From assembly GCF_003390865.1 (NCBI RefSeq), contig NZ_QMEJ01000002.1:62001-126000 (forward strand): DNA of 64,000 bases, given 5' to 3'. Below the pieces are notes generated by a model. That model saw nothing but the letters and a program-made list of their open reading frames with translations, was not told the origin of the DNA and searched no databases. The translations under genes and the position numbers were made by a program. Each line of letters begins with the position of its first letter. Position 1 is the first letter of the stretch. Below, piece by piece: positions 1 to 64,000 of this stretch. The stretch comes from Tropicimonas sp. IMCC34011. GTDB lineage: Bacteria > Pseudomonadota > Alphaproteobacteria > Rhodobacterales > Rhodobacteraceae.

Positions 1-24
1 TGCCGCTAGACCCAACACACGCAT
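1..24 (-). CDS. 5' fragment of the next gene, partial
   Basis: The stop codon of the cold-shock gene shares bases with an ATG in the arrangement TGATG, and an open frame starting MRVLGLAA runs off the left edge. The hydrophobic start suits a signal peptide. In related genomes I recall a DUF192 secreted protein in this position, but eight codons cannot prove that. The overlap suggests translational coupling to the cold-shock gene. Confidence 0.35.
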
Positions 25-596
25 CACTCGTCCTCTCCCTGCTGCTCTTCCCTTGTGGCCCGTTCCCAAGCCGCGACCTCGACGGCCATCTTGCCGCGCG
101 GACCCTCGGCGGATCTCAGTCCCACCGCCTCGCCCGGCTGCAGATCGGCAAGGCCGGACCGGCGCAGCACATCCATGTGGATGAAAACATCCTCCGGGCG
201 GCCGAAGACGTTCGCGAAACCGAAGCCTTTCGCCTTGTCGAACCATTTCACGCGCGCCGGCTCGAGGGGAAGCCCCGGCTCGATCTCGACGGGCGCGCCG
301 GCACGATCCTCGCCGGTCGCCTCGGGATCGAGGTCGGCGGTGATGTCCAGAACCTCGACAGCCTGGCGGCCGCGTTCGGTCTCCTGCACGCGGATGACGA
401 CGCGGCTGCTGTCCGCGACGGAGCTCTGACCGAACATGCGCAGCACGTTGGCATGAAGCAGGATATCCGCTCCGCCCTCGTCGGCGACGACGAAGCCGAA
501 CCCCTTGCCGGGGTCGAACCATTTCACCCGGCCTTCGAGCTCAGCGCCGTCCTTGCGCGCGTCACGATCCAAGTTCTCTTTCGGCGTCTCGGCCAT
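24..596 (-). CDS. two-domain cold-shock protein
   Basis: This is a single-stranded nucleic-acid-binding protein of 190 residues with two cold-shock domains, at about residues 22-88 and 114-178. Each domain carries a KGFGF RNP1 motif (31-35 and 123-127) and an RNP2-like motif (DILLH 44-48, DVFIH 136-140). Single-domain Csp proteins are about 70 residues, so this is the doubled form common in alphaproteobacteria. I chose the ATG at 596 because the sequence upstream of it in the same frame has no domain and lies in the intergenic region. A short acidic linker rich in Asp, Glu and Pro separates the domains. The gene is downstream of pdxH on the same strand, with an unusual structured stretch between them. 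Function in RNA chaperoning or cold adaptation is inferred from the family. Confidence 0.93.
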   Translation of the reverse strand: MAETPKENLDRDARKDGAELEGRVKWFDPGKGFGFVVADEGGADILLHANVLRMFGQSSVADSSRVVIRVQETERGRQAVEVLDITADLDPEATGEDRAGAPVEIEPGLPLEPARVKWFDKAKGFGFANVFGRPEDVFIHMDVLRRSGLADLQPGEAVGLRSAEGPRGKMAVEVAAWERATREEQQGEDE

Positions 597-670
597 AAAT
601 GCGTCCGTGCCCTTTGCTTTCCTATCCGGGCGCGAAACCCTCGCGCCATCGCCCCAACGATCGGCAACAG

Positions 671-795
671 AAAAAAACAGCCCAGAAACACAGGCGGTTC
701 TTATCTGTCGCATACCTGCGTGGCGAAATCTGGGCTTGCAAGCGGACGCTAACGTCAAGCAGCGAACCATCGCTTATGGCGTAGGCATGACGTTA
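671..795 (-). ncRNA. candidate structured RNA or terminator between pdxH and the cold-shock gene
   Basis: Read on the minus strand, this stretch starts at the pdxH stop codon with a perfect 8-bp inverted repeat (TAACGTCA at 788-795 with its partner at 750-757). That repeat encloses a second hairpin, AGCGA-TGGT-TCGCT (761-774). An 8-bp dyad AGCCCAGA/TCTGGGCT follows (729-736 and 679-686), and then seven consecutive T residues (671-677). A hairpin followed by a U-tract is terminator-like, but its loop is 42 nt. It may therefore be the end of a small RNA from the pdxH 3' region, or a leader element of the cold-shock gene. A weak TTGACG -35-like hexamer lies at 753-758. Confidence 0.35.
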
Positions 796-1416
796 CGGAT
801 TGAGGCGCATGACCTCCCAGGCCGCGCCATCCTGCCCGGCATTTAATCTCCAGCGGAAACGATCGTGCAGCCGGAACGCGCCATCGGCCCAAAATTCGAT
901 CTGAACGGGCCTGATGCGGAACCCGCCCCAGAACGGCGGCCGCCCGGGATTCGTGCCCTTGGAGGCGGTGATCTCGGCGACCTTCGCCATGAGGGCGGTC
1001 CGGGACTTGAGCGGCTGGCTCTGTTCGGAGGCCCAGGCACCGAGGCGGGACTGAAGTGAGCGACTGGCGTAATAGGCATCCGCCTGCGCACCATCCTCGC
1101 GCTCGACATGGCCGCGCACGCGGATCTGGCGGCGCAGGCTCTTCCAATGCATCACGAAGGCGGCGGTCCCCGTGGCATCGATCTGCGCCGCCTTGGCGGA
1201 GCCGTAGTTGGTGTAGAACACGAAGGCGCCGTCCGTCCCCTGCCCCTCGATCTCCTTCAGAAGGACCATGCGCGCATCTGGCATGCCGTCCGCGTCCGTG
1301 GTGGCGAGCGCGATGGCGTTGGGATCATTGGGTTCGCTCTCGGTCGCCTCCTTCAGCCAGGCCCGCGCGATGGCGAAGGGGTCGTCGCCTGCAAATTTGC
1401 CGCTTCTGTCCGCCAT
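793..1416 (-). CDS. pdxH: pyridoxamine 5'-phosphate oxidase
   Basis: PdxH is the FMN-dependent oxidase that converts pyridoxine or pyridoxamine 5'-phosphate to pyridoxal 5'-phosphate, the last step of vitamin B6 synthesis and salvage. The 207 residues match the family's usual length. Visible family segments are RMVLLK (49-54), [10 protein letters not shown] (68-77), [12 protein letters not shown] (91-102), [12 protein letters not shown] (119-130) and FWGGFRIRP (162-170), which form the FMN and PLP pockets, and the chain ends in the typical RLNP. It is cytosolic. It is divergent from fabI, with about 190 bp between the two starts, and is followed by the cold-shock gene. Confidence 0.97.
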
Positions 1417-1610
1417 GGGGACCCGTCCTTTCGCCCAGAGAAAGCTCTTCGGCCCTCAGCTAATGCGGCAGGCGCCACTTCGCCAGCCTCCCCTGCCCCT
1501 CGCGATCCCTCGCCGAAACACCGCGGCACCGGGCAGCCGCAGTCTTGAAACCGGGCAGATGGATCGACTAAAGGGGCGGGACGTACCGACAGAGCGAGAA
1601 GGATGAGCTT

Positions 1611-2444
1611 ATGGCAGGTCTGATGGAAGGCAAGCGTGGGCTCATCATGGGCCTCGCCAACGACAAGTCCATTGCTTGGGGAATCGCGAAGGCCTGCGCC
1701 GATGCCGGCGCCGAGATCGCGCTCACCTACCAGGGCGATGCCTTCAAGAAGCGTGTCGAGCCGCTCGCCGCGCAGCTCGGCTCCACCGTGCTCGCCGATT
1801 GCGATGTGTCCGACGAGGCCTCGCTCGACGCGGCCTTCGCCAAGGTCGAAGAGGCTTGGGGCGGGATCGACTTCTACGTCCACGCCATCGGCTTTTCCGA
1901 CAAGTCGGAGCTGCGCGGGCGCTATGTCGACACCTCCCGCGAGAACTTCCGCAACTCGATGGACATCTCGGTCTATTCCTTCACCTCCTGCGTGAAGCGC
2001 GCCGAAGCCCTGATGACGAAGGGCGGGTCCTGCCTGACGCTGACCTATTACGGCGCCGAGAAGGTCATGCCGCATTACAACGTCATGGGCGTCGCCAAGG
2101 CCGCGCTCGAGGCCTCGGTGCGCTACCTCGCCGACGATCTCGGCCGGAAGGACATTCGCGTGAACGCGATTTCTGCCGGCCCGATCAAGACGCTGGCCGC
2201 CTCCGGCATCGGCGATTTCCGCTATATCCTGAAGTGGAACGAGCTGAACTCGCCCCTGCGGCGGAACGTGACGCAGGCAGATGTCGGCAAGTCCGCGCTC
2301 TACCTTCTGTCCGATCTCGGCTCCGGCGTGACCGGTGAGGTCCACCACGTCGATTGCGGCTACCACGCGATCGGCATGAAGGCGGTGGACGCGCCCGATA
2401 TCGACACCACAGGCAGCGGTGCGACCCTGCCCAAGGACGGCTGA
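1611..2444 (+). CDS. fabI: enoyl-ACP reductase (NADH), FabI
   Basis: FabI catalyses the last reduction of each fatty acid elongation cycle, trans-2-enoyl-ACP to acyl-ACP. It is a short-chain dehydrogenase of 277 residues with an N-terminal nucleotide-binding segment (GLIMGLANDKSIAWG, from residue 10). The FabI catalytic tyrosines and lysine are Y146, Y156 and K163, the same numbering as in E. coli FabI. The ATG at 1611 has a good AAGGA ribosome site about 8 bases upstream. A weak TTGAAA -35-like hexamer lies at 1545-1550. gpt follows after 12 bp, so the two are probably co-transcribed. FabI is the triclosan target in other bacteria. Confidence 0.97.
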   Translation: MAGLMEGKRGLIMGLANDKSIAWGIAKACADAGAEIALTYQGDAFKKRVEPLAAQLGSTVLADCDVSDEASLDAAFAKVEEAWGGIDFYVHAIGFSDKSELRGRYVDTSRENFRNSMDISVYSFTSCVKRAEALMTKGGSCLTLTYYGAEKVMPHYNVMGVAKAALEASVRYLADDLGRKDIRVNAISAGPIKTLAASGIGDFRYILKWNELNSPLRRNVTQADVGKSALYLLSDLGSGVTGEVHHVDCGYHAIGMKAVDAPDIDTTGSGATLPKDG

Positions 2445-2456
2445 GGAGCATCGAGG

Positions 2457-2957
2457 ATGGACCGTCTGCCGCACGAGAAGGGTTTCCACGTCTCCTGGGA
2501 CCAGATCCACCGCGATTCACGGGCGCTTGCCTGGCGGCTCGACGGGCACGGGCCGGAGAACGGCCACTGGCGCGCCGTCGTCGCGATCACCCGCGGCGGC
2601 ATGGCCCCGGCGATGATCGTCGCGCGGGAGCTCGACATCCGCACCGTCGATACGATCTCGGTGAAATCCTACGATCACCAGTCCCAGCGGGAGGCGCGGG
2701 TGCTGAAGAGCCCCGATGCCGAGCTGATGGGCGACGGGACGGGGATCCTCGTCGTCGATGACCTCGTCGACAGCGGCAAGACTTTGGAGCTCGTCCGCAA
2801 GCTCTATCCGGGCGCCCATTGCGCCACGGTCTATGCCAAGCCGAAGGGGCGCGACCAGGTCCAGACCTTCATCACCGAAGTCAGCCAGGACACCTGGATC
2901 TTCTTCCCCTGGGACATGGCGATGCAGTACGTCCCGCCCTACCGCGGCACCGACTGA
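2457..2957 (+). CDS. gpt: xanthine-guanine phosphoribosyltransferase
   Basis: This purine salvage enzyme transfers the phosphoribosyl group of PRPP to xanthine or guanine. The 166 residues match Gpt. The PRPP-binding loop [11 protein letters not shown] is at residues 99-109, and an ITRGG segment near residue 44 fits the pyrophosphate loop. The C-terminus ([16 protein letters not shown]) is typical of alphaproteobacterial Gpt. The start lies 12 bp after the fabI stop. A copy of the dispersed intergenic repeat follows the gene. Confidence 0.93.
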
Positions 2958-2971
2958 CTTCGGGACGGACG

Positions 2972-3024
2972 CATTTTTGCGACGCTTTCTTCGCCTCCGG
3001 CGGGGGTATTTCGGGAAAGATGAA
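2972..3024 (+). repeat. dispersed intergenic repeat, copy 1 (short form)
   Basis: After the gpt stop comes a short T-rich stretch, and then a 32-bp core at 2993-3024 that begins GCCTCCGGCGGGGG and ends AAAGATGAA. The same core occurs inverted at 31678-31709 with 28 of 32 positions identical, and in more diverged forms at 31522-31553 and 42646-42677. This copy lacks the hairpin partners seen at the 42.6 kb copy. It lies between gpt and the small convergent gene. Confidence 0.75.
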
Positions 3025-3039
3025 GCTGGCGGTCGCGCC

Positions 3040-3297
3040 TCAGGCGCGGTCGATCACGCGCAGGGTCGTTCCGTCGCGCTCCACCCTCCAGCTCTTTTCC
3101 GCGATCGGCGTTCCTGCCGCGGTCCGGTGCGCCTCGAGCGTCAGGACCCCATCCTCGATAAAGCCTCCGACCGCACCCCCGTCCGAAAACGTCGCACGGA
3201 TGGCGACGCTCTCCGGCGGCTCCGCGTCGAACGTACCGGCGGCGCCGGGATAGAGATGCGTATGGGTGAAGGACAGGTGGTATGCAGTCTCCGTCAT
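3040..3297 (-). CDS. hypothetical protein, 85 aa
   Basis: This small soluble protein reads MTETAYHLSFTHTHLYPG at its start and has no signal peptide or membrane segment. It looks like a compact beta-rich fold, with alternating hydrophobic residues across VAIRATF, GVLTLEAHR and TTLRVIDRA. I do not recognise the family. It is convergent with gpt and divergent from xth, with only 63 bp between the two starts. The start is uncertain because neither the ATG at 3297 nor the in-frame ATG at 3351 has a clear ribosome site; I chose the shorter form because the extra residues look like intergenic translation. Confidence 0.6.
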   Translation of the reverse strand: MTETAYHLSFTHTHLYPGAAGTFDAEPPESVAIRATFSDGGAVGGFIEDGVLTLEAHRTAAGTPIAEKSWRVERDGTTLRVIDRA

Positions 3298-3360
3298 GGC
3301 AGGTGAAGTAGCGTCCTGCGGTGGCTTGCCCAGCGGGGCGGGCTCGGGCATAGCGGCGTC

Positions 3361-4140
3361 ATGCGTATCGCGACCTTCAACATCAACGGCATCAAGGCGC
3401 GCATCGGCGCCCTGACCGACTGGCTCGACGAAGCCGAACCCGACGTTGCTCTCCTCCAGGAGATCAAGTCGGTGGACGAGGGCTTTCCGTCCGAAGCTTT
3501 CGAAGACCGGGGCTACAATGTCGCGGTTCACGGGCAGAAGGGCTTCAATGGGGTCGCGATCCTGTCGAAGCTACCGCTAGAGGACGTCACCCGCGGCCTC
3601 CCCGGCGATCCGGAGGACGAACAATCCCGCTGGATCGAGGCGGTTGTGGGGGGCGAGACCCCGCTGCGCGTCTGCGGCCTCTACCTTCCCAACGGCAATC
3701 CGGCGCCGGGCCCGAAATACGACTACAAGCTGGCCTGGATGGAGCGGCTGGAGGCCCGTGTGCGGACGCTTCTGGCGGATGAGGAGGCGGCCGTGATCGC
3801 GGGCGACTACAACGTCATCCCGCAGGACGAGGATGCCGCGCGGCCCGACGACTGGCGCCGTGACGCCCTTGCCCTGCCCGAAACCCGCGCCGCCTTCCGC
3901 CGGCTCCTGAACCTCGGCCTGACGGACGCGTTCCGCGCGCGCAATGCCGGGCCCGGACATTACTCCTTCTGGGACTACCAGCGCGGGTCCTGGGATCGAA
4001 ACGACGGGATTCGCATCGATCACCTGCTTCTGACGCCGCAGGCCGCGGACCGCCTCATCGGCTCCGGCATCGACAGCGCCGTGCGGGGCCGCGAGAAGCC
4101 GTCGGATCACGTCCCGGTCTGGGCGGATATCGAGGGCTGA
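3361..4140 (+). CDS. xth: exodeoxyribonuclease III (Xth/ExoA family AP endonuclease)
   Basis: This base-excision repair enzyme cleaves abasic sites in DNA and has 3'-5' exonuclease and 3' phosphatase activity in its family. The endonuclease/exonuclease/phosphatase fold is complete in 259 residues. FNINGIKAR at the N-terminus carries the Asn ligand. E34 in LLQEIKS is the metal-binding glutamate. GDYNVIP carries the Asp-x-Asn pair. The C-terminal SDHVPVWADI provides the Asp-His catalytic dyad. It ends just before a strong bidirectional terminator shared with the aldolase gene. Confidence 0.96.
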   Translation: MRIATFNINGIKARIGALTDWLDEAEPDVALLQEIKSVDEGFPSEAFEDRGYNVAVHGQKGFNGVAILSKLPLEDVTRGLPGDPEDEQSRWIEAVVGGETPLRVCGLYLPNGNPAPGPKYDYKLAWMERLEARVRTLLADEEAAVIAGDYNVIPQDEDAARPDDWRRDALALPETRAAFRRLLNLGLTDAFRARNAGPGHYSFWDYQRGSWDRNDGIRIDHLLLTPQAADRLIGSGIDSAVRGREKPSDHVPVWADIEG

Positions 4141-4178
4141 GCCGCTCGCCGGCCGGTCCGGTTCGCCTCACCCGACGA

Positions 4179-4207
4179 AAAAGACCGGCCCCACTGGCCG
4201 GTCTTTT
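4179..4207. terminator. bidirectional intrinsic terminator between xth and fba
   Basis: A perfect 12-bp stem (AAAAGACCGGCC with its complement) closes a 5-nt loop. The A-run on one side and T-run on the other let it work in both directions, ending xth on the plus strand and the aldolase gene on the minus strand. Confidence 0.92.
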
Positions 4208-4230
4208 CCTGCGGATGGATCAGGCGGCGA

Positions 4231-5160
4231 TCACGCCTTGCCCTTGTAGATGTCCACGATCTTGCCGAGCATCTCGAGCGCTTCCTCGCGGGGGCGCTGG
4301 AAGGTGTTTCGCCCGATGATCGAGCCGTTGCCGCCTCCGTCCCGGATGGCGCGCGCGTCGTCGTAGATGCCGTCCGCGCCCTTCTTCGCGCCGCCAGAGA
4401 ACACCACGATGCGGCGGCCGTCGAAGCTCGCCTGCATGCAATGCTTCACGCGGGCCGCCTGGGTTGCGATGTCGATTTCCTCGTCCTTGTAGACCGCCTT
4501 CGCTTCCTTGAGCGACAGGTGGTCCGTCGACAGCTTGATCTTGATGATATGCGCCCCGACGAGGGCGGCGATCTGGGCGGCGTAGGCGGCGATATCGATG
4601 GCGGTCTCGCCGTCCTTGTCGAGCGCCTCGCCACGGGGATAGGACCAGATCACGGTGGCGATGCCCTTGGCGGCGGCCTCCTTCCGCATCTCCACGATCT
4701 CCTCGAACATGCCGACGGCCGCGTCCGACCCTGGGTAGATCGTGAAGCCGATGGCGGAACAGCCGAGGCGAAGCGCGTCGTCCACGCTGGCCGTGACGGC
4801 CTGATCCTTGCCCGCGGTCGAGGACATCAGCGAGTTGGCGGAGTTGGCCTTGAGGATCGTCGGGATCTGGCCGGCGAAGGTATCCGCGCCGGCTTCGAGC
4901 ATCCCGAGCGGCGCCGCATAGGCGCTGAGCCCGGCATCGATCGCGAGCTTGTAGTGGTAGTGCGGGTCGTAAGCGGCCGGGTTCGGCGCGAAGGACCGTG
5001 CCGGCCCGTGCTCGAAGCCCTGGTCGACGGGGAGGATCACCATCTTTCCCGTTCCGCCGAGGCGCCCGTTCATCAGCATCTGGCAGAGGCGGGCTTTGAC
5101 GCCGGGCGTCTCGCCTTCGTAGTTCGCCAGGATGCGGCGCACGGTCTGGGTGGCTTTCAT
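4231..5160 (-). CDS. fba: class I fructose-bisphosphate aldolase (DhnA family)
   Basis: This enzyme interconverts fructose 1,6-bisphosphate with dihydroxyacetone phosphate and glyceraldehyde 3-phosphate through a Schiff base. The 309-residue chain is the archaeal/DhnA type of class I aldolase. VDQGFEHGP (45-53) is the family signature near the N-terminus, IIKIKLS (205-211) carries the likely Schiff-base lysine (K207 or K209), and VFSGGAKKG (253-261) and GNGSIIGRN (277-285) form the phosphate site. It is downstream of pgk on the same strand, with a hairpin in the 109-bp gap. With the Entner-Doudoroff genes also present, gluconeogenic use is plausible (inference). Confidence 0.93.
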   Translation of the reverse strand: MKATQTVRRILANYEGETPGVKARLCQMLMNGRLGGTGKMVILPVDQGFEHGPARSFAPNPAAYDPHYHYKLAIDAGLSAYAAPLGMLEAGADTFAGQIPTILKANSANSLMSSTAGKDQAVTASVDDALRLGCSAIGFTIYPGSDAAVGMFEEIVEMRKEAAAKGIATVIWSYPRGEALDKDGETAIDIAAYAAQIAALVGAHIIKIKLSTDHLSLKEAKAVYKDEEIDIATQAARVKHCMQASFDGRRIVVFSGGAKKGADGIYDDARAIRDGGGNGSIIGRNTFQRPREEALEMLGKIVDIYKGKA

Positions 5161-5202
5161 GGGGGTCCTCCGGGGGTGTCTTCTGACTCTGCGACAAGGG
5201 GT

Positions 5203-5230
5203 AGGGTTGCCTCAAACCCGAGACAACCCT
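5203..5230 (-). terminator. stem-loop between pgk and fba
   Basis: AGGGTTG and CAACCCT form a 7-bp stem, and after one mismatch an inner 3-bp CTC/GAG pair extends it around a 6-nt loop. No T-tract follows on the minus strand, so it may be an attenuator, an mRNA processing or stability element, or a Rho-assisted end rather than a true terminator. Confidence 0.35.
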
Positions 5231-5269
5231 GCTAGCGCAAACGCCCGCCATATAAGGAAATTGGGCGCC

Positions 5270-6448
5270 TCAGCCCCCGAGCGCGGCGACCCCCGGCAAG
5301 GTCTTGCCTTCCATCCATTCCAGGAACGCGCCGCCGGCGGTGGAGACATAGGTGAAGTCCTCCGCCACGCCGGCCTTGTTGAGCGCCGCGACCGTGTCGC
5401 CACCGCCGGCGACCGAGGTCAGCTTGCCCTCCCGCGAGCGGTCGGCGACGGCGCGAGCGGCCGCGTTCGTGGCCCTGTCGAACGGCTCGATCTCGAAGGC
5501 GCCGAGGGGACCGTTCCAGATCAGGGTGGCGCAATCGCCGAAGAGCTCCACGAGACGCTCCACCGTTTGCTCCCCGGCATCGAGGATCATCCAGCCCTCG
5601 GGGCAGTCGGCGACGTCGACGCTGCGGCTCTCGGCTCCGGCCTTGAACTCCTGCGCGATGACGATGTCGACGGGAAGGTGGATCGTGCAGCCGGCGCTTT
5701 CGGCCTTGGCGACGATCCGCCGGGCGGTCTCGGCCATGTCCCGTTCGGCGAGCGAGGAGCCGACCTCGATCCCCTGTGCGACGAGGAAGGTGTTCGCCAT
5801 GCCGCCGCCGATGACCAGGTGATCGACGCGGGAGACGAGGTTCTCGAGCAGGTCCAGCTTGGTCGAGACCTTGGCGCCCCCGACGAGAGCGGCGACGGGC
5901 CGCTTCGGATCACCGAGGGCGGCCTCGAGTGCCTTCAGCTCGGCCTCCATGAGACGGCCGGCGGCGGAGGGCATCAGGTGCGCGATGGCCTCGGTGGAGG
6001 CATGGGCGCGGTGAGCGGCGGAGAAGGCATCGTTGATGTAGACGTCTCCGAGTTCGGCCAGCTCGCTTGCGAAGCCCTTGTCGTTCTTCTCCTCACCGGG
6101 ATGGAAACGGACATTCTCAAGGAGCAGCACCTCGCCCGCCGGGAGGGCGCTCACCGCATCGGCGAAGCCGCGTGCGGCGAAGCGGACGTTGGCGCCGATC
6201 TTCTCCTCCAGCGCCGGCACGATCTGAGCCAGCGACATCTCCGGCACCTCCTTCCCCTTGGGGCGGCCGAAATGCGCCAGGAGGATCGGTTTGCCGCCCT
6301 TGTCCATCACGTCCCTTATCGTGGGCACGATGCGCTCGATGCGGGTCGCGTCCGTGACGCGGCCGTCCTCGACGGGTACGTTGATGTCCACCCGGATCAG
6401 GACGCGCTTGCCGCCGAGATCCATGTCGTCGATCGTCTTCCAGGCCAT
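5270..6448 (-). CDS. pgk: phosphoglycerate kinase
   Basis: Pgk transfers phosphate between 1,3-bisphosphoglycerate and ADP in glycolysis, gluconeogenesis and carbon fixation. The 392 residues match the bacterial enzyme. The signature [17 protein letters not shown] lies near residue 14, [10 protein letters not shown] near 55, the hinge region [13 protein letters not shown] in the C-terminal half, and the nucleotide-binding [15 protein letters not shown] near the C-terminus. It precedes the class I aldolase on the same strand and is divergent from the cyclophilin pair. No gap gene is beside it in this window. Confidence 0.97.
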
Positions 6449-6604
6449 TCCGGCACGTTCTCCATCTGCTGTCGGTCACCCTACTTCTACCGCAGTCGGT
6501 TCTAGGTTCACACGGCGATTTGCGGCCACCCTGCCCCGTCCCGCCCTTTCGCCGCACCGCCAGCACCGTTAGGGTCCGCCCCGACAGCTTTAAAGGAGGG
6601 CCGC

Positions 6605-7105
6605 ATGGCCGACATCAAGGATCCCGAGAACACCGTCATCATCGAGCTGAAGGACGGCCCCGTCGTCATCGAGCTGATGCCGGACGTGGCGCCCAAGCAT
6701 TCCGAGCGCATGAAGGAGCTGGCCCGCGCCGGCGCCTATGACGGCGTCGTCTTCCACCGCGTCATAGAGGGCTTCATGGCCCAGACCGGCGACGTGAAGC
6801 ACGGCCACACCGATGGCGATCTGCGCCGCGCCGGCACCGGCGGCTCCGACAAGCCGGACCTCCCGGCGGAGTTCTCCAAGCTGCCGCATGATCGCGGCAC
6901 GCTCGGCGCCGCGCGCTCGGCCAACCCGAACAGCGCCAACAGCCAGTTCTTCATCAACTTCGGCGACAACCATTTCCTCAACGGCCAGTACACCGTCTAC
7001 GGCCGGGTCATCGAGGGGATGGAGCATGTGGACAAGATCGCCCGTGGCGAGCCGCCCGCAAGCCCCGACCGGATGATCAGCGTGAAGGTGGCCGCCGATG
7101 CGTAA
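6605..7105 (+). CDS. ppiB: cyclophilin-type peptidylprolyl isomerase, cytoplasmic
   Basis: The 166-residue cyclophilin has no signal peptide and so should act in the cytoplasm on proline peptide bonds of client proteins. The catalytic arginine is R52 within VFHRVIEGFMAQTGD, followed by the GTGGSD and SANSQFFIN motifs of the active-site barrel. The ribosome site AAAGGAGGG is strong and fixes the ATG at 6605. The gene overlaps the next, a secreted paralogue, by 8 bp, which argues for coupled translation of a cytoplasmic and a periplasmic isomerase. Confidence 0.95.
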   Translation: MADIKDPENTVIIELKDGPVVIELMPDVAPKHSERMKELARAGAYDGVVFHRVIEGFMAQTGDVKHGHTDGDLRRAGTGGSDKPDLPAEFSKLPHDRGTLGAARSANPNSANSQFFINFGDNHFLNGQYTVYGRVIEGMEHVDKIARGEPPASPDRMISVKVAADA

Positions 7106-7661
7106 GGCTCTTGCACTAACCCTGGCGCTCGCCGCCGCACCGGCCCTCGCCCAGGAAGACGGCCCCGGCCCGAACCTCGTCATCGATGTCGCCGGCGAGG
7201 CCGAGGGCACCGTGGTGATCGACCTCTTCGAGGACGCAGCACCGCAACATGTCGAGCGGATCACGACCCTCGCCGAGGACGGCGCTTATGACGGGATCGC
7301 CTTTCACCGGGTGATCGACGGCTTCATGGCGCAGACCGGCGATGTCGAGTTCGGCGGGCCGGATGCGCCCGCGGGCCGCGCCGGCACCGGCGGCTCCGAT
7401 CTGCCCGATCTTCCGGCCGAGTTCTCGGACCTGCCGTTCGAGCGCGGCACCGTCGGCATGGCCCGGTCGGCCAACCCGGATTCGGCGAACAGCCAGTTCT
7501 TCATCATGTTCGCCCCCGCGGGCCATCTCGACGGCCAGTACACGGTCGTCGGTCAGGTCATCGAGGGCATGGATGTGGTCGACCAGATCCGCAGAGGCTC
7601 CGGCGGCAATGGCGCCGTGTCGGACCCCGACCGGATGGAAAGCGTGACCGTCTCCGACTGA
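7098..7661 (+). CDS. ppiA: cyclophilin-type peptidylprolyl isomerase, periplasmic
   Basis: This 187-residue paralogue of the upstream gene has a signal peptide (MRKALALTLALAAAPALA, likely cut before Q19). The catalytic arginine is R71 in FHRVIDGFMAQTGD, and the SANSQFFIMF segment aligns with its neighbour. It should fold proteins in the periplasm. Conservation along the whole domain points to tandem duplication. A GC-rich hairpin without a T-tract lies just after its stop. Confidence 0.94.
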   Translation: MRKALALTLALAAAPALAQEDGPGPNLVIDVAGEAEGTVVIDLFEDAAPQHVERITTLAEDGAYDGIAFHRVIDGFMAQTGDVEFGGPDAPAGRAGTGGSDLPDLPAEFSDLPFERGTVGMARSANPDSANSQFFIMFAPAGHLDGQYTVVGQVIEGMDVVDQIRRGSGGNGAVSDPDRMESVTVSD

Positions 7662-7668
7662 CCCATGA

Positions 7669-7697
7669 CCCGCGGCGGGGCTTGAACCTGCCGCGGG
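7669..7697 (+). terminator. stem-loop after ppiA
   Basis: CCCGCGGC and GCCGCGGG form a perfect 8-bp stem with a 13-nt loop 8 bp after the ppiA stop. There is no T-tract. Its place between convergent genes suggests a transcript end, but it may simply stabilise the 3' end. Confidence 0.4.
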
Positions 7698-7725
7698 CTG
7701 CCACTGGACTGCCGGGACCCGGCGC

Positions 7726-8640
7726 CTAGCGTCCGTCCGTCGTCTCATAGAGCCTGCTTTCGGCCCCGAACGCCGCCGACGCATGACCCGCCGCGATCCC
7801 GAGGCTTCTGATCCCGTCGAGCGCCGGGCCCCTCGCCAGGGGCCACAGAAGGACCCGGAGGCCGCCTCCCGTCCCCCTGAGAACCGCGGCCGTCAGATGC
7901 GCGCTCCGCCTGCGCGGGGAGAGGGCAGCCTTGGCGAGTGTCTGCGACCGGGCGCGCCGGAAGATGTAGCCCGCTCTGAGCCGCGAGGCCGGCCATTCGT
8001 CCGTCAACTCCGCGGCGGGCACCCATCCAAGCTTGAGCCCTGCCGCCGCCGCGCGCCGCGACAGGTCCGTGTCGGATCCTCCCGTCATCAGGAGCCTCGC
8101 ATCGAACCGCAGACCGGTGCGCTCCAGTGCCGCGAGGCGCACGATCCAGTTGTTGGTCGGCAGGTCCAGACGCCCGGTTCCGGACGCCCGCCGCGCATCC
8201 CGCGCGGCGGCCCGCCGCGCGAGCCACGCGGCTACCTTGGCCTCACGCTCTCCTGCATCCGCCCCCGGAACGGGGCGAACGGGGCCGCCGGCTAGGTCAT
8301 GGCCGCCCGCAACCGCGCCGTCCCAGAGCGCCGAGATCCAACTCGGCGGCGCCACCTCGTCGTCGTCCACGAAAGCCAGCCACTCCGCGCCGAGCGACAG
8401 CGCTTCCTCCACCACCCGGTTGCGCGCATGGGGAATCCCCAGCTTCGGCTCGACCACCACGCGCGCCTCCGGCGCGACCTCCGCCGCGATGCCCGCCGCC
8501 AGCCCATCGTCGCCGTTCTCCACCACGAGAAGCACCAGCTCGGCGCCCTCCGGCACCTCCTGTGCGGCGAGGGCGGACAGGCTCCGGCGGAGCGCCAGGG
8601 GCCGGGCGCGGGTGATCACGGCGATGACGATGCGGCTCAT
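7726..8640 (-). CDS. family 2 glycosyltransferase
   Basis: This predicted sugar transferase of 304 residues has a GT-A fold. The N-terminus (IVIAVITRARPLALRRSL) is the nucleotide-sugar strand, GIPHARNRVVEEAL (68-81) is typical of GT2 enzymes, and FVDDDEVAPP (90-99) contains the metal-binding DxD-like triad D92-D94. A later segment, LLMTGGSDTDLSRRA, fits the acceptor-side acidic motif (ED/DTD). No transmembrane segment is obvious. Substrate and product are unknown. It is convergent with ppiA and divergent from the carboxylate-amine ligase gene, so the context does not help. Confidence 0.85.
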   Translation of the reverse strand: MSRIVIAVITRARPLALRRSLSALAAQEVPEGAELVLLVVENGDDGLAAGIAAEVAPEARVVVEPKLGIPHARNRVVEEALSLGAEWLAFVDDDEVAPPSWISALWDGAVAGGHDLAGGPVRPVPGADAGEREAKVAAWLARRAAARDARRASGTGRLDLPTNNWIVRLAALERTGLRFDARLLMTGGSDTDLSRRAAAAGLKLGWVPAAELTDEWPASRLRAGYIFRRARSQTLAKAALSPRRRSAHLTAAVLRGTGGGLRVLLWPLARGPALDGIRSLGIAAGHASAAFGAESRLYETTDGR

Positions 8641-8741
8641 GCTCCCCGCCTGCCGCGAAAGGAGGCGCCTGTCCAGCGGACCTTGCGCGGTTTCCCCGCC
8701 CCTGCGACGCTTTGCGGATGCGCCTTGCGGAGGAGAAGCCG

Positions 8742-9872
8742 ATGGCCGCCGAACCCGACCTCACGATCGGCATCGAGGAGGAATACCTCCTGCTCGACCC
8801 CGAGACATACGATCTCGTCGATGCCCCGGACGATCTCGTCGCCGATTGCGAAGCCGCCCTCGGCCAACAGGTCACACGGGAATTCCTGCGCTGCCAGATC
8901 GAGGTCGGCACCCGCGTCTGCCGGACCGTGCAGGAAGCGCGGGACGATCTCGCGCGCCTGCGATCCGGGGTTTCGGACTGCGCCCGCGCGCATGGCCTCG
9001 TCCCGGTCGCCGCCTCTTCCCATCCGCTGGCGGACTGGACGGCGCAGACCCGGACGGAGAAGGAGCGCTATGCCGCCCTGGAGAAGGACTATTCCGCCGC
9101 CGCGCGCCGGATGCTGATCTCCGGAATGCACGTCCATATCGGGATCCCGGACCGGGACATGCGGATCGACCTCATGAACCAGCTGTCCTACTTCCTGCCG
9201 CACCTTCTGGCGATGTCCGCCTCCTCGCCGTTCTGGAAGGGACAGGACACCGGCATGGCCTCCTACCGGCTGACCGTGTTCGACAACATGCCCCGGACGG
9301 GCCTGCCGCCGCGGCTCGCCTCGTGGAGCGAGTTCTCCCGGATCACCGGGCTTCTGACCGAGCTCGGCCTGATCGAGGACGGATCCCGCATCTGGTGGGA
9401 CATGCGTCCCTCGGCCGACTTTCCCACCCTCGAGACCCGCATCTGCGACATCCCCGCCCGGCTTGGCGATACCGTGACGCTGGCGGCGCTCATCCGCTGT
9501 CTTGCCCGGATGCTCTGGCGCCTCTCGGCAATGAACCAGCGCTGGCGGATCTACGAATCGGTCCTGCTGTCGGAGAACCGGTGGCGCGCGGCACGCTACG
9601 GGATGTCCGGCGGGCTGATCGACTACGGACGAGGGGAAATCGTGCCGTTCGCGGACCTCGCGGCGGAACTGGTGGAACTGGTGGCTGAGGATGCAGAGGC
9701 TTTGGGCTGCACCGAGGAGGTGCATGGTCTTCTCGATATCTCGGCCCGGGGCAACGGCGCGGATCGCCAGCGCGCGGTCTACGCGAAGGCTCTCTCCGAG
9801 GGCGCCGACACGCCCGGGGCTCTGCGCGCCGTCCTTGCCCACCTCGCGGAGGAGTTCACAGCGGATATGTGA
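8742..9872 (+). CDS. carboxylate-amine ligase (YbdK, GCS2 family)
   Basis: This protein belongs to the glutamate-cysteine ligase family 2, whose YbdK-type members have weak ATP-dependent ligation activity in vitro and no settled physiological substrate. The N-terminal IGIEEEYLLLD (9-19) is the family's metal/ATP signature, and GMHVHIGIPD and PTLETRICDIPA follow. I chose the ATG at 8742 (376 residues) over earlier TTG 8712 and ATG 8718 starts because a strong GGAGGAG ribosome site lies just upstream. It stands alone between a glycosyltransferase and an L,D-transpeptidase. A role in glutathione-like or other peptide ligation would be inference. Confidence 0.88.
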   Translation: MAAEPDLTIGIEEEYLLLDPETYDLVDAPDDLVADCEAALGQQVTREFLRCQIEVGTRVCRTVQEARDDLARLRSGVSDCARAHGLVPVAASSHPLADWTAQTRTEKERYAALEKDYSAAARRMLISGMHVHIGIPDRDMRIDLMNQLSYFLPHLLAMSASSPFWKGQDTGMASYRLTVFDNMPRTGLPPRLASWSEFSRITGLLTELGLIEDGSRIWWDMRPSADFPTLETRICDIPARLGDTVTLAALIRCLARMLWRLSAMNQRWRIYESVLLSENRWRAARYGMSGGLIDYGRGEIVPFADLAAELVELVAEDAEALGCTEEVHGLLDISARGNGADRQRAVYAKALSEGADTPGALRAVLAHLAEEFTADM

Positions 9873-10000
9873 GGCATAGGCCGGTTCCGCGCCGTCACAT
9901 GTCCGTGTCCCCTGGCCCATGAGCGGGCGAGACACTGGCATTCGGCTGGAAAACCTGTATCGGATCGGGTCTGAGCAGTCCCAATTCTGGAGCAGGTGCA

Positions 10001-10579
10001 ATGAACCGCTTCTCCCGTCGCACGATGCTGGCCGGCCTCGGCAGCCTTCCCATCCTTTCCGCGCCCGCCCTCGTCCGAGCGCAGGTGCCGTCGGGCGAGT
10101 ATCGCTCCGGCGAAGCGCAGCGGAACGCGTCCAGCTTCCGTACCGTCGACTGGAGTGACCACTTCGACAGCCTCGGCGTCGCCTCCATCGTCGTCGATAT
10201 CACCAGCCGTGCCCTGCACTACTGGAATGCGGACGGCAGCGATTACCGGCTCTATCCGACCTCCGTGCCGATGACCGAGGAACTGACCCGCCGCGGTTAC
10301 ACCGAGATCGTGCGCAAGAAGGTCGGCCCGGACTGGACGCCGACCGAATCGATGAAGGAGCGGGACCCGTCGCTTCCCGACTACATGCCGCCGGGCCCGG
10401 GCAACCCGCTCGGCACGCATGCCATGTATCTCAGCTGGCCCGCCCACCTGATCCATGGCACGCACGACACGCGGAAGATCGGACGCCGGGCCTCCTCTGG
10501 CTGCATCGGTCTTTACAACGAGAAGATTGCCGAGCTCTTCGAGCTCTGCCCCATTGGAACGCAAGTTCGCCTTGTCTGA
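10001..10579 (+). CDS. L,D-transpeptidase, YkuD domain
   Basis: This exported enzyme should form 3-3 crosslinks in peptidoglycan or attach protein to it. The 192 residues start with a twin-arginine-like signal (SRRTMLAGLGSLPILSAPA) ending near residue 27. The YkuD domain follows, with the catalytic His152 in HGTHDTRKIGRR and Cys168 in SSGCIGLYNE. An AGGTG ribosome site precedes the ATG. Compared with the LdtD-like protein later in this window it is short, with no peptidoglycan-binding domain. Two small secreted proteins follow on the same strand. Confidence 0.93.
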   Translation: MNRFSRRTMLAGLGSLPILSAPALVRAQVPSGEYRSGEAQRNASSFRTVDWSDHFDSLGVASIVVDITSRALHYWNADGSDYRLYPTSVPMTEELTRRGYTEIVRKKVGPDWTPTESMKERDPSLPDYMPPGPGNPLGTHAMYLSWPAHLIHGTHDTRKIGRRASSGCIGLYNEKIAELFELCPIGTQVRLV

Positions 10580-10643
10580 GACGGGGCGCTCCGCCGCCCT
10601 CGGGGCCGTGGAACGAAGCGGCGGGCCCCGCCGTTTCACCGCC

Positions 10644-11177
10644 ATGGCACCGGTGACATCGCATATTTCTCGTCGCGGCGGCCTTTTGGCCGCCGCTTTC
10701 GTATCCGCCGCCCTGATCACGCCGGCCTTCGCGCAAGTGGTCGGCGGCGCGCCAAGCATCGTCTGCACCACCACGGCCTGCGCGAATTCTCCGCCGGAGG
10801 CCGGCGAGATCCTGCGGGACCACCAGTCCCGCTCCGATGCGACGCAGAAGATCCTCGACCGCAGCCGCGAGCGGCTTCTGCAATCGGGCCCGGCGCAGAA
10901 CGATATCCGCCCCGGCCCCCTCACCTTCGACAGCATCCATGTCGGCGATCAGCTCCCGTCGACACGCTACACGATCCTCGACGGGCTGGAGCGTCGGGGC
11001 CTGAGGGCGCCCGACGACGGTCGCGTCTGGGCCGAGTATCAGGGACAGACGATCCTCATCGAACGGAACTCCGGGCGCGTGATGCGGCTTCTCGAAGAAG
11101 CTGACCAGGAGTTGCCGACATGCCGCTGCGAACGAGAGAGACTGGATCCGGAGCCCTGCCCCTGCGCGCAGCCTTGA
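10644..11177 (+). CDS. secreted protein with RcnB-like C-terminus
   Basis: The 177-residue product has a signal peptide (RRGGLLAAAFVSAALITPAFA, spanning about residues 10-30) and a mature domain that ends in a segment resembling RcnB proteins: YTILDGLERRGL, then GRVWAEYQGQ and NSGRVMRLL. RcnB family proteins are periplasmic and linked to nickel/cobalt in E. coli, but many have no known role. Cysteines near the N-terminus (CTTTAC) and C-terminus (CRCERER, CPC) could form disulfides. The last 58 bp overlap the next gene in another frame. A perfect hairpin lies inside the signal peptide coding region. Confidence 0.75.
   Translation: MAPVTSHISRRGGLLAAAFVSAALITPAFAQVVGGAPSIVCTTTACANSPPEAGEILRDHQSRSDATQKILDRSRERLLQSGPAQNDIRPGPLTFDSIHVGDQLPSTRYTILDGLERRGLRAPDDGRVWAEYQGQTILIERNSGRVMRLLEEADQELPTCRCERERLDPEPCPCAQP
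10675..10696 (+). other. perfect GC hairpin inside a signal-peptide coding region
   Basis: GCGGCGGCC and GGCCGCCGC form a perfect 9-bp stem with a TTTT loop, and three T residues follow. It sits 31 bp into the coding sequence. It resembles a terminator, so it could halt readthrough from the transpeptidase gene, or slow the ribosome during export. It could also be a by-product of codons for Arg-Gly-Leu-Ala. Confidence 0.4.
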
Positions 11178-11533
11178 GCGCCGCACTGGCCCTCGTGGCC
11201 ATGCAGGCCTCAGCGCAGATCGCTACTGAACAGACGCTGGACTGCACGCCGGGCTATGTCCCCTCCGGTGAGGAATGCGTGCTTCCGGACGGCTCGATGG
11301 ACACGGGATCCGTCATCCCTCCGCAGGATCGCGCGGCAGAGCCCGGAGACGTCGTTGACGGGTCCAGCGACCTCGCCCCCGACGGAACCGTGGAGAATTT
11401 CGGCGTCGAGACACCCGATATGGATGACGAGTACAGCATCGAGGACGACACGCTCGTCATCGACGACGAGGATGCCGTCGAGGAGGCCATTCCGCTCGTT
11501 CCGAATGCCGGCGAGGTCGATCTCACCGACTGA
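11120..11533 (+). CDS. small acidic secreted protein, unknown function
   Basis: The 137 residues carry an N-terminal signal (ALPLRAALSAALALVAMQASA, cut near residue 33), then a short region with two cysteines (DCTPGYVPSGEEC), and a strongly acidic tail with many Asp and Glu residues up to DLTD. I do not recognise the family. The CTPGYVPSGEEC spacing suggests one disulfide loop. It overlaps the preceding secreted protein by 58 bp and is convergent with uvrA. The acidic tail could bind cations, but that is a guess. Confidence 0.7.
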   Translation: MPLRTRETGSGALPLRAALSAALALVAMQASAQIATEQTLDCTPGYVPSGEECVLPDGSMDTGSVIPPQDRAAEPGDVVDGSSDLAPDGTVENFGVETPDMDDEYSIEDDTLVIDDEDAVEEAIPLVPNAGEVDLTD

Positions 11534-11555
11534 GACGGGACGGGCAGCGGCGGAT

Positions 11556-14420
11556 CTACTCCGCCGCCACCTTCCGGGGAACCAGCATGGGCGCGAGGTA
11601 ATGGCCGGTATGGCTCGCTTCGACCTTCGCCACGGCCTCTGGCGTTCCGGTCGCAACGACCTGTCCGCCGCCGTCGCCGCCCTCCGGACCGATATCCACG
11701 ATCCAGTCGGCCGTCTTGATGACATCGAGGTTGTGCTCGATCACGACGACCGTATTGCCCTGATCCACCAGCTCGTGGAGCACCTCGAGGAGCTTCTTCA
11801 CGTCCTCGAAATGCAGGCCCGTTGTCGGCTCGTCGAGAATGTAGAGCGTGCGGCCGGTGGAGCGCTTGGCCAGCTCCTTGGAGAGCTTGACCCGCTGCGC
11901 CTCGCCGCCCGACAGGGTCGTCGCCTGCTGGCCGACCTTGATGTAACCGAGGCCCACGCGCATCAGCGCGTCCATCTTCTCCCGGATCGACGGGACGGCC
12001 CGGAAGAACTCCTGCGCATCCTCGACCGTCATGTCGAGAACGTCAGCTATGCTCTTGCCCTTGAACTGGATTTCCAGGGTTTCGCGATTGTAGCGGGCCC
12101 CGTTGCAGGTCTCGCAGGTGACGTAGACGTCGGGCAGGAAGTGCATCTCGATCTTGATGACGCCGTCACCTTGGCACGCCTCGCAGCGCCCGCCCTTCAC
12201 GTTGAAAGAGAAGCGGCCAGGCTTGTAGCCCCGCGCCTTCGCCTCGGGCAGACCCGCGAACCAGTCGCGGATCGGTGTGAACGCTCCGGTATAGGTCGCC
12301 GGGTTCGAGCGCGGCGTCCGGCCAATGGGCCGCTGGTCGATGTCGATGACCTTGTCGAGATGCTCCAGCCCCTTGATCGTCTCGCAAGGCGCCGGCGTCT
12401 GCCGGGCTCCGTTGAGTTTCATGGAGGCCGTCTTGAAGAGTGTCTCGATGGTCAGCGTCGACTTGCCGCCACCGGAGACGCCCGAGACGCAGACGAACTT
12501 GCCGAGCGGGAAATCGACAGTGACGTCCTTCAGGTTGTTGCCGCTGGCCTTGACCACGCGGATCGCCTTGCCCTTGCCCTTCCCCTTGCGACGCTCCGCC
12601 GGCACGGCGATCTCGCGCCGCCCGGCGAGGTAATCGCCGGTGACGCTCTTCGGATCGTCGGTGATCTCGGCCGGCGTGCCATGCGCGACGACCTGGCCGC
12701 CGTGAACGCCGGCGCCGGGGCCGATGTCGAAGACATAGTCGGCTTCGCGGATCGCCTCCTCGTCGTGCTCGACGACGATCACCGTGTTGCCCTGGTCCCG
12801 CAGGTTCTTGAGCGTGGTCAGGAGACGGTCGTTGTCCCGCTGGTGCAGGCCGATGGACGGCTCGTCGAGAACGTAGAGCACCCCCGTCAGGCCGGAGCCG
12901 ATCTGCGAGGCGAGACGGATCCGCTGGCTCTCGCCGCCGGAGAGCGTACCGGCGTTGCGGGAGAGGGTCAGGTATTCGAGGCCGACATTGTTGAGGAAGC
13001 CAAGCCTCTCGCGGATCTCCTTCAGGATGGCGCGGGCGATCTCGTTCTTCTGCGGGGACAGGCTCCCGGGCACGGTCTCGCACCAGTCCGCCGCCTGCCG
13101 GATGGACATCTGCACAACCTGGCCGACATGCAGGCCAGCGATCTTCACCGCGAGGGCTTCGGGACGCAGGCGGTAGCCGTCGCAGGTGCCGCAGGGCCGG
13201 TTGTTCTGATAGCGCTCGAATTCCTCGCGCACCCAGCTGGAATCGGTTTCCTTGTAGCGCCGCTCGATATTGCGGATCACGCCTTCGAAGGGCCGCGACA
13301 CCTGGTACACCCGTCCGCCCTCGTCGTAGCGGAACAGGATCTCCTCCTTGCCGGAGCCGCGCAGGATGACCTGCTGGACGTCCTCTGACAGATCCTTCCA
13401 GGGCGTCTTCGGATCGAAGCCGTAGTGTTTCGCGATCGCCTCGATGGTCTGCGTGAAGTAAGGGGACTTGCCCTTGCGCCACGGCGCGATGGCGCCCTCC
13501 TTCAGCGACAGCGCCGCATCCGGAACCACGAGCCGCTCGTCGAAGAAGAGCTCCACGCCGAGGCCGTCGCAATCGGGACAGGCGCCGAACGGCGCGTTGA
13601 AGGAGAAGAGCCGCGGCTCGATTTCGGGGATGGTGAAGCCGGACACCGGACAGGCGAAGTTCTCGGAGAAGGTGATCCGCTCGGGGTCGCCCTCCCGCGG
13701 CGCCGTCTCCAGCACGGCGATGCCGTCGGCGAGGTCGAGCGCGGTGCGGAAGCTGTCCGCGAGCCGCGTCTCCAGACCCTCGCGGACAACGATCCGGTCG
13801 ACGACCACGTCGATATCGTGGCGAAACTTCTTGTCCAGCTTCGGCGGATCGTCCAGCTCGTGGAACTCACCATCGACCTTGACCCGCTGGAAGCCCTGCT
13901 TGCGCAGCTCGAGGAACTCCTTGCGATACTCGCCCTTGCGATCCCGGATCATCGGCGCGAGGAGGTAGCCGCGCGTCCCCTCCTCCATCTTCATCACCGC
14001 ATCGACCATGTCCTGCACCTGCTGCGCCTCGATGGGCAGGCCGGTGGCGGGGCTGTAGGGCGTCCCGGCGCGGGCGAAGAGCAGCCGCATGTAATCGTAG
14101 ATCTCGGTCACCGTGCCGACCGTGGAGCGCGGGTTCTTCGATGTGGTCTTCTGCTCGATGGAGATCGCCGGAGAGAGGCCGGAGATATGGTCGACGTCCG
14201 GCTTCTCCATCATGTCGAGGAACTGCCGAGCGTAGGCCGAGAGCGATTCGACGTAGCGCCTCTGGCCTTCGGCGTAGATCGTATCGAATGCCAACGAGGA
14301 CTTGCCGGACCCCGAGAGCCCCGTGATCACCACGAGCTGGTCGCGCGGAATGTCGACGTCGATGTTCTTGAGGTTGTGCTCGCGTGCGCCGCGCACCTCG
14401 ATCGATTTCATCTCTGCCAT
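11556..14420 (-). CDS. uvrA: excinuclease ABC subunit A
   Basis: UvrA is the damage-recognition ATPase of nucleotide excision repair and loads UvrB. The 954-residue chain has two ABC modules. Walker A motifs are GLSGSGKSS (34-42) and, in the second half, GVSGGGKST. Signatures are [12 protein letters not shown] with LDEPSIGLH, and [12 protein letters not shown] with LDEPTTGLH. The second zinc module CEAC..CETC is complete. In the first, the usual second cysteine is serine (C257 and S260, then C281 and C284), a variant I recall from alphaproteobacteria. A LexA box lies 69 bp before the start, so SOS control is likely. Confidence 0.98.
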
Positions 14421-14488
14421 CGCCTACCCCCGAGGATCCAGTCAGTCTCCAGATAGGCACAGCATAGGAGCACGCCAGCCGCAGGCCA

Positions 14489-14503
14489 GAACATTTGGAG
14501 AAC
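14489..14503 (-). promoter_or_regulatory. LexA (SOS) box upstream of uvrA
   Basis: GAAC-N7-GAAC at 14489-14503 (GTTC-N7-GTTC read on the uvrA strand) is exactly the LexA-binding motif established for alphaproteobacteria such as Rhodobacter sphaeroides. It lies 69 bp before the uvrA start codon, a normal operator position. uvrA is a classic SOS gene. Confidence 0.85.
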
Positions 14504-14575
14504 TTCAGACGGTTTTTTAACGAAGTTCGGTATCGGGCGAAAGGTCGCGGGCCACCTCTTTCACGAAAAGGTGCC

Positions 14576-15274
14576 TCAGAACCTGTGCGTCAGCTTGAGC
14601 GAGAAGGTCGTGAGCTCGGCGCTGACGTCCGCCATGTCCCAGTCGTCGTAGGAATGGCGCACCACTTCTCCGCCCAGCGTCCACCCCCGGCGGAGACGCA
14701 CTTCCGTGCCGGCGGCGAGTGCGAGGCCGGTGGCGGTAAAGCTGTCATCCGTGAAGGCTGCGTCCATCATGTCCCCGTAGGCGCTGAACTTTGCCCGCGC
14801 CGGGCCAGCCGCGACATAGACCAGCGCGTCTCCCGCATCGTAGCCAAGTCGCCCCATCAGCCGCGCCGCGTAATCCAACTCCAGGCCGTCCTCGCCGATC
14901 GAGATGCGCGTCTCGGTCCGGGTGACGGCCAGTTCGACTCCCCAGACGACCGCCCCCGCCTGCCAATCCCACCCCGCGTGGATCCCGTAGATCGGGGAGC
15001 GGTTCTCGATCTCGGGCCCTGACATCTCGGCGCCGGCCAGAAGCGCCGGAAATTGCAGCGCTCCCGGCCCCGTCCGGCGGCGCAGCATGCTCTCCATGAC
15101 CGGCTCGACGATACCGTCGAACTCGAGACCACCCGCCTCGGCCCCGCCGGCCTGCACGCCGAGATAGGGACCCGCCCATGTCTGGTCCTGGGCCTCCGCC
15201 GCCCCCGCTCCGCTCAGAATGGCGCATAGAAGAACGGTCGCACGGATCGCCCGCGCGCTGAATATGCCGGTCAT
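14576..15274 (-). CDS. outer-membrane beta-barrel protein
   Basis: This 232-residue protein has a signal peptide cut after A28 and begins its mature part with TWAGPYLGVQAGG, as in Omp25/OmpW-like eight-stranded barrels. Alternating aromatic strands (YGIHAGWDWQAG, ALVYVAAGPARAKF, GWTLGGEVVRHSYDDW) and the terminal phenylalanine in LKLTHRF, the Bam recognition signal, support insertion into the outer membrane. A long polar loop around residues 55-90 breaks the first strands. Substrate or binding partner is unknown. It is upstream of uvrA on the same strand but separated by that gene's own SOS promoter. Confidence 0.85.
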   Translation of the reverse strand: MTGIFSARAIRATVLLCAILSGAGAAEAQDQTWAGPYLGVQAGGAEAGGLEFDGIVEPVMESMLRRRTGPGALQFPALLAGAEMSGPEIENRSPIYGIHAGWDWQAGAVVWGVELAVTRTETRISIGEDGLELDYAARLMGRLGYDAGDALVYVAAGPARAKFSAYGDMMDAAFTDDSFTATGLALAAGTEVRLRRGWTLGGEVVRHSYDDWDMADVSAELTTFSLKLTHRF

Positions 15275-15370
15275 GTCAATAAGTCCGTAACGCTGTCGCC
15301 CCCGCGAAGTCTTAACAGCGGGTAAAGGAGACGTCCGTCGAAACCTTACAGCAAGGTTAACGTCTTGCAG

Positions 15371-16576
15371 CTAGTCCTGCGCGTGCCGCGCCTCGGCCTC
15401 CGGCGCGGCGGCTGGAAGTGGCCCGATCCCGCGATGAGCCGCGCGCACCGCGATCATGCCGATGACCGAGAGCGCGGCCGCGAGCCCGCAGATCCCCCCG
15501 ATGCTCGCGGCGAAAAGGGAGAAGATCGGCGGGCCGAGCGTCGTGCCGATGTTGCCGAACTGCGCGATCGCGCCCGTCGCCCGCGCCCGGTCCGGCCCGG
15601 CCGCGTTCAGCGCCGCGATATCGGCGAACGAGGCGCCGGGCACGAGACCGAGGCAGATGAACTGGACGATCGCGACCGCGAACCGCGCCTCTTCCGGCAC
15701 GGCGAGAAGCACGAGAAGCGCAGCGGCCGACGCGCCGTAGCCGATCGTTGCCACACGCGCCGGCGGTGCCCGTCTGCACATCACGCCGGCGGCAAGCGTG
15801 CCGACAAGCGACACGAGCGGCAGGACAGCGGTCGCCGCGCCGCCGATCCGCGGCGCGAGAAAGGTAACGAGGGAGATGTAGCTCGCCGTATAGCAGACGA
15901 AGCCGATGGCCGGCGCCCGGCGTCGCGCGTCGCTGTAGGTCAGCCGGTGCTGCGCGACGTAATTCGTTAGGGACACCGGCGCGCCCCGCCCGCTCCGCGG
16001 CAGCAGCGGCCAGAGGACCGCCGCCATCGCGAGGAGCCCCGCCCCGTGCAGCGCGAAGAGAAGCGGCAGTCCGCCTGCGCCGATCAGACCCGGCACGATC
16101 GCCGCGGTCAGCGCGAAGCCGACGCCGAAGAACGTCCCCCAGATCCCCATCACCACCGGCCGCATCCCTTCGGAGGCGGCTGCGGCCATCAGCGTGGGCG
16201 CCGCGACGACGATCACGAGATGAGAGGCCCCTTCGAGGACCCGGCTCAGCAGGAACAGCGCAAATGGCGGCAACAGCGCCTGCAGGAGCGACACCGCCCC
16301 GCCGAATGCCATTGCCCCGACCAGAGCGCGCCTTGCGCCGATCCGCGCCACGAGCCCGCCCGCCATGACGCCGAACAGGATGCCGACGATGCCGACCACG
16401 GAGATCGCCATGGCGACGCCACGCCCCGCCCCGGGCCAGACCTCATGGGCGGTGTCGATGGTCAGGGCGACCTTGGCGAACTGTCCGGCAGCCAGCAGCC
16501 CGGTAAGAAAAAGGGCGAGGACGAGGCCCCACCGGGTGTGCCCCCCGGCGGGCTGGATGTCGGTGCGCATGGTCAT
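15371..16576 (-). CDS. major facilitator superfamily transporter
   Basis: About 12 transmembrane segments are visible across 401 residues, with the usual cytoplasmic loop GGLVARIGARRALVG between helices 2 and 3 that carries the MFS motif A pattern. The cargo cannot be told from sequence; the overall look is that of a cyanate/multidrug-type permease. I chose the ATG at 16576 because GAGGG lies just upstream; an ATG at 16570 is nearly as good. It stands upstream of the beta-barrel gene on the same strand with a 96-bp gap. Confidence 0.85.
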   Translation of the reverse strand: MTMRTDIQPAGGHTRWGLVLALFLTGLLAAGQFAKVALTIDTAHEVWPGAGRGVAMAISVVGIVGILFGVMAGGLVARIGARRALVGAMAFGGAVSLLQALLPPFALFLLSRVLEGASHLVIVVAAPTLMAAAASEGMRPVVMGIWGTFFGVGFALTAAIVPGLIGAGGLPLLFALHGAGLLAMAAVLWPLLPRSGRGAPVSLTNYVAQHRLTYSDARRRAPAIGFVCYTASYISLVTFLAPRIGGAATAVLPLVSLVGTLAAGVMCRRAPPARVATIGYGASAAALLVLLAVPEEARFAVAIVQFICLGLVPGASFADIAALNAAGPDRARATGAIAQFGNIGTTLGPPIFSLFAASIGGICGLAAALSVIGMIAVRAAHRGIGPLPAAAPEAEARHAQD

Positions 16577-16766
16577 GCCCTCGCCCTTATACGAGCCGCG
16601 CGGCGGGGTCATCGCCCTCCAGCGGCGCACCGCTTCGGCGCCCCGGAATCACCCCGGGCGCCGTCTCGCAACGCTCCGCCTCGCAAGCCCCTGTAATTGA
16701 CGACTGAATTGACGCTTCGAGAAACTTCGCCTACGCTTTTCCCAATCCAGGGGGATGCTATTTAAG

Positions 16767-17066
16767 ATGACCAAGACATTGACTCGGATGGACCTCAGCG
16801 AGGCCGTCTTCAGGGAAGTCGGTTTGTCCCGCAACGAATCCGCTCAGCTCGTCGAGAGTGTCCTCGGGCACATCTCGGATGCGCTCGCCGAGGGGGAGCA
16901 GGTCAAGATCAGCTCCTTCGGCACCTTCTCGATCCGGGACAAGGCCGCCCGCGTCGGCCGCAATCCCAAGACCGGCGAGGAGGTTCCGATCCTGCCCCGC
17001 CGCGTCCTGACCTTCCGCCCGTCGCACCTGATGAAGGAGCGGGTGGCGGCCGGTAAGAAGTCTTAA
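16767..17066 (+). CDS. ihfA: integration host factor subunit alpha
   Basis: IHF bends DNA sharply at specific sites and supports transcription, replication and recombination. The 99 residues form the HU/IHF fold. [17 protein letters not shown] is the typical alphaproteobacterial N-terminus, [13 protein letters not shown] lies in the core, and the beta-arm [12 protein letters not shown] inserts into the minor groove. I chose the ATG at 16767 because the ATG at 16755 touches the GGGGG ribosome site itself. A MerR-type regulator starts 10 bp after the stop, an arrangement common in alphaproteobacteria. Confidence 0.96.
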
Positions 17067-17076
17067 GGCCCCGGCG

Positions 17077-17937
17077 ATGTCTGCCAAATCGCCGGACGCG
17101 TTCCGCAACATCTCAGAGGTGGCCGAGTGGCTTGGCGTCGCCAGCCACGTCATGCGCTATTGGGAAAGTCAGTTCACCCAGATCCGGCCGACCAAGCGCG
17201 CCGGCGGCCGACGCTATTACCGCCGCTCGGACATGGAACTCCTCGACGGGATTCGTCAGCTTCTCTACGAGGAGGGCATGACCGTGAAGGCCGTGCAGCG
17301 GCTGCTGAAGGAAGAGGGCGTCAAGGCCGTCTCCGCCCGCTCTCGCCCGATCGAGGCGCCATCCCTGGGCAAATCCCGTCGCGCCTCGCGCAAGCCCACC
17401 GCGGCGACCGGCGGAAGCAGCGCGCCCGCGGCGCAGGTGCCGGCAAACGATCCCGGACCGGCCGCATCCCCCGGCGCCGCGACGATCCACGCCTCGGACA
17501 ACGCCGGAGCGCGGCCCATACCACTCATGGAACAGACGCACCCCGATCCGGATGCCGAGCCCGACGACGCCCCCGGACCGGAGGAACTGGCGGACCTCGA
17601 GGCGCTCGATGGGCTGCCCCCGGAGCCTGCTCGCGACGAGGCTGACGGGGCCGACGGCGCTGAGGTCATGACGGAGACCGATATCCCCTCGGCATGGGTC
17701 GCTGAGCAGGCTGGGCCGCCCTCATCGGACGCGCCGGACGATGGTTCGCTCTTTGCCGCCGCTCCCGGGGAGTCCGTCGATGCCGGCCCGGATCATGGAC
17801 CTGTCATCGAACCGTTGCCCGCGCGGGACATGACGCTCGCCGAGGGCCTTCGCTACCTCGAACCCGGCCGCATCCCGGCGGACCGTCTTATCCCGATTTG
17901 CGAACAGCTTCTCGGCTTGCGGGAGCGGATGGGCTGA
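17077..17937 (+). CDS. MerR family transcriptional regulator with long acidic tail
   Basis: The winged-helix DNA-binding domain is at about residues 10-80: [22 protein letters not shown], then [21 protein letters not shown]. The rest, up to residue 286, is low-complexity and rich in Ala, Pro, Asp and Glu, with a short conserved-looking end ([24 protein letters not shown]). No metal-binding cysteines are visible, so it is not a metal sensor. It is probably co-transcribed with ihfA. The target genes are unknown. It is convergent, 3 bp away, with the glycosyltransferase operon. Confidence 0.88.
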
Positions 17938-17940
17938 GCC

Positions 17941-18870
17941 CTACTCCGCGGCAATCCGGGGCGATGCCGTTTCCTTCATCGCCTGAAGCGCCCGGATGAC
18001 GCGGGCGGTGTTGACGTAGGGCATCCCCTCGGATTGCGAACTCAGGGCCCTGTCCGCGTCGTTGGGCTCGCGGAGGATCCGCAGGGCGCCGCTCTCGTCT
18101 TCGTCCAGAAGGCCCATGAGACCGAACGCGTAGAGCCAGTGGCCCATGGTGCGGTACCCCCATTTCTCCTCGAACTTCAGAGCGTTGCGAACCACGGCGT
18201 GCAGGTGATGGATCGGCGGCATGTGGTGGGCATGGTACTGGTGATAGACCCGTCCGCCCTTCAGCCAGCCGATCGGTAGGCCCGCCACGACGGCGGTCTT
18301 GCCGAAATCCGTATCCTCGCCGCCATAGCCGCTATAGCGCTCGTCGAAGCCGCCGATCAACTCGAAAGCCGCTCGCGAGAGCCCGAAGTTCAGGGACCAG
18401 AAGCACCTGTAATCGTTGCAGATATCTATGCCGTCCTCGGGCGGGCCGCGGCGGTCCGAGTGCTTTTCGGAGGCAGCAGCGAACGCCGCGTAGTCGATAC
18501 CGCCGTCAAGCGCGCCCGATGGAAGATACATGACCTCTCCCATGAGGATCCCGCTCCAAGCCTCTATACCGGAACGATATTCCCTGACGAGATCAGGAGC
18601 CGGGATGCAGTCGGCGTCGAGGAAGACGAGACTGTCCCGCGTCGCAGCCCGGGCGGCGGCATTACGTGCATTGGACAGCGGAAGCTCCTCTCCCGAAACG
18701 TGAATTTGCCGGATCGGGAACGGCGCATCCGGCAGCTCGTAGGGCGCATCCTGCATCCGTGCGATCACCAGCTCGTCCGGCAACACCGTCTGGCGGCAGA
18801 GACCGCGGACGACATTGGCAAGGGCCGCGTCGCGACCGCGGGCGATGGTGAGGACGGATACGCCTGACAT
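17941..18870 (-). CDS. family 2 glycosyltransferase of the sugar operon
   Basis: This predicted retaining or inverting GT-A transferase has 309 residues from the ATG at 18870. A GGAG site lies 6 bases upstream. The alternative ATG at 18885 overlaps the preceding stop as ATGA. The metal-binding motif is LDADCIPAP (D85 and D87), and GFDERYSGYGGEDTDFG in the C-terminal half matches the GT7/galactosyltransferase-type acceptor motif. NARNAAARAA lies between them. Two other sugar-transfer genes precede it in the same operon. The substrate is unknown. Confidence 0.88.
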   Translation of the reverse strand: MSGVSVLTIARGRDAALANVVRGLCRQTVLPDELVIARMQDAPYELPDAPFPIRQIHVSGEELPLSNARNAAARAATRDSLVFLDADCIPAPDLVREYRSGIEAWSGILMGEVMYLPSGALDGGIDYAAFAAASEKHSDRRGPPEDGIDICNDYRCFWSLNFGLSRAAFELIGGFDERYSGYGGEDTDFGKTAVVAGLPIGWLKGGRVYHQYHAHHMPPIHHLHAVVRNALKFEEKWGYRTMGHWLYAFGLMGLLDEDESGALRILREPNDADRALSSQSEGMPYVNTARVIRALQAMKETASPRIAAE

Positions 18871-18881
18871 GGAAGCTCCGA

Positions 18882-20015
18882 TCATTGGGCTGGAATGGGA
18901 GTGGCGGTGGGCGCGTCTGCCGGCGCCCAGAGCCGCTCTGCGAGATCATGAAGCCAGAGCCCGGCCAGCTTGTCCGCCCCGTCCTGCACGAGGCGCGTCT
19001 GAGCGGCCGGATCATGTGTCTCGCGGGAGGCGGTCAGGGCTGCCATCCACGCCTGAGCCGAGGACGGCCAGTCGGCCAGGACATGCGCGGCGCCGGCACG
19101 CGCGAGCGCCGCGCCCTTCTCCCGCTGCTCGTCGAAATACCGCCATTCGGGGATGACGATCCAGGGCACGCCGCTGCGAAGGACCTGGTGACACGTCGTG
19201 TTTCCGGCCGAGGAGATGACGAGATCCGCTGCCGCAATCCAGTCGGGCGCCGTCTCGACCCACCCCATGTGTTCGAGGTTCGGCGGCTCGCTCGCATGCC
19301 ACTCCGGCGCGATCCGGCCGAGCGTGACCCATCGCGCGCCGGGATTGCTCCGCGCGCCCACCGCGATCGGGGCCAGGGGCGCGCCGGAGCCGCCGCCGCC
19401 CGACAGGACCAGCGTCAGGCGCTCCGCGCCGATCCCGAGCCGGGCGCGCGCAACCTCGCGTGTCGGCGCCGCATCCGGAACGCCGATGCCGGGCGCGTGG
19501 AAGGTCCTGGCGCGCATCCAGTCCGGCCAGAAGGGCTGCGCCAGATCCTCGTGGAACGGCGCGAGAAGTCCAGCGGCGCCTTCATAGGCCGCCATATGGC
19601 CGGGATCGCTGCGATCCCCGTGCTGCAGCACCGCAACATGCGGCACCGAGCATATGCGCGCCAGTTGCGCGAGTTCCGCGGAGACATCGGTGACGAAGAG
19701 AGCGGGATCCGCCTCTGCGAACCAGGACGTGATGGCCGCCGTCGCGGTCCTGATGCCGGGCCAGCCGAGCGGCGCGCAATGGAGCGTGTCCGGCACACGG
19801 ACGGCATTGAGCGCCGGCGGCACGGCGTCGCCCGACGCCTGGAACAGCGACGGGATCAATCTGATCTGAGCGGTGTCCGGCAGAGGGCCGAAGATGTCGT
19901 CCCGCGCGCAGAAGATGGTGACGGGGCGGGGGCCGGGCAGAGCGCGCACGAGGGCGGTGATCCGCTCCGCATGGCCCCTGCCCTGATGATGCACGAAGAT
20001 TCCGATCGGCTTCAT
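18882..20015 (-). CDS. MurG-like glycosyltransferase (GT-B fold)
   Basis: The 377 residues begin KPIGIFVHHQGRGHAERI, the start of a GT-B fold with a GxGH glycine-rich loop. Later segments are LVLSGGGGSGAP and, near residue 285, SSAGNTTCHQVLRSGVPWIVIP, which resemble the nucleotide-sugar donor site of MurG and MGDG synthase-type enzymes. The start overlaps the stop of the SPS-SPP gene by 4 bp (ATGA), so translation is coupled. It may act on a sugar or glycolipid made by the upstream enzyme, but no substrate can be assigned. Confidence 0.85.
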   Translation of the reverse strand: MKPIGIFVHHQGRGHAERITALVRALPGPRPVTIFCARDDIFGPLPDTAQIRLIPSLFQASGDAVPPALNAVRVPDTLHCAPLGWPGIRTATAAITSWFAEADPALFVTDVSAELAQLARICSVPHVAVLQHGDRSDPGHMAAYEGAAGLLAPFHEDLAQPFWPDWMRARTFHAPGIGVPDAAPTREVARARLGIGAERLTLVLSGGGGSGAPLAPIAVGARSNPGARWVTLGRIAPEWHASEPPNLEHMGWVETAPDWIAAADLVISSAGNTTCHQVLRSGVPWIVIPEWRYFDEQREKGAALARAGAAHVLADWPSSAQAWMAALTASRETHDPAAQTRLVQDGADKLAGLWLHDLAERLWAPADAPTATPIPAQ

Positions 20016-22036
20016 GGCGCCACCTGCCCGAACCGCGCCAGCCCTTCGAGGACGCCATCCGCGTAGGGGCGTCCCGCGCGGAAGAGCTCGTCACGGGGCG
20101 GAAGCGCGTTCAACTCGTCGGAGTGGTTCGCCACGACAATGCCGCAGCGCGCCGCGCCGAGGAGACACAGATCGTTCCCCGAATCTCCGGCAGCGATGCA
20201 GAGGAGCTCCGGAATGTCGAAATGCTCCCTGACCCAGCGGAGCGCCGCACCCTTGCCGGCCCGTTCCGGAAGGATATCGAGAAGCCTCCCGTGGGAGTGG
20301 ACGACATGGGCCGGAAGGCCGCGCGCGGCCAGTCGCCGGCGCACATCGCTCACCACGCCTCGCTCCGCGAAATAGCTGCGCTTCCAGGCCCGGGCCTCGA
20401 TGGCGGGTTGAGGCACGAGACTCGGCAGGTCCGACAGCGCTGCCTCGATGGCCTCCGGCTCCCACCCCTCCGCGATCGACGCGGCAAAGCCGGAGGACAG
20501 GACCGGCGTTCCGCTCGCATCCCGCAGCCAGATCTCGGAGCCGACGGAGGTGACGAAGACGTCGGGCTCGGGGAGGCGCCACGAGGCCAGCACGAACCGC
20601 GCTTCGCTGAGCGAACGGCCGGTGGCGACGGCAAAGAGCGTGGAGCCGCGGCGGCCCGCCCAGTCAGTGAAGCGCGTCGCGGCAGGCAGGCTGCCGGTCA
20701 GCGTGTTGTCGATATCGCTCATCAGCATCGCCGTGGGCGTCGGGCGCGGCGGGGGCGCGCGCAGAAGGCCGTCACAGATCGCGGCATGGCGTTCGGCGTA
20801 ATGTGCCCAGCTCCAGCGCGCGGAGCGGCGCCGTCCCCTCCCGGCGGCCTCGGCCCGGCCTGCGCTGTCCTCGAGCAGCTCCAGCATCGCGCCGCCGAAC
20901 GCTGCCCTGTCGCGCGGATCGGCGATGCGGCCATGGCCGAGCAGCTCGACGATATCGCGCGGACCGCCGTGGCTCGTGGCGACAACGGGGAGCCCCGCCG
21001 CGGCGGCCTCAAGGATCGTAAGGCCAAAAGGCTCGGTGACGGCCGGATTGACAAAGATCCCGCCGCTCGACGCCGCTAGCGCATAGAGGCCCGGCACATC
21101 CGCCGGGTCGTGGCGCTCTGGAAGGGCGACAAGGCCGCCAAGACCATGTCGCTCCACCGACGCAATGAGCCCTCCGATCACCGAGCGCTGCTCCTCGGGC
21201 CCGTCCTCGGGGCCGTCCCGCTGGCCCGCAAGGATGGCGAGATTGGCGATGTCCCGGAGGCCCGGCGTACGTGCGTAGATCTCTATGAGCTCGGGCAGGT
21301 TCTTCTTCGCGACGGGCCGGGCGATGGCGAGAATGAGGGGTTTCTCCATGTCCCTCAGATGCGGCGCGAGAAGCGCGCGAGCGCGGGCGATCTCACCGGC
21401 CCCCGCCTCGTTCGGCACGATGCCCGGCATGACCCGGTGGACCCGGCCATGCCGCGCACCGGGATAGAGCCCGATCTGCCGCTCCGCCTCGTCCCGCGAG
21501 GAAACGATCACCGCGTCCGCCTCTGCAATGGCACGCGCCTCGCGCGCCAGCCGGCCGTCCAGCCCTTGTGCGGAACCCGTCGCGACGCGCTTGTCCGCAG
21601 CGAGGGAATGGGCGGTGTAGATCACCGGAATGCCGAACCGCTCCCGCGCCGCCAGGGCGGCCTCGGCGGCGTCGGCAAAATGCGCGTGGATCACGTCCGG
21701 CCTCGGGGAGACCTCCAGATACGAAAGGAGAGCCTTGGTGAAGGACGGGATCTCCGCCTCCAGCGCCTCCTTCGTGAGATAGCCGCGATGTGCGGTTCTC
21801 AGCCGGACGATCTCCGCCCGCGTCCCGAGGACCTCACGCGGCCGAGCATAGATCGCGCCCAGCGCGGGGGCATCGATGGCGCGAGTGATCACCGTCGAGC
21901 GCGCCCCCGGCCGGGCCGCCCCGGCAAGGGCCGCGCCCAGCACATAGGCGATATGGCCGCCGGTATCTGCGGTCCGGCCATATTCCACGGGCGGCGCCTT
22001 CAGGCAGCCCCCGAGGGCGATGTGCATCACGTGCAT
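20012..22036 (-). CDS. sucrose-phosphate-synthase-like GT4 fused to a sucrose-phosphatase-like HAD domain
   Basis: The 674-residue protein joins two enzymes. Residues 1-425 are a GT4 glycosyltransferase: TADTGGHIAYV (23-31) resembles the GGQ loop of sucrose-phosphate synthase, H143 lies in YTAHSLAADKR, ARPVAKKN (239-246) has the donor phosphate contacts, and E335-x7-E343 (EPFGLTILE) is the retaining-GT motif. Residues 436-670 are a HAD-IIB phosphatase with DIDNT (441-445), ATGRS and GDSGND (617-622), as in sucrose-6-phosphatase. It should make a non-reducing disaccharide and remove its phosphate. Sucrose or mannosylfructose are the precedents; which applies is open. It heads a three-gene operon. 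Confidence 0.87.
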   Translation of the reverse strand: MHVMHIALGGCLKAPPVEYGRTADTGGHIAYVLGAALAGAARPGARSTVITRAIDAPALGAIYARPREVLGTRAEIVRLRTAHRGYLTKEALEAEIPSFTKALLSYLEVSPRPDVIHAHFADAAEAALAARERFGIPVIYTAHSLAADKRVATGSAQGLDGRLAREARAIAEADAVIVSSRDEAERQIGLYPGARHGRVHRVMPGIVPNEAGAGEIARARALLAPHLRDMEKPLILAIARPVAKKNLPELIEIYARTPGLRDIANLAILAGQRDGPEDGPEEQRSVIGGLIASVERHGLGGLVALPERHDPADVPGLYALAASSGGIFVNPAVTEPFGLTILEAAAAGLPVVATSHGGPRDIVELLGHGRIADPRDRAAFGGAMLELLEDSAGRAEAAGRGRRRSARWSWAHYAERHAAICDGLLRAPPPRPTPTAMLMSDIDNTLTGSLPAATRFTDWAGRRGSTLFAVATGRSLSEARFVLASWRLPEPDVFVTSVGSEIWLRDASGTPVLSSGFAASIAEGWEPEAIEAALSDLPSLVPQPAIEARAWKRSYFAERGVVSDVRRRLAARGLPAHVVHSHGRLLDILPERAGKGAALRWVREHFDIPELLCIAAGDSGNDLCLLGAARCGIVVANHSDELNALPPRDELFRAGRPYADGVLEGLARFGQVAP

Positions 22037-22103
22037 TGTAAGGGTGATCTCCGAACGTCCTGTGCGGCAGTCGAAGCGACAAGACCTCTACAGCGGGACG
22101 GTT

Positions 22104-22127
22104 CCCCCCTCCCCCCGGGGGGGAGGG
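22104..22127. other. C6TC6/G7AG3 near-palindrome in a divergent promoter region
   Basis: Six C, one T, six C, seven G, one A and three G run without interruption. CCCTCCCCCC at 22107-22116 is complementary to 22118-22127 about a single central G. Such a sequence can extrude as a hairpin, and its G-runs could form a quadruplex. It lies between the divergent starts of the SPS-SPP gene (68 bp away) and the Wzc-like gene (157 bp away). Possible roles are an operator, a transcription barrier or a slippage-prone switch. Confidence 0.5.
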
Positions 22128-22283
22128 TATTCGTTAAACTGGTTTGCGCCGCCCGACGGACGCGGGTGGATGGCGCCCCCCTCCCGCGTCCCGAACCAGG
22201 CCCGTTACGAGAATTTTAACGTTTGACCCGGAAGGGTGGTCGGCACGCGTCGCACAGGCGCATCCGCAGGGCATGGAAGGGCG

Positions 22284-24035
22284 ATGCAGGACACGGAACT
22301 GACGTTGCAGGCGGGGCTTGGGATCCTCGTTCGTCAGGCGCGCCTCATCGCAGCGACGCTCGCGGCGGGGGTCTGCCTCGCTGTGCTTTACCTCCTCCTG
22401 GCGGAGCCGGAATACAGGGCGACCAGCCTTCTCATCGTCGATCCCGCCGGCAGCGACGTGCTGGATGACGCGCCGGTGACCACGGGGTCCGAGAATGCAC
22501 GGGTGGAAAGCGAGGTCGAGATCCTCCGCTCGGAGGCAATGGCCCTCGCCGCCGCCCGCCGCGCCGGGCTCACGAGCGAGTCTCCGGGCGTAGCTGCCCC
22601 TGCTCGGGATCGCCTCGAAGGCACGGTTACGGATCGCGCCGCGATAGAGGACATCCTGTCATCCCGGCGGATCACCCGCCGCGGCCTGACCCATCTCATC
22701 GCGATCACGGCCACGGCAAACAGCCCTGCCGAGGCGGCCCGAATCGCTAATGCCTATGCCGAGACCTATCTCGAACGGCAGGTCGCCGCGAAGGTGGCGC
22801 GCGTCCAGACGGCGCGGGACGTGCTCGGCGCCCAGATGAAGGCCGCGCAGGACGCCGTCGCCTCGTCCGAAGCCGCGCTGGACAGGTTCGTGGTGCGGAG
22901 CGCCGGCGAGGACATGTCAGAGGCGATACTGGACGCGAAGCTGTCCTCCGGCGCGCTGCCCTCGTCCGTGTCGAGCCGGATCCTCCTTCTGCAGCAGAAC
23001 GCGGCGATCGCGCGCGCCCAGCACCAGTCCCTCATGTCGCGGCTGAGGGACCTCGAGGTGGACGTCACGCTGCAGCTTGCCGATGCGCGGATCGTCTCCA
23101 GGGCAATGCCCCCCGCAGCGCCGAGCGCCCCTGACCGCACGATGGTTCTCGCGCTTGCCGTGGCGGCGTCTCTCGCCGTGGGCTCGGGGATCGCCTTTGC
23201 GTCCGAGTACCATTTCGGCGGCATCACGTCGGAGGACCAGCTGGCCCGTCTCGCCGCCAGTCCGGTGCCGACCACCCTGCCCCACCTCTCGGGGCACGAG
23301 ATGCTCTCACCAGCCGACATGGTCGTGCGCGCTCCGCTCTCGCCCTACGCGGAGGGCCTGCGCAAGCTGCGCGCGGCGCTCGATCGATCCTGGCACCTGG
23401 AGACACGGCCGGAGAAGCAGGGGATGGTCGTCCTTCTCGCCTCCGGCGATGCCGGCGAGGGCAAATCCACCATCGCGCTGGCGCTTGCGCGCACCTACGC
23501 CGAGGCCGGAAAGCGCGCCATGCTGATCGACGGCGATCTGCGCGCGCCCACCATCCACGACAAGCTCGGCATCCGGAGCTTCTCCTCCCTCGTCGCGTTC
23601 CTGACCGATGAGACCGGCTCGGACATGCTGGACCAGTACTACGTCGACGACCCCATGACCGATGCCGGCATGATCCTCGGGGCCGGCCGGAGCGGCATTG
23701 CCACGGACAAGCTCGTCGCCTCGGATCTGTTCGAACGCATGGTGGAGGAGGCGCGGAGCTGGGTGGATGTGCTGATCCTCGACTCGCCGCCGCTCCTTCC
23801 TGTGGTCGATGCGCGGTACATGGCCCCGCTGGCGGACGCCGTGGTGCTGGTGGCGCGCCATGCCGTGACGCGTCCGCAGGACCTGCGAAGGGCGGCCGCG
23901 GATATCGCGGAATACGCCCGCCCCGGTGCCGCGCGCGTCGCGGTGCTCAATGCCCGGAAACGCCACCGCCTGCCCTACGCCGCTTCCGAGCAGGACTTGC
24001 CCGGCCCGCTGGACGCAAGGCCCTCTCGCCCCTAG
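22284..24035 (+). CDS. Wzc-like polysaccharide chain-length and ATPase protein
   Basis: This inner-membrane protein of 583 residues combines a Wzz domain (membrane helices near residues 21-40 and 287-307, periplasmic coiled region between) with a cytoplasmic P-loop ATPase. The ATPase has Walker A SGDAGEGKST (387-396), Walker A' LIDGDLRAP (414-422) and Walker B VLILDSPP. That is the layout of bacterial tyrosine autokinases that control capsule or exopolysaccharide export. The usual tyrosine cluster at the C-terminus is absent; only one Tyr lies in the tail (LPYAAS). I chose the ATG at 22284 with an AAGG site over a GTG at 22236. It diverges from the sugar-transfer operon. Confidence 0.85.
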   Translation: MQDTELTLQAGLGILVRQARLIAATLAAGVCLAVLYLLLAEPEYRATSLLIVDPAGSDVLDDAPVTTGSENARVESEVEILRSEAMALAAARRAGLTSESPGVAAPARDRLEGTVTDRAAIEDILSSRRITRRGLTHLIAITATANSPAEAARIANAYAETYLERQVAAKVARVQTARDVLGAQMKAAQDAVASSEAALDRFVVRSAGEDMSEAILDAKLSSGALPSSVSSRILLLQQNAAIARAQHQSLMSRLRDLEVDVTLQLADARIVSRAMPPAAPSAPDRTMVLALAVAASLAVGSGIAFASEYHFGGITSEDQLARLAASPVPTTLPHLSGHEMLSPADMVVRAPLSPYAEGLRKLRAALDRSWHLETRPEKQGMVVLLASGDAGEGKSTIALALARTYAEAGKRAMLIDGDLRAPTIHDKLGIRSFSSLVAFLTDETGSDMLDQYYVDDPMTDAGMILGAGRSGIATDKLVASDLFERMVEEARSWVDVLILDSPPLLPVVDARYMAPLADAVVLVARHAVTRPQDLRRAAADIAEYARPGAARVAVLNARKRHRLPYAASEQDLPGPLDARPSRP

Positions 24036-24790
24036 CCGAGCACCCACATCCGCAGCGGCATCCAGAGGCCCATGAGGACCATCATCACGTTCTCGGTGAG
24101 GGAGATAAACCCGAGCGGGACGTTGCTGTTGCCGCCAACGCAGGCGCATTTTAGCTCCCGCTTGTCGATGTAGACGGCCTTGACCACGGAAACGGCACCG
24201 ATCGTCCCGATGAAAAGCGCGATGGGGGCGGAGATCCACGTCAGCGCACCGGCGATCATGAGAAGACCGGCCAGCGCCTCGCCATAGGGATAGAGGTAAC
24301 CGTACCGGACCCACCGGCGGGCCAGCAGGTCGTAGTTCAGGAACATCGTGGAGAAGCTCTCGACGTCCTGCAGTTTCTGAATGGCGAGGAAGGTCATCGA
24401 AATCGAGATGACCCATTCGAGCGCGCGCAAGGTGAAGATCGTGCCGTAGGCCGCGTAGCTCACCGCCAGAGCCATCAGCGCCGCGACCGCGAAGATCGTC
24501 AGCACGGGACGATAGGAGGTCTCCTTGTCCTCCGCCACGTCCTTCCCGAACTCCCGGCGCAGGTCATCGTGGCCGCCGATCCGCTTCCCGTCGATGAAGG
24601 TCTGCGGCGTGGTCTCAACGCCATGTTCGGCCTGGAAGGCGTCGGTCTCCTCGCGGGTGGTGAGGTGATGGTCCTCGACCTCGTATCCCTCATGCTCCAG
24701 CAACGCCTTCGACTTCAGGCCAAAGGGGCAGAGGTGATCGGGCATCACCATCCTGTAGAGGACAGCGCGCTTTGCGGTATCTCCGGGCAT
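24032..24790 (-). CDS. glutaredoxin domain fused to a MauE/DoxX-like membrane domain
   Basis: Residues 8-82 form a glutaredoxin with a monothiol active site CPFG (C21) and the TTPQTFIDGKRIGG cis-proline segment (60-73). After residue 93 four or five membrane helices follow, ending in a KCACVGGNSNVPLGF loop (C215 and C217) typical of MauE/DoxX redox-associated membrane proteins. The fusion could pass electrons between a cytoplasmic thiol and a membrane or periplasmic partner. It lies 62 bp after a DsbA-like gene on the same strand. Its stop overlaps that of the Wzc-like gene by 4 bp. Confidence 0.85.
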   Translation of the reverse strand: MPGDTAKRAVLYRMVMPDHLCPFGLKSKALLEHEGYEVEDHHLTTREETDAFQAEHGVETTPQTFIDGKRIGGHDDLRREFGKDVAEDKETSYRPVLTIFAVAALMALAVSYAAYGTIFTLRALEWVISISMTFLAIQKLQDVESFSTMFLNYDLLARRWVRYGYLYPYGEALAGLLMIAGALTWISAPIALFIGTIGAVSVVKAVYIDKRELKCACVGGNSNVPLGFISLTENVMMVLMGLWMPLRMWVLG

Positions 24791-24852
24791 TCAGAACCTC
24801 CGGTATTGGGCGGGCATTCTTCCAAACGCCTTCCCGCCACCGGAGGGTTCCA

Positions 24853-25608
24853 TCACTGACCGTCGGCCTCGCGGGCGGCTTCCACCATCTCGGCGAGGGC
24901 AGCGCGCTCCACGAAGCCCGGCGCCATTTCCTCGCCGATGACGAAGGAGGGGGTGCCGGAGAAGCCGATGGACTGGGCAAGGTCGAGGCTTTGCTGGATA
25001 TGCGCGTCCACCTCGGGGGCGTCCATGTCCGCCCTCAGCTGATCGGTATCGAGCCCGACCTCCTCCGCCACGCGCATAACGGTCGGCTCCTCGGCACGTC
25101 CGGCCATGGTCATCAGCGCGTTGTGGAACGCCTCGTAGAGCCCCTGCTCGCGGGCGGCGAGCGCGGCGCGGGCGGCGAAGACCGAGCCCTCGCTCAGGAT
25201 CGGCCATTCGCGCAGGACAACACGCACGTCGTCATCCTCCTCGAGGAGCGCATTCACCTCCGCCGTCGCGCGGCGGCAATAGGGACAGTTGTAGTCGAAG
25301 AATTCGACGATCGTGACGTCCCCGTCCGGATTGCCGATGACCGGCGCATTCTCGACGCTTTCGAGCGCCTCGCGCTGGACGGAGAGGGCATTCCGCGACT
25401 GCTCGGCCTGCTCAGCGGACTGCCGCGCCTCGAGGATCGCGACCGCTTCCATGACGATCTGCGGGTTCTGCCGGATCGTCTCGAGAACCAGCTCGCGCAC
25501 GCGATCCTCCGTCAGGTCCTCTTGCGCATTTGCCGGCCCTGCGAGGGGAAACGCTAGAAGCGCAGCGGCGCAGGTGGCTCGGATCGGGGCAGTCAGGGGA
25601 AGGGTCAT
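24853..25608 (-). CDS. DsbA family thiol:disulfide protein
   Basis: The 251-residue protein has a signal peptide (cut near A28), a helical leader of about 50 residues and a thioredoxin-fold DsbA domain. The active site is CPYC (C108 and C111) in FFDYNCPYCRR, and the cis-proline is in SGTPSFVIG near residue 217. It resembles the Com1/ScsC-like group of periplasmic oxidases or isomerases. The glutaredoxin-MauE fusion gene follows on the same strand and may be its redox partner. No dsbB is in the window. Confidence 0.93.
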   Translation of the reverse strand: MTLPLTAPIRATCAAALLAFPLAGPANAQEDLTEDRVRELVLETIRQNPQIVMEAVAILEARQSAEQAEQSRNALSVQREALESVENAPVIGNPDGDVTIVEFFDYNCPYCRRATAEVNALLEEDDDVRVVLREWPILSEGSVFAARAALAAREQGLYEAFHNALMTMAGRAEEPTVMRVAEEVGLDTDQLRADMDAPEVDAHIQQSLDLAQSIGFSGTPSFVIGEEMAPGFVERAALAEMVEAAREADGQ

Positions 25609-25762
25609 GCAAGTGGCCTCGTTGTCTTTCGCGTTGCGTCCCTTCTAGGACAAGAGCGGGCCGGCGCCCATAGCCCCCACGCCGAGGTGAAGGCCACCGT
25701 CATGGTCCCCGCGCCGCAGCGGCACTCTTGACCGCGCCCGGCCGGATGCAAAGGTCCCGCCC

Positions 25763-26533
25763 ATGGATACGCTGTTCTTCATTGCCGCAAAGATCGCCGG
25801 CTTTCTCGTCGCGCCCACGACATGGCTGGCCGGGCTGGCCTTTCTTGCCGTCCTCGGAACGGCGCTGGAGCGGCGGGGGCTGGCGATCTGGTCCTCCTCG
25901 ATCCTGTTCTCTGCTATCGTGCTTCTGGCGGTGTTGCCCCTCGGCGCGGCGCTCGTCCGGCCACTGGAGCACATGTATCCGCAGGAGCCCCGAATTTCGG
26001 AAGTGGACGGCATCGTCGTGCTCGGCGGCGGGATCGATCTCGATGCGTCCCGCGTGGCCGGGCGCCCCGAGCTGAACGAGGCGGCAGACCGCATCACCGC
26101 TGCCGTCGCCCTCTCCCGGCGGTTCCCCGAGGCGCGGGTGCTCTTCACCGGCGGCAGCGGCGATCTCTTCGGGCGCGGCGGCTCGGAGGCGGACGCGGCA
26201 CGGGATCTGCTGCTGTCCCTCGGCCTGTCCGAAGAGCGGCTGATCCTCGAGGGCGCCTCCCGCAACACCGCCGAGAATGCCCGCCTGTCCCGCAAGGTCG
26301 TGGATCCGCAGGAGGGAGAGACGTGGCTTCTCGTGACCTCCGCGTTCCACATGCGCCGCGCGGTGAACAGCTTCGAGGCGGCGGGCTGGCCTGCCGTGGT
26401 GCCCTATCCGGTCGACTTCCGCGCCGGGGCGACGACGAGGGTGGGATGGGACCTGGCAAGCTCGATGGAACTTCTCCGGATCGGGCTGAGGGAGCGCGTG
26501 GGCCTTCTGGGATACAGCCTGTTCGGAAGATGA
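25763..26533 (+). CDS. YdcF/ElyC family membrane protein (DUF218)
   Basis: The 256 residues have two N-terminal membrane helices (about 4-32 and 41-63) and a DUF218 domain beginning VDGIVVLGGGIDL. The typical GGSGDLFG, EGASRNTAENA and VTSAFHMRRA segments follow. In E. coli, ElyC affects peptidoglycan and outer-membrane maintenance and YdcF binds S-adenosylmethionine; the biochemical role of the family is unsettled. It precedes the M48 peptidase gene by 92 bp on the same strand. Confidence 0.9.
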   Translation: MDTLFFIAAKIAGFLVAPTTWLAGLAFLAVLGTALERRGLAIWSSSILFSAIVLLAVLPLGAALVRPLEHMYPQEPRISEVDGIVVLGGGIDLDASRVAGRPELNEAADRITAAVALSRRFPEARVLFTGGSGDLFGRGGSEADAARDLLLSLGLSEERLILEGASRNTAENARLSRKVVDPQEGETWLLVTSAFHMRRAVNSFEAAGWPAVVPYPVDFRAGATTRVGWDLASSMELLRIGLRERVGLLGYSLFGR

Positions 26534-26625
26534 CGCCGGAGAGGCCCGCGGTATGAAGCCGAGTTGATCCGCCCGGCATCCCTCCACGCTTGCCCGCTCC
26601 CAAGCGGCAGCCCATATTCAGCGCG

Positions 26626-27315
26626 ATGTTGAAGCTTACCCCGCTCCTACTGCTCCTTGCCTACGGGCTCGTCATGTACCGGTTCTCGGTCTGGCGGACG
26701 AAGAAGGAGCTCGACGAGAAATCCACGGAGCTCGCGGACCGGAAGCTCAAGGAGCTGACGGATCGCATGGCAAAGGCGCTCGATCTCGACAGGATCCGGG
26801 TCAACATCTACGAGATCGCGCCGGTGAACGGCCTCGCCGCGCCGGACGGCCGGATCTTCATCACACGTGGCTTCTTCGACCAGTACCGCAACGGCAAGGT
26901 CACGGCGGAGGAGATGGCCAGCGTCATCGCCCACGAACTCGGCCACGTCGCCTTGGGACATTCGCGGCGCCGGATGATCGACTTTTCCGGGCAGAACGCG
27001 ATCCGCATGACACTAGGCGGCATCCTCAACCGTTTCCTGCCGGGCCTCGGCTGGGCCATTGCCAGCGCCCTGACCTCGCTTCTGGCCGCGAAGCTTTCGC
27101 GTCAGGACGAGCACGAGGCCGACGCCTACGCCTCGGCGCTGCTGGTAAAATCGGGGATCGGAACCGGCCCGCAGAAATCCCTCTTCGCCAAGCTCGAGAA
27201 ACTGACCGGCTCCGGATCGGGATCGCAGCCCGCGTGGCTCTTGTCCCACCCGAAGACCGCAGAGCGCGTCGCGGCCATCGAGGCGCGGGAGGCGCGCTGG
27301 CTTCCGAACGATTAA
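26626..27315 (+). CDS. M48 family zinc metallopeptidase
   Basis: The 229-residue protein has an N-terminal hydrophobic segment (LKLTPLLLLLAYGLVMYRF), then the peptidase domain with HELGH (H103, E104 and H107) and the third ligand in EHEAD (E164). Membrane-anchored M48 peptidases such as HtpX degrade misfolded membrane or periplasmic proteins. This one has fewer helices than HtpX and looks like a single-anchor form. I chose the ATG at 26626 because the upstream in-frame codons begin with a rare TTG. The stop is convergent with the PIN gene, overlapping by 4 bp. Confidence 0.88.
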   Translation: MLKLTPLLLLLAYGLVMYRFSVWRTKKELDEKSTELADRKLKELTDRMAKALDLDRIRVNIYEIAPVNGLAAPDGRIFITRGFFDQYRNGKVTAEEMASVIAHELGHVALGHSRRRMIDFSGQNAIRMTLGGILNRFLPGLGWAIASALTSLLAAKLSRQDEHEADAYASALLVKSGIGTGPQKSLFAKLEKLTGSGSGSQPAWLLSHPKTAERVAAIEAREARWLPND

Positions 27316-27854
27316 CCGATCGCCTTGGCGAGCCGCGGCAGCCGGGCCTTCTTCAGGAGCGTCCGGGCATCGCGCGGCGCGTCGTCCATCCGCGCGGCCC
27401 GGTGGACGACATCCGCGACCGCCGCCTCCATCCCGGCCGCATCCTTCAGCCACAGGTCCATCAGGAACGCATCCGGGTCGATCCGGTCCAGCCCTTCCTC
27501 GCGCAATGTGTGGCGCGGGAAGTCCTTGGCATTCATCGTCACCACAAGGTCGGCGCCGCTGGCGATGGCAACGGCAAGGACGTGGACATCCGCGGGATCC
27601 GGCAGCCAGAGCCGCTGCTCGATGCCCGGTGCAGGCGGAACTTCTGCGGCCGGGAAAGCTGCGCGCAGAAGGGCCACGTCCCCCCGTGCGATCGCTTCCT
27701 CGCCGGCGCCACGCTTCGCCGCCGCCCGCGCCCATTCCTCAAGGAGCCGCGCGGACCACAGGGGTCTGTAGAGCCCCCGCTTCGCGGCCGAGACGAGAAC
27801 CTCCCGCATCACGGCGGGATAGAGGACGCAGGCGTCGAGGAGAGCGCGGGTCAC
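27312..27854 (-). CDS. PIN-domain protein coupled to an RNA methyltransferase
   Basis: The 180 residues match a PIN-type ribonuclease. The N-terminal RALLDACVLYP carries D7, E40 follows, then the PDPADVHVLAVA segment (85-96) and MNAKDFP (107-113) with D111. That set of acidic residues is the PIN metal site. As I recall, NCBI names this lineage the RSP_2648 family, found in Rhodobacterales beside the methyltransferase family RSP_2647. The ATG overlaps the methyltransferase stop by 4 bp. No antitoxin-like gene of the VapB type is next to it. Confidence 0.87.
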   Translation of the reverse strand: MTRALLDACVLYPAVMREVLVSAAKRGLYRPLWSARLLEEWARAAAKRGAGEEAIARGDVALLRAAFPAAEVPPAPGIEQRLWLPDPADVHVLAVAIASGADLVVTMNAKDFPRHTLREEGLDRIDPDAFLMDLWLKDAAGMEAAVADVVHRAARMDDAPRDARTLLKKARLPRLAKAIG

Positions 27855-29092
27855 GGCAGGAGCCGGAAGACCAGTGCCTTGAGATAGCCGCTTTCTGCGA
27901 GATAGGGGTGCAGCGGGTGATCGGGCCCGGCCCCGCCGGTATGAACCAGCTGCGCCTGCCGCCCCGCCCGGCCGATCCCCCGCAGGCAGGCGGAGCGGAA
28001 CTTGGTCAGATCCGCGGCATGGGAGCAGGAACAGAGGGTCAGGTATCCGCCGGGCTCCACCAGCGGCGCCGACAGCCGCGCGACCCGCTCGTAGGCCCGC
28101 AGGCCCGCTTCGAGGGCCGGCTTGGAGGGCGCGAAGGCAGGTGGATCGCAGACCACGAGGTCGAAAAGCTCGCCCGCCTCGCCCATCGCCTGCATCGCGT
28201 CGAACGCATCCTCGCGGCGCGTCTCGAAACGATCCGCGACGCCGGACGCCTCTGCGCCGCCCATCGCCAGCTCAAGCGCCGGTGCCGACCCGTCCACCGC
28301 GACAGCGCTGCCCGCCCCCGCCGCGAGGGCCGCCAGGGCGAAACCGCCGACATGGGCGAACACGTCGAGCACGCGCCCGCCCTGCCCGGCAAGCCGCGCG
28401 CAGAAGGCATGGTTCGGGCGCTGGTCGTAGAACAGGCCGGTCTTCTGTCCGCCGGTCAGGTCCGCAAGATACGTCGCGCCGTTCATCGGAACGGGAAGCG
28501 GCCCGTCCGGCGCCTGGCCGATCAGCATGGACGAGACATCGTCCAGCCCCTCGAGCCCACGCGCCCGTCCCGACGCGTTCTTGTAGATCGCGCGAAGCCC
28601 CGCCACCTCGGTCAGGATCTCGGCGATCTCGCCCACCCGCGCCTCGGCCCATGCCGCGTTCGGCTGGATGACGGCAATTTCGCCGAAGCGGTCGATGACC
28701 ACGCCCGGCATGCCGTCCGCCTCTGCGTGGACCAGCCGGTAATAGGGTGCATCGAAGAGGCGTTCCCGCATGTCGAGCGCGGCGACCAGACGCTTCTTCA
28801 GCCAGTCCCGGTCGATCTCCGCCTCGGGGTCGGCGTCCAGAAGGCGCGCGACGATGCGCGAGCCGGTGGTCGCGGCGACCGTGCCGATGGGCTGGCGCCC
28901 GGCATCCTCGAGCCGCGCGATGGCGCCCGGCGCAAGCGCGCGTGTCCGCCGGTCGGACACGATCTGGTCCGAGAAGACCCACGGGATCCCGCGGCGGATG
29001 GCGCGCGCGTCGGTGTTGGGGCGAAGGCGGATCGTCGGGCGGGCGCCGGAGCGATCGGTGGCGTCGTCTTGAGAGCTATCGGGCGATGTCAT
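27851..29092 (-). CDS. class I SAM-dependent RNA methyltransferase (RlmI-like)
   Basis: This 413-residue enzyme resembles RlmI/RlmO 23S rRNA cytosine-5 methyltransferases. An N-terminal PUA-like region (RPNTDARAIRRGIPWVFSDQI) is followed by a central domain and a Rossmann domain with VLDVFAHVGGFALAAL as the SAM loop and VVCDPPAFAPSK as motif IV. LTLCSCSH lies near the end. I recall it as the RSP_2647 family. The downstream PIN gene overlaps its stop by 4 bp. The substrate RNA is not known from sequence. Confidence 0.9.
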   Translation of the reverse strand: MTSPDSSQDDATDRSGARPTIRLRPNTDARAIRRGIPWVFSDQIVSDRRTRALAPGAIARLEDAGRQPIGTVAATTGSRIVARLLDADPEAEIDRDWLKKRLVAALDMRERLFDAPYYRLVHAEADGMPGVVIDRFGEIAVIQPNAAWAEARVGEIAEILTEVAGLRAIYKNASGRARGLEGLDDVSSMLIGQAPDGPLPVPMNGATYLADLTGGQKTGLFYDQRPNHAFCARLAGQGGRVLDVFAHVGGFALAALAAGAGSAVAVDGSAPALELAMGGAEASGVADRFETRREDAFDAMQAMGEAGELFDLVVCDPPAFAPSKPALEAGLRAYERVARLSAPLVEPGGYLTLCSCSHAADLTKFRSACLRGIGRAGRQAQLVHTGGAGPDHPLHPYLAESGYLKALVFRLLP

Positions 29093-29143
29093 GCGGGCGC
29101 CTTACTACCTGCCGCGCGCGCGGGGAAGTGGGGGAACGCAGCC

Positions 29144-29296
29144 TCAGCGATATGTGCCGACGGACCACGGCGCGGGTGACGTGAGCACGGGACGGCCTTC
29201 CGTCGCCGGTTTGCGGGCGAAAGACGCGATGACAAGACCGGCAACCGCAATCAGGGGGATCGTCCGCAAGGCCGCATGTCTGACGGGTCCGCGCAT
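29144..29296 (-). CDS. putative 50-residue single-helix membrane protein
   Basis: A short frame begins MRGPVRHAALRTIPLIAVAG, with one membrane helix (about 13-27) and a Pro-rich end. A good AGGGAG ribosome site lies about 7 bases upstream, which argues that it is translated. It lies 51 bp upstream of the methyltransferase gene on the same strand, so it could be the first gene of that operon. I do not recognise it, and such a short frame can occur by chance in GC-rich DNA. Confidence 0.45.
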   Translation of the reverse strand: MRGPVRHAALRTIPLIAVAGLVIASFARKPATEGRPVLTSPAPWSVGTYR

Positions 29297-29589
29297 CCTA
29301 GTCTCCCTCTTCCCAAGGGCAAGATAGCACGGCGGGCGGCTTTCCTGACTGCAAATCCTGCAGTCGTCGGCGTCAGGCATCGAATGATGGCCTGCAGGCA
29401 CTCCCGGGCGCCCCTGCGGCCAGGGTGCCGGGATCCGCCCGTACCGAACAAAACCGGGCGCCGCGGCAATCCGTGCAGCCCCGTTCAAGGTTTCGATCAG
29501 GATCCGGCCTCGCCGGCCGGAGTGACGATTGCACCGTTACCGCTAACTGGCTAAGTGTCCGTCGTCGACAGCCCGCAGGGAGAGCCGCA
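29297..29589. promoter_or_regulatory. edd upstream region
   Basis: This 293-bp stretch separates the divergent small membrane-protein gene and edd. I see the candidate LacI-type operator at 29536-29547 and a GC-rich palindromic GGCCTCGCCGGCC-like stretch near 29505-29518, but no convincing -35/-10 pair. Longer frames covering it on either strand lack domains and look like extensions of real genes. Confidence 0.4.
29536..29547. promoter_or_regulatory. candidate LacI-family operator upstream of edd
   Basis: GTTACCGCTAAC is a dyad GTTA-N-CG-N-TAAC with the central CG usual for LacI-family operators. It lies 42 bp before the edd start. In Rhodobacter sphaeroides a LacI-family regulator (CceR/AkgR) controls Entner-Doudoroff genes through a site of this general shape. 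The regulator gene is not in the window, so the match is by motif and position only. Confidence 0.5.
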
Positions 29590-31395
29590 ATGCCCCTCGA
29601 CGAGACCATCGCCCGTGTCACCGACCGCATCCGGGAGCGCAGCCGCGACAGCCGGCCGGACTATCTCGCCCGGCTCCATGCCGCGGCGGACCAGGGCGTC
29701 GCCCGCGCGCACCTGACCTGCGGCAACCAGGCCCATGCTTATGCCGCCATGGGCGAGGACAAGGACCGCCTCGCCGGGGGCCACGTCCCGAACCTCGGCA
29801 TCGTCACCGCCTACAATGACATGCTTTCGGCGCATCAGCCGTTCGAGCGCTTCCCCGAGCTGATCCGCGCCGCCGCCCGTGACGCCGGCGGGACGGCGCA
29901 GGTCGCCGGCGGCGTTCCGGCCATGTGCGATGGCGTCACGCAGGGGCAGACCGGGATGGAGCTGTCGCTCTTTTCCCGCGATGTGATCGCTCTGGCCGCC
30001 GCCGTCTCCCTCTCGCACAATTGCTACGATGCCGCGGTTTTCCTTGGCGTCTGCGACAAGATCGTCCCCGGCCTCATCATCGCCGCCGGGGCCTTCGGCC
30101 ATATCCCGGCCGTCTTCCTGCCGGCCGGCCCGATGCTGTCGGGTCTGCCGAACGACGAGAAGGCCAAGGTCCGCCAGCAATTCGCCGCCGGCGAAGTCGG
30201 CCGGGACGCGCTGATGGACGCCGAGATGAAGAGCTATCACGGCCCCGGCACCTGCACCTTCTACGGCACCGCAAATTCCAACCAGATGCTGATGGAGTTC
30301 ATGGGGCTGCACCTGCCGGGCGCCTCCTTCGTGAATCCAGGCACCCCCCTGCGCGACGCCCTGACCGCCGCTGGCGCAAAGCGAGCGCTGGAGATCACCC
30401 GGCAGGGCAACGAATATCGCCCCGCAGGCGAGATCCTCGATGAGCGCGCCTTCGTGAACGGGATCGTCGGGCTGATGGCCACGGGCGGCTCCACCAACCT
30501 CATCCTGCACATCCCCGCGATGGCGAAGGCGGCCGGCATTCACATCGACATCGAGGACTTCGCGGACATCTCGGCGGTCGTGCCGATGATGGCGAAGGTC
30601 TATCCCAACGGCCTCGCGGACGTGAACCACTTCCACGCGGCCGGCGGTCTCGGCTTCATGATCGGCGATCTGCTGAAAGAGGGCCTGCTGCACGAGGACA
30701 CGCTCACGGTCCACGGCGACGGGCTCGGCTCCTACACGCAGGAACCCAAGCTGAAGGACGGGGAGCTGGTCTGGGAAGATGGCGCAGGCTCGAGCCAGAA
30801 CGAGAAGATCTTGCGCCCCTCTGCCGATCCCTTCCAGAAGACCGGCGGGCTGCGGCAACTCGAGGGCAATCTCGGCCGCGCCGTGATGAAGGTCTCCGCC
30901 GTCGCGCCGGAGCGCCACGTGATCGAGGCAAAGGCCCGCATCTTCCACGACCAGGCCGAAGTGAAGGAGGCGTTCCGCAACGGCGAATTCACCGAGGACA
31001 CCATCGTCGTCGTGCGCTTCCAAGGCCCTCAGGCGAATGGCATGCCCGAGCTGCACAACCTCACGCCCGTCCTGGCGGTGCTGCAGGATCGTGGCCTCAA
31101 GGTCGCCCTCGTCACGGACGGACGGATGTCCGGCGCGTCCGGAAAAGTGCCGGCGGCGATCCACCTCTCGCCCGAAGGCGCCTCCGGTGGCCCGATCGCC
31201 AAGCTCAGGACCGGTGACAGGGTGCGCGTCGATGCGGTCGCGGGATCGATCTCGGTTCTCGAGGACGGCTTCGACGCGCGCGAGCCAGTCACGCCGGATC
31301 TGTCCGGCAACCGGTTCGGCCTCGGGCGGGAACTGTTCGAGACCTTCCGCCGCCAGGCCGGCCCGTCCACCGAGGGCGCGAGCGCCCTGCTGTGA
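29590..31395 (+). CDS. edd: phosphogluconate dehydratase
   Basis: Edd dehydrates 6-phosphogluconate to 2-keto-3-deoxy-6-phosphogluconate, the first committed Entner-Doudoroff step, using a 4Fe-4S cluster. The 601 residues match the family. THE ILVD/EDD signature lies in [20 protein letters not shown] near residue 100, further cysteines are in [15 protein letters not shown] and [13 protein letters not shown], and [20 protein letters not shown] lies near the C-terminus. I chose the ATG at 29590, preceded by AGGGAGAG; the frame extends upstream without family similarity. eda follows after a 353-bp gap rich in repeats. Confidence 0.96.
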
Positions 31396-31502
31396 GGCCC
31401 GGGGCGGGACTGCGCGCGGATGGCGGTCCGCCAGCCAGGACCCGCCAGCGGGGCACCCGGCCGTGGTGCCGCGGAACCCTCTGGCGTTGGGTGCGTAGGT
31501 CC

Positions 31503-31622
31503 GGGGCGCGCCCCGACCGGTGCCTCCGGCGGGGCGACCTACCCAAAGGTGAAGGCGCGCGCCGCCCGTTCGAAGCGGCCCCCTCGTCACGTCTCAGGAC
31601 GTGAGCAGGTGCGTTCACCTTT
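31503..31622 (+). repeat. dispersed intergenic repeat, copy 2 (full form, diverged)
   Basis: The order of parts is a GGGGC..GCCCC palindrome (31503-31514), the core at 31522-31553 that begins GCCTCCGGCGGGG and ends AAAGGTGAA, and the inverted partner TTCACCTTT at 31614-31622. The same order of parts occurs in the copy near 42.6 kb. The core shares 22 of 32 positions with the copy after gpt. Confidence 0.6.
31587..31604. other. perfect 7-bp hairpin in the edd-eda gap
   Basis: TCACGTC and GACGTGA flank the loop TCAG. It sits inside the larger inverted repeat of the second repeat copy. There is no T-tract after it, so it is more likely a structural or protein-binding site than a terminator. Confidence 0.45.
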
Positions 31623-31677
31623 CGCGGTCATCGGCTCCACAGCCTGTACCGCAGGTCCCATTCACCATGATTCCAGT

Positions 31678-31709
31678 TTCAACTTTCTTAAAATACCCCC
31701 GCCGGAGGC
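31678..31709 (-). repeat. dispersed intergenic repeat, copy 3 (core only)
   Basis: Read on the minus strand, this 32-bp core begins GCCTCCGGCGGGGG and matches the copy after gpt at 28 of 32 positions. It lies 39 bp before the eda start, opposite in orientation to copy 2. Confidence 0.75.
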
Positions 31710-31748
31710 AAGAACGGCCGCAGCGGGCCAGACAGTCGGAGACCTTCC

Positions 31749-32384
31749 ATGACGCCCGAAGAGATCAGCCAGCACACGTTCGCCCTTTGCAGCCGCGCGC
31801 CCGTCGTGCCGGTCCTCGTGATCGAGGATGCCGGACAGGCCAAGGATCTGGCGAAGGCCCTCGTCGCGGGCGGCCTGCCGGCGCTCGAGGTGACGCTCAG
31901 GACGCCGGCGGCGCTCGATGCGATCCGGGAGATGTCAGACGTCGAGGGTGGCGTCGTCGGGGCCGGCACGCTCCTGACCGCGCGCGACGTGGAAGCCGCA
32001 AAGAAGGCCGGGGCACGTTTCGGGGTCTCCCCCGGCGCGACTGAAACGGTGCTGGACGCGGCGGAGGCGAACGATCTGCCGATCCTGCCCGGCGTCGTCA
32101 CGGCCTCCGAGATCATGCGCCTGCTGGACCGCGGCTACACCATGGCGAAGTTCTTCCCGGCCGGAACGTCAGGCGGGGCCCCGGCCCTGAAGGCGTTCTC
32201 CTCCCCGCTGCCGCAAATGCGGTTCTGCCCCACGGGCGGGGTGAGCGTGCAGAATGCGGCGGAGTACCTCTCCCTGCCGAACGTCGTCTGCGTCGGCGGA
32301 AGCTGGGTCGCGCCGAAGGACAAGCTCACATCCGGCGACTGGGCCGGGATCGAGGCCATCGCGCGGGAGGCCGCGTCTCTCTGA
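31749..32384 (+). CDS. eda: KDPG aldolase (bifunctional KHG/KDPG aldolase)
   Basis: Eda splits 2-keto-3-deoxy-6-phosphogluconate into pyruvate and glyceraldehyde 3-phosphate, completing the Entner-Doudoroff pathway. The 211-residue TIM barrel has E47 (GLPALEVTLRT) as the general acid-base and K134 in YTMAKFFPAG as the Schiff-base lysine, with FCPTGGV as the phosphate loop. It follows edd on the same strand after a long gap. A convergent stem-loop lies after its stop. Confidence 0.97.
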   Translation: MTPEEISQHTFALCSRAPVVPVLVIEDAGQAKDLAKALVAGGLPALEVTLRTPAALDAIREMSDVEGGVVGAGTLLTARDVEAAKKAGARFGVSPGATETVLDAAEANDLPILPGVVTASEIMRLLDRGYTMAKFFPAGTSGGAPALKAFSSPLPQMRFCPTGGVSVQNAAEYLSLPNVVCVGGSWVAPKDKLTSGDWAGIEAIAREAASL

Positions 32385-32399
32385 GCGCGCAGTAGGGCG

Positions 32400-32427
32400 C
32401 TGCTCCGACGCCGGGCGGGCGGAGCAG
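32400..32427. terminator. stem-loop between eda and the convergent small gene
   Basis: CTGCTCCG and CGGAGCAG form a perfect 8-bp stem with a 12-nt loop, followed on the plus strand by a pyrimidine-rich ACCTCTTCTC. It probably ends eda transcripts. Confidence 0.5.
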
Positions 32428-32444
32428 ACCTCTTCTCGCCTGCG

Positions 32445-32717
32445 TCAGGGCCGGCGGCGTGCAGCCGGGCCGCCGCGACGGCCCGTCCTCTGCGGCGCGG
32501 CCAGTCCTTCGCGCAGCACGTCCGTCATCGGATGACCCGGCTCCGCGTGACGCTCCAGCAGCGCCTCGATGGCCGTGGCGGGGTCGCTGCCGGCGGGCAG
32601 TGAAATCGCCCAGTCCATGAAGATCGACCGGCATTCCTCCGTCGTGATGCCATCGATCCGATAGCTTTCCGCGATCAGGCGCTTGGGGTCGGCCCAGTCT
32701 CCGGTCTTACGCATCAT
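32445..32717 (-). CDS. hypothetical protein, 90 aa, downstream of glnE
   Basis: The product begins MMRKTGDWADPKRLIAESYR and contains ECRSIFMDWAISLPAG and a basic tail ending GGPAARRRP. It is soluble and mostly helical. Three ATG codons follow each other at 32720, 32717 and 32714; GAAGGA lies 6 bases before the middle one. The start overlaps the end of glnE, so translation is probably coupled. I recognise no domain. A role linked to nitrogen control is suggested only by position. Confidence 0.65.
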   Translation of the reverse strand: MMRKTGDWADPKRLIAESYRIDGITTEECRSIFMDWAISLPAGSDPATAIEALLERHAEPGHPMTDVLREGLAAPQRTGRRGGPAARRRP

Positions 32718-35511
32718 CATATCCTTCGAGCGCGGCGTCGATTGCGGCGGCGGCGCGGGTGCGGGCGTCTGCAAGCGCGGTTTCGAGAGCGTCCAGGCTC
32801 TTGTGCCCGGTGCCCCTGAGGAGGAGTTCGGCCGGACCCGCGGCGAGCGTTCCCGGCTCAGGCGGTTCGCCGCTGACGAGGCGGATGGCGCTCTGGACCC
32901 TGCGTTGAAGGCGAAGCGCATCGCGCAGCGGCGGGATCTCGAACGGAGCGCCGCAGGCCTCGGCGGAGGTCAGTTGACCCTCGGCGTCCCGCGGCCCGGC
33001 GCCGGGGCAGATAAGGGCGGCGGCCTGAGCGGCGAGCTCGATGTCCTGCAGCCCCCCCGGCCCCGGTTTCACGTCCAGGGCGGACCGCTGGCTCTTCGCT
33101 TCTCCGATCCGGGCGCGCAACTTCGAAAGCTCCGCCAGCACGTCGGCCTTGGGACGCGGGTCGCCCAGCACACGGTCCCGCACCGCCGCGACGCCCTCGG
33201 CGACTTCTGCCTCCCCGGCGCTCGCCACCGGGCGGGCACGGGTCAGGGCGAGGTGTTCCCATGTCCAAGCTTCGCTCTGCTGGTAGGTTTCGAAGGCCTG
33301 GAGGGAGGTCGCCACCGGCCCCTGCCGCCCCGAGGGACGCAGACGCATGTCGGCCTCGTAGAGCCGGCCTTCGGTGGTCGGCGCGGTCAATGCGGTGATC
33401 AGCGCCTGGGTCAGGCGGGCATAGTAGGTGCGCGCGGGCAGCGGCCGGCGGCCCTCCGACATCTCGCCGCCCTCGGCATCGTAGATCACGATCAGGTCGA
33501 GATCGGATCGCGCCGTCAACCAGCCGGCTCCCAGAGCGCCCATCGCCAGAACGGTCACCCCCCGACCCGGCGGGCTGCCGTGACGCTCGGCGAACTCGTC
33601 CACCACGACGGGAAAGAGCGCGCCCAGAATGGCGTCCGCAAGCGAGGCATAGAGACGGCCCGCTTCGTCCGCGTCGATGAGGCCGCGCAAGTGATGCACA
33701 CCGATGCGAAAGTGCCGCTCCTTCATCCATCGGCGGGCGGCGTTGAGGCGGTCCTCGTGGTCGGACGCAGCGGCGAGAAGATCCGACAAGTCCCGGCGCA
33801 GCGTTTCCTGCTCCGGCCAGGCCTCGAAGAACGTGCCGCCCAGAACGGCATCGAACACGGCGGAATTGCGGGACAGGTATTCGGCGAGCGCAGGCGCCGT
33901 GGCGGCAATGTCGACGATGAGTTCCCGAAGCTGCGGGTTCGCCTCGAAGAGGGAAAAGATCTGGACCCCTGCCGGAAGTCCGCGAAGAAAACCGTCGAAG
34001 GCGCGCAGGGCCTCGCCGGGATCAGCCGCCCGGCCGAGACGCGCGAGCAGATCCGGCTTCAGCCGCTCGAAGATCTCGGTGGCGCGGGAGGAGCGCATGG
34101 CGGGATAGGTCCGCCACCGGGCGATGAGTTCGGGCTCCTCCTGGCCGGCATCGGCGGGCCCGGGCAGCGCATCGCCGGTCAGGCCCGGCGCGAAGAACGG
34201 ATCGGTGCGGGTCGCGACATCTGAAAGAAGCGCGGAGATCCCGTCCCGGAAACGCGAGGTGTCCCCCTCCCCGCACATCCGCGCGATGCGGTCCCAATCG
34301 GGCGCAGAGGTCGGCAGGCAGTGGGTCCGGGTGTCCTCCACCATCTGCACGCGGTGCTCCAGCTCCCGCAGGCGGCGATAATGATCCGTGAGGTCCGCGG
34401 CGTCCTTGTCCTCGATCCAGCCGGCGGAGGCCAGCGCGGCAAGGGCCGGCAGGGTCTTGCGGGAGCGCAGTGTGCTGTCACGCCCTCCGGCGATAAGCTG
34501 CCGGGTCTGCGTGAAGAACTCGATCTCCCGAATGCCGCCGGGCCCGAGCTTCAGGTCGCGCCCGTCGAGACCCTCCGCATCGTGCAGCCCCCTGTGATCG
34601 CGGATGGCGACGCGCATGTCATGGGCGTCCCGGATCGCGGCGAAGTCGAGATGCCGGCGCCACACGAACGGGCGGAGACGGGACAGGTAGGCCTCACCCG
34701 CCTCGATCGCGCCGGCACAGGGGCGGGCCTTGATATGGGCCGCCCGTTCCCATGTCCGCCCGACGCTCTCGTAGTAGCGCTCGGCCGCCTCGATGGAGAG
34801 ACAGACCGGGGTGACGGAGGCATCCGGCCTCAGGCGCAGGTCCGTGCGCCACACATAGCCCCCGCGCGTCCGGTCCGACAGCAGCGCCATGCCGTTCCGC
34901 ACCGCCTTGACGTAGACGGCGCGGGCCGCGGCATAATCCTTCGGGTCGAACAGCGATTGGTCGAACAGGCAGACGAGGTCGATGTCCGACGAGTAGTTCA
35001 GCTCCGCCGCACCCATCTTCCCCATCGCGATCACCACCATCCCGGCGAGGGTCGGCAGGTCCTCCTCCCCCCGTCCCGGCAGCTTGCCGCGGGAGAGGTC
35101 GCCTGCGAGGGTGGCGGCGAGAGCGTCCTGCACCGAGCGATCCGCGAACGCGGTCAGCGCGCCGGTCACCTCCTCGAGGCTCCAGGCTCCACCGAGATCG
35201 GCGACGCCGGCGAGAAGGGAGATGCGGCGCTTGTCCCGTCTCAGGACGTCGCTCGCCTCCTTCGGGCTCATCACATCCGCGGGGGACGTCACGAGCGCGT
35301 CACGCGCCGCGGCGGGATCCTCCAGCGCGGTTCTCAGCCAGTCCGCTTCGCTCCGCATCAGGCCGCGGAGGTGGGGCGAGCAGCCGGCGGCCCCCGAAAG
35401 GACCTCCCGCGCCTCCGGGTCCATATCGGCGAAGGTACGTTCGGCCTCCTCCCCGGCCTTCGGGTCGAAGGGGATCGGCGCGCGGGTGAAGGTCAGGCGA
35501 TCTGTGCTCAT
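32707..35511 (-). CDS. glnE: bifunctional glutamine synthetase adenylyltransferase/deadenylyltransferase
   Basis: GlnE adds or removes AMP on glutamine synthetase in response to PII proteins and glutamine. The 934 residues hold two nucleotidyltransferase domains. The N-terminal one has AMGKMGAAELNYSSDIDLV with the Asp pair, and the C-terminal one has AMGALGAGWLTARSDLDLI. Each is followed by helical regions with family segments such as KLGPGGIREIEFF and KPGPGGLQDIELA. The length is close to the E. coli protein (946). I chose the ATG at 35511. Upstream in-frame sequence is arginine-rich and not family-like. Confidence 0.96.
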   Translation of the reverse strand: MSTDRLTFTRAPIPFDPKAGEEAERTFADMDPEAREVLSGAAGCSPHLRGLMRSEADWLRTALEDPAAARDALVTSPADVMSPKEASDVLRRDKRRISLLAGVADLGGAWSLEEVTGALTAFADRSVQDALAATLAGDLSRGKLPGRGEEDLPTLAGMVVIAMGKMGAAELNYSSDIDLVCLFDQSLFDPKDYAAARAVYVKAVRNGMALLSDRTRGGYVWRTDLRLRPDASVTPVCLSIEAAERYYESVGRTWERAAHIKARPCAGAIEAGEAYLSRLRPFVWRRHLDFAAIRDAHDMRVAIRDHRGLHDAEGLDGRDLKLGPGGIREIEFFTQTRQLIAGGRDSTLRSRKTLPALAALASAGWIEDKDAADLTDHYRRLRELEHRVQMVEDTRTHCLPTSAPDWDRIARMCGEGDTSRFRDGISALLSDVATRTDPFFAPGLTGDALPGPADAGQEEPELIARWRTYPAMRSSRATEIFERLKPDLLARLGRAADPGEALRAFDGFLRGLPAGVQIFSLFEANPQLRELIVDIAATAPALAEYLSRNSAVFDAVLGGTFFEAWPEQETLRRDLSDLLAAASDHEDRLNAARRWMKERHFRIGVHHLRGLIDADEAGRLYASLADAILGALFPVVVDEFAERHGSPPGRGVTVLAMGALGAGWLTARSDLDLIVIYDAEGGEMSEGRRPLPARTYYARLTQALITALTAPTTEGRLYEADMRLRPSGRQGPVATSLQAFETYQQSEAWTWEHLALTRARPVASAGEAEVAEGVAAVRDRVLGDPRPKADVLAELSKLRARIGEAKSQRSALDVKPGPGGLQDIELAAQAAALICPGAGPRDAEGQLTSAEACGAPFEIPPLRDALRLQRRVQSAIRLVSGEPPEPGTLAAGPAELLLRGTGHKSLDALETALADARTRAAAAIDAALEGYDDA

Positions 35512-35624
35512 AGGGCGGACATCGCCCGGCATACCCGGTCCAGTCAATGGCGCAGGGCGCGCGAGGCGGATCCCCGACAGGTTCCCCGCTTTCACGCGCC
35601 TTTTAGCTGCTCGGCAACGCTTTG

Positions 35625-35639
35625 CCTGTTTGAAACAGG
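35625..35639. promoter_or_regulatory. 15-bp palindrome between glnE and the SH3 gene
   Basis: CCTGTTT-G-AAACAGG is a perfect dyad with one central base, 114 bp before the glnE start and 144 bp before the SH3 gene start. It has the look of an operator. I cannot assign a regulator. Confidence 0.4.
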
Positions 35640-35782
35640 TCCGGCACCATCCCGCTGACGGGAGGGCCTGCACCCTCTGAAGGCTGATCCTAGGCGAGGA
35701 ACCTCGGACAGTCTGGGCGGTTTGAAGCCGCAATGGAAGAAGCGACCTTTCGTTTCCCAGAGCAGTTCAACAGGAGATCAAT

Positions 35783-36439
35783 ATGTCCCTTCGTAAAACG
35801 CTTGCCCTGACCACCGCCGCGGTTCTCGCAGCCGGTGCCGTGTCCGCACAGGCCGTCGACGCGACCGCAACCACCGACCTCAACTTCCGTGCCGGTCCCG
35901 GACCCGACTACGAGGTTCTGGGCGTGATCGGTGCAAACGACACCGTCGCCGTGAACGGCTGCGTGGAAGCCGCCAACTGGTGTGAGGTCTCCTATGACGG
36001 CACGACCGGCTGGGCCTACGGCGAGTATCTCAACGTCCCCGTTGGCTCCGAGACCGTCGCGATCAGCACGCAGCCTGAATCCGTGACCGTCGAGACGATC
36101 GAGTACGAAGACACGCGCGCCCAGTCCGCGACCGCAGGCGCCACCGTGGGCGCCACCATCGGCGCGCTGGCCGGTGGCCCTGTCGGCGCCATCGCCGGCG
36201 GTGCGCTCGCCGGTGCGGCGCTCGGCGCTGCCGCCGATCCCGGCCCGCAGGTCGTGACCTATGTCAGCGAGAACCCGGTCGATCCGGTCCTGCTCGACGG
36301 TGAAGTCGTCGTCGGCGCCGGCATCCCCGATGTCGTCGACCTCTACGATGTGCCCGAGTCCGACTTCCAGTATGTCTACGTGAACGGCCAGCCCGTGATC
36401 GTGGACGGTGAGCGCCGGATCGTCCGCATCATCCGGTAA
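35783..36439 (+). CDS. secreted SH3-domain protein with DUF1236 tail
   Basis: The 218 residues comprise a signal peptide (cut near A23), a bacterial SH3 domain (about 28-85; TTDLNFRAGPGPDYEVLGVI, then NWCEVSYDGTTGWAYGEYL), a glycine/alanine zipper (118-150, GATVGATIGALAGGPVG) and a C-terminal DUF1236-like segment (PESDFQYVYVNGQPVIVD). SH3 domains of this type often bind peptidoglycan, and the zipper may insert into or cross a membrane. A good AGGAGA ribosome site precedes the ATG, and a strong terminator follows. Function is unknown. Confidence 0.85.
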   Translation: MSLRKTLALTTAAVLAAGAVSAQAVDATATTDLNFRAGPGPDYEVLGVIGANDTVAVNGCVEAANWCEVSYDGTTGWAYGEYLNVPVGSETVAISTQPESVTVETIEYEDTRAQSATAGATVGATIGALAGGPVGAIAGGALAGAALGAAADPGPQVVTYVSENPVDPVLLDGEVVVGAGIPDVVDLYDVPESDFQYVYVNGQPVIVDGERRIVRIIR

Positions 36440-36475
36440 TCGCCTCGTCTTCTAGGTGCAGACAGCACCAAAGAG

Positions 36476-36507
36476 CCCGCCTCCCGACCTTCGGGGGGCG
36501 GGTTTTT
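36476..36507 (+). terminator. intrinsic terminator after the SH3/DUF1236 gene
   Basis: A 12-bp GC-rich stem with one G-T pair (CCCGCCTCCCGA and partner) has a small loop and is followed by five T residues. It lies 37 bp after the stop codon. Confidence 0.9.
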
Positions 36508-36535
36508 CTATGCCCGGTGGTGAGTTATACGATTT

Positions 36536-36554
36536 ATGTAAAAAGCATTCACAT
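36536..36554. promoter_or_regulatory. 19-bp dyad, copy 1, upstream of the DUF2852 gene
   Basis: ATGTAAAAAGCATTCACAT has partly symmetric ends (ATGT..ACAT, AA..TT). It matches the second copy at 17 of 19 positions and begins 59 bp upstream of it. Its AT-richness stands out in this GC-rich genome. Confidence 0.6.
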
Positions 36555-36594
36555 CGCATCTTGCGGCACGGTCCCAGCCTCCCCATCTGGAATA

Positions 36595-36613
36595 ATGTAA
36601 AACGAATTCACAT
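36595..36613. promoter_or_regulatory. 19-bp dyad, copy 2, upstream of the DUF2852 gene
   Basis: ATGTAAAACGAATTCACAT is the second copy, ending 21 bp before the start codon and just before the GAGGGAG ribosome site. Its position over the leader fits repression or an mRNA-level control site. Confidence 0.6.
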
Positions 36614-36634
36614 CATCCTGAGGGAGATATCGAC

Positions 36635-37081
36635 ATGACCACGACCACCGCTTCCATGCCCCGGCCGAACTGGTTCGTCCGCGGCGAAACCTGGCTCGAC
36701 GAGCGCGGCAAGGGCGCTTGGATCGCGGCCATGGTGCTCGGTTTCATCGTATTCTGGCCGATCGGCCTTGCCGTCCTTGGCTACATGCTGGTGACCAAGC
36801 GCTTTTCCGGATGCCGGGGCCCGCGCGCCCGCACAGGGTTCTCCCGCTTCGCGACCGGCATGACGGGCTCCACGGGCAACGCGGCCTTCGATGCCTACCG
36901 CAACGAGACGCTGCGCCGGCTGGAAGACGAGCGGCAGTCCTTCGAGACCTTCCTCGATCGCCTTCGGGAGGCTCGCGATAAGGCCGAGTTCGACCAGTTC
37001 ATGGAAGAGCGCGCCAAGACCAGCGGCGAGCGTGAGACCAGCGCCGACGACTCCGAGGCGCAGCTCCCCGAGCGGGCCTGA
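36635..37081 (+). CDS. DUF2852 family membrane protein
   Basis: The 148-residue protein has one or two hydrophobic segments (about 28-54, WIAAMVLGFIVFWPIGLAVLG) and a C-terminal coiled helix rich in Arg and Glu (NETLRRLEDERQSFETFLDRL, FDQFMEERAK). This matches DUF2852, a family of alphaproteobacterial membrane proteins of unknown role. The AT-rich upstream region holds two near-identical 19-bp dyads, and the GAGGGAG ribosome site is strong. A strong terminator follows. Confidence 0.88.
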   Translation: MTTTTASMPRPNWFVRGETWLDERGKGAWIAAMVLGFIVFWPIGLAVLGYMLVTKRFSGCRGPRARTGFSRFATGMTGSTGNAAFDAYRNETLRRLEDERQSFETFLDRLREARDKAEFDQFMEERAKTSGERETSADDSEAQLPERA

Positions 37082-37103
37082 TCGCTCCAGCTTCCCCACA
37101 GAT

Positions 37104-37128
37104 GGCGGCGCCACGGCGCCGCCTTTTT
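37104..37128 (+). terminator. intrinsic terminator after the DUF2852 gene
   Basis: GGCGGCGC and GCGCCGCC form a perfect 8-bp stem with a CACG loop followed by five T residues. Confidence 0.9.
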
Positions 37129-37154
37129 CCCATCCATCGTTCCACCCCGCGAGA

Positions 37155-37616
37155 ATGACCATGATGAGCCGCACAGTTTTTCCCGGCAGGACCGGCCTGC
37201 CAGATCCTGAAGACGAAGCCGAATTCTATGCCGATGTGCCGCTCAAGCGTCTGATCGCCTGGATCGTCGATACCGTTCTCATCGCGATCCTCGTGGTGCT
37301 CGGCGTCGTCCTGACGCTGTTCACCGGACTGTTCTTCCTGCCCGTCCTGTGGCTCACGGTGTCCCTCGTCTATCGCGGGCTGACGATCATACGCTTCTCC
37401 GCGACGCCGGGCATGCGGCTCATGGGGATCGAACTCATGGACAAGGACGGCGCGCCGCTCTCGCCTATCGAAGCCTGGGCGCATACCGGGATCTATGCCA
37501 TGTCCGTCGCATTCGTCTTTCCGCAGCTGATTTCCCTTGCCACCATGGCCGCCGCGCCACGGGGCCAATCGCTGACGGACATGCTTCTGGGCACGGCGAT
37601 GGTGAACCGCAGCTGA
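37155..37616 (+). CDS. RDD family membrane protein
   Basis: The 153-residue protein has an N-terminal acidic stretch, then VPLKRLIAWIVDTVLIAIL, the RDD motif region (here with Arg and Asp spaced as in the family), and three membrane helices (about 24-48, 49-70 and 107-128). RDD proteins are of unknown or varied function; some are Na+/H+ transporters. Three ATG codons at 37155, 37161 and 37164 lack a clear ribosome site, so the start is uncertain. It is upstream of bpt, a pairing seen in related genomes. Confidence 0.85.
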   Translation: MTMMSRTVFPGRTGLPDPEDEAEFYADVPLKRLIAWIVDTVLIAILVVLGVVLTLFTGLFFLPVLWLTVSLVYRGLTIIRFSATPGMRLMGIELMDKDGAPLSPIEAWAHTGIYAMSVAFVFPQLISLATMAAAPRGQSLTDMLLGTAMVNRS

Positions 37617-37677
37617 TCGGACGGAGCGGGCGACAGGAGGGCTGACTGCCCGAGGAACGCCATTCGCATCGCGCATT

Positions 37678-37710
37678 GGGGCGGAAACTTCCGGAAAATG
37701 CCGCCCCTTC
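37678..37710 (+). terminator. candidate terminator after the RDD gene
   Basis: GGGGCGG and CCGCCCC form a 7-bp stem around a 16-nt loop that itself contains the palindrome TTCCGGAA. Pyrimidine-rich TTCTCCCCC follows. It lies in the 168 bp between the RDD and bpt genes. Confidence 0.5.
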
Positions 37711-37784
37711 TCCCCCTTGGCGAAGCGAAATCGCTGCGCTACCGTCCAGGTCTCTTGCTTCAATCGCCCGGGCCGCCCGCTCCC

Positions 37785-38630
37785 ATGCGCCATACGCTTC
37801 CAATCGCGCCGCAGTTCTACGTGACGGCCCCCCAGCCCTGCCCCTATCTCGACGGCCGGATGGAGCGGAAACTGTTCACCGCGCTGCAGGGGGATCAGGC
37901 CGAACAGCTCAACGACTCGCTTTCGAAACAGGGCTTCCGGCGCTCACAGAACGTCCTCTACCGCCCCTCCTGTGCCGATTGCATGGCCTGCCTCTCCGCC
38001 CGCATCCGGGTGGACGATTTCAAACCCTCGCGCTCGCAGCGCAGGACGCTGAAGCGCAACGGGGACCTCGTGCGCGACCCGGCCTCCCCCTGGGCGACCG
38101 AGGAGCAGTTCTCCCTCTTCCGCACCTATCTCGACAGCCGGCATGCCGACGGCGGCATGGCGGACATGGACATCTTCGAATTCGCCGCGATGATCGAGGA
38201 GACGCCGGTGCGCAGCCGCGTCGTGCAGTATCGCATGCAGCAGGGCGACCGGCCCCGCGGCACGGCCGATCCACTGACCGCCGTCTGCCTGACCGACATG
38301 CTCGATGACGGGCTGAGCATGGTCTACAGCTTCTACGACCCCTCTCTCGCGACGCGGTCCCTCGGCACCTACATCATCCTCGATCATATCGAGATCGCCC
38401 GCGCCGCAGGTCTGCCTTACATTTACCTCGGCTACTGGGTCCCCGGCAGCGCGAAAATGGGCTACAAGGCCGGCTTCGACGCTCTCGAGATCTACAAGCA
38501 CGGCAGTTGGCAGGATATCGGTGATCCCGCGCAGCACAGCAGCGAGACGCATCCTCTCTCGGTCGATCCCATCGCCGAGCAGGTCGCCAACATCACCCTC
38601 CCCGGAAGCCGCCCCGCCCCGCGCCGCTGA
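37785..38630 (+). CDS. bpt: aspartate/glutamate leucyltransferase
   Basis: Bpt attaches leucine to proteins with N-terminal Asp or Glu, sending them to ClpAP by the N-end rule. The 281 residues show the N-terminal half [18 protein letters not shown], the cysteine-containing [16 protein letters not shown], and the C-terminal GNAT-like [22 protein letters not shown] with [18 protein letters not shown]. It is related to eukaryotic arginyltransferases. The ATG at 37785 is chosen; the upstream frame has no family similarity. Confidence 0.95.
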
Positions 38631-38814
38631 TCGGGCCCGGCGATTGTCGGAACCGCGCGTAAAGCGAAGCGTCGTCGCTCAGAACTGACGGGTCATGCCC
38701 GGACAGGCGGACCCTGTTTCCTGCGACGGCCGCACACCGGAAGGGTATCGCCTCCGAACCTCCTCGATCACGGGTCCCCCGAGCCCCTCCTCCTCCACGA
38801 TTGCAAAAAGTTCA

Positions 38815-38855
38815 TTTTCAGGAAGGCTGAAGATCGGATACACCTTTCCTGAAAA
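38815..38855. promoter_or_regulatory. 10-bp inverted repeat in the leader of the DegT gene
   Basis: TTTTCAGGAA (38815-38824) and TTCCTGAAAA (38846-38855) are perfect complements separated by 21 bp. The second arm lies 8 bp before the ribosome site of the aminotransferase gene. The centre-to-centre spacing is 31 bp, about three helical turns. It could bind a dimeric regulator or fold in the mRNA close to the ribosome site. Confidence 0.5.
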
Positions 38856-38877
38856 GAAGAGCCGAGGGGCATTCGAG

Positions 38878-40068
38878 TTGAACCAGCATACCGCCGTCGC
38901 CGCACCGAACGTCTATGATGCCGAGCCGATCCCGGCCGAGGCCGAAGCGGAGATTGCCCGCCTCCTCTCCTCGGGGGACCTCTTCCGCTACACCGCGCCG
39001 CAGGATGCCCCCGTGGCCCTGCTGGAACGCGAGTTCGCAGCTCTTCTGGGCGCCCGCTTTGCGCTCGCCGTCTCGTCCTGTTCCGCCGCGCTCTTCCTGT
39101 CGCTGAAGGCGCTCGACCTGCCTGAGGGCGCCCGCGTCGTGATCCCGGCCTTCACCTTCGGCGCCGTTCCGTCCGCCGTCGTCCACGCCGGCTGCGTGCC
39201 CGTGCTCTGCGAGGTCGGCGAGAATTACCGCATCGATCTGGAGGACTTCGAAGCCAGGCTCGATGGCGCGGACGCGATCCTGATTTCCCACATGCGCGGT
39301 CACACCTCCGACATGGACCGCATCATGGAGCTCGCCGAGGCGCGCGGCCTGCCCGTCATCGAGGACGCCGCCCATTCTCTCGGCACCACCTGGTCCGGCC
39401 GGAACATCGGCACGATCGGCCGGATCGGCTGCTTCTCCTTCCAGTCCTACAAGCTCGTGAATGCCGGCGAAGGCGGCATCCTCGTCACCGACGATCCCGA
39501 GCTGATCGCGCGAGCCGTCATCATGTCGGGCGCCTACGAGCAGAACTGGCGCAAGCATGACGTTCTCGAAGAGCCCTTCGCGCGCTGGCAGAACCGCCTG
39601 CCGCTCTACAACACGCGGATGGGCAACCTCTCCGCCGCCGTCATACGCCCGCAGCTTCCCCTCGTCGCAGACCGTGTGGCGCGGGGCCGCGCCGGGCACG
39701 ACCGGGTCGCCGCCGTGCTCAACGAGACAGAGTGGCTTCACGTCCCGGACGCGCTCCCGCAGGAGAAGCGCGCCCCCGATTCGATCCAGTTCAACCTCCT
39801 CGGCATGGAGGAGGAGCAGGTCCGCGCCTTCGTTTCCGCCTCGAAGATGCAGGGCGTGCCGGTGCAGGTCTTCGGCCTGAGCGAGGATAATGCCCGCGCC
39901 TTCTGGAACTGGCGCTTCCTCCCGGGCGAGGTGCCGGACATGCCTCGCACCCGCGCCATGCTGATGCGCGCGTGCGACGTGCGGCTCCCGGCCCGCCTCA
40001 CCGATCCCGAGCTCGACTATATCTCCCGGGCGCTCGTCGTCGCAGCCGGCGAGGTCATGGCCGGCTGA
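38878..40068 (+). CDS. DegT/DnrJ/EryC1-type aminotransferase, TTG start
   Basis: This PLP enzyme of the sugar aminotransferase family has 396 residues. D163 in VIEDAAHSLGTT pairs with the PLP nitrogen, and K192 in SFQSYKLVNAGEGG forms the internal aldimine. The family makes amino sugars or related amines, but the substrate here is unclear and no sugar genes adjoin it. No ATG is usable: the earlier in-frame ATG at 38695 would add 61 residues of non-family sequence. A GAGGGG ribosome site 8 bases before TTG 38878 decides the start. Its last 52 bp overlap the LysR gene on the other strand. Confidence 0.87.
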   Translation: MNQHTAVAAPNVYDAEPIPAEAEAEIARLLSSGDLFRYTAPQDAPVALLEREFAALLGARFALAVSSCSAALFLSLKALDLPEGARVVIPAFTFGAVPSAVVHAGCVPVLCEVGENYRIDLEDFEARLDGADAILISHMRGHTSDMDRIMELAEARGLPVIEDAAHSLGTTWSGRNIGTIGRIGCFSFQSYKLVNAGEGGILVTDDPELIARAVIMSGAYEQNWRKHDVLEEPFARWQNRLPLYNTRMGNLSAAVIRPQLPLVADRVARGRAGHDRVAAVLNETEWLHVPDALPQEKRAPDSIQFNLLGMEEEQVRAFVSASKMQGVPVQVFGLSEDNARAFWNWRFLPGEVPDMPRTRAMLMRACDVRLPARLTDPELDYISRALVVAAGEVMAG

Positions 40069-41075
40069 TCGCCGAGGATCCGCAGTTCCTCGCCCAGCCA
40101 CGGCATCCGCGACAGGGCCGGCGCCACGATCAGATCGCCGAGCAGGCCCCGCAGCCGCGCGGCGAGCCGCTCCGGCATGTCCTGAAGCACCTCGGCCCGC
40201 GCATGGAGGGAGATCCGCCGTGACAGCGGCGGAAACGGCAGCGGCAGAACGTCCACGTCGGGTGCAAAACGGCGCGTGCGCATCAGGCCGAGCGGCGTCA
40301 GGATCGTCCAGCCCGCCCCGGCCGCGACGAGCGCCATGATCGCCGTGTAGCTGTCCAGCTCGAAGCGATGCGCCAGCGTCAGGTTCTGCCGCGCCAGATG
40401 CGCGCCGATCTGTCGCCCCATCAGGTGCCGCTGGGTATACAGGATGAGCGGAAGCGCCTTCAGAGCCGCCAATGCGTCCCCGCCGTCGGGCACGCTCCCC
40501 TTCGGCGCGGCGACGACGAAGGGCTCCTCGATCAGGGGGTGCATCTCCATCCAGTCTGCAGGCGCGCCCAATTCGGCAGCGACGATCACGTCCAGCGCCC
40601 GCGATTCCAGAAGATCGAAGAGGCGATGAGAGGCGCCGGTCTCCAGGAGGAACTGGCAATGCGTGAGCTCGTCCGCGATCCCGGCGAGGAGCCGCGGCGT
40701 CACCTCCGCCTCGAGATCCTCGATCATCCCGAGCCGCAGGTCCGTCAGATGCGCAAGGCCCGGCACGGCGAGTTCCGCCCGCGCCTGCGCCGCCTCGTTC
40801 AGGATCCGCTGAGCGCGCCGGCGAAAGGCCGCGCCCGCGGGCGTCACCGCGACCGGGCGTCGCGCGCGGTCGATCAGGGGCTGGCCGATCGCGGCTTCGA
40901 GGGAGGCGAGTTGCTGGCTGACGCCCGAGGGGCTGGTGCCGAGGCGCCGCGCGGCCGCGGTCAGCGATCCCTCCTCGGCCACCGCCGCGAAGACCTCGAT
41001 CCCCCAGAGCGTGATCCGCCCGGCGGCATCCCGTCCGCCGTGGTCCGCACCGCCCTTCTCCGAACCGCCGCGCAT
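40017..41075 (-). CDS. LysR family transcriptional regulator
   Basis: The 352-residue protein has the LysR winged helix-turn-helix near residues 22-80 (LWGIEVFAAVAEEGSLTAAARRLG, SPSGVSQQLASLEAAIG) and a substrate-binding domain after residue 100. A perfect AGGAGGTG ribosome site 5 bases before the ATG fixes the start, longer frames notwithstanding. It is divergent from a class III aminotransferase, with 147 bp between starts, so that gene is its likely target. The ligand is unknown. Confidence 0.9.
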   Translation of the reverse strand: MRGGSEKGGADHGGRDAAGRITLWGIEVFAAVAEEGSLTAAARRLGTSPSGVSQQLASLEAAIGQPLIDRARRPVAVTPAGAAFRRRAQRILNEAAQARAELAVPGLAHLTDLRLGMIEDLEAEVTPRLLAGIADELTHCQFLLETGASHRLFDLLESRALDVIVAAELGAPADWMEMHPLIEEPFVVAAPKGSVPDGGDALAALKALPLILYTQRHLMGRQIGAHLARQNLTLAHRFELDSYTAIMALVAAGAGWTILTPLGLMRTRRFAPDVDVLPLPFPPLSRRISLHARAEVLQDMPERLAARLRGLLGDLIVAPALSRMPWLGEELRILGDQPAMTSPAATTSAREI

Positions 41076-41222
41076 GGGTGCACCTCCTGCCGAACGTCCC
41101 CCTCGTCCTGTCGCCCCTCGCCTCGGCGCGGTCAAGCGCGGCGGACGCGGGCGCAGCGGCACCGATTGCGGGCGCCGCGCCCCGGCGCTAGCGTGGCGGC
41201 ACAGTCAGGGAGACCATGGGCC

Positions 41223-42590
41223 ATGGACGACAAGAGACCAACCGGGTGGGATACCCGCGCCGAGGCGGTGAGCTTCTTCGGCTTCACCGATTTTCCGACC
41301 GTGAAGCGCCGGGGCAGCATCGTCTTGACCCACGGTGAAGGCCCCTACGTCTTCGATACCGAGGGCAACCGCTACCTCGACGCGAATTCCGGCCTCTGGA
41401 ACATGGTGGCAGGCTTCGACCATCCCGGCCTGATCTCCGCCGCGCAGGACGCCTATGCCCGCTTCCCCGGCTACCACGCCTTCTTCGGGCGGATGTCTGA
41501 CCAGACGGTGATGCTCTCCGAACGGCTTATCGAGCTTGCCCCCTTCGAGCGCGGGCGGGTCTTCTATACCAACAGCGGCTCCGAGGCGAACGACACGCTG
41601 GTGAAGATGCTGTGGTTCCTCGGCCGCGCCGAGGGCAAGCCCGAGCGCAAGAAGATCCTGACGCGCAAGAACGCCTATCACGGCGTGACGGTCGTGTCCG
41701 CCTCGATGACGGGGAAGCCCTACAACGAGGTGTTCGGCCTGCCGCTGCCCGGCTTCGTCCACCTGACCTGTCCGCATTACTGGCGGGAGGGGATGGAAGG
41801 CGAGAGCGAGGCTGAGTTCACCCAGCGTCTGGCGCGGGAGCTCGAGGAGACCATCGCGGCAGAAGGCGCCGACACCATCGCCGCCTTCGTCGCCGAACCG
41901 GTTCTCGGCGCGGGCGGCGTCGTGCCTCCGCCCGAGGGCTACTTCCAGGCCATCCAGCCGATCCTGAAGCGTCACGGCATCCCGCTGGTCTCGGACGAGG
42001 TGATCTGCGGTTTTGGCCGCACGGGCGCGATCTGGGGCTGCGACACCTACGGCGTCGTGCCGGACGCGATCATCTCATCGAAGGCGCTGACGGCGGGCTT
42101 CTTCCCCATGGGCGCCGTGATCCTCGGCCCCGAGCTGGCCGACCGCATGCAGGCCGCTGCCGAGGCGATCGAGGAATTCCCCCACGGGTTCACCGCGTCC
42201 GGCCACCCGGTCGGCTGCGCCATCGCACTTGCCGCGATCGATCTGATCGTGGAGGGCGGCCTGATGGACAAGGTGCGCGAGGGCGCACCCCGGCTCGAAG
42301 CCAAGCTCGCAGAGGTGGCGGATCGCCCCAATATCGGCGAGCTCCGCGGAATCGGGTACATGTGGGCGCTGGAGGCCGTGGCGGACAAGGCCACAAAGGC
42401 GCCCTTCCCGTCCGAACTCTCGGTCAGCGAGCGGATCGCGAATGCCTGCACCGACGAGGGACTGATCTGCCGCCCGCTCGGCCAGTCCATCGTCCTGTGC
42501 CCGGCCTTTACCCTGACGGACGCGGAGATGGACGAGATGTGCGCCAAGCTCTCGACCGCCCTCGACAAGGTCTTCGCCGAAGTCGCCTGA
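41223..42590 (+). CDS. class III (omega) PLP-dependent aminotransferase
   Basis: The 455-residue enzyme moves an amino group between an omega-amine or amino acid and a keto acid. NSGSEANDTLVK (117-128) binds the cofactor phosphate, SDEVICGFGRTG (257-268) carries D258, and K287 in IISSKALTAGFFPMGA is the PLP lysine. The family includes taurine-, beta-alanine-, GABA- and putrescine-pyruvate aminotransferases; the sequence does not let me choose. It is probably controlled by the divergent LysR gene. A complex repeat with a bidirectional terminator follows. Confidence 0.92.
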   Translation: MDDKRPTGWDTRAEAVSFFGFTDFPTVKRRGSIVLTHGEGPYVFDTEGNRYLDANSGLWNMVAGFDHPGLISAAQDAYARFPGYHAFFGRMSDQTVMLSERLIELAPFERGRVFYTNSGSEANDTLVKMLWFLGRAEGKPERKKILTRKNAYHGVTVVSASMTGKPYNEVFGLPLPGFVHLTCPHYWREGMEGESEAEFTQRLARELEETIAAEGADTIAAFVAEPVLGAGGVVPPPEGYFQAIQPILKRHGIPLVSDEVICGFGRTGAIWGCDTYGVVPDAIISSKALTAGFFPMGAVILGPELADRMQAAAEAIEEFPHGFTASGHPVGCAIALAAIDLIVEGGLMDKVREGAPRLEAKLAEVADRPNIGELRGIGYMWALEAVADKATKAPFPSELSVSERIANACTDEGLICRPLGQSIVLCPAFTLTDAEMDEMCAKLSTALDKVFAEVA

Positions 42591-42617
42591 GCGACAGGGG
42601 GCCGACGGACGGGCAAA

Positions 42618-42707
42618 GGGGGCGCTGCCCCCGGCACCTCGCGGTGCCTCCCCCGGGGTACTTGCCGGAAAGATGAACGGGCCCTCGCGCCCCGGTTTCA
42701 TCTTTCC
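42618..42707 (+). repeat. dispersed intergenic repeat, copy 4 (full length) acting as bidirectional terminator
   Basis: Three hairpins stand in a row: GGGGGC-GCT-GCCCCC (42618-42632), GGCACC-TCGC-GGTGCC (42633-42648), then the core (42646-42677) whose end GGAAAGATGAA pairs perfectly over 11 bp with TTCATCTTTCC (42697-42707). I recognise this layout from intergenic regions of Rhodobacterales genomes. It separates the convergent aminotransferase and ketoacyl synthase genes and can end transcripts from both. Confidence 0.8.
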
Positions 42708-42752
42708 GTCGGGTGCCCCCTCGTCCGGCGAGGCGCGCCCGTCCCCGCGGGA

Positions 42753-43961
42753 TCAGGCGCTGCGAAGAGCGAGGACGGCGTTCAGGCCGCCGAAGGCGAA
42801 GGCGTTGGACAGCGCGACGTCGATTTTCGCCTCGCGCGCCTCGTTCGGAACCACGTCGAGGGCGCATTCGGGATCCGGCTCCTCGTAGCCGATCGTCGGC
42901 GCGACGATCCCGTCCTTCAGCGCCATGATGCAGGCCAGTAGCTCCACAGCGCCGGTGCCGCCGATGACGTGACCGTGCATCGATTTGGTGGAGGAGATCA
43001 TCAGGTTGTCCGCATGGGACCCGAACGTGTCGGCCACGGCGGCGCATTCGGTCTTGTCGTTGGCCGAGGTGCCCGTGCCGTGAGCGTTGACGTAGCCGAC
43101 CGCATCGCCACTGATCCGGGCATCGCGCAGGCAGGCGGCGATCGTCTGGGCCGCCCCCTTGCGGGAGGGCATGACGATGTCGGTGGCATCGGACGTCATG
43201 GCGAAGCCGATGACCTCGGCGAGGATCTCAGCGCCGCGGGCGCGGGCATGCTCCATTTCCTCGAAGACGAAGATCGCGGCCCCTTCGCCCTGCACCATCC
43301 CATTGCGATTGGCACTGAAGGGGCGGCAGGCGTCGCGGGACATGACCCTGAGGCCCTCCCATGCCTTGATCCCGCCGAAGGAGAGCATCGCCTCGGACCC
43401 GCCCGTCACCATCACACGCGACGCGCCGGACCGCACGAGGTGGAAGGCCTGCCCCATCGCGTGGTTCGAGGAGGAGCAGGCGGTGGCGACGGTGTAGGTC
43501 GGTCCGCGGAGGTTGTACTCCATAGAGATATGCGACGCGCCGGCATTGTTCATCAGCTTCGGTACGACGAAGGGATGGACGCGGTTCTTCCCCTCCTCGT
43601 ACACGGTGCGGTAATTCTCGTCCCAGGTGTTCACGCCGCCGCCCGCCGTGCCGAGGACCACCCCCGCTTCCATCGCCAGATCGCCGATGAAGGTCAGGCC
43701 GGACTGGCCGATGGCCTGCCGCGCCGCGAGGAGGGAGAACTGGGTGAAGCGGTCGTAAAGCGCGATCTGCTGGCGATTGAAATGCTCGTCGGGGTCGTAC
43801 TCCGTGACCTGCCCGCCGATGCGCACATTCAGGCGATCAATGTCCCGCACGTTGATCGGACCGATGCCGCACCGCCCCTCGGCCATGGCGGAGAGGGTCG
43901 ACGGGACATCCTGACCCAGGGCATTGATCGTGCCGGCCCCCGTGATGACGACGCGCTTCAT
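42753..43961 (-). CDS. beta-ketoacyl-ACP synthase (KAS II-like)
   Basis: This condensing enzyme extends acyl-ACP with malonyl-ACP. The 402 residues contain the catalytic cysteine C162 (TVATACSSSNHA) and two histidines H294 (NAHGTGTSAND) and H329 (KSMHGHVIGG), with the conserved K326. It is FabF-like. Its place after an AcpXL-like carrier and lpxD suggests a specialised role in lipid A acyl chain synthesis rather than bulk fatty acid synthesis, as in the rhizobial acpXL-fabF clusters. The start lies 13 bp after the ACP stop. Confidence 0.92.
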   Translation of the reverse strand: MKRVVITGAGTINALGQDVPSTLSAMAEGRCGIGPINVRDIDRLNVRIGGQVTEYDPDEHFNRQQIALYDRFTQFSLLAARQAIGQSGLTFIGDLAMEAGVVLGTAGGGVNTWDENYRTVYEEGKNRVHPFVVPKLMNNAGASHISMEYNLRGPTYTVATACSSSNHAMGQAFHLVRSGASRVMVTGGSEAMLSFGGIKAWEGLRVMSRDACRPFSANRNGMVQGEGAAIFVFEEMEHARARGAEILAEVIGFAMTSDATDIVMPSRKGAAQTIAACLRDARISGDAVGYVNAHGTGTSANDKTECAAVADTFGSHADNLMISSTKSMHGHVIGGTGAVELLACIMALKDGIVAPTIGYEEPDPECALDVVPNEAREAKIDVALSNAFAFGGLNAVLALRSA

Positions 43962-43974
43962 TGGTGAGGTGCCA

Positions 43975-44244
43975 TCACGCCGGGTGCTGCTGCGCGACGA
44001 GCTGGCGCACCGCCGCTACGATGGAGGCCACCGAGGAGATGTCGAACGCGCTGCTCTGGGGCTCGTTGGCATTGAAGGGGACCTGGATATCGAAGGTTTC
44101 CTCGATCGCGAAGATACTCTCGACGAGGCCGAGGCTGTCGATGCCCAGATCCTCGAGCGTCATGTCCATGCGGACATCGCCCGGCTCTAGGACGGCCTGC
44201 TCTGCAATGATCTCCGCCACCCTGGTTTCGATGTCGTCCGTCAT
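43975..44244 (-). CDS. acyl carrier protein, AcpXL-like
   Basis: The 89-residue carrier has the phosphopantetheine serine S37 in DLGIDSLGLVE. Its FAIEETFDIQVPFN segment resembles AcpXL, the carrier for very-long-chain fatty acids of lipid A in rhizobia, more than the housekeeping AcpP. It lies 26 bp after lpxD and 13 bp before the ketoacyl synthase. A dedicated lipid A acyl supply is the natural inference. No lpxXL or fabZ gene is beside it. Confidence 0.88.
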   Translation of the reverse strand: MTDDIETRVAEIIAEQAVLEPGDVRMDMTLEDLGIDSLGLVESIFAIEETFDIQVPFNANEPQSSAFDISSVASIVAAVRQLVAQQHPA

Positions 44245-44270
44245 GCGTATCCCTTCCCGGTCGGCCCCAT

Positions 44271-45359
44271 TTAATTGCCCGGCCCGCGCTTTGAAAGACC
44301 GTCCTTGAGTGCTGCGACATCCCGGAAGAGCCGCGGCAGCCGGCGGAGGGCCTTGTAGCTCTCGATGGACGCCTCCATCCGCATCGCGGGATTGCCGAGC
44401 ATCACCCGTCCCGCCGCCTGATCGGTGCGCAGAAGCGTGCCGGCGCCGGCGATCACGTCATCCCCGATCTTCAGGTGATCGGTGATGCCGACCTGGCCGC
44501 CCATCACGCAGCGATCCCCCAGGACCGTCGAGCCGGCGATGCCGGTCTGGCCGCAGAGGAGACAATCCGAGCCGACCCGGACGTTGTGACCGACCTGCAC
44601 GAGGTTGTCGATCTTGGTCCCGGATCCGATCTCGGTGTCCGCGATGGTGCCACGATCGATGCAGGAATTCGCGCCGATCTCGACGTCGTCCCCGATCACG
44701 ACAGCGCCGAGGGAATGGATGCGGGCATAGGCGGACTGGGCGCGGCCCTGCCGGTCCCCGAGGGAGGCGCGAACGGCCTCCACCGCGCCTGGCTCCGGCG
44801 TCACGAAGGAAAAGCCGTCCCCACCGATGACTGCGCCGGGCTGGGCGACGAACCGATCCCCAATGCGGCAGCGCGCGCCGATGCGCACACCGTCCAGGAT
44901 CAGCGCGTCCGCCCCCACCCGGGCCTCTGCGCCAATGGAGACATGCGCCCCGAGCCGCGCATTCGGGCCGATCCGGGCGCCCGGCCCGATGACGCAGAAG
45001 GGCCCGATGGCGGCGCCCTCGGCAATCTCGGCGGCCGGGTCCACGACGGCGCTGGGATGGACCCCGGGCGCGATTGCGGGGCCGTCGTCCAGCAATTGCG
45101 TAAGGCCGGCCATGGCGTAGCGCGGGCGCGGCACGAGAATGGCGGCCTCCAGCCCCAGCGCCCGCCAGTCCTGCCCCTCTGCGAGCATCGCCGCACGTGT
45201 TCCGGGCGCGAGACTTGCGGCATAGGCGGGGGACATCGCAAGCGCGAGACGATCCGGGGTCGCCGCCTGCGGCTCGGCCGCACCGGCAACGCGAAGGTCC
45301 GTCCTGCCCTCGGCCCGGGCGCCGATGGCGGCGGCGATCTCGGCGATGCTGTATCTCAT
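44271..45359 (-). CDS. lpxD: UDP-3-O-acylglucosamine N-acyltransferase
   Basis: LpxD adds the N-linked 3-hydroxyacyl chain in lipid A synthesis. The 362 residues have an N-terminal uridine-binding region, then a left-handed beta-helix of hexapeptide repeats (for example IGPFCVIGPGARIG, IGARCRIGDRF), and the catalytic histidine lies in NLVQVGHNVRVG. It uses acyl-ACP as donor, which fits the adjacent carrier gene. It stands apart from the usual lpxA-lpxB-fabZ-bamA cluster, which is not in this window. It starts 31 bp after the stop of the LdtD-like gene on the same strand. Confidence 0.93.
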   Translation of the reverse strand: MRYSIAEIAAAIGARAEGRTDLRVAGAAEPQAATPDRLALAMSPAYAASLAPGTRAAMLAEGQDWRALGLEAAILVPRPRYAMAGLTQLLDDGPAIAPGVHPSAVVDPAAEIAEGAAIGPFCVIGPGARIGPNARLGAHVSIGAEARVGADALILDGVRIGARCRIGDRFVAQPGAVIGGDGFSFVTPEPGAVEAVRASLGDRQGRAQSAYARIHSLGAVVIGDDVEIGANSCIDRGTIADTEIGSGTKIDNLVQVGHNVRVGSDCLLCGQTGIAGSTVLGDRCVMGGQVGITDHLKIGDDVIAGAGTLLRTDQAAGRVMLGNPAMRMEASIESYKALRRLPRLFRDVAALKDGLSKRGPGN

Positions 45360-45390
45360 GTCAGCCCCTCTCGCGACGCGGGGCCGAGTA

Positions 45391-46980
45391 CTAACCCCGC
45401 CCGGCCGTCACTTCCACCCCGGCGGCGCGCAGGGCCTCCCAGAGTTCGGCGTCACGACCGTACACGTCGCCGCGGTAGGCCATCCGGCCCTTCGGCTGGC
45501 TGACCGCGGTGCGGTAGATCAGGTGCACTGGCACCGGCGCGTCGAGGTTGACCCGCGTTTCGGAGCCGGTCCGCAGGTGGCTCTGGAACAGGCCCCGCGG
45601 ATCGCCGCTCTGTTTCGCAAGGAGTGCATAGGCGAAGTCGAACGGATCGCTGAGCCGCACGCAGCCATGGGAGAACGCCCTTTTCTCCCGGCTGAACAGG
45701 GACTTGGAAGGCGTGTCGTGCAGATAGATGTTGTACCTGTTGGGGAACATGAACTTCACGAGGCCGAGCGCATTGTTCTGCGACGGCGGCTGGCGCATGG
45801 AGAACGGGAAGCTCGACTGGCTGTAGGCGGCGAAATTGATCGCGCTGCGCGGAACGGTCCGCCCCCGGCTGTCCACCACCTCCAGATGCGAGACCGCGTT
45901 GGGGTTCCGCTGCATCATCGGAAGGTATTCCTTCGTCGTGATGGAGCGCGGAATGTACCAGGTCGGATTGATGACCATGTGGTCCATCACGTCCGAGAAT
46001 TCCGGCGTCTGCCGGTCGGAATTGTTCGCGCCAACGACGGAGCGCGTCTCGAACGTCACCTTGCCGTCATCGAGGATGCGCGCGGTAAAGTCGGTGATGT
46101 TGACGAGGATGTGCCGCTCTCCGCGATCCCGCGGCAGCCAGCGCTCGCGCTCCATGGCGACCGTTACCTGCGCCAGCCGCTGCTCCGGGGAGACGTTGAG
46201 CGCCGCCAGCGTCGAAGGTCCGGCCACGCCGTCCGTCGCGATTCCGTGGTCCCGCTGGAACTGCTGCACGGCCGATACGAGGGCCGCGTCGTAATCCGGA
46301 GATGCTGTCCGCTCCAGGTATCCCATGCGGATCAGTCGATTGCGCAGGGCGACGACACGGCCGCCGCTCTGGCCCGCTTCGAGCTTCTCGCCCTCGACCG
46401 CTGGCCCCCAACCACCCGCGGCGGTGACGCGGACAAGGCGCTGCGCCTCGGCCATCAGGCGCGTGTATTCAGGTGTCCGGGGAGCGAGACCGGCCAGAAA
46501 CGCGTCCGGATCGCCCGTCGCCGCGAAGGCCTCGAGCATCTCGGCGGCATCGGGACGCGCGATCTCGCGCTTGATGCCGGGGACGACCTTGCCCGGTTCG
46601 AGCGCACCCGACGAGATGTCCCGCCCGAAATCGACCAGCATGCGGGCCGCCATCATCTCGACGCGGCCGCGATCCCGATCGCTCTTCACAGAGCGGAACG
46701 CGGCGATCAGTTCATCGGGATCGTAGCGGGACGTCGGCAGGCCGTGAGCGCCCGCCTTGGAAAGGGCCGAGAGCAGAGCCTGGCGCCGCGCCTCGTCCTC
46801 ACGTCCTGTAAAGATCGGTGCGTAATCCCGATTGCGATAGGCCTCCCCCACCGCATCGGCCCCAAGCGCGCGCTCCGCGACCGATTGGCGGAAGGCGGAG
46901 ATCTGAGCCTGTGCGGGAATCGCGCCGACAGCGGCGGCGGCAAGGCAGATGGCGGAAAGGGTCCGTCGTGCGGCGTTCAT
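45391..46980 (-). CDS. L,D-transpeptidase, LdtD/YcbB family
   Basis: This periplasmic enzyme should form 3-3 meso-diaminopimelate crosslinks. The 529 residues contain a signal peptide (MNAARRTLSAICLAAAAVGA), a scaffold region, a peptidoglycan-binding domain (LRNRLIRMGYLERTASPDYD, VQQFQRDHGIATDGVAG) and a YkuD domain with RAFSHGCVRLSDP carrying the catalytic His and Cys. I chose the ATG at 46980. It is divergent from a DUF882 (MepK-like) gene; in E. coli the same two families, ycbB and ycbK, are also neighbours. lpxD follows 31 bp downstream. Confidence 0.92.
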   Translation of the reverse strand: MNAARRTLSAICLAAAAVGAIPAQAQISAFRQSVAERALGADAVGEAYRNRDYAPIFTGREDEARRQALLSALSKAGAHGLPTSRYDPDELIAAFRSVKSDRDRGRVEMMAARMLVDFGRDISSGALEPGKVVPGIKREIARPDAAEMLEAFAATGDPDAFLAGLAPRTPEYTRLMAEAQRLVRVTAAGGWGPAVEGEKLEAGQSGGRVVALRNRLIRMGYLERTASPDYDAALVSAVQQFQRDHGIATDGVAGPSTLAALNVSPEQRLAQVTVAMERERWLPRDRGERHILVNITDFTARILDDGKVTFETRSVVGANNSDRQTPEFSDVMDHMVINPTWYIPRSITTKEYLPMMQRNPNAVSHLEVVDSRGRTVPRSAINFAAYSQSSFPFSMRQPPSQNNALGLVKFMFPNRYNIYLHDTPSKSLFSREKRAFSHGCVRLSDPFDFAYALLAKQSGDPRGLFQSHLRTGSETRVNLDAPVPVHLIYRTAVSQPKGRMAYRGDVYGRDAELWEALRAAGVEVTAGRG

Positions 46981-47394
46981 CGAAGATATCCCGATCGGCG
47001 CCGCGCGGGGACGCGGGCGGGTGAGTTTTGGCCAATCTTTGCCGGGGGCCGGGCGGTGTCCAGTCACGCAGCGCTCGCGGAAACGTCACCTCGGATGCCG
47101 GAACAAGGAAAAACGCCCCTTTTTCGCCTCCATATCAATGCCTTAGCTGCTTACAGACCCCCCTCCGGGGATGTTGCGCAAGAGGCTCACTTGGCGCAAA
47201 TCGTTGAAAACGATCAATTAAGGTCACGGTCTTGGCAGAATCCCGCCGAAAGCGGAGACGCTCACGGAACCCGCGCGATTCCGTTATTGGTCCGGTAACC
47301 ATCCTGTGGCATCAATCCCGGGCATCTGGGAATAAGTGGACACAGGCCGCCACCATAGAGCGGCCCCCACGAGGCAACGGGACAGAAGCGAAAC
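46981..47394. other. divergent promoter region of the LdtD-like and DUF882 genes
   Basis: These 414 bp hold no convincing gene; a 72-codon minus-strand frame here lacks domains and would overlap the DUF882 start. Notable elements are TTGCGC..GCGCAA (47174-47179 and 47193-47198), a hairpin ATCGTT-GAA-AACGAT (47200-47214) followed by AT-rich CAATTAA, and CGGAA..TTCCG. They could be operators shared by both genes. I see no clear promoter pair. Confidence 0.45.
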
Positions 47395-47967
47395 ATGACT
47401 GATTCACGCACATCGGGCGCCCTTTCGCGGCGCGGTCTTCTTGCGGCCTTCGCCGCCACGGCCGTCGCATCGGCGCCCACCTATTCGAACGCCTTCGGCT
47501 TCCTCCGGGGCGCCGGGGACATCCGGCGGCTGAAGATGTACAACGGCCGGACCGGCGAGAAGCTCGATACGATCTACTGGATCGAGGGCGACTACATCAA
47601 AGATGCCAAGGTCGAGATCGACCACTTCTTCCGCGACTGGCGCCGCAACGAGGTGAAAGCCGTCGATTTCCGCACGCTGGACATCATGGCCGCCTCCCAC
47701 AACCTGCTCGAGTGCAACGAGCCCTACATGCTGCTCTCCGGCTACCGCTCTCCGGCCACCAACGCGATGCTCGCCAGCCGCTCCGGTGGCGTCGCGAGCA
47801 AGTCGCTGCACATGAAGGCGCAAGCTGCGGACCTCCGCCTCGACACGCGCTCGGTGAACCAGATCGCGAAGGCGGCCCAGGCCTGCCGCGCCGGCGGCGT
47901 CGGCAAGTACTACGGCTCGAACTTCGTGCACATGGATTGCGGCAGCGTGCGGACGTGGGGCGGCTGA
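47395..47967 (+). CDS. DUF882/MepK-like peptidoglycan endopeptidase, Tat-exported
   Basis: The 190-residue protein has a twin-arginine signal (LSRRGLLAAFAATAVASAPTYSNA) and a DUF882 domain of the peptidase M15 fold. Likely zinc ligands lie in SLHMKAQAADLR (His and Asp) and NFVHMDCG (His). The E. coli member, MepK, cleaves 3-3 crosslinks. It is divergent from the LdtD-like transpeptidase, which would make those bonds. A terminator follows 34 bp after the stop. Confidence 0.92.
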   Translation: MTDSRTSGALSRRGLLAAFAATAVASAPTYSNAFGFLRGAGDIRRLKMYNGRTGEKLDTIYWIEGDYIKDAKVEIDHFFRDWRRNEVKAVDFRTLDIMAASHNLLECNEPYMLLSGYRSPATNAMLASRSGGVASKSLHMKAQAADLRLDTRSVNQIAKAAQACRAGGVGKYYGSNFVHMDCGSVRTWGG

Positions 47968-48001
47968 TCAGCCTCTCTCCTCAGCACGATCCGTTCAAAA
48001 G

Positions 48002-48025
48002 CGCGCCCCAATCGGGCGCGTTTTT
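48002..48025 (+). terminator. intrinsic terminator after the DUF882 gene
   Basis: CGCGCCC and GGGCGCG form a 7-bp stem with a 5-nt loop followed by five T residues; an A-run precedes the stem, so it may also act in the other direction. Confidence 0.88.
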
Positions 48026-48066
48026 CGTTTCCGGGCAGGCAGGATCCGAGGGGACCCGGTGAGACG

Positions 48067-48093
48067 AGGGCGGGCCCGGGATCGGCCCGCCCT
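48067..48093 (-). terminator. stem-loop after the antiporter gene
   Basis: AGGGCGGGCC and its complement form a perfect 10-bp stem with a 7-nt loop, 9 bp past the antiporter stop on the minus strand. No T-tract follows. Confidence 0.5.
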
Positions 48094-48102
48094 GCTCCGC
48101 TC

Positions 48103-49953
48103 CTATTCAGCCGCCTCGGACGTATCCGCGTCGTTCTGCGGCGTCTCCTCCTCCGGTGGCACGAGCGCCACGAGGCGTGTGCCCTCCGGCGAACGGAACT
48201 CGTCTTCGGGCCCGGTGAGGATTCGCAGATCGCCGCCCGGCAAGATCCGAGCCAAGGGGATGCCGCCCGGATAATGGGCTGACCAGTCGTCCACCGTGAA
48301 TTCCTCTGTCAGGCGCGTGACGCGGAAACTCCAGCCCTCCGCGATCAGGGCGTTGACCTCGGTATAGGTCCGCCCCCCGGCGATGGTCTGCCCGCCCAGC
48401 GTCGCGGGGAGTGCATGGCGAGTGCTTTCCTGCTTCACGCGGCGAAGCTGGAAGATGAACTCCCGCCCCAGCTCCGGTCCCATGTCGGTGGTAACGAGGG
48501 TGTTGTAGGCGTCGTTGTCCGTTGCCGCGATCCAGATGCCGTAGCTGGCGATCTCAACCGAGTATTCGGCGCTTTCGGAGAGGATGTCCCCGAAAAAGGT
48601 CGGCAGTCCCGCGGCGCGGGCGCCCCGCAGACGGGCGCGGTTCGGGTCGGCAATGAGAACCGGCACGTCCGCCTTCTTCAGCGCCTCGGCGAACCCGACG
48701 GAAAAGGCAGAGCCACCGATCAGCGCGACTCCCACGGTCTCACCGCCTGCAAGTCCGAGCCAGCGCGCGACAGGGCGGAGCGTGAAGCCGTGAAGCACCA
48801 CAGTCGCGGCAACGAGGGCGAAGGCGAGCGGACCGATCCGCGCGCCGTCCTCGAATCCGAGCTCAGACAGACGTTCGCCGAAGAGCCCTGCGACCGCCAC
48901 CAGGACCACGCCCCGCGGCCCGGTGAACGCGACGAGGATCCTTTCCTTCATCGGGATCGGCGTCTTCAGGAGCGAAACCAGGACCGTGAGCGGTCGCGCG
49001 ACGAAGATCACCACCGCGATCAGGGCCGCCGCGCGCCAGTCGAGAAGCGAGAGGGCCGAAAATTCGAGATTCGCGGCCAGGAGGATGAAGACACCCGAGA
49101 CGAGCAGGATCGTCGCGTGCTCCTTGAACCGACGCATCTCGGTGTAGCTCGCGAGATTCGCATTCGCGACCACCACGCCCATCACTGTCACCGCCAGAAG
49201 ACCGCTCTCATGCAGGATGAAATCGGACAGTCCGAAGGCGATGAGCAGGAAGGCAAAGAGCACCGGTACCTTCATGAACTCGGGCACGAACCCGCGCTTG
49301 AAGGCGAAAGCGAGGATCCAGCCGGTCATGGCACCGAGGATGCAGGCCACGCCGATGCCGAGGGCGAGGTCCCATGCCGCCACGCCGAAGCTCTCCGCCG
49401 TGTCGAGAACGACGACCAGTTCCAGAGCGAGCACGGCCGCAAGCGCGCCGATCGGATCGTTGACGATGGCTTCCCATTGCAAGAGCTGCGCCGGGCGCCG
49501 TGCAAGTCGGGCCGTCCGGAGAAGGGGCGCGATCACGGTCGGCCCTGTCACGATCATGATTCCGCCGAAGACCGAGGACGCCGCCCAGCCGAGGCCGGCG
49601 ACATAGTGCAGCGCGAGCGTGGAGAGCAGCCATCCGAGCGGCGCGCCGATCATGACGAGCCGCCGGACGCCAAGCGCGGCATCCCGCAGCGAATGGATGT
49701 TCAGCGTCAGACCGCCCTCGAAGAGGATGATGGCGACGGCGATGGCCACCATGGGCTGCATCAGCGGTCCGATATCCCGCTCCGGGTCGAACACGCCGAA
49801 GACCGGCCCGATGAGCAGGCCGGCCAGCAGCATCAGCACGATTGCCGGGAGACGCAGGCGCCACGCGATCCACTGAGCTCCGACCCCGAGCGCGCCCACG
49901 AGGGCAAAGGCCATGATCGGCGCCATCGCCGCCTCTGATAACGTTCCGTGCAT
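48103..49953 (-). CDS. monovalent cation/proton antiporter with TrkA-N domain
   Basis: About 12 membrane helices fill residues 10-400, as in the CPA1/NhaP family, with GPTVIAPLL, NDPIGALAAV (the Asp of the ion path) and TGPRGVVLVAVAG. After residue 400 a cytoplasmic TrkA-N Rossmann domain begins (VGVALIGGSAFSVGFAEAL) and a further regulatory region follows, ending in an acidic tail. It should exchange Na+ or K+ for H+ under nucleotide control. I chose the ATG at 49953 by comparison with how homologues start; ATG 49926 has a better-spaced GAGG site. Confidence 0.9.
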   Translation of the reverse strand: MHGTLSEAAMAPIMAFALVGALGVGAQWIAWRLRLPAIVLMLLAGLLIGPVFGVFDPERDIGPLMQPMVAIAVAIILFEGGLTLNIHSLRDAALGVRRLVMIGAPLGWLLSTLALHYVAGLGWAASSVFGGIMIVTGPTVIAPLLRTARLARRPAQLLQWEAIVNDPIGALAAVLALELVVVLDTAESFGVAAWDLALGIGVACILGAMTGWILAFAFKRGFVPEFMKVPVLFAFLLIAFGLSDFILHESGLLAVTVMGVVVANANLASYTEMRRFKEHATILLVSGVFILLAANLEFSALSLLDWRAAALIAVVIFVARPLTVLVSLLKTPIPMKERILVAFTGPRGVVLVAVAGLFGERLSELGFEDGARIGPLAFALVAATVVLHGFTLRPVARWLGLAGGETVGVALIGGSAFSVGFAEALKKADVPVLIADPNRARLRGARAAGLPTFFGDILSESAEYSVEIASYGIWIAATDNDAYNTLVTTDMGPELGREFIFQLRRVKQESTRHALPATLGGQTIAGGRTYTEVNALIAEGWSFRVTRLTEEFTVDDWSAHYPGGIPLARILPGGDLRILTGPEDEFRSPEGTRLVALVPPEEETPQNDADTSEAAE

Positions 49954-50062
49954 CCTGCCCTGATCCTGCGACTGGCTTCTGACCATTCGTCCTAGCGCAG
50001 AGTGGCCGTGCAATACAGGCCGTTCGTCCGTCCATGGCCAGCCGGACGCAACCCGGGAGACG

Positions 50063-51202
50063 CTAGCCCGCCTGCCGCTCGTGTTCCTGCAAGGCGAAGC
50101 GGTCGGTCATCCCCGCGATATAGTCGGCGACGAGACGCGCCCGCACCGCGGGGTCGCTGTCCCCCTCCCCAAGGCCCGCGCGCCATTCGATCGGCAGGAG
50201 AGTGGGATCGTCCAGAAAGCGCGGGAAAAGATCCTCGATCACCTGCGTCACCCGCGCCCGTTCGCGCATGACGGAGGGCGCGCGGTACATCCGGGTGAAG
50301 AGGAAGGCGCGGATCTCGTCGATCCGGGCGCGCATCTCGTCGGAGAACAGGATCACGGGGCGGCCGGCATGGCGCACCTCCACCACGCTCTGCGGATCCA
50401 CCTCCGCGAGACGGGCGCGGGAGGTCTCGATCAGGTCCGTGACCATCATTCCGAAGACCCGGCGCAGGGCCTCGTTCCGCCGCCGCGCCACGGGAAGCCC
50501 CGGCCAGCGCGAATCGACTTCGTCATAAGCGGGCGCAAGAAGCGGCAGGGCCGCCAGCTCTGCATCGGTAAACAGCCCGGCGCGGAGGCCATCCTGCAGG
50601 TCGTGGTTGTTGTAGGCAACGTCATCGGACAGCGCCGCGACCTGTGCCTCGGCGCTCGCATGGGTCTCGAGCTCGAGCGGATGAATCGCGTCGTACTCGG
50701 CCAGCGCCATCGGCAAGGGGGGCAGCACGGGACCGTTGTGCTTGGCAATCCCTTCCAGCGTCTCCCAGGTCAGGTTCAGCCCGTCGAACTCGGCGTAATG
50801 GCATTCGAGCCGGGTCACAATCCTGATCGCCTGCGCGTTGTGATCGAACCCGCCATACGGCGCCATGAGCGCCGCCAGCGCATCCTCCCCGGTATGTCCG
50901 AACGGCGTGTGGCCGAGGTCATGCGCGAGGGCGACCGCTTCGGTCAGCTCCCCGTTCAGACCGAGCGCCCCGGCGATCGTCCGCGCCACCTGGGCGACCT
51001 CGATCGAATGCGTCAGGCGCGTGCGAAAGTGATCGCCCTCATGCTCGACGAAGACCTGGGTCTTGTGTTTCAGCCGCCGGAACGCGCTGGAATGGATGAT
51101 CCGGTCCCGATCCCTCTGAAAACAGGAGCGATGCGCGCTCCCTCCTTCGTCGTAAAGCCGCCCGCGGCTGTCGCCCGGGCGGGATGCGTATGGCTGCAGC
51201 AT
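50063..51202 (-). CDS. dgt: deoxyguanosinetriphosphate triphosphohydrolase-like protein
   Basis: This HD-domain phosphohydrolase cleaves dNTPs to nucleoside and triphosphate in its family. The 379 residues begin MLQPYASRPGDSRGRLYDE. The HD metal site is HSIEVAQVARTIAGALG with AHDLGHTPFGHTGED, and SDDVAYNNHDLQDGL carries later ligands. Bacterial proteins of this group are often annotated only as dGTPase-like because their substrate choice varies. The ATG at 51202 lies 73 bp from the divergent erpA start. Confidence 0.92.
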   Translation of the reverse strand: MLQPYASRPGDSRGRLYDEGGSAHRSCFQRDRDRIIHSSAFRRLKHKTQVFVEHEGDHFRTRLTHSIEVAQVARTIAGALGLNGELTEAVALAHDLGHTPFGHTGEDALAALMAPYGGFDHNAQAIRIVTRLECHYAEFDGLNLTWETLEGIAKHNGPVLPPLPMALAEYDAIHPLELETHASAEAQVAALSDDVAYNNHDLQDGLRAGLFTDAELAALPLLAPAYDEVDSRWPGLPVARRRNEALRRVFGMMVTDLIETSRARLAEVDPQSVVEVRHAGRPVILFSDEMRARIDEIRAFLFTRMYRAPSVMRERARVTQVIEDLFPRFLDDPTLLPIEWRAGLGEGDSDPAVRARLVADYIAGMTDRFALQEHERQAG

Positions 51203-51275
51203 GTCCCTGCCTTGTTGCCTTGTCCCGCCCGCCATATATTCGAAGCCTTACGGGAATGCGAACGGAGCCCGAGAT

Positions 51276-51599
51276 ATGTCACTCACCCTGCCGCCCAAGG
51301 TCACAGACCGCACCTTTGCCCGCCTCGCCGAGATCTCCGCGGCGCCGCAGGCCCTTCGCGTCGCGGTGGAAGGGGGCGGCTGTTCCGGGTTCCAGTACGA
51401 GATCACCCTCGATTCGCCCGACGACGGGGATCTGGTGCTGGAAAAGGACGGCCAGAAGGTGGTCGTGGACGAGGTGTCCCTGCCCTTCCTCGAAAACGCC
51501 GTGATCGACTTCACCGAGGAATTGATCGGCGCACGCTTCACCGTGGAGAACCCCAACGCCACGTCCAGTTGCGGCTGCGGCACGTCCTTCGCGATGTAA
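51276..51599 (+). CDS. erpA: iron-sulfur cluster insertion protein ErpA
   Basis: This A-type carrier delivers iron-sulfur clusters to apoproteins. The 107-residue HesB/IscA fold has its three conserved cysteines in EGGGCSGFQYEI and the C-terminal SSCGCGTSFAM. The ATG at 51276 gives the normal length; a longer frame upstream has no similarity. It is divergent from the dGTPase gene and convergent with trpE. The Edd protein in this window is a possible iron-sulfur client (inference). Confidence 0.94.
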   Translation: MSLTLPPKVTDRTFARLAEISAAPQALRVAVEGGGCSGFQYEITLDSPDDGDLVLEKDGQKVVVDEVSLPFLENAVIDFTEELIGARFTVENPNATSSCGCGTSFAM

Positions 51600-51632
51600 C
51601 GGCGCCAGGCCGCCGGGGCACGGCCGGGCGCG

Positions 51633-53150
51633 TCAGCCGTTGCCGCGCCCGGCGAACCGGCCCGCATTTTCAGCCGCGGTGCGGATGGCGCGGGACTTGT
51701 TGACGGTTTCCTGAAACTCGGCCTCGGGATCGCTGTCCCACACGACGCCGCCGCCGGCCTGGATATAGAGCTTGCGATCCTTCAGGACGGCCGTGCGCAG
51801 GGCGATACAGAAATCCATGTCCCCGTCCGAACTGAAGTAGCCGATGCCGCCGCCATAGATGCCGCGTTTCTCGGGCTCCAGTTCGTCGATGATTTCCATC
51901 GCCCGCACCTTCGGCGCCCCGGAGACCGTTCCCGCGGGCAAGCCGGCGAGGAGCGCGGACAGGGCGTCATGCTCCTCCGACAGCTCGCCGACCACGTTCG
52001 AGACGATGTGCATGACGTGGGAATAGCGTTCGATGACGAACTCCTCCGTCGGCCGCACCGTCCCGATCTTCGCGACACGGCCGACATCGTTGCGCCCCAG
52101 ATCGAGCAGCATCAGGTGCTCCGCCATCTCCTTCTCGTCGCCCAGGAGATCGGCCTCAAGCGCCCGGTCCTCGGCCTCGTCCGCGCCGCGTGGGCGCGTC
52201 CCCGCGATCGGGCGGATCGTGACCTCGCCCTCCCGGACGCGCACCAGGATTTCGGGGCTCGCGCCGACGACGTGGAATCCACCGAAATCGAAGTAGAACA
52301 TGAATGGCGACGGGTTCGTCCGCCGCAGCGCGCGATAGAGCGCGAAGGGCGGCAGCTCGAAGCTCTGCGTCCAGCGCTGGGAGGGAACGACCTGGAAGAT
52401 GTCACCTGCGCGGATGTATTCCCGGGCCGTTCGAACCGCGTCCTTGTAGGCCTCAGGGGTGAAGTTGGACACCGGCGCCCCGGGTTCGCGAGCGCTCTCA
52501 CCGAGGCTCCGCGTCTCGCCCGCCATGCCGCTTTCGATGGCATGAACCGCGTCCGTCACCCGCTCAGCCGCCTGCGCATAGGCGGCTTTCGCGCTCAAAC
52601 CGGAGCCGGCCCAGGCCGGCGCCACGACCATCACCTCGCCCTTGACGCCATCGAGGACGACCACGACGGACGGCCGCATGAGCAGCGCGTCGGGCACTCC
52701 GATCGGGTCCGGATTGACGTTCGGCAGACGCTCGACCAGGCGCACCATGTCGTAGCCGAGATATCCGAACAGCCCGGCCGAGGCCGCCGGCAGCTCGGCC
52801 GGCAGGACGATCCGGCTCTCCTCGAGAAGCGCGCGGAGCGAGGTGAGCGGATCCGCCGTCTCCGGCTCGAAGGCGTCCCGCTCGTAACGGGCCTGGCGGT
52901 TGATCGAGGCCGACGTCCCGTCGCAGCGCCAGACGAGATCGGGCTTCATCCCGATCATCGAATACCGCCCGCGCACCTCCCCGCCGGTCACGGATTCCAG
53001 CACGAAACTGTCCGGCCGCTCCGAGGCCAGCTTCATCATCAGCGAGACGGGCGTGTCGAGATCGGCCGCAAGCCGCGTCCAGACGACCTGGTTCTGTCCC
53101 GCCGAAAAGCCTTCGGCAAAGACCGCGGGATCCGGGAAGAGCTTCGCCAT
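51633..53150 (-). CDS. trpE: anthranilate synthase component I
   Basis: TrpE converts chorismate and ammonia to anthranilate, the first step of tryptophan synthesis. The 505 residues show the family's N-terminal regulatory part (TPVSLMMKLASERPDSFVLES) and the chorismate-binding domain: FQVVPSQRWTQSFE, IRPIAGTRPRGADEAED, LDLGRNDVGRVAKIGTV, LPAGTVSGAPKVRAMEIIDE and GIGYFSSDGDMDFCIALRT. Its ATG overlaps the ppiD stop (TGATG), so translation is coupled to a folding factor. trpG is not next to it here. Confidence 0.97.
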   Translation of the reverse strand: MAKLFPDPAVFAEGFSAGQNQVVWTRLAADLDTPVSLMMKLASERPDSFVLESVTGGEVRGRYSMIGMKPDLVWRCDGTSASINRQARYERDAFEPETADPLTSLRALLEESRIVLPAELPAASAGLFGYLGYDMVRLVERLPNVNPDPIGVPDALLMRPSVVVVLDGVKGEVMVVAPAWAGSGLSAKAAYAQAAERVTDAVHAIESGMAGETRSLGESAREPGAPVSNFTPEAYKDAVRTAREYIRAGDIFQVVPSQRWTQSFELPPFALYRALRRTNPSPFMFYFDFGGFHVVGASPEILVRVREGEVTIRPIAGTRPRGADEAEDRALEADLLGDEKEMAEHLMLLDLGRNDVGRVAKIGTVRPTEEFVIERYSHVMHIVSNVVGELSEEHDALSALLAGLPAGTVSGAPKVRAMEIIDELEPEKRGIYGGGIGYFSSDGDMDFCIALRTAVLKDRKLYIQAGGGVVWDSDPEAEFQETVNKSRAIRTAAENAGRFAGRGNG

Positions 53151-54991
53151 CAGCGGAAAAGCTGCGAGTTCACGGCGTTGATCGCGGCGTCGTTGTAGGA
53201 GATGCCAGCAGCATCCGTAAGCGCGCGGCCGTAGAGCTGGTACACGTCGGCGGCGAGGCTCTGTGCCGTTTGCGCCGTGAGCGCGTTGCGGAAGTTCGTC
53301 ATCCGCTCGTCGTCCTCCGCGGGCGGCTCTATCGCGGTTACCCGCAGCAGGAACACGTCCGCCTCGCCCTCCACGATGCGCGTCTCACCCTCCTCCATCT
53401 CGAACGCCGCCTCGATCATCGCCTCGGGCGTGTCGGCGATGAAGGTATCGCGGGTGACGAGATCCGCCGAGCCGGTCTCGGAGCCGTCGTCGCCGAACTG
53501 GCCGCCGACATCGAGCTGCGCCACGGCCCGCTCCGCCTCCTCGCGCAGGAGATCCCGCGTTGCGGCGCGCTCCCACCCGGCTATGACCTCCGGCTTCACG
53601 TCGGCCAGGGGCGGCACGCGGGGCGGCAGCTCCTCGTCGAGGCGCATCGCGTAGATCCCGCCATCCTCGAGCACGTCAATGCGCGCGTAATCCTCTGCAG
53701 TGAGAGACTGTGCGGCTTCGCGGACCTCGGTGTAGCTCGCGAGCGGATCTTCCGAGCCCTCGCGGATCTCGCCCCGGCCCGCTTCAAGCGGCGTCTCTGC
53801 GGCAAGGTCCTCGATGGTGGCGCCGCCTGCAAGCGCGTCCTCAGCGTCGATCGCGAGCGCTTCGATCTGGCGCCGGGCGCGCTCGAGGCGCAGATCGCGC
53901 GCGAGATCGTCCCGCGCCTCCTCGAAGGTCACGGTCGTTGCGGCGAGGATGCCGTTCATCCGGTAGAGCGCGGGGCCGAACTGGGAGGGAAGCGGACCGA
54001 CGAGGCCGGGCTCCTCCAGCGCGAAGACCTCGGCGCCTGCGGCCCCGAGATCGCTCTCGGCCACATCTCCGAGATCGACGTCATCCATGCCGAGGCCGCG
54101 GCCCTCGACGACGTCCTCGAAACTCAGATCGCCGTTCTCGATGGCTTCGCGGGCTTCGCTCGCCTGATCCTCGTCATCGAAGATCAAGCGTTCGACGAGA
54201 CGCCGCTCGGGCTGGGTGAACTCATCCGAGCGCTCGTCGTAGATTTGCCGGAGGGCGTCCTCGTCGACCTCGATCTGCGGGGCGAGCATATCCGGGGTCA
54301 GCCATGCATAGGACACGAGCTTGGCCGCCGGAATGGTGAAGTCGTCCGAGTTCTCGTCGTAATAGGCCTGCAGTTCCTCGTCCGACGGTTCCGGAAGCGG
54401 CTCGATGAGGGCATCGGCCGTGTAGCGGGCGAACTCGAAGCTGCGCCGCTCCCCGTAGAACTGCATCAGGACGTCGATCAGGCGGGCCGGCGCATCGACA
54501 CCTCCGGCGACGGAGGCCTGCAGGATCGACCGGGCGGTCTCGTCCCGGATGTCGGCTTCGAATTCGGAGGTCGTGTAGCCGGTCTGCTGCAGGGCGAAGG
54601 TGTAGGCGTCACTGCTGAAATCACCGTTCAGCCCCTGGAAGGACTCGATCTGCGCGATCTGATCGGCCACGCGCTCGTCCCCCACCGAGAGACCGATCCG
54701 GTCCGCCTCGTTGTCGAGCGCGGCATTGGCGATGAGCCGGCCCTGCACCTGTGCGGGGATGCCCCGCTGCGAGGCTTCGGCAAGCGTCAGCTGCTGACCC
54801 TGCGCCTGGACCGATTGCCGGAGATTGCGCGCGTAGTCCTGCGCGCTGATGTCCCTGTCCCCCACCGTGGCGACGGAGGAGGTCGTCCCGCCGAAATTGG
54901 TCACACCATATCCGCCAAGACCGACCACGAGCGCGATCAGCACCAGCCAGACGAGAACATTTCCAACCTGCTTGCCAGCGCCCTTGGCCAT
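53150..54991 (-). CDS. ppiD: PpiD-like periplasmic folding chaperone (SurA N-terminal domain)
   Basis: The 613-residue protein has a single N-terminal membrane anchor (about 10-30, VLVWLVLIALVVGLGGYGV), a SurA-type helical region (30-180) and a central region of the size of a parvulin domain. The rest is acidic and helical. PpiD assists proteins leaving the Sec translocon. The family's isomerase domain is often inactive, and I see no strong catalytic motif. It overlaps trpE by one base and lies 146 bp downstream of ctrA on the same strand. Confidence 0.9.
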   Translation of the reverse strand: MAKGAGKQVGNVLVWLVLIALVVGLGGYGVTNFGGTTSSVATVGDRDISAQDYARNLRQSVQAQGQQLTLAEASQRGIPAQVQGRLIANAALDNEADRIGLSVGDERVADQIAQIESFQGLNGDFSSDAYTFALQQTGYTTSEFEADIRDETARSILQASVAGGVDAPARLIDVLMQFYGERRSFEFARYTADALIEPLPEPSDEELQAYYDENSDDFTIPAAKLVSYAWLTPDMLAPQIEVDEDALRQIYDERSDEFTQPERRLVERLIFDDEDQASEAREAIENGDLSFEDVVEGRGLGMDDVDLGDVAESDLGAAGAEVFALEEPGLVGPLPSQFGPALYRMNGILAATTVTFEEARDDLARDLRLERARRQIEALAIDAEDALAGGATIEDLAAETPLEAGRGEIREGSEDPLASYTEVREAAQSLTAEDYARIDVLEDGGIYAMRLDEELPPRVPPLADVKPEVIAGWERAATRDLLREEAERAVAQLDVGGQFGDDGSETGSADLVTRDTFIADTPEAMIEAAFEMEEGETRIVEGEADVFLLRVTAIEPPAEDDERMTNFRNALTAQTAQSLAADVYQLYGRALTDAAGISYNDAAINAVNSQLFR

Positions 54992-55077
54992 TGACCGCTC
55001 CTGCTGCCTTTGAAGTCCGCCCGTGTCTATGCGCGGCGCGTGCGCGGAGCAAGGGCTGGACTAAGGCCGGCAGGTGA

Positions 55078-55135
55078 GCCGCCGCGGGATGACGGCTCGG
55101 GATGACGGTGCGGCCATCCCTGATCCCGCGGCGGC
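55078..55135. other. 13-bp perfect inverted repeat between ctrA and ppiD
   Basis: GCCGCCGCGGGAT (55078-55090) and ATCCCGCGGCGGC (55123-55135) enclose 32 nt that hold a nested 6-bp dyad GGGATG/CATCCC and two direct repeats of CGGGATGACGG. It begins 3 bp after the ctrA stop. No T-tract follows on the minus strand. It could end or stabilise ctrA mRNA, or bind a protein. Confidence 0.6.
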
Positions 55136-55137
55136 GA

Positions 55138-55854
55138 TCAGGCGCGGAGCGCGACCGGATCCGGGGCGAGCGCAACGGGCTCGGGATCACGCAGGACATA
55201 GCCGCGGCCCCAGACCGTCTCGATGTAGCTTTCACCGCCGGTCGCCTGCCCGAGCTTCTTGCGCAGCTTGCAGATGAAGACGTCGATGATCTTCAGCTCC
55301 GGCTCATCCATGCCGCCGTAAAGATGGTTGAGGAACATTTCCTTCGTGAGCGTCGTCCCCTTCCGGAGCGAAAGCAGCTCCAGCATCTGGTATTCCTTGC
55401 CGGTCAGGTGGACTGGCTTGCCGTCCGTCTCCACCGTCTTGGCATCCAGGTTGACCGAGATCTTGCCCGTATGGATCACCGACTGGGAATGCCCCTTCGA
55501 GCGGCGCACGATGGCATGAATGCGGGCGATGAGCTCATCCCTGTGGAAGGGCTTCACCATGTAATCGTCCGCCCCGAAGCCGAAGCCCCGCAGCTTGCTG
55601 TCGGTATCGTCCATGCCGGACAGGATCAGGATCGGCGTGTCGATCCGTGCCATGCGCACCTTCTTCAGCACGTCATGGCCCGTCATGTCCGGCAGGTTGA
55701 GATCGAGAAGGATCAGGTCGTAATCATACAGCTTCGCCAGATCCACGCCTTCCTCACCGAGATCGGTAGCGTAGACGTTCAGGTTGGCGTGCATCAGCAT
55801 CATCTCGATGCTCTTCGTGGTGGCAGGATCGTCTTCGATAAGCAGGATACGCAT
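55138..55854 (-). CDS. ctrA: cell cycle response regulator CtrA
   Basis: CtrA is the OmpR-type master regulator of alphaproteobacteria; in Rhodobacterales it controls motility and gene transfer agent genes rather than viability. The 238 residues have the receiver domain with phosphoacceptor D51 ([15 protein letters not shown]), K104 in [15 protein letters not shown], and a winged-helix DNA-binding domain from about 125 ([38 protein letters not shown]). The ATG at 55854 gives the canonical MRILLIEDD start. sciP lies 106 bp upstream on the same strand, and a CtrA-box-like site lies between them. Confidence 0.97.
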
Positions 55855-55908
55855 ACGTTCGTCCCTATTTGTTCCCCCGGCGACGACTGGAACCATGTGG
55901 CCAAAAGG

Positions 55909-55923
55909 TTAATCGCCCGTTAC
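55909..55923. promoter_or_regulatory. CtrA box-like site upstream of ctrA
   Basis: TTAA-N7-TTAC differs by one base from the CtrA consensus TTAA-N7-TTAA and lies 54 bp before the ctrA start, after the sciP stop. Position and form fit autoregulation, known for ctrA in Caulobacter. Confidence 0.55.
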
Positions 55924-55960
55924 TATACTCAAGATTGGCGATTTCACCTTAAGGTTGTAT

Positions 55961-56275
55961 TCAGGTCTGTCCAGACCCTTCTCGCTCGGGGGCGGTCCGA
56001 TAGTCCCGGTAGCGTTTCAGCGCCGTCGTCCTGAGGGCAGCCTCGCCATGGGTCTCCACCGCGCGGGACCAGCTCTCGAGCTCCTCCGCGGACAGCCCGT
56101 AGCGCTCGCAGGCGCCTTCGGCCGTGATCAGGCCGTGACGCACCGCGCGCACGACGGCGGCCTTGCGGCTCGCGACCCACCGGCGCGTACCCGCCTCGGG
56201 CAGGTCGGCCCGCGTCATCATCGTTCCGTCGGGGAGTTTCACCGCCCTCGGGCCGTCCACCTTCTTGATAAACAT
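55961..56275 (-). CDS. sciP: CtrA inhibitor SciP (DUF1153)
   Basis: SciP is a small helix-turn-helix protein that binds CtrA and blocks transcription from CtrA promoters. The 104 residues match DUF1153: [17 protein letters not shown], then [20 protein letters not shown] and [20 protein letters not shown], which form the helix-turn-helix. An in-frame ATG at 56290 is less likely because the GGAGG site lies between it and the chosen ATG at 56275, 8 bases before the latter. It is immediately upstream of ctrA, so regulator and inhibitor are neighbours. Confidence 0.94.
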
Positions 56276-56419
56276 CGCTCGCACCTCCATTCTTCTCGCG
56301 AAGCGGAAGATGCCCCTTGCGACTTAAGGGCCGGTTTCGGCGCGACCTTGAGATGCCTACAATTTTCCTGTAGCCCGCCGTCTTTCTCGTCGCATCACGG
56401 GCCTTTGGAGGACCGCGTC

Positions 56420-57565
56420 ATGGCACTGGACACGACCACCGGACTGAACTCCCTCGGATTTGCCAAACCGCCCTCGCAGACGCGGGTCGTCGTGGCGATG
56501 TCGGGAGGCGTGGACAGCTCCGTTGTCGCCGCAGAGCTCGCGGCCGAGGGCTACGACGTGGTCGGCGTGACGCTCCAGCTCTACGACCATGGAGCGGCGC
56601 TTGCGAAGAAGGGCGCCTGCTGCGCCGGGCGGGACATCCACGATGCCCGCCGCGTGGCCGAGAGCATGGGCTTTCCGCACTACGTCCTCGATTACGAGAA
56701 CCGCTTCCGCGAAGCCGTCATCGACGAATTCGCCGACAGCTATCTCGGGGGCGCGACGCCGGTGCCCTGCATCCGCTGCAACGAGCGTGTGAAGTTCCGG
56801 GACCTGCTCGAGACGGCGAAGGATCTGGATGCCGACTGCATGGCCACGGGGCACTACATTCGGCGCGAGGACGGCCCCGCGAAGGCGGAACTGCACATGG
56901 CGGCGGACCCGGCGCGGGACCAGTCCTACTTTCTCTTCTCCACCAAGCAGGAGCAGCTCGACTACCTGCGCTTCCCGCTCGGCGGGCTCGTCTCCAAGGC
57001 GGAGACGCGGGCCCTTGCCGCGAAGCATGGTCTGCCGGTGGCGGACAAGCCCGACAGTCAGGACATCTGCTTCGTTCCGAACGGCGATTACGCCTCCGTC
57101 ATCGAGAAGCTGCGCCCCGGCGCTGGCGAACCGGGCGACATCGTGGACATGGAGGGCCGCGTGGTCGGAACCCATGAGGGCGTCATCCGCTACACGATCG
57201 GCCAGCGGCGCGGGCTCGGGATCGGCGGTCTCTCCGATCCGCTCTACGTCGTGAAGCTGGACCCGGACGCGCGTCGCGTCGTCGTCGGGCCGAAATCGGC
57301 GCTGGCCACCCGGACGGTCCCCGTGCGGGAGATCAACTGGCTCGGCGACGAGCCGTTCGAATCCCGCGACGCGTGGGAGGTCTCGGTGCGCGTGCGTTCC
57401 ACGCGGATGCCGGCAGAGGCCATCCTTCGGCCGACGGGCCCCGATACCGCCGACGTCGAGCTCGTCCAGGCCGAGGAAGGCGTCTCGCCGGGTCAGGCCT
57501 GCGTCTTCTACGAAACAGGCGGCACCCGCGTCTTCGGTGGCGGCTGGATCTGGCGCGGAAAGTAA
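56420..57565 (+). CDS. mnmA: tRNA-specific 2-thiouridylase
   Basis: MnmA inserts sulfur at U34 of Lys, Glu and Gln tRNAs. The 381 residues hold the PP-loop [11 protein letters not shown] (25-35), and the catalytic cysteine pair is C120 ([10 protein letters not shown]) and the cysteine of [13 protein letters not shown]. The C-terminal beta-barrel with [13 protein letters not shown] and a [10 protein letters not shown] end completes the family. The GGAGG site 8 bases before the ATG at 56420 fixes the start. A good TACAAT -10-like hexamer lies upstream at about 56358. It is divergent from sciP. Confidence 0.97.
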
Positions 57566-57630
57566 GCGGCCGCGCTCGCGCGATAACGGCACGGGCGCGC
57601 CCCGGCTCCTATGCGGCGCTGCGCCTGCCC

Positions 57631-57652
57631 TGAAGGCCGGGACGGGCCTTCA
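57631..57652. terminator. stem-loop between mnmA and mfd
   Basis: TGAAGGCC and GGCCTTCA form a perfect 8-bp stem with a 6-nt loop in the gap between the convergent genes. No T-tract is present in either direction. Confidence 0.45.
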
Positions 57653-57700
57653 CCTGCCAGAGACTGCCCGACGGGACGCCCCCCCACACCGGCCGACGGA

Positions 57701-61189
<3,489 letters not shown>

Positions 61190-61250
61190 GGGGCCGGTCA
61201 GGTATCCACCCCGGCGGCATTGTCAACTCGCCAATGCACAGCGGCGCCTC

Positions 61251-61769
61251 TCAGAAGGGATGCAGACCGAGATTGTAGGCCATGCCCCAGAAGGCCGAGA
61301 CGAAGATCGCCGCCATTCCGATCCCTTGCGTGACAAGGCGATGGCGGTGCAGCCGGCGGTAGAGATCGGCGCCGTCCGCCTCCCGGATGCCGCGCGCGCA
61401 GCGGATCGAAAGCCAGACCACGATGGTGAGGGGAACGGCCAGAAGATCGACGGCCTGCGCAAATTCGATGCCGTAGACGAAGCCCAGCAGAGTGAGCATC
61501 GTCAGAACGAAGCAGGCGATCGCGAGCAGCCCGGCCCCGGCGGTTTCGGCGATATGAAGCAGGCGGTTCACGTTCACGCGAACGAGGTCATGCAGATCCT
61601 CCTCCGCCGCGCCGCCCTGCCGCCTGGCGCGCAGCACCATGTCCCACGGAACGCCGAGCACGAAGTGACTGGCCGAGGACCAGACCACGGCGAGCATGAT
61701 CCAGTACCACAGGTTGGAGAACGACCGCAGGTCGATGAGTCCGCTGACGGTTTCGTACCAGGAGAGCAC
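61251..61769 (-). CDS. four-helix membrane protein of Rhodobacterales
   Basis: The 172-residue protein starts MLSWYETVSGLIDLRSFSNL and has about four membrane helices (20-40, 74-98, 103-123 and 147-167), with a basic loop MVLRARRQGGAAEEDLHDLVRVN. I recall homologues labelled as a component of the SufBCD complex in Rhodobacterales, but nothing in the sequence supports an iron-sulfur role. It is upstream of nothing obviously related: mfd precedes it on the same strand and hemB diverges from it. Confidence 0.8.
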   Translation of the reverse strand: MLSWYETVSGLIDLRSFSNLWYWIMLAVVWSSASHFVLGVPWDMVLRARRQGGAAEEDLHDLVRVNVNRLLHIAETAGAGLLAIACFVLTMLTLLGFVYGIEFAQAVDLLAVPLTIVVWLSIRCARGIREADGADLYRRLHRHRLVTQGIGMAAIFVSAFWGMAYNLGLHPF

Positions 61770-61813
61770 AGCGCCCGCTTCTGTCTTGTCTTGCTCGGTT
61801 CGGCGGACCCTAG

Positions 61814-62926
<1,113 letters not shown>

Positions 62927-62987
62927 GCGGGGGGCCGCTGAAACGAGGCGCCCCATTACAAGATACAGATGACTTGGTGCCCTCGCC

Positions 62988-63034
62988 GCGCTATGGCTGG
63001 GGTTAACCGGCCGAAGATGCCGGAGACGAGGGCA
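62988..63034. promoter_or_regulatory. dyad in the leader of the SYLF lipoprotein gene
   Basis: TGCCCTCG (62988-62995) and CGAGGGCA (63027-63034) are perfect complements 31 bp apart, and the palindrome GGTTAACC (63001-63008) lies between them. The dyad ends 29 bp before the start codon. It may be an operator or leader fold. Confidence 0.35.
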
Positions 63035-63063
63035 ACCATAGCGATCCACTTGGGGCAGTGATC

Positions 63064-63630
63064 ATGAACAATACCATTCCCACGTCGCGACGGGCTTTCA
63101 TCGCCTCCGCGGCGAGCGCGACGATGCTTGCCGGCTGCAGCAACGCAGTCGGATCGGGCGGCGGTCAACGCATCGACGCCCGCGTCGATTCCACGCGCAA
63201 TTACCTGCACAACCAGTTTCCGGGCACCCGGGACCTCGAAGCCAAGTCCATGGGCGCGCTCTACATGCCGCTCGTGACCAAGGCCGGCTTCGGCATCGGC
63301 GGCGCCTATGGCCGCGGCGCCCTCAGGATCGACAACGTGACGGTGGATTACTACGCCGCCGTCGAGGCCTCCATCGGCTTCCAGATCGGCGCCCAGCAAT
63401 ATGCGCATGTCCTCTACTTCATGACGACGGACGCGCTGCGCTCCTTCCGCACCTCACCGGGCTGGTCGGTCGGCGCCAATGCCGAATACGCGGTGAACGA
63501 CCGGGGCGGCAACATCTCCGCCGAAACGCTGACCTCCCTCGATCCGGTGATCGCGATCATCTTCGGCCAGTCCGGCCTGATCGTCGGCGCGACGCTGGAA
63601 GGCACGAAGTACAACCGCATCATCCCCTGA
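63064..63630 (+). CDS. lipoprotein with YSC84/SYLF domain
   Basis: The 188-residue product begins with a lipoprotein signal containing the lipobox LAGC (SAASATMLAGCSN), so the mature protein should be acylated at that Cys. The rest matches the SYLF/YSC84 family: LVTKAGFGIGGAYGRGALR, YYAAVEASIGFQIGAQQYAHV and a GSVGANAEYAV-like segment (here SVGANAEYAVND). SYLF domains bind lipids in eukaryotes; bacterial roles are unknown. I chose the ATG at 63064 with GGGG 8 bases upstream over a GTG at 63058. Confidence 0.88.
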   Translation: MNNTIPTSRRAFIASAASATMLAGCSNAVGSGGGQRIDARVDSTRNYLHNQFPGTRDLEAKSMGALYMPLVTKAGFGIGGAYGRGALRIDNVTVDYYAAVEASIGFQIGAQQYAHVLYFMTTDALRSFRTSPGWSVGANAEYAVNDRGGNISAETLTSLDPVIAIIFGQSGLIVGATLEGTKYNRIIP

Positions 63631-63702
63631 GCCGAAGGGGCGCCCGGAGCGCGGCGGAGCTGCGTCCCGCCTCGGGTGTTTCCAAGCAAGGATGGACGAA
63701 CG

Positions 63703-63736
63703 GGGCGCGGCCGATGCAGGGGCCGCGCCCTTTCTT
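63703..63736 (+). terminator. intrinsic terminator after the SYLF lipoprotein gene
   Basis: GGGCGCGGCC and its complement form a perfect 10-bp stem with an 8-nt loop, followed by TTTCTT. Confidence 0.88.
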
Positions 63737-63745
63737 CGTTCCGGC

Positions 63746-64000
63746 CTACCGTCCGCGGAACATGCCCCCGAGGAGCCCGCGCACGATCATGCGGCTCGAC
63801 TGGGTCCCGAGCTGACGGGCAAAGCTCTTGGCGAAGGCTGTGCCGATGCCATCCGTCCGGGTGGACTTGCGCTCCTCCCCCGACCGACCGACGAGGGGCC
63901 CGGAATACCGCCGGGCCGCGTTGTAATCGTGCTCCTCCTCGGCGGCATCCTCGGCCTCCATCGCGCGCTTCTTCGCGGTCTCGGCGCGCTCCGTCAGGAT
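63746..64000 (-). CDS. C-terminal end of a HerA-like ATPase (DUF853), partial
   Basis: The 84 visible codons continue past the right edge, reading back from ILTERAETAKKRAMEAEDAA. They give a Glu/Ala-rich helix, a basic RRYSGPLVGRSGEERKS stretch and the end FARQLGTQSSRMIVRGLLGG. This is the tail seen in DUF853 proteins, P-loop ATPases related to HerA. The ATPase domain itself lies outside the window, so the call rests on the tail alone. Confidence 0.7.
   Translation of the reverse strand: MLTERAETAKKRAMEAEDAAEEEHDYNAARRYSGPLVGRSGEERKSTRTDGIGTAFAKSFARQLGTQSSRMIVRGLLGGMFRGR

Follow-up and report, generated by a model that had tools for sequence, protein, structure and literature searches.

Proteins of the TetR family are mostly repressors and are commonly, though not universally, encoded beside their target or autoregulated, and sites of the CRP/FNR type read TGTGA-N6-TCACA or TTGAT-N4-ATCAA. 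CprB, QacR, CgmR and Ms6564 recognize 22 to 32 bp as two dimers, as described in the available part of PMC4150764. The CenKR regulon of Rhodobacter sphaeroides comes close to the case reported here in that it includes envelope genes in a relative, but the site given in the available part of PMC9275681 is a TGA-N8-TGA direct repeat and not a palindrome. In the open-access literature, we found no report of a TetR-DUF2852 pair or of the operator described below, and no characterized TetR_C_33 member with this operator. The available parts of PMC12172448 and PMC4344238 contain nothing on a DUF2852-linked TetR or its operator, and that of PMC9561847 contains no motif matching the dyads.

In this study, we closely examined two 19-bp dyads in front of a DUF2852 gene in the genome of Tropicimonas sp. 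IMCC34011, within an analyzed stretch of 64 kb (here called the window). The upstream copy, O1 (positions 36536-36554, ATGTAAAAAGCATTCACAT), and the downstream copy, O2 (36595-36613, ATGTAAAACGAATTCACAT), which lies at the presumed transcription start, are putative operators as judged by their sequence and conservation. Both are inverted repeats, i.e., of the palindromic operator form, at the promoter of the target gene. Their shared symmetric form is ATGTRAA-N5-TTYACAT, of which six of the seven arm positions are paired in O1 and likewise six of seven in O2; this symmetric core replaces ATGTAAAA-N2-3-ATTCACAT, which the initial annotation had given as the pattern to search for. Its other observations on the pair were borne out. 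By direct reading, the copies agree at 17 of 19 positions and begin 59 bp apart, a spacing also returned by a repeat search, and the stretch from 36536 to 36613 is AT-rich (45% GC versus 68% for the window). The second dyad lies just 5' of the ribosome-binding site GAGGGAGA (36620-36627, + strand, assigned from sequence) at a distance of 6 bases, and 21 bases separate it from the ATG at 36635. A search of the 3.8-Mb genome revealed exact matches solely at O1 and O2, and allowing two mismatches added 4 further places compared to 2 for a mirror control. Within the 64-kb window, no other place scored ≥11/14. The dyad pair is real and exceeds chance expectation.

The gene behind the dyads (36635-37081, + strand) encodes a DUF2852 protein of 148 amino acids (PF11014, Pfam E = 5.6e-41). 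An AlphaFold2 model (mean pLDDT 71 and a low pTM of 0.26) contains a long helix at residues 13 to 58 with a hydrophobic stretch, followed by two helices, and the product is predicted to be a small inner-membrane protein. A DUF2852 protein was reduced in a mapB mutant according to the available part of PMC6377625, which has no bearing on regulation. O1 and O2 bracket a promoter-like stretch, with a -35-like element, TTGCGG (36561-36566, + strand; common form in relatives, CTTGMA), and a -10-like element between the operators, CATCTG (36584-36589, + strand; common form, CCRATCT). Since a scan with the sigma-70 consensus called no promoter in the window, the assignment of both elements rests on conservation: the loci carrying the pair, among the matches listed, share the core CTTGMA ... 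CCRATCT in the gap between the operators, and CTTG is kept at bases 6 to 9 of this gap across relatives. With such a conserved core, the spacing would be fixed, and O2 would fall on the putative start site and O1 just 5' of the -35-like element. The upstream neighbor (35783-36439) encodes SH3_3 and DUF1236 domains with a glycine/alanine-rich middle and is followed by a terminator-like hairpin (36480-36508, + strand; 2 overlapping matches versus a shuffle mean of 0.2). As this hairpin lies 5' of DUF2852, the gene probably has its own promoter.

DUF2852 occurs in 39 of 240 genomes across the class, and in many families outside that of the window a TetR/AcrR gene is located directly 5' of it. Two of these DUF2852-adjacent homologues harbor both TetR_N and TetR_C_33 (PF00440 and PF13305). 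Orthologs were searched with a profile built from three DUF2852-adjacent TetR proteins at a cut-off of E ≤ 1e-50; matches between 1e-20 and 1e-50 were taken as no ortholog, except in G022, where the gene is split into two adjacent pieces that fall below the cut-off and was scored as present. Outside the family, ortholog and DUF2852 were found together in 25 genomes. In 24 of them, three of which had supplied the profile, the TetR gene has the same orientation as DUF2852 and lies 105 to 226 bp upstream of it; the remaining genome has the two on different contigs. The TetR gene itself carries a site (≥11/14 within 200 bp) in 19 of these 25 genomes, compared to 0.07 expected from shuffles, or in 19 of 27 once two family members are added. 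The same palindrome is borne by the DUF2852 promoters outside the family, with two matches 6 bp apart in 15 of the 21 loci listed.

DUF2852 is present in 35 of 61 genomes (the window's own plus relatives). Both genes occur in 34 of the 61, neither in 25, DUF2852 only in one (G045) and TetR only in one (G019), a co-occurrence with a Fisher P value of 7e-15, kinship ignored. For the site itself, 70 genomes with DUF2852 were considered, of which one (G218) was omitted as its DUF2852 gene sits at a contig end. All 59 genomes with a TetR ortholog have a site (≥11/14) at DUF2852, each with a shuffle P value of at most 0.015, compared to 2 of the 10 without an ortholog (P = 5e-9, kinship ignored). 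The two exceptions, G265 and G369, belong to one genus and have no ortholog at E ≤ 1e-20; both have a divergently oriented TetR-like gene beside DUF2852, whose product is 27 to 29% identical to the TetR protein of the window's genome, and the one scanned contains TetR_N and TetR_C_33. A specific regulator for DUF2852, as suggested in the initial annotation, is supported by the 8 of 10 genomes that keep DUF2852 without the TetR ortholog and also lack the site, and the TetR protein encoded beside DUF2852 in other families is the candidate that would bind it. In 44 TetR-bearing genomes, 58 of 66 ATGTNAAN5TTNACAT sites lie before DUF2852 or TetR, the only recurring targets seen there. The remaining 8 lie elsewhere compared to 1 mirror-control match, which makes private, non-recurring targets possible. 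Palindromes away from the two genes were noted at G152:C1:899296, twice on G005:C4 and once each in G001, G013, G025, G031, G332 and G336.

Among the 35 genomes with DUF2852, 30 family loci were read, one from the window's genome and 29 from relatives, and each has a site (≥11/14) before DUF2852. Loss of the paired sites in relatives that keep the gene had been named as the finding that would speak against a specific regulator; the site is retained in 30 of 30, while the pairing varies. Two separate 19-mers 57 to 60 bp apart are present in 23 loci, and the other 7 harbor a nested double palindrome of the type ATGTNAATGTNANTAACATTNACAT, in which two 19-bp palindromes overlap with a 6-bp offset to give 25 bp in total; a further upstream site exists in 2 of these 7. 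The strict palindrome ATGTGAAN5TTCACAT was found in 88 of 149 family genomes compared to 0 of 149 for the mirror control, and DUF2852 was present at all 30 places that were fetched, each from a different one of the 88 genomes. When a named collection was scanned for pairs with a spacing of 55 to 62, this yielded at least 118 loci, which we take from 80 of their titles to be mostly Rhodobacteraceae, a few being titled by class or phylum only. Among the 118 listed, 114 have DUF2852 within 250 bp downstream, and the other 4 matches are at locus edges; the spacings among the matches listed were 58 (63 loci), 59 (42), 57 (7) and 60 (2). Since the scan demanded a strict downstream site, base counts within its operators are biased, and O1 and O2 were compared instead on the 23 split pairs of the unselected family loci, in which both 7-base arms are fully paired in O2 in 16 of 23 cases and in O1 in 6 of 23. 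In the window, the DUF2852, RDD and arginyl-transferase (ATE) genes occupy 36635-38630, and these three occur together in 75 of the 118 operator-pair loci among the matches listed. A second, more distant DUF2852 copy follows closely behind the first at G018:C2:300698-301036, G032:C54:28583-28942 and L063:1617-2015.

The TetR ortholog of the window's genome (ORF G000:C5:294171-294818, E = 1.6e-70) is on the same contig, outside the window and about 196 kb from the operators, and contains TetR_C_33 (E = 5.6e-16) and TetR_N (E = 1.7e-13). The ORF overlaps the end of a polyphosphate kinase 2 (PPK2) gene (L123:644-2127, corresponding to G000:C5:293335-294818), which points to one operon. PPK2 precedes TetR in 23 of 28 TetR loci of the family (L099-L126). 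The same order was seen in all three genomes reached from named loci, which include R. capsulatus. The R. capsulatus PPK2 gene RCC02684 is listed with an FnrL site in the available part of PMC4634722; this link was dropped, as neither that site nor any FNR-like site occurs in the 641 bases before PPK2 at the R. capsulatus PPK2-TetR locus (L286). Within 300 bp before TetR, a site scoring ≥11/14 is absent from 27 of the 28 family loci, the exception being an 11/14 match 197 bp upstream. The TetR gene of the window's genome stands 196 kb from its presumed target without a site of its own, and from this absence in the family autoregulation seems to have been lost there. In two family genomes, G001 and G015, PPK2, TetR and DUF2852 are neighbors, and a single other gene separates TetR from DUF2852; this arrangement is a possible intermediate of rewiring. 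As judged by eye, the intervening gene is an MFS-like ORF in G015 and another ORF in G001, and this difference gives no hint of a common ligand.

Taken together, the sequence patterns suggest, with a probability that we estimate at roughly 0.87, that the dyads are operators of a TetR/AcrR repressor (TetR_N plus TetR_C_33) that represses DUF2852; what we infer here is that the protein binds, that its effect is repressive and not activating, where transcription starts, and that an inducer acts on it. A TetR dimer on O2 would block RNA polymerase by covering the putative start site, a second dimer on O1, just 5' of the -35-like element, could strengthen repression, and a TetR ligand would free both operators so that DUF2852 is switched on. 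The spacing of 58 to 59 bp corresponds to about 5.5 helical turns, which does not speak for simple looping.

The same protein might instead occupy both sites and activate DUF2852 from O1, given that activators often bind just upstream of -35 and that O1 is in this position relative to the -35-like element. We consider this unlikely, since O2, which overlaps the presumed start, is the better palindrome (fully paired in 16/23 versus 6/23), most nested forms have a site at the start region only, and repression is the usual mode of action in the TetR family. A chance or structural repeat that no regulator reads is contradicted by the conserved sequence, position and spacing and by a mirror control of zero; AT-richness is the one feature in favor of such a repeat and is common in promoters, and we regard this explanation as practically negligible.

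It is also quite improbable that a different factor, a CRP/FNR-type protein or the response regulator CenR, binds the dyads and that the correlation with TetR is indirect. The half-site TGTGA does resemble that of CRP, but both window sites have an N7 and not an N6 spacer, and CRP/FNR-type sites were rejected for this reason. A DUF2852 protein is also among the differential proteins or genes of a Bradyrhizobium microoxia study, as far as the available part of PMC6515984 goes. A global factor should have many sites, where here we see one locus in the genome, and outside the family the TetR gene carries the site itself in 19 of 25 genomes. For CenR, the direct repeats TGA-N8-TGA given in the available part of PMC9275681 differ from the inverted repeats of the window, and membership in its regulon was rejected.

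Under repression by TetR, DUF2852, a conserved gene without an assigned function, gains a named candidate regulator and an operator sequence, and the ligand of the regulator, once found, would tell when the DUF2852 protein is needed. More tentatively, and with clear doubt, we propose that a single-target TetR switch conserved in many families of the Alphaproteobacteria was rewired in the family of the window: TetR may have joined the PPK2 operon and given up the operator in front of its own gene, while DUF2852, its one conserved target, would have been relocated next to the RDD and arginyl-transferase genes and would have exchanged the nested 25-bp operator for two promoter-flanking sites. If so, DUF2852 would be tied to polyphosphate or nucleotide state, and the locus would exemplify the rewiring of a regulatory circuit, of which G001 and G015 may still represent intermediates.

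Regarding known systems, there is nothing unusual in a TetR repressor encoded next to its target; new, as far as the open-access literature goes, are the assignment of a regulator and an operator to DUF2852 and a rewiring that is readable in the family. The nested 25-bp form, known here from its sequence pattern, resembles the operators of the QacR/CprB type in length and overlap only, with reference to the available part of PMC4150764, and the 19-mers of the window differ from them in being separate and not nested. TetR/AcrR repressors with TetR_C_33 are matched more closely: the TetR protein of the window's genome has both domains, the operators are palindromic, and outside the family the regulator adjoins its target and carries its own site, whereas in the family of the window the regulator is mostly encoded away from its target and lacks its own site.
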